From the IMG/VR virus record IMGVR_UViG_3300042450_001057, positions 1 to 20,492 of that record: a stretch of 20,492 bases of DNA; one strand, given 5' to 3'. Below are positions 1-20,492 of the stretch, piece by piece. A program made the translations under genes and the position numbers. Source of the stretch: a virus. A model generated the notes under the pieces. It did no database searches. It was given only the letters and a program-made list of their open reading frames with translations, and was not told the DNA's origin. Within the stretch, counting starts at the first letter, position 1, and every line of letters starts with the position of its first letter.

Positions 1-2
1 AA

Positions 3-1319
3 GAGTTGGCAGATAGTTTTTATAACTTTTCGTTGACGCAAGGCGACCCTACGCTAATTATGTCTGCGTACAACGCACGGCAAGCTGCCAAAGAACGTAG
101 CGCGTATCAAGCCAGCCGCACGCCTGGGGCTCCTGCCGCGCCTGCTATTGCATCCGCGCAAGAACTACCGGGTGTAACAGTTGGCGGGCCAAATCCTCCT
201 AACATGCTTGGGGGCGCTCCCATGCCTACGGCTAACAGGCTGGCACCTGCGCCTGTTGCTCCTGCTGCGCCGGTCAATCAGTTGGGAGTAGATACAAATG
301 CAATGCAAACTCGCATTGATGAACTACGAAGCATGTACCCAAATGTGCCACAAGCGCAAAAGGAAGCTGACAGACTTCAAAAGCAACTAGATGAATCCCG
401 CAAGCTATTTTCAGTTGGTGGAAACTTAGTAACTGGCGCTGGTGAGGTTCGCTACAAAGCGCCGGATAAGACGGCTGCGCCACCAAGTATGGTTGCTGAG
501 TACATGTTTGCTACAACACCTGCCGGTGGTAATTTTGTAGGGTCGTACCAACAATTTGTAACCGCCCGTTCTGCTGCTGGCCGCGCTCCGGCTCAACCTC
601 GCGCTGAACCTGCGCCAACAATTACGCAAATTGTTGATCCTACCAATCCCAATCAAATGATTACCATTGATGCAAAACGCTATCAAGGCGGAGGGACTGG
701 ATCAGTTGGTGTGATTGGCGTAGGCGGAAAAGAGCCTGGAGCCGCCATAAGACAAAATAAAGTTGAAGCTGGTAAAACCCAACTTGCCGACGACTTGGAA
801 AATTTAAGGGCATCGTTTTTAACATTAGATAAAATGCGGGCTATCCCAAGCACCAATCGAAACCCGTTATCAAACATTGCGTCTGCCACCGCAGCAACAG
901 GCATTGGACAAATTTTAGGTAGGGCTACCGGCACTGAAGCGCAAGTAGAACGCGAAGTTATTAACAGCGCCCGTACACGATTGGTCAATTCAATTAAAAA
1001 CGCTACAGGAATGTCGGCGCAGCAACTCAACTCAAATGTTGAATTGCAAACCATGCTTAAATCCATTTCTGATCCTGGACAACCAGTTCAGGCCGCGCTG
1101 CGAATTATTGAGGACATTGAAAACGCATACGTCAAAGGCGCGGAAATGCCTAAAAAGAACGCGCCCGGGGGCGGCGGCGCGCCCGCGCCTGCTGCGGCAG
1201 CAGGAGTTGCGCCAACGCAAGACGCAGTTAATTTCTTGCGCGCAAATCCCGGCCTCAAAACGCAATTTGACGCTAAATATGGCGCTGGTGCCGCCGCCCG
1301 TATTCTTGAAGGCAAATAA
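3..1319 (+). CDS. Probable internal virion/ejection-type protein (5' end outside window)
   Basis: The frame is open to the left edge. A TTG at 6 is the first possible start, but the reading frame continues upstream of it, so the gene is probably truncated; 438 residues are visible. The N-terminal third is rich in Ala, Pro and Gly. Residues about 97-133 look coiled-coil forming, with charged heptad-like spacing. Residues about 255-385 form a helical block containing ATGMSAQQLNSN and end in IEDIENAYVKG; I associate this style with internal proteins of podovirus-like phages. The C-terminus (FLRANPGLKTQFDAKYG near the end) is a tail I have seen on other phage structural proteins. The stop TAA overlaps the next ATG by one base (TAATG), so translation is probably coupled. 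No enzymatic motif was recognised. The virion role is inferred from composition and from its place before the next large structural-type protein and the lysis genes. Confidence 0.75.
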   Translation, partial: ELADSFYNFSLTQGDPTLIMSAYNARQAAKERSAYQASRTPGAPAAPAIASAQELPGVTVGGPNPPNMLGGAPMPTANRLAPAPVAPAAPVNQLGVDTNAMQTRIDELRSMYPNVPQAQKEADRLQKQLDESRKLFSVGGNLVTGAGEVRYKAPDKTAAPPSMVAEYMFATTPAGGNFVGSYQQFVTARSAAGRAPAQPRAEPAPTITQIVDPTNPNQMITIDAKRYQGGGTGSVGVIGVGGKEPGAAIRQNKVEAGKTQLADDLENLRASFLTLDKMRAIPSTNRNPLSNIASATAATGIGQILGRATGTEAQVEREVINSARTRLVNSIKNATGMSAQQLNSNVELQTMLKSISDPGQPVQAALRIIEDIENAYVKGAEMPKKNAPGGGGAPAPAAAAGVAPTQDAVNFLRANPGLKTQFDAKYGAGAAARILEGK

Positions 1320-3700
1320 TGGCTACAAACCCGTTTGATCAGTTTGACGCGCCGCAAGCCAATCCTTTTGATCAATTTGACGCTGCGCCCACTTTTGGAG
1401 GGATGCTGCAAGATGAATTACTTCGCCCGTTTCGCGCTGCGCGTGATGTGGTTGCCGGTGGCGTGCGTGGCGCGGGTTCTGTTGGCGCAACTCTGCTTGC
1501 TCCACGGGATGCGTTGGAATCTTTCATTGCCCGGCAGATGGGCGCGCCGGAGTTGCAAGTTCCTGATCGTCGGGCGGCAATGGACGCAGCCTTAAAAAGC
1601 ATGGGCGCGGACCCAGAATCTTATGCTTATGGCGGCGGTAAATTGGCAACTGAAGTTGCTGGAACCGCTGGTCTTGGCGGTTTTCTTGCGCGGCCAGTAG
1701 CGGCAGTGGCCCCGTATGCTCCAGCTTTCTTTAACCCAATTGTCAACGCCCTGCGGTCGTCCGGTTTTAGTTCTGGAATGTTGCCTACAGCCGTTGCTGG
1801 CGTTGCTCCACAGGCCATCCCTTTGGCAACCCGCGCTGCCGATATTGGGGCGCGTGTGGTTGGGGGTGGAGCAACGGGCGGCGCGACTGCCGCGCTCACT
1901 ACCCCAGATGAGATTGGAACTGGCGTTGGGTTGGGCACTGGTTTAGCTGTTGCCGCACCTCCTATCGTTAAATTTTTAGCTAAAAGTGCAGGGTTTCTAA
2001 AGGATGCTTTTACTGGTCAGTTGGCCGCAGTTGGCGCGGGCAAAATAGCGCGAGATGTTGCGGGTGATCGGATCGGCGCTATCCGCGCCGCATTGATGGC
2101 AGCGCCATCCGACATTACCGCAGCGCAGGCTACATCAGGCATACAAAAAGACGCTTTTCAAGCTCTTGGTGCCATGACTAGTAAAACTGATGACATTTCA
2201 TCATTGTTAAAACGTCAGGCAGCAGACGATCTAGCGCAATTGCAACGCATGGCCGAGGGTGGGAACGCCACTGAGGCACGAACAGCATATGAGCAATCAA
2301 TTAAACGATTGAATCAGTTAACTGCCGACATGCGTAATGTTGAACTGCAAGCGGCTAACCAAGCTGCTCAAACAACCAATCGCTTGGCCCCACAAATGCA
2401 ACAGCGTGAAGCGAGCATGGTCAATGCTTTGCGTGAAGGTATGCCTGCAAACTTACCTTCTGGTGCGGCTGGAATTTCAGCGCCAGGAGTGTCTGGCATT
2501 CATTCCGGCACTGAAGCATTGCAACGTGCAAATGTTGCAGACGATGCAGCTAGACGTTTAATGGTTGCACGTTCTCAGGCGGCTAGAGGCGGTGTTTCAG
2601 AGTCAACCGTACCCGGCGTAAACGATAAACAGATTGAAAGGGCCAATAGGTTTGTATCAGAACAATGGCAGGAAACATCAGACGCATTTGCCGCCATAGC
2701 TAAACAACGCCGTGCTGAAGCTGGGTTTATTGAACGGCAAATTGGTAGCTTGGAAGATTACGGTTTAAAACCATTGGACGCGGGAAAAATTACGGCGGCT
2801 ATTGACGCCAAACTTTCCCAACCGGGTCTTCGTGCTAGTTCCAACATGATAAAGGTGCTTCAGTCTATTAGAGACGACATTGTTAACTTAACCGAAAAAG
2901 GTGGTGGCGTTATTGACGCGCACGACTTGTACACACTCCGTAAGGAAGGCATAAACGAACGCATCATGCAGATCATGGGCCAGACAGACCCCAAAATTAG
3001 CGCCAAGGTGACGCGCAATGTGCTTCAAGAAGTTCGCCCATTGATTGATGACGCTATTGAAGCGGCGGCTGGCCCCGGTGGGCCGGGCTGGAAAAACTAT
3101 CTAAAAACGTATTCCCAAGGTATGCAAGCCATTGACCAAAAAGCAATGGCTTCAGAAGCCGCAAAACTGTTTGAGAACGCGCCAAACGAATACGTTAAGT
3201 TGGTTCGCGGAAATAATCCAGACGCAGTAGAAGCCATTTTTGGCCCCGGCAGCTACGACATTTTTAAGGAGATGGGCAGCAAGATGCCTACGTTGGAGAA
3301 GTTGGCATCCAACATTCAACGCGCTGGCGAGATGAAAGATGCGGCGGTCGCTGGCACTGAAGCATTAGAAAAAGCTGTTGGTAAAGGATCATTTAAGCTA
3401 AGATTCCCCGCTTTTTTTAGCCCTAAAATTACAGCGGCTAACATGACGTTAAGCATTCTTGAGAAACGTCTTGATAAGAAAATTTTTGCTGAATTGCAAA
3501 AAGGTATGCTTTCTGGAAAAAGCGCATTGGAGATGCTTAATACTTTGCCAACAATTGAGAAAAGCAAAGCACTCAAAGCATTGGCCGACCCTACTTCTTG
3601 GGGGAAAACTGGTGCGGTGGCAGCGCGTGCCGCAACCATACGAGAACAGCCTAAAAACTCTCTTGCCCCCGACAACCAAAACGCATTGGCCCCCCAATGA
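1319..3700 (+). CDS. Large Ala/Gly-rich probable internal virion (ejection) protein
   Basis: This is a 793-residue protein. The N-terminus carries the motif NPFDQFD twice, at residues 4-10 and 15-21, separated by APQA. A Gly/Ala-rich, partly hydrophobic region follows (about 110-215). The remainder is long and mostly helical with predicted coiled-coil character (about 270-700). The composition fits a phage internal core or DNA-ejection protein that crosses the host envelope. I see no transglycosylase Glu motif, so no lytic activity is claimed. The ATG is fused to the stop of the preceding gene (TAATG), and the stop overlaps the next start as ATGA, placing the gene in one rightward operon with the holin-like and endolysin genes. 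Base composition is clearly lower in GC than the replication genes. The functional call is inference from size, composition and neighbours. Confidence 0.8.
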   Translation: MATNPFDQFDAPQANPFDQFDAAPTFGGMLQDELLRPFRAARDVVAGGVRGAGSVGATLLAPRDALESFIARQMGAPELQVPDRRAAMDAALKSMGADPESYAYGGGKLATEVAGTAGLGGFLARPVAAVAPYAPAFFNPIVNALRSSGFSSGMLPTAVAGVAPQAIPLATRAADIGARVVGGGATGGATAALTTPDEIGTGVGLGTGLAVAAPPIVKFLAKSAGFLKDAFTGQLAAVGAGKIARDVAGDRIGAIRAALMAAPSDITAAQATSGIQKDAFQALGAMTSKTDDISSLLKRQAADDLAQLQRMAEGGNATEARTAYEQSIKRLNQLTADMRNVELQAANQAAQTTNRLAPQMQQREASMVNALREGMPANLPSGAAGISAPGVSGIHSGTEALQRANVADDAARRLMVARSQAARGGVSESTVPGVNDKQIERANRFVSEQWQETSDAFAAIAKQRRAEAGFIERQIGSLEDYGLKPLDAGKITAAIDAKLSQPGLRASSNMIKVLQSIRDDIVNLTEKGGGVIDAHDLYTLRKEGINERIMQIMGQTDPKISAKVTRNVLQEVRPLIDDAIEAAAGPGGPGWKNYLKTYSQGMQAIDQKAMASEAAKLFENAPNEYVKLVRGNNPDAVEAIFGPGSYDIFKEMGSKMPTLEKLASNIQRAGEMKDAAVAGTEALEKAVGKGSFKLRFPAFFSPKITAANMTLSILEKRLDKKIFAELQKGMLSGKSALEMLNTLPTIEKSKALKALADPTSWGKTGAVAARAATIREQPKNSLAPDNQNALAPQ

Positions 3701-3921
3701 TCGACCAGCAAACAATCAACATCGCCTTGGGCGCGGCGATGTCCGTAATCGGGTGGTTTGCGCGTGAGCTGTGGACTGCTGTGCAGCAACTCAAAAACGA
3801 CCTAGCCGAACTGCCAAAAGTCTATCTTGCCAGGTCGGATTACAAAGACGATATGAAGGAGGTCAAAGAGATGCTCGGCAAGATTTTTGATAGGTTGGAT
3901 AACAAAGCGGACAAGCCATGA
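3697..3921 (+). CDS. Holin-like single-span membrane protein
   Basis: The protein has 74 residues. One hydrophobic segment spans about residues 6-22 (INIALGAAMSVIGWF), followed by a charged helical tail from about 30 to 74 containing YLARSDYKDD and MLGKIFDRLDNKADK. One N-terminal span with a charged amphipathic tail resembles small holin or XhlA-like lysis accessory proteins. The gene overlaps the upstream large virion gene and the downstream muramidase by 4 bases each (ATGA), which places it in a lysis cassette. The holin role rests on position and topology. It could instead be a membrane anchor or an endolysin-associated accessory protein. Confidence 0.8.
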   Translation: MIDQQTINIALGAAMSVIGWFARELWTAVQQLKNDLAELPKVYLARSDYKDDMKEVKEMLGKIFDRLDNKADKP

Positions 3922-4385
3922 ACTTTGATATTGCGTTTGAGCGTTTGATTGGCCACGAAGGTTCTTGGGTCAACGACCACCGAGATCCGGGTGGAGAGAC
4001 TAAATACGGCATCAGTCGGCGCAGTTACCCTGGCGAGATGATCCGCACGATGACGCTAGAACGTGCAAAAGAAATCTACCTGCGAGACTACTGGGGGCCA
4101 GCCGGGTGCGATGCGGTGCCTGACGCTATCAAATACGACCTGTTCGACATGGCGGTACACAGCGGTGTCATCACGGCCATTAAAACGCTCCAGCGCACGG
4201 TGGGCGTAAATGACGATGGCAACCTTGGCCCGATCACACTACAGGCTGTAGCGTCCATGCCTGCCCTGCGGTTCGTCGCTAGGTTCAATGGCGCCAGGCT
4301 ACAGTTTATGTCTGCCCTGCCAACCTGGCCGTCATTTGGTCGGGGGTGGGCTAACCGCATCGCCAAGAACTTGCTGGAGGCGTAG
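3918..4385 (+). CDS. Endolysin, GH108-type muramidase with peptidoglycan-binding C-terminus
   Basis: This 155-residue protein is predicted to cleave peptidoglycan glycan strands to release progeny. The N-terminus has the glycoside hydrolase 108 signature HEGSWVNDHRDPGGETKYGIS (about residues 13-33), with E14 as the expected catalytic glutamate. The usual EGGY reads EGSW here. The second half (LFDMAVHSGVITAIKTLQRTVGV, then DGNLGPIT) matches the PG_binding_3 region normally found in this family, and the length is normal. No signal peptide is visible, so release probably depends on a holin; the gene directly upstream, overlapping by ATGA, is the candidate. The last 54 bases overlap the 3' end of a convergent leftward gene. 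Confidence 0.93.
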   Translation: MNFDIAFERLIGHEGSWVNDHRDPGGETKYGISRRSYPGEMIRTMTLERAKEIYLRDYWGPAGCDAVPDAIKYDLFDMAVHSGVITAIKTLQRTVGVNDDGNLGPITLQAVASMPALRFVARFNGARLQFMSALPTWPSFGRGWANRIAKNLLEA

Positions 4386-4514
4386 CAGCTTCATCGCGTC
4401 CTTCAGGTCGCCCTTAAGCTGTTCTAACGCATCCTCTTGCCACTGTAGGCGCAGGTAAGCCTCAGTCGCAAACTTGTCTAGAGTCTCGCGTTCCCAAGCT
4501 GCAAAGTTAGGCAT
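4332..4514 (-). CDS. Small charged helical protein, last gene of leftward operon
   Basis: The 60-residue product begins MPNFAAWERE and ends PPPTK. It is strongly helical and charged in the middle (LQWQEDALEQLKGDLKDAMK), with no known motif. The frame stays open upstream to 4628, but that part lies inside the zinc-ribbon gene and looks like a shadow. An AAGG about 9 bases before the ATG at 4514 supports the short start; an ATG at 4523 is the alternative. It overlaps the zinc-ribbon gene by 8 bases and runs 54 bases into the convergent endolysin gene. The function is unknown. Confidence 0.6.
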   Translation of the reverse strand: MPNFAAWERETLDKFATEAYLRLQWQEDALEQLKGDLKDAMKLLRLQQVLGDAVSPPPTK

Positions 4515-4689
4515 ACGTTTCATCCTTGAGTTGTTGGCGCAGTTGCGCCTGTGTTTTGACTTGCGGTACCAAGGCTTCCTGCGTTGTAAACCTGTGCATA
4601 TTGGCGCACATATACCTACGGCGCACACCCTTTGGGTTTACCCGAGTCTCCAACACCTCGGTGTATGTTTCGCAGGTGGGGCATATCAT
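4507..4689 (-). CDS. Small NrdR-like zinc-ribbon protein
   Basis: The protein has 60 residues. CPTC at 3-6, VLETR at 12-16, RRRYMC at 23-28 and HRFTTQE at 32-38 reproduce the zinc-ribbon pattern of the NrdR N-terminus, with H32 likely replacing the fourth cysteine ligand (C3, C6, C28, H32). The ATP-cone domain of true NrdR is absent, so this is an isolated zinc ribbon of the type seen in phages. It may bind DNA and regulate transcription, but the target is unknown. The start overlaps the upstream gene's stop as ATGA. Confidence 0.82.
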   Translation of the reverse strand: MICPTCETYTEVLETRVNPKGVRRRYMCANMHRFTTQEALVPQVKTQAQLRQQLKDETYA

Positions 4690-4895
4690 TTATCGTGCTG
4701 CCGGATTAAATTGTTTGCTAGGTGTGAAAGATCATTTGCATGGGTGGCAAGCGTATTAATGATTCCTTTCATCTCCAGCCTGTTGCGCTCACGCTCTGCG
4801 AGGGTAGCTGCCAGCCAAGCAGTCCACGCGGTTGGCTCATGCAAAAAACCAACTTGACCGCTTAGCCATTCGCGGAATTCTTGCTTGTCGGTCAT
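4686..4895 (-). CDS. Hypothetical small phage protein
   Basis: A 69-residue protein that I do not recognise. The N-terminal part is rich in Trp and aromatics (FREWLSGQVGFLHEPTAWTAWLAA), followed by a helical segment ending NNLIRQHDK. It has no cysteines, signal peptide or membrane span. It is locked into the operon by ATGA overlaps at both ends. The coding call rests on this spacing and on its protein-like composition. Confidence 0.72.
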   Translation of the reverse strand: MTDKQEFREWLSGQVGFLHEPTAWTAWLAATLAERERNRLEMKGIINTLATHANDLSHLANNLIRQHDK

Positions 4896-5161
4896 GGTTT
4901 TTTCTCCTCAATCCTTGCTACCCGTTCCATAAAAGTATCCTCCCCCGTGTCGCCAGAGTACAGCCACTCAGCCTCCCGCGCCAGTTTTGCAACATGGTCA
5001 ACAATTGCGGCAATCTCCGCAAGTTTTACTGCGACTGCTGGCTCCCAAATGCCCACTTTCCAGCCATCGACGACTTGCCCTTGCTGCGTCAACCTTTCCC
5101 GCAGATCGTCGGCAAAATCCATCATGCGCCTGTATGCGTAATCAAATGATCCTCCGCTCAT
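4892..5161 (-). CDS. Conserved phage protein of the MSGGSFDY type
   Basis: The protein has 89 residues and begins MSGGSFDYAYRRMMDFADDL, a start I have seen on small uncharacterised proteins in many phages. The rest is helical (LAEIAAIVDHVAKLAREAEW), followed by an acidic SGDTGEDTF stretch near residues 70-78 that is also typical of this group. No enzymatic motif is visible and the role is unknown. Both ends carry ATGA overlaps with neighbouring genes, so expression is probably translationally coupled. Confidence 0.8.
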   Translation of the reverse strand: MSGGSFDYAYRRMMDFADDLRERLTQQGQVVDGWKVGIWEPAVAVKLAEIAAIVDHVAKLAREAEWLYSGDTGEDTFMERVARIEEKKP

Positions 5162-5589
5162 TTTGTTTCCCTCGCTGCGTAAATCGCATCAGCTTCGGCA
5201 CTGAGCCGATCCCGCATTTGCGTGTATTTGATCGGATGCAGGCTGTGGTACGACCATTTTTGCCCGTCCCAAAATCTTGCCGTGGACAGTGTGTACACGG
5301 CATCGGTCACCAGTTGCTCAAGATGCGCTACCTTCTCCCGCAGCCTTTGAGTCACGCACCCAGCTTTAGTGCAGCCAGCATGACAAGAGTGAACGTCGTT
5401 TACCAACGCTTTCATCTGGCCGGCGCGCTGTTCCGCAAGGCTTTTCCAGCCGTCGCGCTCTGCTGTGATGTCGTTTACCAAGGCCTTGCGCTCGGCACGC
5501 AGGCACACGATCAGGTCTGCCGCCTCCTGCACGTAGTTCGTGCCGTCTTGCACATACAGTCGGCGCAGTCTTTCAGTGATGTCAGTCAT
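5158..5589 (-). CDS. Hypothetical coiled-coil protein
   Basis: The chosen start gives 143 residues beginning MTDITERLRRLYVQDG, with AAGGAAAG placed as a ribosome site just upstream. The open frame runs to 5685, but that extension lies over the separate 42-aa gene and is rejected. The first 60 residues (LRRLYVQDGTNYVQEAADLIVCLRAERKAL, read in pieces) are a pattern I have seen in small phage proteins. The middle is coiled-coil-like, and HSCHAGCTKAGC (about 83-94) is a small Cys/His cluster that could bind metal. The stop overlaps the next start (ATGA). Function unknown. Confidence 0.78.
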   Translation of the reverse strand: MTDITERLRRLYVQDGTNYVQEAADLIVCLRAERKALVNDITAERDGWKSLAEQRAGQMKALVNDVHSCHAGCTKAGCVTQRLREKVAHLEQLVTDAVYTLSTARFWDGQKWSYHSLHPIKYTQMRDRLSAEADAIYAARETK

Positions 5590-5714
5590 GTCTTTCCTTG
5601 ATGTTTGATCCTGCCCCCGCCCCACACAAAGTACCGGGGCGATTCTGGGTACGGCGGGGTGTCTTCTTGGTGCCATGTCCACCAAAATTGTTTACGGCGG
5701 CGGCGCATCGTCAT
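5586..5714 (-). CDS. 42-aa aromatic, arginine-rich small protein
   Basis: The frame encodes 42 residues: MTMRRRRKQFWWTWHQEDTP followed by a Pro/Tyr/Gly-rich part ending RIKHQGKT. The start overlaps the upstream gene's stop as ATGA (5711-5714), and the stop overlaps the next gene's start as ATGA (5586-5589). It therefore fills what would otherwise be the only gap in this part of the operon. The RRRRK stretch and many aromatics suggest nucleic-acid or membrane contact, but no function is known. Support is the exact overlap architecture rather than homology. Confidence 0.62.
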   Translation of the reverse strand: MTMRRRRKQFWWTWHQEDTPPYPESPRYFVWGGGRIKHQGKT

Positions 5715-5941
5715 GGGGTCGCCTTGAGTGCTGCGCGTGCCATCCTCGCAAGCCAATAAATTGCCGCAGGATTCTCTAAAAATTCATCAGCGGCAGCAGC
5801 ACTTTCGACAAATTCTCGAAGCGCAGCGTTATCAGCAGCAGATACAGCAGCGGCGTAATCAATAGCGGCATCCATGCGGCACACGGTTACAGTGCCAAGA
5901 TCCGTCAGCATCTCAAATGCCGGTGGCAGTAATACGGTCAT
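5711..5941 (-). CDS. Hypothetical Ala-rich small protein
   Basis: A 76-residue protein that I do not recognise. It has a short hydrophobic N-terminus (MTVLLPPAFEML), then an Ala-rich helical body (AAIDYAAAVSAADNAALREF, later WLARMARAALKATP). There are no obvious binding or catalytic motifs. ATGA overlaps on both sides support it as a real cistron of the leftward operon. Confidence 0.7.
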   Translation of the reverse strand: MTVLLPPAFEMLTDLGTVTVCRMDAAIDYAAAVSAADNAALREFVESAAAADEFLENPAAIYWLARMARAALKATP

Positions 5942-6186
5942 GTTGTCTCTCCTTCAATTTTCAAAGCGCGAATAGCGTCCCTGCACTCTTTGAGCGCATC
6001 GTATGTCCACTCGCAAGCCATCTCGCCTGCGCATGAATTGCCCACAGGTATCTGATGCTCTGTCAGCACCTTCGCCGCAGCCTCCAGCGCAGCACGGGCC
6101 ACTTCGATATCACGGGCGCGAAGTTGGTGCGGCAGGTACGGCCACTGTGCGTTAAGGTGATCGGGCAACCTTGGCAACTTGATCAT
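5938..6186 (-). CDS. Hypothetical phage protein with helical Cys-containing C-terminus
   Basis: The protein has 82 residues. The second half (VARAALEAAAKVL, then GNSCAGEMACEWTYDALKEC and RDAIRAL) resembles a helical segment found at the C-terminus of several small phage proteins, with cysteines in CAGEMAC and KEC. The N-terminus is Pro-rich (LPRLPDHLNAQWPYLP). Function is unknown. It is bounded by ATGA overlaps with its neighbours. Confidence 0.74.
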   Translation of the reverse strand: MIKLPRLPDHLNAQWPYLPHQLRARDIEVARAALEAAAKVLTEHQIPVGNSCAGEMACEWTYDALKECRDAIRALKIEGETT

Positions 6187-6368
6187 GGTTTCTCTCCCTC
6201 AACTGCCGCAGTCAGTCGGCGCAGTGCTGCTTGCAGATGCGCTTCGCTCACCGTGGTCGCGACAAACCACAGCCCAGCGTCATATGATTGCTCGTTGGCA
6301 ATAGCTTTAGCGGATTGCGGCTCTAGCAGGTCTTTGCTTGCTTGGCGTTTTGACTCAAAGCCGGTCAT
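6183..6368 (-). CDS. Hypothetical small protein
   Basis: A 61-residue protein beginning MTGFESKRQASKDLLEPQSA and ending in an amphipathic helix (EAHLQAALRRLTAAVEGEKP). I recognise no motif. ATGA overlaps at both ends place it in the operon; expression is probably by translational coupling. Confidence 0.7.
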   Translation of the reverse strand: MTGFESKRQASKDLLEPQSAKAIANEQSYDAGLWFVATTVSEAHLQAALRRLTAAVEGEKP

Positions 6369-6547
6369 TTGTACTCCTCCCTGCGCTTGTTAAGCCGATC
6401 AATTCGGGCTACGTTGTACGCCACCACGCTCTGCGCGTACTCTGCCGCAGTCTCTGCCTCCAGTTTTGACAGATGGGCTTGCGCCAACTCGGCTGCAATC
6501 ATTTGCAGCGGCGTTGGGCGCTTGAATAGGTCGAATAGTTTTTTCAT
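6365..6547 (-). CDS. Hypothetical helical small protein
   Basis: The protein has 60 residues. It starts MKKLFDLFKRPTPLQMIAAE, followed by a continuous helix with coiled-coil character through SKLEAETAAEYAQSVV and a basic end (RIDRLNKRREEYK). The MKKLFDLFKRPTP start followed by a helix is a pattern I associate with small phage proteins of unknown function. Overlaps of 4 bases at both ends. Confidence 0.73.
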   Translation of the reverse strand: MKKLFDLFKRPTPLQMIAAELAQAHLSKLEAETAAEYAQSVVAYNVARIDRLNKRREEYK

Positions 6548-6735
6548 GGTAATTTAGCTTCTTTCAGTAATTCAAGTCTCTCCCGCGCAACGCGCAGGGT
6601 GTTGTACCGCTGGTGCAACCGCTCCAGCATGGATACTCTTTTGAGCGTCTGTCGCTCGTTGTTCAGTAAGTCCAACACTTCCGTTTCGGTCAGTGTGGAC
6701 AGCCGGTCATTTAATCCGCGCCAAGTGTTTTTCAA
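6544..6735 (-). CDS. Hypothetical helical protein, TTG start
   Basis: The protein has 63 residues, almost entirely charged helix (LTETEVLDLLNNERQTLKRV, then MLERLHQRYNTLRVARERLELL). The start is TTG at 6735, chosen because GGAGG stands 6-7 bases upstream; the first in-frame ATG lies far inside. The 5' end overlaps the 48-aa upstream ORF by 29 bases, and the stop overlaps the next gene by ATGA. Function is unknown; the shape suggests a coiled-coil partner protein. Confidence 0.7.
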   Translation of the reverse strand: MKNTWRGLNDRLSTLTETEVLDLLNNERQTLKRVSMLERLHQRYNTLRVARERLELLKEAKLP

Positions 6736-6853
6736 TTCGTGCCTCCAATGTGCTTATCTGCTTGACGCAACGCCCGTGCGCTCGGGTTGCGATGTTTAAC
6801 TGGCGCGTGCGTGCCTTCAATTCAATCTTGGCCGCTTTGAGCTTGGCTTTCAT
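6707..6853 (-). CDS. 48-aa basic coiled-coil-like small protein
   Basis: The product begins MKAKLKAAKIELKARTRQLN and ends EARIEKHLARIK. It is highly basic and strongly helical. The ATG is fused to the helicase stop (TAATG). An in-frame ATG at 6859 is a possible alternative, with GGAGG 4 bases upstream of it. Its 3' end overlaps the next TTG-started gene by 29 bases. Without it, 117 bases of the otherwise gapless operon would be untranslated. A role in nucleic-acid or protein binding is plausible but not shown. Confidence 0.6.
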   Translation of the reverse strand: MKAKLKAAKIELKARTRQLNIATRAHGRCVKQISTLEARIEKHLARIK

Positions 6854-8160
6854 TAACATAGTTCCTCCATCGCAATGTCAGAAATGGCGCGTTTGTCGTG
6901 CAACGCCGCCCAGATGCGCTCGTCAATCGTCTTGTTGGTCAGCATCACGTAGCACCAAACGTCATGCCGCTGGCCGCTACGATGCAAACGCCCGATGGTC
7001 TGCTCAAACAGTTCGAGCGACCAGGGCAAGGACAAGAAGACGATACGGCACCCACCATGCTGGAGGTTGAGCCCGTGGCCTGCCGACTTGGGGTGGACAA
7101 GCAGTAGTTCAATCGAGCCCGCGTTCCAGCGCTCAATTGCTCGGTCATCGTCAAGGGTCTGGGCGTGGGGGTATCGCCGCTTGAGTTCAGCCAACTCCTC
7201 TTGGTAGTTGTAAACAATGAGCGTATTCGCACGTTGGTTCTCCTCCAGTAATTCATGCAGCCTGTCGAACTTGGCCGTGTCAAACCACACCGGCGTTTGC
7301 ACCGTCACCCACTTGCCGGGTATCTCTGACGGCGTCCGCACGGTGTCGTACACAAACCCGCTGGCAAGCTGCTGCAACTTGCCCGTCACCACGGCCGCGT
7401 TGACGGCCGTGATGTCCTCTAGCTTGAAGTCTTTCTTCATGGTGTCGTAAGGCTTGCGGTCGTACAGGTCACAGCGCACTTCCACCGTGTGCAGCGGCGG
7501 CAACTTGTCGCTGTACTCGCCCGCGTCCAGAACAAAAGTGGCAGGCTTAATCACGGCCATCACCTTCTCAAGACTGCCCTTGCGCGGTGCCCACTCGCCA
7601 AAGTCGGGGTTGGTCAGGATGAAGTACTGCTGCTGGAACGCGCCTTTGCTGCGGCCCAGCAGGGTCTGGTCAACGATCTTGCACTGGCCGAACACATCCT
7701 CCAGCCCGTTGCTGGTAAACGACCCCGTCAAGCCCCAACGAATGTTGATGGGCGCAAGAAATTTCAGCAGTTCCTTGAACCGTTTGCCGCTGGGGTTCTT
7801 CAAGCGTGTCAGTTCATCAAACACCACTGCGTCAAACGCGCCTGAAGGCAAGTTCTCGTAATTGGTCACTACCACTTGGGCGTCGGATTCAAACGCCGCT
7901 TGGCGCTGTTTGGCTGCTCCTACGGCTACTGCCAGCGTTACACCGGGTGCCCACTTCAGTTGCTCGACCGACCAGACGCTGGCGGCGACCCGCTTAGGGG
8001 CCAGCACAAGGAAGCGCTTTACAACGCCGTCCTTGAGCATGGCCTGCATGGCGGTCAGCGTGATGGCGGTCTTGCCTGCGCCCACAGGGGCGAGGATCAT
8101 GGCGCGGTCGCGCTCGTACAGGAAGTCAGCCGCTTGGTCTTGATAGGGCCGCAAATTCAT
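6853..8160 (-). CDS. SNF2/DEAD-type superfamily 2 DNA helicase
   Basis: This 435-residue protein is an ATP-driven DNA translocase or helicase, probably acting in phage replication or recombination. Motif I is APVGAGKT (24-31, K30). Motif II is FDELTRLKNP (114-123), with DELT in place of DEAH. Motif III is LTGSF (144-148). Late motifs are SAGHGLNLQHG and QTIGRLHRSGQ (387-397), the last typical of SNF2-like proteins. The Q-like region RPYQDQAADFL (4-14) opens the protein. Length and motif order fit small phage helicases of this family. The first 35 bases overlap the VRR-NUC gene, suggesting joint action on branched or replicating DNA. The start ATG at 8160 leaves the early motifs intact. Confidence 0.94.
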   Translation of the reverse strand: MNLRPYQDQAADFLYERDRAMILAPVGAGKTAITLTAMQAMLKDGVVKRFLVLAPKRVAASVWSVEQLKWAPGVTLAVAVGAAKQRQAAFESDAQVVVTNYENLPSGAFDAVVFDELTRLKNPSGKRFKELLKFLAPINIRWGLTGSFTSNGLEDVFGQCKIVDQTLLGRSKGAFQQQYFILTNPDFGEWAPRKGSLEKVMAVIKPATFVLDAGEYSDKLPPLHTVEVRCDLYDRKPYDTMKKDFKLEDITAVNAAVVTGKLQQLASGFVYDTVRTPSEIPGKWVTVQTPVWFDTAKFDRLHELLEENQRANTLIVYNYQEELAELKRRYPHAQTLDDDRAIERWNAGSIELLLVHPKSAGHGLNLQHGGCRIVFLSLPWSLELFEQTIGRLHRSGQRHDVWCYVMLTNKTIDERIWAALHDKRAISDIAMEELC

Positions 8161-8410
8161 CTACTTGTTCCTTTGTCCATAGACATACATACCGCTGATT
8201 GAGCCGCGCCATGTCAGCGGCGAAGACCTTCTGCAACTCTGACAGCTTGCCGCCTTTGGTCTTGAGTTCCACAAACCAAGTGCTGCCATCCGGCAGGCAG
8301 GCAATCCGGTCGGCCACGCCCCTGCGCCCAGGTGAGGTGAACTTGTAGGTCTTGCCACCTAGCCGCTCCACTGCCCAGACGAAGTGCCGTTCAACATCTT
8401 TTTCAACCAT
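8126..8410 (-). CDS. VRR-NUC domain nuclease
   Basis: The 94-residue protein consists of one VRR-NUC (PD-(D/E)XK type) domain. PGRRGVADRI (27-36) supplies D34, and FVELKTKGGKLSELQ (46-60) supplies E48, K50 and Q60, the expected metal-binding and catalytic set. Stand-alone VRR-NUC proteins of this size are common in phages and are thought to act as structure-specific nucleases such as Holliday-junction resolvases. It is the promoter-proximal gene of the leftward operon and overlaps the helicase by 35 bases. No clear ribosome site precedes its ATG, and an inverted repeat lies 11 bases upstream. Confidence 0.92.
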   Translation of the reverse strand: MVEKDVERHFVWAVERLGGKTYKFTSPGRRGVADRIACLPDGSTWFVELKTKGGKLSELQKVFAADMARLNQRYVCLWTKEQVDEFAALSRPSG

Positions 8411-8420
8411 GACAAAAAGT

Positions 8421-8447
8421 TTAGCACACTTTTATTTTGTGTGCTAA
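8421..8447. promoter_or_regulatory. Perfect inverted repeat in divergent control region
   Basis: The 9-bp arms TTAGCACAC and GTGTGCTAA are perfectly complementary and flank a 9-base T-rich centre. The dyad lies between the divergent VRR-NUC (leftward) and replication (rightward) genes, with AT-rich hexamers such as TAATAT (8445-8450) that could serve as a rightward -10. This is the expected layout of an operator for a dimeric regulator controlling both operons, though no repressor gene is recognised in the window. RNA folding is an alternative. Confidence 0.6.
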
Positions 8448-8490
8448 TATTCGTTCACCCAATCCGGGGTAAACACGAAAGTACAGTCAA

Positions 8491-8649
8491 ATGAAGATCG
8501 AATTCTCCCGCGCCGAAGTCGAGCGCATCATCTTGGATCACGCTAACAGCCTGGTTCCCACCGTCACTTTTTCGGCCATCAGCGCCCGCTATAGTTCGAT
8601 CCCCTCCAGCGTGGTTGTGGAAACGAAAGAAAAAGATGAAACACAGTAA
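8491..8649 (+). CDS. 52-aa hypothetical protein, first gene of replication operon
   Basis: The frame encodes MKIEFSRAEVERIILDHANS and continues for 52 residues, ending EKDETQ. The beginning (a short beta strand, then EVERIILDHAN) resembles small phage proteins placed before DUF2800 genes, as far as I recall. The 3' end overlaps the next gene by 14 bases. No strong ribosome site is seen. Function is unknown. Confidence 0.65.
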   Translation: MKIEFSRAEVERIILDHANSLVPTVTFSAISARYSSIPSSVVVETKEKDETQ

Positions 8650-9763
8650 AGTAGTCGGCGGTTCGACCGCCAAGCGCGTCATCAACTGCCCCGGCAGCGT
8701 GGCGCTGGTCGCCAAGATGCCACCTAAGCCAAGCAGCAAGTATGCCGACGCCGGTACGCTGCTGCACAACGTCATTGCGGACATCGTGATGTCGGGCAAC
8801 CCGCCCGAGCATTACCTAGGCACCAAGTACGAAGACCAGACCCTGACGCAGGAACTGATCGACGACAAGCTCACGCCTGCGCTGGCGGCACTTGACGAGA
8901 TTGACCCGTTTCACGGCATGGAGATAGAAGCCGAGACTAGCGTTAACTTTGGCACTTTGCTGCCTGGTGTGTTCGGCTCGACCGACCTCATAGGCCGGAT
9001 CGGCAACCGCGCCATCGTGCTGGATTGGAAGTTTGGCGACGGTGTCATGGTCGATGTCGAGGACAACCCACAACTGTTGTTCTACGCCGCTGCGGCTATG
9101 CGTACAGAGGCCGCTAGATGGGCGTTTGACGGCGCGACCGAGATAGAGATGGTCATCGTGCAGCCGCCTGCTGTGAAGCGCTGGGTGACCACGCCAGCAC
9201 GCATCGCGGCGTTTGAGTTGGAGTTAGTGCAGGCAGTTAAGGAGTCCGCGAAACCTGACGCCAAACTTGCAGTGGGCGACCACTGCCGGTGGTGCGCGGC
9301 CAGGCCAGTGTGCCCTAAGATGACCGGCGCTGCCGACCGGGCGTTGGAGGCCACGATTTTGGCGATAGACGCGCCGACTATTGCGGCTTACCTGAAGAAC
9401 GCTGATATGTTGGAGGACTGGATTACGGACTTGCGGGCCTTGGCCCTCCAGTTGCTGGAGAGCGGGGTCAAGCTGCCTGATTACAAACTGGTCGCCAAGC
9501 GTGCGGTCAGGTCATGGACCGACGACGACAAGGCGAAGGGTGCCTTGCTTGCGCTCGGTCTTACTGAATCTGAAGTGGTGGAGGTGTCCGTAGTCTCCCC
9601 GGCCAAGGCTGAGAAGGCGCTTAAGAAGCGCAAGCAGGCTTTGCCGGATGACTTGGTCGTCGCCATCAGTTCAGGTAACACGTTGGCAAGCGCGGACGAT
9701 AAGCGCCCCGAGGTGATGCTCTTGGGCAAGCAATTAACCGCTGCCCTTTCTAAACTGCAATGA
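8636..9763 (+). CDS. DUF2800 RecB/Cas4-like nuclease
   Basis: The protein has 375 residues from the ATG at 8636; an upstream TTG at 8615 in the same frame is less likely. The PD-(D/E)XK core is visible: H44 in GTLLH, D117 in GSTDLIGR, D130 and K132 in VLDWKFGDG, and QLLFY (146-150). Four cysteines, C18 (NCPGS) and C217, C220, C226 (CRWCAARPVCP), are placed as in nucleases whose 4Fe-4S cluster clamps the domain (AddB, Cas4). It probably degrades or processes DNA ends during phage recombination or replication. It is followed by the 213-aa protein, a pairing often seen in phage replication modules. Confidence 0.9.
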   Translation: MKHSKVVGGSTAKRVINCPGSVALVAKMPPKPSSKYADAGTLLHNVIADIVMSGNPPEHYLGTKYEDQTLTQELIDDKLTPALAALDEIDPFHGMEIEAETSVNFGTLLPGVFGSTDLIGRIGNRAIVLDWKFGDGVMVDVEDNPQLLFYAAAAMRTEAARWAFDGATEIEMVIVQPPAVKRWVTTPARIAAFELELVQAVKESAKPDAKLAVGDHCRWCAARPVCPKMTGAADRALEATILAIDAPTIAAYLKNADMLEDWITDLRALALQLLESGVKLPDYKLVAKRAVRSWTDDDKAKGALLALGLTESEVVEVSVVSPAKAEKALKKRKQALPDDLVVAISSGNTLASADDKRPEVMLLGKQLTAALSKLQ

Positions 9764-9773
9764 AGGAACAGAA

Positions 9774-10415
9774 ATGTCCAATTTAGTAGCGTTCTCCCAA
9801 GCGGGCTTGCCCGCAGTCTCTTCCCTCGCCGCATCCCTGCGGGCCATCCAGCCCGACACTGCGGCAGGTGGTACGGTCATCCTCAAGATGGACAAGACCG
9901 GCCACTGGGTTTTTGGTGCAGACCAGACCGAAGTCGAAGACGACTCGACTTGGGCCGTCAACCCGTTCTCGTTCGTTCACGGCGTCATCGCTTGGGGTGA
10001 CGGCGAGGTGCTGGGCGAGAAGATGGTGTCGGTGAGCAAACCCCTGCCGGAGTTGGATGACGCCCCGCCAGCGGCCAAGCGCGGCTGGGAGGCGCAGGTC
10101 GGGATGTCGCTGAAGTGCATTAGTGGCGACGACAAGGGTATGGAGGCGCGGTTCACGACCACCAGCGTGGGCGGTAAGCGTGCGGTTCAGACTATTGCTG
10201 TAGCATTAGCGGATCAGGTCGAGAAAGACCAATCCAAACCGGTGCCGGTGGTGCGCCTGAAGAAGGAGCATTACCAGCACAAGTCGTATGGCCGGATTTT
10301 TACGCCGGTCTTTGAGGTTGTGGATTGGTTGACGTTGGATGGGGACGCCGCCGAGCCAGCCGTTAAGGCTGTCGAGGCACCAGCGCCCAGCCGCCGTCGC
10401 CGCGTAGCAGCGTAA
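9774..10415 (+). CDS. Conserved replication-module protein, possible ssDNA-binding protein
   Basis: This 213-residue protein has a good ribosome site (AAGGAACAG) before its ATG. The centre is beta-rich (TVILKMDKTGHWVFGADQ, later NPFSFVHGVIAWGDGEVLGE), and the end is Ala/Pro-rich and basic (PSRRRRVAA). The place directly after a DUF2800 nuclease is where the DUF2815/single-strand-binding type gene usually stands, and the fold looks OB-like. However, I cannot identify a DUF2815 signature with certainty. Its role as an ssDNA-binding protein for the polymerase and primase downstream is therefore inference. The C-terminus is basic, unlike the acidic tails of classical SSBs. Confidence 0.8.
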   Translation: MSNLVAFSQAGLPAVSSLAASLRAIQPDTAAGGTVILKMDKTGHWVFGADQTEVEDDSTWAVNPFSFVHGVIAWGDGEVLGEKMVSVSKPLPELDDAPPAAKRGWEAQVGMSLKCISGDDKGMEARFTTTSVGGKRAVQTIAVALADQVEKDQSKPVPVVRLKKEHYQHKSYGRIFTPVFEVVDWLTLDGDAAEPAVKAVEAPAPSRRRRVAA

Positions 10416-10457
10416 CGGCCTTTTCTGATGCTCATTGGCGACAGTGGGCATTGGAAA

Positions 10458-12338
10458 ATGCTGTACCTTGACTTTGAGACACGAAGCGCCTGCGACCTAA
10501 AAGTCGCGGGCGTTTACAACTACGCGCAGCACGGCAGCACCGAGGTGCTGTGCATGAGCTACGCCTTCGACGATGATGAGGTGCAGACATGGTTGCCGGG
10601 TCAGCCGCTGCCCGACCTGACCGGCCACCGCATCATGGCCCACAACGCCGCCTTCGAGCGGTTGATCTGCTGGTACGTCTTGCAGGTCAACATCCCGCTG
10701 GAGTCTTTCTACTGCACCGCAGCACAGGCCCGCGCCAACTGTGCGCCTGGTTCGCTGGAAGACGTCGGTCGCTTCGCTGGCGCGTCTATGAAGAAAGACC
10801 ACCGGGGTGCCCAACTGATTCGCAAGATGAGCGTACCGCCCTACGAGGAATCGCCCGAGTTGACCGCTGAGATGGTCGCGTACTGCGAACAAGATGTGCG
10901 GGCCATGCGGGCGATCAGCAAGGCCATGCGGCCACTGTCTGCCGACGAGTTATTGGACTACCATGTCAACGAGCGCATCAACGACCGGGGCGTGCTGGTC
11001 GATGTGCCTTTGTGCGAAGCGGCAGTGCGCTACGCCAGCGCCGAGTTGTTCGAGATACAGGCCATAGTCGCCGAGGTGACCGAAGGCGTCATCAAGAGCG
11101 TGCGCTCCCCCAAGATGCGCGATTGGGTTTACGAGCGCGTCGGCGACGAGGCCCGCAAGTTGATGCAAAAAGACGGCAAGGTCAGCATCGACAAGACCGT
11201 GCGGTTCAACTTACTAAATTGTGATGGAGTGCCACCCGATGTACAAGAGGTCATCCAGTGCGCCGACGATCTCTGGGCATCGTCGGTTGCGAAGTTCAGC
11301 CGCCTTGCACAGCTATCAGACGAAGAGGACAGCCGAGTCAGAGGTGCGTTCGTTTTCGCGGGCGGCAGCGCAACAGGAAGGGCCAGCAGCTACGGAGCCC
11401 AGGTTCATAATTTCACTCGACGATGCGCCGAATCGCCCGAGGACGTTAGATCTGCAATGGTCCGAGGCCATTCGATTGTGCCTAAATTTGGTCCACGCAT
11501 TACAGATGTCTTGCGCGGAATGCTCCGGCCCGCACTGATACCCGCCAAGGGTAAACACCTAGTCGTCGCCGATTGGTCGTCCATTGAAGCTAGGGTTAAC
11601 CCGTGGCTGTCGTGCCGGGGCGAGGATAAGCTGGCCGTGTTCGCGTCGGGTGCGGATGTGTACAAGGTCAACGCCGCCGCGACCTTTGGCGTGGCTGTCG
11701 ATGCCGTCACCAAGGCGCAGCGCCAGATCGGCAAGGTTCAGGAGCTGGCCTGCGGGTTTGCCGGTGGCGTCGGAGCGTTTGCCGCTATGGGCCGCGCCTA
11801 CGGCGTGGCGTTGCCTGAGTCGGACGCCCGCCGGATGGTGGACGGGTGGCGTAGGGCAAACCCTTGGTCGGTGCTGTACTGGCAAGACCTAGAATCGGCT
11901 TACACCCGCGCCATGCGGAACAAGGGCAAACCCTTCAGCGCTGGCCGGGTGACCTACATGTTCGACGGCCTGCACCTGTGGTACGTGCTGCCGTCTGGCC
12001 GCATCCTGTGCTACCCCTACGCCCGATTGGAGCCGGAAGGTATCTCCTATGCCAAGGCAGCATGGAAACCCGCCGCTGACGCTAAGGAGTGGCCCCGCGC
12101 CCGCCTGTGGAAGGGGCTGGCCTGCGAGAACATCACCCAAGCAGTCGCCGCCGATCTACTGCGCCATTCGCTGCGCCAGCTTGATAACGTTGTGCTGCAT
12201 GTCCACGATGAAATTGTGATCGAAACCGACGCGCCCGACTTGGACGCGCTGCGCTTGGTCATGTGTACCCCGCCCGAGTGGGCCAAGGGTTTGCCCCTAG
12301 ACGCTGAAGTCTCAATCATGGAAAGGTATGGGAAGTGA
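10458..12338 (+). CDS. Family A DNA polymerase with 3'-5' exonuclease
   Basis: From the ATG at 10458 the protein has 626 residues; an in-frame ATG at 10428 would add ten unusual residues. The exonuclease motifs are LDFETRS (D5, E7), MAHNAAFE (60-67) and YCEQDVRAM (142-150). The polymerase motifs are TGRASS (306-311), motif A VVADWSSIEAR (D372, E377), motif B RQIGKVQELACGFAGG (R422, K426) and motif C HVHDEIV (H583, D584, E585). All key residues are present, so the enzyme should be active as the phage replicase. The 5'-3' exonuclease domain of bacterial Pol I is absent, as usual for phage enzymes. The stop overlaps the GTG start of the PP-loop gene. Confidence 0.96.
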   Translation: MLYLDFETRSACDLKVAGVYNYAQHGSTEVLCMSYAFDDDEVQTWLPGQPLPDLTGHRIMAHNAAFERLICWYVLQVNIPLESFYCTAAQARANCAPGSLEDVGRFAGASMKKDHRGAQLIRKMSVPPYEESPELTAEMVAYCEQDVRAMRAISKAMRPLSADELLDYHVNERINDRGVLVDVPLCEAAVRYASAELFEIQAIVAEVTEGVIKSVRSPKMRDWVYERVGDEARKLMQKDGKVSIDKTVRFNLLNCDGVPPDVQEVIQCADDLWASSVAKFSRLAQLSDEEDSRVRGAFVFAGGSATGRASSYGAQVHNFTRRCAESPEDVRSAMVRGHSIVPKFGPRITDVLRGMLRPALIPAKGKHLVVADWSSIEARVNPWLSCRGEDKLAVFASGADVYKVNAAATFGVAVDAVTKAQRQIGKVQELACGFAGGVGAFAAMGRAYGVALPESDARRMVDGWRRANPWSVLYWQDLESAYTRAMRNKGKPFSAGRVTYMFDGLHLWYVLPSGRILCYPYARLEPEGISYAKAAWKPAADAKEWPRARLWKGLACENITQAVAADLLRHSLRQLDNVVLHVHDEIVIETDAPDLDALRLVMCTPPEWAKGLPLDAEVSIMERYGK

Positions 12339-13036
12339 AACACGTAATAGGATTATCTGGAGGTAAGGACTCGACAGCGCTAGCGCTGCGGTTGATGGAA
12401 TTCGAGCCCCGCGAGTACGAACTGATTTGTAACGCCACCGGCAACGAGTTGCCTGAGATGGTGGAACATTGGGCCAAGCTAGAGCAGATGTTGGGTCTGC
12501 CAATCAAAAAGGTGGGCCATTCGACCGACCTTTACGGCCTGATTGAAGAGCAGCAGATGCTGCCTAATTTTCGCGCTCGTTGGTGTACGCGCATTTTGAA
12601 GATAGAGCCAACCATCAAGTATTTTGAGACACTGCCTGAAGGGTCGGTGCTGTACGTTGGCTTGCGTGCTGACGAAGAGGCCAGGCGCGGCATCTACGGT
12701 GAAGACATGGCGATCCGTTTCCCGATGCGGGAGTGGGGCTGGGATGAAGCGAAGGTTTGGTCGTACTTGGCCCAGCGCGGCGTTGCGATCCCCCGGCGTA
12801 CTGATTGCGCCGTGTGCCCCTACCAGCGGCTAGGTGAGTGGCGTGACCTGTGGCGTGACTACCCCGAAGAATTTGCGCGTGGCGTGGCAGTCGAAGAAAA
12901 GCTAGGCCACACGTTCCGGTCGCCCCAGCGCGACACTTGGCCCGCTGCGCTCAAAGACTTGGCTGTTGAGTTCGCCAGTGGTCGAAAAATTCGCGGTGAC
13001 GGGAACGTTCCTACATGCCGTGTTTGCTCTCTCTAA
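12335..13036 (+). CDS. PP-loop (PAPS-reductase-like) protein with two CxxC pairs
   Basis: The protein has 233 residues and starts with GTG inside the polymerase stop (GTGA). SGGKDST (8-14) is the PP-loop that binds the adenylate in the alpha-hydrolase superfamily. C84 in RWCTRILKIEP, CAVC (C158, C161) and CRVC (C228, C231) could hold a metal or Fe-S cluster. Phage members of this family are usually annotated as phosphoadenosine phosphosulfate reductases, but the substrate is often unknown. The C-terminal ECGLH-type signature of true PAPS reductases is not seen. Sitting between DNA polymerase and primase, it may act on DNA, nucleotides or RNA (for example in sulfur transfer); this is inference. 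Confidence 0.9.
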   Translation: MKHVIGLSGGKDSTALALRLMEFEPREYELICNATGNELPEMVEHWAKLEQMLGLPIKKVGHSTDLYGLIEEQQMLPNFRARWCTRILKIEPTIKYFETLPEGSVLYVGLRADEEARRGIYGEDMAIRFPMREWGWDEAKVWSYLAQRGVAIPRRTDCAVCPYQRLGEWRDLWRDYPEEFARGVAVEEKLGHTFRSPQRDTWPAALKDLAVEFASGRKIRGDGNVPTCRVCSL

Positions 13037-13046
13037 GGATACCCAA

Positions 13047-15341
13047 ATGACATTTCTGAAATACTTGGCCGACGTTGCGCCCGAGGGCGAAGTCATCCTG
13101 TTCGTGCGGCAAAAGCCGATCCTCAAAGACGGCGAGGCGCAGCACCACGCCGATGGTGCGATCAGGTGTTCGTGGCCTGCGTCCCTGCCCAGCAAGTGGA
13201 AGGCCGATCAGGCGTGGTACTGCAACACCGGGTGTTTCATCATCGACCGATTTGACGAAGGCAAGCCCGCCGCCAAGGCCGACAATTGTGAGCGAGTCGC
13301 GTTCCTGGTGCTGGATGACGTTGGCACCAAGGCGGCGATCCCGCCCATCGCCCCGACTTGGATCATGGAGACTTCGCCGGGTAATTACCAGTACGGTTTT
13401 ACTTTCGCCCTGGACGATCAGCCGATGAAGGGCGAGTTCGCCGCCGCCATCGTCGCCATTGCCGAAGCCGGGTATACAGACAAGGGTGCCATCAACCCGG
13501 TTCGCAACTTCCGATTACCCGGCTCGGTCAACCTCAAGCCAGGGCGCGACCGTTTCGCGTCCCGCCTGGTCGAGTTCCATGCTGACCGTGAGTTCAGCCT
13601 GCCCGAGATATGCGCCGCCTTGGGCGTGGTGCCCAACCCCGCCGACACGGCCACCGTGCGCCCGATCCGGCTCACTGACAACGGCGGCGATGATGTGCTG
13701 GCCTGGGCCGCTGCCCGTGGCGACCTGCTGGAGCGGGGCAACGCCAGCGGTTGGTGGGGCATCGTTTGCCCCAACAGCGCCCAGCACTCGGACGGCAACC
13801 CGATGGGCCGCTATCACCCCGTCAACCGGGCGTATTGCTGCCTGCATGAGCATTGTTCCGAGTGGGATAGCGTCACCTACCTTGCATGGGTGGAAGAGCA
13901 TGGCGGGCCTAAACGGTCGCATGGCCTGCGCGAGGAACTGTTGGCGGCTGTCATGGAGAACACACTCGCCAAGCTGGCCCCGACGCCGCAATACCCCGAC
14001 GACGCCGCCGCCATCATCGCCGAAGTCGAACACCGCGAACTGGGCCGTCTTGAGATGTCGGGTTGGTTTGAGCGGTTCGCGTACATTCAGGACGACGATG
14101 CGTTTTTTGACTTAGTGGACCGGCGCGAGTTGATGCGAAAGACGTTCAACGCCGTGTTTCGCCACATCGGTTGCCGGTCGCGCCACGGCAAGCACCCAAA
14201 AATAGAGGCGTCGGTGTCGTTCGACGAGCATCGCCAAGACAAGGGAGCGCGGTCGTTGGTCGGCATCACCTACGCCGCCGGGGAAACCGTCCTGGTGTCG
14301 CGTGATGGCCTGGTGTACGGCAACCGTTGGCGCGATGCCCGCCCGACGCCCGTGGCCGCTGATGTGTCGGCATGGCTGCGCCATGTCGAGCGTATGGTGC
14401 CCATCGAGTATGAGCGCGAACACCTGTTGAACGCCCTGGCGCACAAGGTCCAGTACCCCGGCCACAAGATCAACCACGCCATCCTGCTGGGCGGTAACCA
14501 CGGGAGCGGCAAAGATACGCTGTTCGCCCCGTTTTTCTGGTCGATAGGCGGCAAGGGCAAGGTCAATTGTTCGCTGGTCAAGAACGAGGAATTGACATCC
14601 CAATGGGGTTACGCGCTTGAATGCGAAGTCATGGAAATCGCCGAGTTGCGCCAGGCCGAGGCCCGCGACCGCCGCGCCTTGGAGAACACGCTCAAGCCCA
14701 TCATCGCCGCCCCGCCCGAACTGTTGCCGGTGAACCGGAAAGGTTTGCACCCTTACATGGCCCTTAACCGCGTGTTCGTGGTCGCGTTTTCCAATGAGCG
14801 GGTTGCCATCAGTCTCCCCAGCGAAGACCGCCGGTGGTTTGTCCTGTGGTCGGATGAAGGCAAGATGGAGGAACCCGACGCCGTGGCCCTGTGGAACTGG
14901 TATGAACACCGTGGCGGCTTTGCTGCCGTGTCGGCTTACCTGCATACGCGGGATGTGTCCGCGTGGAACCCGAACGCCGCGCCGCCCATGACTGAGGCCA
15001 AAGCCATCATGGTCGAACACGGCATGAGCGGCGCAGAGTCGTTCCTGTTCGGCCTGATCAACGACCGCGCCCGCATGTTTGCGTCGGGTGTGATCGGTGC
15101 GCCGTTTTTCCCGGTGTGCGATGAACTGCAAATGTACGCGCCCCAAGGCATGAAGATAGTCCCGGCGGCGCTCCTACATGCGCTGAAGGAAGCCGGGTGG
15201 GTTGACATGGGCCGGCTGTCGTCGCGTGAGTTTCAGACCAAAAAGCACGTATTCTGCGCCCCTGAGAAACGCAACGGCAACAAGTCAGACTTGCGCCGTG
15301 CTATCGAAAAAAGTTCACAGGTTGAAGATAACCGCCAGTAG
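13047..15341 (+). CDS. Bifunctional primase/SF3-type helicase
   Basis: The protein has 764 residues from the ATG at 13047, preceded by AAGGAT; the frame upstream of this overlaps the PP-loop gene. The N-terminal third looks like an archaeo-eukaryotic-type primase: VAFLVLDDVGTKA (84-96) gives the LDD motif, with METSPGNYQYG (107-117) and VRNFRLPGSVNLK (152-164). A Cys/His cluster (C241, H247, C264, C265, H267, C270) may bind zinc. The C-terminal half is a DUF5906/SF3-like ATPase with Walker A GGNHGSGKDT (482-491), an acidic strand CEVMEIAELR (526-535) and VVAFSNERVAISLPSEDRRW (578-597) with a likely arginine finger. It probably unwinds and primes at the phage fork. It ends the rightward replication operon. 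Confidence 0.93.
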   Translation: MTFLKYLADVAPEGEVILFVRQKPILKDGEAQHHADGAIRCSWPASLPSKWKADQAWYCNTGCFIIDRFDEGKPAAKADNCERVAFLVLDDVGTKAAIPPIAPTWIMETSPGNYQYGFTFALDDQPMKGEFAAAIVAIAEAGYTDKGAINPVRNFRLPGSVNLKPGRDRFASRLVEFHADREFSLPEICAALGVVPNPADTATVRPIRLTDNGGDDVLAWAAARGDLLERGNASGWWGIVCPNSAQHSDGNPMGRYHPVNRAYCCLHEHCSEWDSVTYLAWVEEHGGPKRSHGLREELLAAVMENTLAKLAPTPQYPDDAAAIIAEVEHRELGRLEMSGWFERFAYIQDDDAFFDLVDRRELMRKTFNAVFRHIGCRSRHGKHPKIEASVSFDEHRQDKGARSLVGITYAAGETVLVSRDGLVYGNRWRDARPTPVAADVSAWLRHVERMVPIEYEREHLLNALAHKVQYPGHKINHAILLGGNHGSGKDTLFAPFFWSIGGKGKVNCSLVKNEELTSQWGYALECEVMEIAELRQAEARDRRALENTLKPIIAAPPELLPVNRKGLHPYMALNRVFVVAFSNERVAISLPSEDRRWFVLWSDEGKMEEPDAVALWNWYEHRGGFAAVSAYLHTRDVSAWNPNAAPPMTEAKAIMVEHGMSGAESFLFGLINDRARMFASGVIGAPFFPVCDELQMYAPQGMKIVPAALLHALKEAGWVDMGRLSSREFQTKKHVFCAPEKRNGNKSDLRRAIEKSSQVEDNRQ

Positions 15342-15342
15342 T

Positions 15343-15359
15343 GCGGCCAGCAGGGCCGC
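15343..15359. terminator. GC stem-loop between convergent operons
   Basis: A perfect 6-bp stem GCGGCC/GGCCGC with loop AGCAG sits in the gap of about 23 bases between the primase stop and the stop of the opposing gene. The place fits a bidirectional terminator, but neither strand shows a U-tract, so it could instead be only a transcript-end or pausing structure. Confidence 0.35.
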
Positions 15360-15364
15360 GAAGA

Positions 15365-15691
15365 CTATAAGCATATCTCCACGCTATCGACGCCTTCCGG
15401 CACGCTCACGCGGCCGCTGAGGGTGTCGTAGAACCCCTTCAAGTTGTCGTCACCATAGGGCCGCGGCACCTTGAAGTTTCGCCAATTGCTGTTCAATGCA
15501 TAGTACTGCGCGACATACGCGGCCGTTGACATGCCCGCGCCGAATTGCGGGTAATAACGTTTCTCCGCGCCCTTGGACCGCACCGGCCGGTGCTTGCCAG
15601 TGATCTTGACGGCCAGTGCCTGAACGGCCAGCACGCGGTCCGGCGACGCCAGCGTATACGCGGTCCCTTGGATTTTGAGATAGTGGTTCAT
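15365..15691 (-). CDS. Hypothetical phage protein
   Basis: This 108-residue protein begins MNHYLKIQGTAYTLASPDRV. A basic segment GKHRPVRSKGAEKRYYPQFG (32-51) is followed by ALNSNWRNFKVPRPYG. I recognise no family. The start overlaps the methyltransferase stop by ATGA, so it is probably co-expressed with it and could be an accessory protein to it. It is the last gene of the second leftward operon. Confidence 0.75.
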   Translation of the reverse strand: MNHYLKIQGTAYTLASPDRVLAVQALAVKITGKHRPVRSKGAEKRYYPQFGAGMSTAAYVAQYYALNSNWRNFKVPRPYGDDNLKGFYDTLSGRVSVPEGVDSVEICL

Positions 15692-16344
15692 GGGTTTGCC
15701 TCAAAAAAAGCTGTTGAGAATCCAAGTGGTGTCATGCTGCGGAGTTCCTTAGTGCGTTCAGACTTCCCGCCCAGCAGTTGCAGCCAGCTACCTTGTGAGC
15801 ATGACCGTATCGGCTCCATGTTGCGCGTGAGTTGTTCGGGCATGTTGATGGTTCCCCACAGCCCGGTTTTTTTGGTGTACCGGCTGTGCTGCGGGTCTAG
15901 CGTGGCGTAGTGGTGCGGTTGGAACCAACCGACAAACGGCAGTTCGGGCCGTAAACGTTTCAGGCGTCCAACCGGGTTTTCCAGCGCCCACCATTGCGGG
16001 TAAGTAATGTGGATAATCATCATGCAGGCATCCAGCAGGGCCAGCGACCGCGCTGTGGTGCCGTCCGCGTCCTTCGCGGGCCAGTACTGTGCCCCGGACA
16101 CCGCGAAGTTCGTACATACTGGCGCAGCCAATACGCCGACCACTATTGCCGTATCCTCGCCGCCAGCGGCTGCGATGGCTCGATCAACGCCCGCTAGCGT
16201 ACCTTCCAAGTCCGTACAGTCGTCGCCGTGTTTCAGATCAAATTGCGCGACCGTGTAGCCTTGCTTGATGTATTCACTGGGCCAGCGCCCGGAATAGTCG
16301 CACAGGGAAATAATCACCTTGTGCCCGCCGATATGTAATTTCAT
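15688..16344 (-). CDS. Compact DNA cytosine-C5-methyltransferase-like protein
   Basis: The protein has 218 residues. VIISLCDYSGRW (10-21) and VAQFDLKHG (32-40) form the SAM-binding start. VLAAPVCTNFAVSGAQYW (71-88) carries the catalytic cysteine C77 in the position of the usual PPC, written PVC here. WALENPVGRL (119-128) is the ENV-like motif. Such short phage proteins resemble Dcm-type enzymes with little room for a target-recognition domain. It may methylate phage DNA to avoid host restriction, or be a degenerate relative; PVC instead of PPC makes activity uncertain. It overlaps the 44-aa gene upstream and the 108-aa gene downstream, both by ATGA. Confidence 0.85.
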   Translation of the reverse strand: MKLHIGGHKVIISLCDYSGRWPSEYIKQGYTVAQFDLKHGDDCTDLEGTLAGVDRAIAAAGGEDTAIVVGVLAAPVCTNFAVSGAQYWPAKDADGTTARSLALLDACMMIIHITYPQWWALENPVGRLKRLRPELPFVGWFQPHHYATLDPQHSRYTKKTGLWGTINMPEQLTRNMEPIRSCSQGSWLQLLGGKSERTKELRSMTPLGFSTAFFEANP

Positions 16345-16475
16345 AGCCCGCTCACCCGGTAGCAGTTCCCATCGGACCGTTGAACGTCGATAGTGCCTGC
16401 CCGGTGCACGGCCAGGACGCGCACGCGCTCTATTTTTCCATACAGTGAGATATGGATATATTGACCTACCCGCAT
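16341..16475 (-). CDS. 44-aa SH3-like small protein
   Basis: The frame encodes MRVGQYIHISLYGKIERVRV, then LAVHRAGTIDVQRSDGNCYR and VSGL. It is mostly beta, with a pattern (V.AVH.AGTIDV..SDG.YYRVSGL) like the small SH3-barrel proteins I recall from phages. AGGGG stands about 7 bases before the ATG, a strong ribosome site, and the stop overlaps the methyltransferase start as ATGA. Function is unknown; an adaptor or nucleic-acid-contact role is possible. Confidence 0.72.
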   Translation of the reverse strand: MRVGQYIHISLYGKIERVRVLAVHRAGTIDVQRSDGNCYRVSGL

Positions 16476-16509
16476 AAGTTACCCCTAAGTTACGGCCAAG
16501 ATTAGCCCA

Positions 16510-16533
16510 TATGCGCCCGGACTGGGGCGCATA
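16510..16533 (-). terminator. Intercistronic hairpin (possible attenuator)
   Basis: The 9-bp perfect arms TATGCGCCC and GGGCGCATA enclose a 6-base loop in the 72-base gap between the zinc-finger gene and the SH3-like gene. This is one of only two gaps over 50 bases in the operon. No U-tract follows on the leftward transcript, so it is more likely an attenuating, processing or stabilising structure than a classic terminator. Confidence 0.45.
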
Positions 16534-16547
16534 CAGATAGTCCTAGG

Positions 16548-16703
16548 TCATGTCTCGCCCCGTCCGTCACAGTACTGGCACCTAGTGCCATCATATCGAC
16601 CTTCCCCGGATCCGGAGCATGCCGAGCATATTTCTGCCGGGTAGTCTGGAGGATCGGGGTCCATATCGTCGAAGCTGTCGGGGCTATCGTCGGATTGGTT
16701 CAT
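16548..16703 (-). CDS. Small DnaJ-type zinc-finger protein
   Basis: The product has 51 residues and begins MNQSDDSPDSFDDMDPDPPD, a very acidic half. It ends with CSACSGSGEG (29-38) and CQYCDGRGE, two CxxCxGxG units like those of the DnaJ zinc-binding domain, enough for one zinc site. Its start overlaps the upstream stop as ATGA, which is why 16703 is preferred to 16739. It may be a small protein-binding or chaperone-like adaptor; the function is not known. Confidence 0.75.
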   Translation of the reverse strand: MNQSDDSPDSFDDMDPDPPDYPAEICSACSGSGEGRYDGTRCQYCDGRGET

Positions 16704-16882
16704 ATCGTGCAGCACCCGCAGCATGGCGCATCCTCGCACCGACCGCGTGCGTTGCGGTAGAAGGTTTTCGGGCCATTCTCGCCATTGAATACGATGGTAT
16801 CCACTGGCGCGGGTTTGCGCCTGGCGGGTTTCGGCGCGGGTTTTTTGTAGGCCGGATAGGTCCGGCGCGGATAGTAGTTCAT
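16700..16882 (-). CDS. Pro/Lys-rich protein with Cys-rich tail
   Basis: The chosen start gives 60 residues: MNYYPRRTYPAYKKPAPKPA, then RRKPAPVDTIVFNGENGPKT, ending RCEDAPCCGCCTI. The basic Pro-rich first half and the five-cysteine tail are unusual. The longer frame to 17005 would run over the 27-aa gene and is rejected. GGAG lies about 9 bases upstream of the ATG. The start overlaps the 27-aa gene's stop as ATGA, and the stop overlaps the zinc-finger gene's start likewise. Function unknown. Confidence 0.68.
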   Translation of the reverse strand: MNYYPRRTYPAYKKPAPKPARRKPAPVDTIVFNGENGPKTFYRNARGRCEDAPCCGCCTI

Positions 16883-16962
16883 GGTGTCATGCTCCAAAAG
16901 TACAGGATAAAAGGTAAGCCGAAAAGGGCCGCGCCGATTAGGGCGCATAGTAGGGTTTTCAT
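16879..16962 (-). CDS. 27-aa single-span membrane microprotein
   Basis: The frame encodes 27 residues: a short MKT start, then a hydrophobic stretch at about 4-23 (LLCALIGAALFGLPFILYFW), ending SMTP. The start overlaps the DUF7227-like gene's stop as ATGA and the stop overlaps the next start as ATGA, so it fills exactly the space between two genes. The composition is that of one membrane helix. It could be a membrane-active regulator, a toxin-like or superinfection peptide; nothing more can be said. Confidence 0.6.
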   Translation of the reverse strand: MKTLLCALIGAALFGLPFILYFWSMTP

Positions 16963-17711
16963 GCTGCCACCAGCATGATGACGCGACGCGCATGGCCCGC
17001 AGCATGGTCGGCGATGACTACATCTTTAGCTACCTTAGTCGTGCCGCCGCACAGCATGCAGGTTTCGCATGTAGCCTTGCGCCCACCTTCGGCAGACGCT
17101 GGGCATGTGACTTCGCCATGCTGCTTGTCTACGCCGGTGGATACCCTGAAAACCCGCATGCCGTGCAGATTAGCTAGGGCGGCCTGATCGACGCTATCGG
17201 CCGAGGCCATTACCAGTGGCGCCCATGCAGCATGATCAAACCCTAACGTTTGCCATTGATGCGAGTAACCCGCACGGGCAAATACGTAACGGCTCACACG
17301 TTGCCATGTCGCGACGGGTGCGGCCGCCGGATCACCATAGGTGCCAATGCGGAGGGATTTACCAGCCAATGCAAGGGCTATCGTCTCAAGACTGGCCCGG
17401 ACATAGCGGCCGCGTCGATAGGCGTTATAGACCGATAGCACACTCTTTGCTACCTGTACGTAACATGGCGGCCGGCCGGTTTTCTTGGCAAGCTTAGGCC
17501 TATGCTCGCATTGTCCACATACGGATTCGTCTGCGCCGGTTTGCAGAGCTTGCACCGGATTCATGTCCGACCTAATGATGAAGCTCTGGACGATTGCGCC
17601 GGTCTTGCCGTTCTTGCTGCCGCTGTCGATCTTATTGATGATGACAACAATCGGCTTGCCATCGATTTCCGATGGACCCTCATACGCGATGTAGCCTAGA
17701 ATTTTTGCCAT
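16959..17711 (-). CDS. DUF7227-like Cys-rich conserved protein
   Basis: From the ATG at 17711, preceded by AGGC, the protein has 250 residues. Conserved features I recognise are GYIAYEGPSEIDGKPIVVI near the N-terminus, SKNGKTGAIVQSFII, VCGQCEHRP, CYVQVAKSVLSVYNAYRRGRY (read in pieces), GTYGDPAAAP and GYSHQW. A Cys cluster follows (CPAS, then CETCMLCGG). This fits a family found on phages and plasmids, which I believe is DUF7227, with no known activity. The ordered Cys pairs suggest zinc or Fe-S binding. It lies in the same operon as the methyltransferase. Confidence 0.78.
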   Translation of the reverse strand: MAKILGYIAYEGPSEIDGKPIVVIINKIDSGSKNGKTGAIVQSFIIRSDMNPVQALQTGADESVCGQCEHRPKLAKKTGRPPCYVQVAKSVLSVYNAYRRGRYVRASLETIALALAGKSLRIGTYGDPAAAPVATWQRVSRYVFARAGYSHQWQTLGFDHAAWAPLVMASADSVDQAALANLHGMRVFRVSTGVDKQHGEVTCPASAEGGRKATCETCMLCGGTTKVAKDVVIADHAAGHARRVIMLVAA

Positions 17712-17732
17712 GTTTTGCCTGTACTTTAGTAT

Positions 17733-17776
17733 GTGTCGGATTGACACCATACGCCGACTCGCTGGAATCGGCGTAT
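17733..17776. promoter_or_regulatory. Two adjacent dyads before the DUF7227-like gene
   Basis: GTGTC and GACAC (17733-17737, 17743-17747) form a small inverted repeat. Beside it, ATACGCCGA and TCGGCGTAT (17749-17757, 17768-17776) form a perfect 9-bp stem with a 10-base loop. Both lie in the 72-base gap between the 57-aa gene and the DUF7227-like gene. They could be an operator pair for an internal promoter, or hairpins in the leftward mRNA. No U-tract follows. Confidence 0.45.
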
Positions 17777-17783
17777 AGGGGAA

Positions 17784-17957
17784 TCAGGCAATTAGCGCTA
17801 AACGATTGGCGTCGACGCCTATGCGGCGCAAAAAACGCGCAAGCGATTTAACAGAAATGCCGAAAGTGATGGCCGTATCGCAACATGCATCGATAGCATT
17901 CATTTGTTGTTCTTGTCTGCGGTACATGTATGTGGCGAGAATGGTTATGTGGTACAT
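17784..17957 (-). CDS. 57-aa hypothetical protein
   Basis: The frame encodes MYHITILATYMYRRQEQQMN, then a helical part with CCDTAITFGISVKSLARFLR and an end NRLALIA. AAGG is placed 8 bases before the ATG and overlaps the stop of the upstream 81-aa gene, a usual arrangement for coupled genes. The order helix, short turn, helix (TFGISVKSLARFLRRIGV) resembles a helix-turn-helix, but this is weak. Function unknown. Confidence 0.6.
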   Translation of the reverse strand: MYHITILATYMYRRQEQQMNAIDACCDTAITFGISVKSLARFLRRIGVDANRLALIA

Positions 17958-17966
17958 GGTTTTGCC

Positions 17967-18212
17967 TTAGTTGGTTGAGGGGCGAATGATGTGCAGGTAA
18001 ACGGTGCAACCGTAATCACTGACAGCGCGCACGCGGTTAAGTGTGTCGAGTGCAGGTGTCGGCGAAACGTTGAAATACTGTTCCTCCATCGCGGTAGCGA
18101 TAGGATGCCCATACATCGACTCGAAACGCGCAACAGCGCCCGCAAGCGTGCTGTATTTGCGGCGCGTCGCTCCGTCGACGTCGCGAGTGACTACTGAATA
18201 TGTGGTTTTCAT
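17967..18212 (-). CDS. 81-aa hypothetical protein, first gene of second leftward operon
   Basis: The protein begins MKTTYSVVTRDVDGATRRKY and continues with a helical middle and a beta C-terminus (YGCTVYLHIIRPSTN). I recognise no family. It is the gene nearest to the large non-coding region, so its promoter must lie within or just before 18213-18320. A dyad at 18263-18285 lies about 50 bases upstream and may control it. Confidence 0.68.
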   Translation of the reverse strand: MKTTYSVVTRDVDGATRRKYSTLAGAVARFESMYGHPIATAMEEQYFNVSPTPALDTLNRVRAVSDYGCTVYLHIIRPSTN

Positions 18213-18262
18213 GTTTGCTTTCGTTTAGTTGATGGTTTTGCTCTGCGACTGCTCGCGCTCCG

Positions 18263-18285
18263 AGCGTAAGGTTTTTACTTACGCT
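18263..18285. promoter_or_regulatory. Perfect 8-bp dyad upstream of leftward operon
   Basis: AGCGTAAG and CTTACGCT are perfectly complementary around a 7-base centre. The position, about 50 bases before the ATG of the 81-aa gene, fits an operator for the leftward accessory operon. No promoter hexamers of good quality were found around it. Confidence 0.45.
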
Positions 18286-18299
18286 TTGCAATAGGCTAT

Positions 18300-18315
18300 T
18301 GTCACATATGCGACA
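18300..18315. repeat. Imperfect 16-bp palindrome with TGTC/GACA ends
   Basis: TGTC-A-CATATG-C-GACA is a palindrome with one mismatched pair. Its outer bases match the core of the TGTCGGC half-sites found through the region, so it may be bound by the same protein. Confidence 0.35.
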
Positions 18316-18344
18316 GTTTTGTCGGCTTTTTATGCTGTTTGGAC

Positions 18345-18386
18345 TGCCGACAATTTGACCAACATTGACGACAATTTGACCGTCAT
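18345..18386 (+). repeat. Two 21-bp direct repeats (iteron-like)
   Basis: Units at 18345-18365 and 18366-18386 share 18 of 21 bases, including the identical core GACAATTTGACC. A third, poorly conserved unit may follow. A period of 21 bases places repeats on the same DNA face, as in replication iterons. Confidence 0.55.
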
Positions 18387-18389
18387 TGA

Positions 18390-18409
18390 CCAGAATGCGC
18401 CCATTCTGG
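18390..18409. repeat. 7-bp stem hairpin
   Basis: CCAGAAT and ATTCTGG pair perfectly around GCGCCC. It lies directly after the 21-bp repeats. It could be a DNA cruciform or a protein site; there is no U-tract on either side. Confidence 0.4.
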
Positions 18410-18422
18410 ACTTATCGCGTTC

Positions 18423-18455
18423 GCTGTCGGCTGTTTTGTTGGTGCCGCTGTCGGC
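18423..18455 (+). repeat. Two GCTGTCGGC sites 24 bp apart
   Basis: GCTGTCGGC occurs at 18423-18431 and 18447-18455. It contains the same TGTCGGC half-site as the main modules further right. More single copies lie at 18320-18326 and, inverted, at 18346-18352. Confidence 0.5.
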
Positions 18456-18540
18456 GGTTGGTTTGGTCATGCGGGTTTGATGCGGTTCTCCAATGGCGAC
18501 CGCTATATGTTGGCCATGTTGGTAGTGTATTTTGGATAGT

Positions 18541-18600
18541 TGAAAAAAAATAGATATGTAATAACATATGTTATAACGTATATGGGTATTGCAATTGACT
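18541..18600. other. AT-rich stretch with 12-bp tandem repeat and 14-bp palindrome
   Basis: ATATGTAATAAC (18554-18565) is followed at once by ATATGTTATAAC (18566-18577), identical in 11 of 12 bases. ATAACATATGTTAT (18561-18574) is a perfect palindrome across the junction. The 60-base stretch is far richer in A+T than its surroundings and ends beside the first 26-bp module. This is the form of a DNA-unwinding element. Confidence 0.55.
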
Positions 18601-18602
18601 GC

Positions 18603-18809
18603 TGTCGGCATAGCCGACATAGCCGACATCTGGGGGTCGGCGCAGACAAGCCCCGCGCAGACAAGCCAACGCAGACACCTAACCCGTGTGGGCTATGCCG
18701 ACACTGCCGACATCTAACGGCAGTATGCGACTCGTGTCGGCACTGCCGACACTGCCGACATCTTGATGCAGGCATGCGACTCGTGTCGGCATAGCCGACA
18801 TAGCCGACA
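18603..18809. repeat. Array of four 26-bp three-half-site modules
   Basis: The module TGTCGGC-N3-GCCGACA-N2-GCCGACA occurs at 18603-18628, 18687-18712 (first half-site TGTGGGC, one mismatch), 18735-18760 and 18784-18809. Each consists of an inverted pair plus a third half-site repeated at 9 bases. Modules 1 and 4 use ATA/TA spacers; modules 2 and 3 use TAT or ACT, then CT. Modules 3 and 4 are also preceded by the same TGCGACTCG. The array probably binds several copies of one protein. Confidence 0.75.
18641..18679 (+). repeat. Three CGCAGACA direct repeats
   Basis: CGCAGACAAGCC occurs at 18641-18652 and 18656-18667, and a third shorter copy (CGCAGACACC) at 18670-18679, with 15- and 14-base spacing. 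They fill the space between the first and second 26-bp modules. Confidence 0.5.
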
Positions 18810-18812
18810 TGC

Positions 18813-18866
<54 letters not shown>

Positions 18867-18920
18867 GTCAACCAGGCCCCCACCCAGGGCCAGGCCGGAA
18901 GGGCCAGCGGCTACGAAGCG

Positions 18921-18949
18921 TTCGCAAACAAATTTTTTTTTAATATAAA
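18921..18949 (+). promoter_or_regulatory. Probable sigma-70-like promoter for terminase genes
   Basis: TTCGCA (18921-18926) and TATAAA (18944-18949) are spaced by 17 bases, matching 4 of 6 and 5 of 6 consensus positions. The spacer is a T-rich run. The predicted transcript would start near 18956, just before the ribosome site of the terminase small subunit. Confidence 0.5.
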
Positions 18950-18963
18950 CTCACCGCACACGC

Positions 18964-18979
18964 CTCCTCGGCGCAGGAG
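18964..18979 (+). promoter_or_regulatory. Hairpin covering the terminase ribosome-binding site
   Basis: CTCCT (18964-18968) pairs perfectly with the Shine-Dalgarno AGGAG (18975-18979) around the loop CGGCGC. The ATG is at 18985. The structure could lower translation of the terminase genes until opened. Confidence 0.45.
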
Positions 18980-18984
18980 AACAA

Positions 18985-19395
18985 ATGTTCAAGTCGATGC
19001 CTCTCACAATCCGGCATGTCAAAGCTACAGAGTCGCGCTTACAAGCGATATACGACGCGGCCAAGCTGGGCCTCAAAGGCGACACGTTGGCGCTGGCGTC
19101 AGGGATGCGGCCAGAAGAGTACCGGCACCTGTGCCAGTTTGACTCCCTAGCGGAGATGGCCGCAATCAAGGGCAAGGCCGATGGGGAGCGCGAAATGGCC
19201 GACCTCCTGCACAACGCCGCCCGAGCGGGCGATGCCAAGGCAGCGCTTGAGATACTCAAGCACCAGCACGGTTGGGTCGCCAAGCAGTCCATCTCGGTGG
19301 ACATTGACCAGCGCATATCCATCACGCAGGCGTTGGCTGACGCTGAACTGCGGGTCATAGAAGTAATTGATGCAGTCCACCAAATACAGCGCTGA
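18985..19395 (+). CDS. Terminase small subunit
   Basis: The protein has 136 residues, with a strong AGGAG before the ATG. The N-terminal part (about 14-50: ATESRLQAIYDAAKLGLKGD, then TLALASGMRPEEYRHL) is helical and resembles a DNA-binding helix-turn-helix. The middle (MADLLHNAARAGDAKAALEI, then LKHQHGWV) is an oligomerisation-type helix seen in small terminase subunits. It should recognise the packaging site and bring in the large subunit, whose gene overlaps its 3' end by 26 bases. The call depends partly on that neighbour. Confidence 0.85.
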   Translation: MFKSMPLTIRHVKATESRLQAIYDAAKLGLKGDTLALASGMRPEEYRHLCQFDSLAEMAAIKGKADGEREMADLLHNAARAGDAKAALEILKHQHGWVAKQSISVDIDQRISITQALADAELRVIEVIDAVHQIQR

Positions 19396-20492
19396 AGACG
19401 AACAAGGTTTGATGTCGCGGCTGTGGGCTCCGCGCATCAAGGACAGCCCGCTTAACTTTGTAGCGCTGGTATTCCCGTGGGGCGTCAAGGGTACGCCGCT
19501 GGAGAACTTCAAGGGGCCGCGCAAATGGCAGCGCGAGGTGCTGCAAGATATTGCCACGCACATCGAACAGAACAAGGGCCGATTAGATTTCGACGTAATG
19601 CAAGCCGCCATCTCATCCGGGCGCGGTATCGGCAAGTCGGCGCTGGTCAGTTGGATCACGATCTGGATGTTGTCAACCCGCATCGGCTCGACGACCGTCA
19701 TCTCGGCAAACTCCGAGTCGCAACTGCGCTCAATCACTTGGGCTGAGATTACCAAGTGGCTGGCGATGTCACTGAACTCGCACTGGTTCGAGGTGAGCGC
19801 CACCCGCGTCATGCCTGCCAAGTGGCTGACTGAACTGGTTGAGCGGGACTTGAAGAAGGGCACTAGGTACTGGGGCGTCGAGGGGCGGCTGTGGTCAGCG
19901 GAGAACCCGGACGCTTTTGCTGGGGTGCATAACTACGACGGGGTGCTGGTAATATTTGATGAGGCGAGCGGTATTGATGATGCGATATGGGCGGTGACGG
20001 GTGGGTTCTTTACGGAGAACACGCCGAATCGGTTTTGGTTAGCGTTTAGCAATCCGCGCCGTAACACGGGATACTTCTACGAGGCGTTCAACTCCAAGCG
20101 GGCGTTTTGGCAGACTAGGGTGGTGGATGCTCGGACGGTGGAGGGGACGGACAAGGCGGTGTATGAGCGGATCATTCAGGAGTACGGGCCGGATAGTAGC
20201 CAGGCGCACGTGGAGGTTTATGGGATGTTTCCAAGTGCGGGGGACGATCAGTTCATATCGAGTTTGATTGTGGACGAGGCGATGGCGCGGGAGAAGTACA
20301 AGGACTTGAGTGCGCCGATCATTATTGGTGTGGACCCGGCGCGGTTTGGGGCTGATGCGACGGTGATAGCGGTGAGGCAGGGGCGAGACATTGTGAACAT
20401 TACGAGGTATCGGGGGGATGACACGATGACGGTGGTGGGGTATGTGATTGACGCGATTGATGAGTACAAGCCTGCGCTGGTGGTGATTGATG
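19370..20492 (+). CDS. Terminase large subunit (3' end outside window)
   Basis: The frame starts at ATG 19370 and is open to the window end, giving 374 residues; an ATG at 19412 with AAGG upstream is the alternative. FPWGVKGTPLENFKGPRKWQ (35-54) is typical of the N-terminus. Walker A is SGRGIGKS (83-90) and Walker B is VLVIFDEA (192-199, D197, E198). The nuclease domain begins with GVDPARFGADATVI (D322), and VVID at the very end supplies a second acidic residue. It is the ATP-driven DNA packaging motor and headful or site-specific nuclease. It overlaps the small subunit gene by 26 bases. Confidence 0.95.
   Translation, partial: MQSTKYSAEDEQGLMSRLWAPRIKDSPLNFVALVFPWGVKGTPLENFKGPRKWQREVLQDIATHIEQNKGRLDFDVMQAAISSGRGIGKSALVSWITIWMLSTRIGSTTVISANSESQLRSITWAEITKWLAMSLNSHWFEVSATRVMPAKWLTELVERDLKKGTRYWGVEGRLWSAENPDAFAGVHNYDGVLVIFDEASGIDDAIWAVTGGFFTENTPNRFWLAFSNPRRNTGYFYEAFNSKRAFWQTRVVDARTVEGTDKAVYERIIQEYGPDSSQAHVEVYGMFPSAGDDQFISSLIVDEAMAREKYKDLSAPIIIGVDPARFGADATVIAVRQGRDIVNITRYRGDDTMTVVGYVIDAIDEYKPALVVID

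Follow-up and report, generated by a model that had tools for sequence, protein, structure and literature searches.

What is the function of the repeats that fill the non-coding stretch between a leftward gene (17967–18212) and the start of the small terminase gene (18985) in this virus? The window, i.e., the whole stretch of DNA analysed, is the entire IMG/VR contig of 20,492 bases and is probably a fragment. It encodes the large terminase subunit (TerL), a DNA polymerase and a lysozyme; a 60-residue protein with an NrdR-like zinc ribbon (Pfam PF22811, above cut-off) is encoded at 4507–4689 on the minus strand. A sequence-only reading of the contig had described four copies of a three-half-site module, TGTCGGC-N3-GCCGACA-N2-GCCGACA, and had proposed an origin or initiator array of unknown type, with no known initiator gene in the window. 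The features discussed below are collected in Table 1.

Table 1. Coordinates of the proposed initiator, the repeat array and the terminase genes in the window.
Feature	Coordinates	Strand	Remarks
D5-type (SF3) primase-helicase, 764 aa	13047..15341	+	Pfam DUF5906; PHROG DNA primase; proposed self-loading initiator
C-terminal domain of the proposed initiator, residues 638-764	14958..15341	+	winged helix predicted by AlphaFold
Wing hexapeptide SSREFQ, residues 725-730	15219..15236	+	co-varies with the boxes
Outer left half-sites	18320..18364		TGTCGGC at 18320 (-); boxes 18344-18352 (+) and 18356-18364 (+)
Left-arm boxes	18425..18457	-	CAGCCGACA at 18425-18433; CCGCCGACA at 18449-18457
Left tandem 9-bp box pair	18508..18525	-	TGGCCAACA and CTACCAACA, at 18508-18516 and 18517-18525; abuts the AT-rich core
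AT-rich core, proposed melting site (DUE)	18523..18582	strandless	80% AT
Right arm, module 1	18603..18628		exact match; one - box, two + boxes
Right arm, module 2	18687..18712		its - box is GCCCACA
Right arm, module 3	18735..18760		exact match
Right arm, module 4	18784..18809		exact match
Terminase small subunit (TerS)	18985..19395	+	just ahead of TerL; position marker, not binder
Terminase large subunit (TerL)	19367..20492	+	runs off the contig; phrog_2, phrog_5902; query for relatives

The repeats are real. When up to three mismatches are allowed, the module has eight matches on the two strands, whereas 0.01 are expected from shuffled sequence, and the heptamer GCCGACA has 22 occurrences in the window, where 4.1 would be expected; 15 of the 22 lie within 18320–18809. 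As had been claimed, single half-sites reach leftward to 18320. Three copies of the module are exact, but the second in Table 1 carries a single change, TGTGGGC instead of TGTCGGC. The spacers of modules 1–4 are ATA/TA, TAT/CT, ACT/CT and ATA/TA; module 2 therefore breaks the rule, also proposed earlier, that the spacers vary in pairs. The modules contain 37-nt copies whose starts are 84, 48 and 49 bp apart. That is, local duplication of a piece that holds one minus-strand and two plus-strand boxes accounts in part for the three-half-site module, and the true unit, the one kept in relatives, is a 9-bp box. The box of the window phage (TAGCCGACA) has the form [TC]N-RCCNACA, and the TGTGGGC of module 2 is itself an allowed box (GCCCACA). 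A hairpin reading of the modules was dropped, because the minus-strand box of module 2 no longer pairs with its partner and the stem-loop is thus not conserved. An Rfam search of 17900–19100 gave no match. A simple GCCTGCCT / GCTGGCCT repeat occupies 18813–18870, immediately past module 4, and similar repeats adjoin the arrays of L005, L086, L120 and L122.

Relatives were found through the large terminase (80 loci, 83–100% identical), and further ones were gathered with three primase-helicases as queries. They are phages of 36.7–39.5 kb, one of them with a P22-like portal. Their arrays sit at the same place, upstream of TerS, and are built from other heptamers: GCCAACA, GCCCACA, GTCCACA, GTCCATA and ACCCAAA are found among the phages, as is TGACTAT in L141. 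The tandem box types include, besides that of the window, TTGTCCACA and TGACCCAAA. A step of 9 dominates the region in the relatives, with 968 identical hexamer pairs as opposed to at most 269 at any other step and about 12 after shuffling; over 158 loci, the step-9 matches number 3136, and no other step exceeds 907. As 9-mers, the boxes across relatives read [TC]N-R-Y-C-N-A-H-A. Since the generic pattern used for calling boxes was derived from these same arrays, the very different boxes of L141, L149 and L296 were read by eye.

Several phages show other sequences in this region. In L149 (MW202483), a more distant podovirus, an array of GTTTACA half-sites lies at the same place (7757–8260) and is followed by a homing endonuclease; a 98-residue protein annotated as a DnaA helix-turn-helix (4661–4957) is encoded near its primase-helicase. 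L150 (OR003940) has TGACCCACTGGGTCA palindromes upstream of terS, at the place of the arrays, and its primase-polymerase is a different protein with a C-terminus that does not carry the same domain. Upstream of TerS in L296, the wing of which is ASAEFP, DnaA-box-like sequences (TTATCCACA) and a long GCTGACCG repeat replace a clear box array. HNH-like homing endonuclease genes appear to have been inserted beside the origin or behind TerS in L139, L262 and L289. In one clade (L027, L037, L045, L071 and L262), a second array, of GTTAGTG-N2-CACTAAC palindromes often lying inside AAGTTAGTG..CACTAACTTAG, is found between the origin boxes and TerS; it is probably another protein's site, possibly for packaging or regulation.

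The boxes are arranged around an AT-rich core, which is the AT-richest 60 bp of the contig (the median is 43%). The tandem pair that abuts this core on the left is absent from the earlier description; to the right of the core, plus-strand boxes begin at 18611. Tandem box pairs are almost confined to the array in the window. The same polarity is displayed by the relatives: in 94 loci, 188 minus-strand and 35 plus-strand boxes lie left of the AT-richest 80 bp, versus 70 minus-strand and 402 plus-strand boxes to the right. Of 158 loci, 86 have a minus pair, core and plus pair in this order, the gap being 101 bp at the median; the converse arrangement is seen in 42 in the same scan. The 60 bp beside the left pair have a median AT content of 0.75, compared with 0.50 in controls. 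Among nine near-complete relatives, only five have the AT-richest segment of their genome at the core. Conservation of the half-sites in relatives had been set beforehand as a test. The exact sequence varies between phages, but about 90 relatives share the layout upstream of TerS, and changes in the sequence go together with changes in the likely initiator, as follows.

Across 74 loci, box distance has a correlation (r) of 0.53 with distance in the primase-helicase, 0.43 with that in TerS and 0.37 with that in TerL. With TerS controlled for, the partial correlation of boxes and primase-helicase is 0.37 (p 0.0005); with the primase-helicase controlled for, that of boxes and TerS is -0.12 (p 0.99). 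By these distances, box sequence follows the primase-helicase (13047–15341) and not terminase. Within the primase-helicase, ACCCAAA phages from two clades are alike around residues 607–681 and 707–772 (first numbering), against the trend of the remaining protein. Box sequence is not a strict property of whole primase-helicase clades, an idea that was rejected: one clade of about 97% identity carries GCCAACA, GCCCACA, ACCCACA and ACCTACA boxes. This mixture is explained by box positions 3 and 6, which are free in that clade while the wing stays the same (ASREYQ). A correlation scan over all ORFs of the close clade gave no clear winner. The neighbouring gene that is swapped between phages (F2/F5) was rejected as the binder, since it is independent of box class. 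The slot that it occupies left of the origin, 16959–17750 and the corresponding place of relatives, holds one of two alternative Cys-rich families, which swap between close relatives: the window carries F5 (phrog_2554-like), other phages F2.

An unbiased column scan of every primase-helicase residue was run over 113 loci (effective number 20.7; residues are numbered from the ATG at 13047). For box position 8, R727 ranks first, with an NMI of 0.74, the next column being at 0.50. S725 ranks first (0.51) for whether position 6 is always C, and Q730 ranks first (0.51) for T at position 4. At the same loci, TerS and TerL columns do not exceed 0.31, and TerS was rejected as the binder on this ground and that of the partial correlations. 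Columns of the polymerase, an SSB-like and a Cas4-like protein reach 0.4–0.7, scores that are not comparable because only 6–7 effective sequences underlie them. The permutation p-values, with 90% clusters collapsed, are modest (0.01 for position 8, 0.05 for 6 and 0.085 for 4); support beyond them comes from the landing of three separate searches in the same six-residue stretch. C predominates at position 8 in 20 of the 20 wing hexapeptides with R727 and in none of the seven without it (Fisher 1e-6), and the per-locus counts are 86:2 versus 0:39. T stands at position 4 with seven of eight hexapeptides that have D or E at 730, as against one of 19 others. With K725, position 6 is fixed as C in nearly all cases; with A or S at 725, it is mostly free, as in the window.

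These associations recur on a tree of 224 branches built only from primase-helicase residues up to 700, i.e., without the co-varying residues, although independent lineages are modest in number. Position 8 and R727 change seven times each, six of these on shared branches; for position 4 and residue 730, nine branches of change coincide; position 6 and K725 have only four in common, and this is the weakest of the three residue–base links. In a set of about 110 related viruses, change in the boxes has gone with change in the three wing residues. Close pairs illustrate the point. L214 and L048 are 96.6% identical outside residues 721–731, yet both wing and boxes differ (KSRDYD with GTCCACA; ASSDYP with ACCTAAA/ACCCATA). 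L205 and L166, 93.8% identical, have KSREFD with GTCCACA and ASGDFQ with ACCCAAA, respectively. A further contrast is between L142, with SSRE and ACA boxes, and L139–L141, with SSAD or GSAD; the boxes read in L141 are TGACTAT. L167 counts against the match of wing and boxes: it has a hybrid origin, in which a single recombination point separates left TGACCCAAA boxes that fit the phage's own wing from a right arm of foreign GTCCACA boxes.

The structure predicted for the primase-helicase agrees with a DNA-reading role for this stretch. The AlphaFold model of the whole protein (50 relatives) is of moderate confidence (pLDDT 77, pTM 0.42); its closest solved fold is the C-terminal region of the NrS-1 primase (E 2e-13), followed by monkeypox E5 / vaccinia D5, AsfvPrimPol and PriRep1. 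Modelled alone (32 relatives), the C-terminal domain is a confident winged helix, with a pLDDT of about 93 in the core and the order helices, two-stranded sheet with a wing loop, helix. Residues 725–732 form the loop between the two strands, i.e., the predicted wing, and 725, 727 and 730 all lie within it. The winged helix alone gave no significant match in the PDB (best E 0.1; RFX5 was at E 0.46, likewise not significant).

We consider it very likely that the array is the bidirectional replication origin of this freshwater bacterial virus, with boxes that its own self-loading primase-helicase would bind and read. The earlier proposal of an origin or initiator array is thus well supported by box layout, conserved position and co-variation, and an initiator gene that had been missed is likely present in the window. 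We infer the following series of events from the computed layout and co-variation. The C-terminal winged helix would bind the tandem 9-bp boxes, and the two oppositely oriented box sets flanking the core would load rings on either side of it, the protein assembling there probably as two hexamers. The core would then melt, and two forks would start, primed by the protein's own primase domain. Specificity would be read by the wing loop, in which residues 727, 725 and 730 would address positions 8, 6 and 4, respectively.

How do other explanations fare? Pac sites are often near terS, and the array lies directly upstream of TerS in all relatives, as would befit a packaging site that the small terminase, the product of the next gene downstream, recognises. 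This is very unlikely: TerS distance loses its explanatory power for box sequence once the primase-helicase is controlled for, no TerS column rises above the NMI ceiling given above, and TerS types interleave with the box classes. Slightly less probable still is an operator function, in which a transcription regulator would bind the boxes to act on divergent promoters of the region. The region does divide leftward early genes from the rightward TerS, but the leftward genes next to the array are exchanged between phages regardless of box class, and neither the opposed polarity around an AT-rich core nor co-variation with a helicase domain is expected of operators.

A somewhat better, although still improbable, alternative retains the primase-helicase as the binder and makes its role at the array chiefly regulatory, in the control of copy number or of the protein's own activity, as at crr of P4, with initiation elsewhere. 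The type I repeats of P4 are indeed present in both ori and crr. Moreover, GC skew does not mark the array and lends the origin reading no support: the skew change that the sequence-only reading had suggested looking for did not appear as a consistent switch in nine near-complete relatives, nor in the pooled profile. Against a control locus stand the AT-rich core inside the array and the tandem box pairs of the same nine relatives, of which 19 are near TerL and five are scattered elsewhere, with no second cluster found in the remaining parts of these genomes. It is scarcely credible that the repeats arose as neutral duplications and that no protein binds them. Tandem duplication does account for part of the modules, and a simple repeat of GCCT adjoins them, but about 90 relatives keep the layout while the sequence shifts in step with three protein residues.

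With the origin as the preferred reading, metagenome data by themselves have sufficed to name an origin and its reader for a phage group that is abundant and uncultured, and the group is an example, worked through here, of initiator and binding sites that have changed in concert on many occasions. A bolder proposal, which we advance tentatively and rate at somewhat less than an even chance, is that of a near one-residue-one-base code, by which phages repeatedly switch origin specificity, wing residues and all boxes alike, and so form compatibility groups. If this is true, such groups would keep co-infecting relatives, or satellites, off each other's replication machinery, and L167, with its hybrid origin, would have been caught in the midst of such an exchange. 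No wing-residue code of this kind was found in the literature searched, a search outside which most subscription papers fell.

Among known systems, DnaA-type oriC has 9-mer boxes (TTATNCACA); here, in the clade to which the phage belongs, position 5 is C and position 6 is free, whereas in the DnaA box it is the other way round, and there is no DnaA among the proteins scanned. The iterons of plasmid (Rep_3/RepA) origins are of about 17–22 bp rather than 9 bp, and no protein scanned matched the Rep_3 family. The TerS recognition that characterises a terminase pac site is not reflected here, as TerS does not co-vary with the boxes. The wing of RFX1 reads the major groove, and the co-varying residues here lie in a predicted wing, a resemblance to the RFX-type winged helix (hRFX1) and nothing closer. 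A resemblance to RFX1, and to the origin-binding domain of P4, is described for the tail of AsfvPrimPol (PMC10516667). For the tails of AsfvPrimPol, the NrS-1 phage primase-polymerase and poxvirus D5/E5, the closest solved folds, origin recognition is not established in the literature searched.

The α protein of P4, of about 770 residues, combines a primase, an SF3-type helicase and a winged-helix origin-binding domain in one protein, as is predicted here. The type I repeats of ori and crr are 8-mers (TGTTCACC), partly in 9-bp steps with AT-rich DNA adjoining, and so recall the array, although their sequence differs from that of the boxes. Homology is not detectable (hhalign E 0.13, no significant sequence similarity); α is an analogue by architecture. 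P4 needs two cis sites, ori and crr, whereas one tandem-box cluster is found here, a count that comes from the nine near-complete relatives, the window being a fragment.

The closest match is with the origins of SaPIs and E. coli PICIs and their Pri-Rep / Rep initiators, the layout of which, as described (PMC6092414), is the same as here; the type of the array is therefore not without precedent. SaPI Rep proteins use the C-terminal domain for iteron binding, apparently in the form of two hexamers, and Cch2 of SCCmec binds its putative origin likewise through the C-terminal domain (PMC7581432). PriRep1 shares the D5-type fold with the primase-helicase, and a helicase initiator with a C-terminal origin-binding domain, as in PICIs and SaPIs, is indicated here by the predicted fold, the winged helix and the box co-variation. 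The PICI/SaPI origin lies immediately 3′ of the initiator gene, whereas here the gene ends at 15341 and the half-sites start at 18320, about 3 kb away beside terS, with leftward genes between. PICIs and SaPIs are satellite islands using a helper phage, whereas the present ones are full phages that encode terminase and DNA polymerase themselves. Also different from the islands are the 9-bp boxes and a specificity traced to three residues of the predicted wing.
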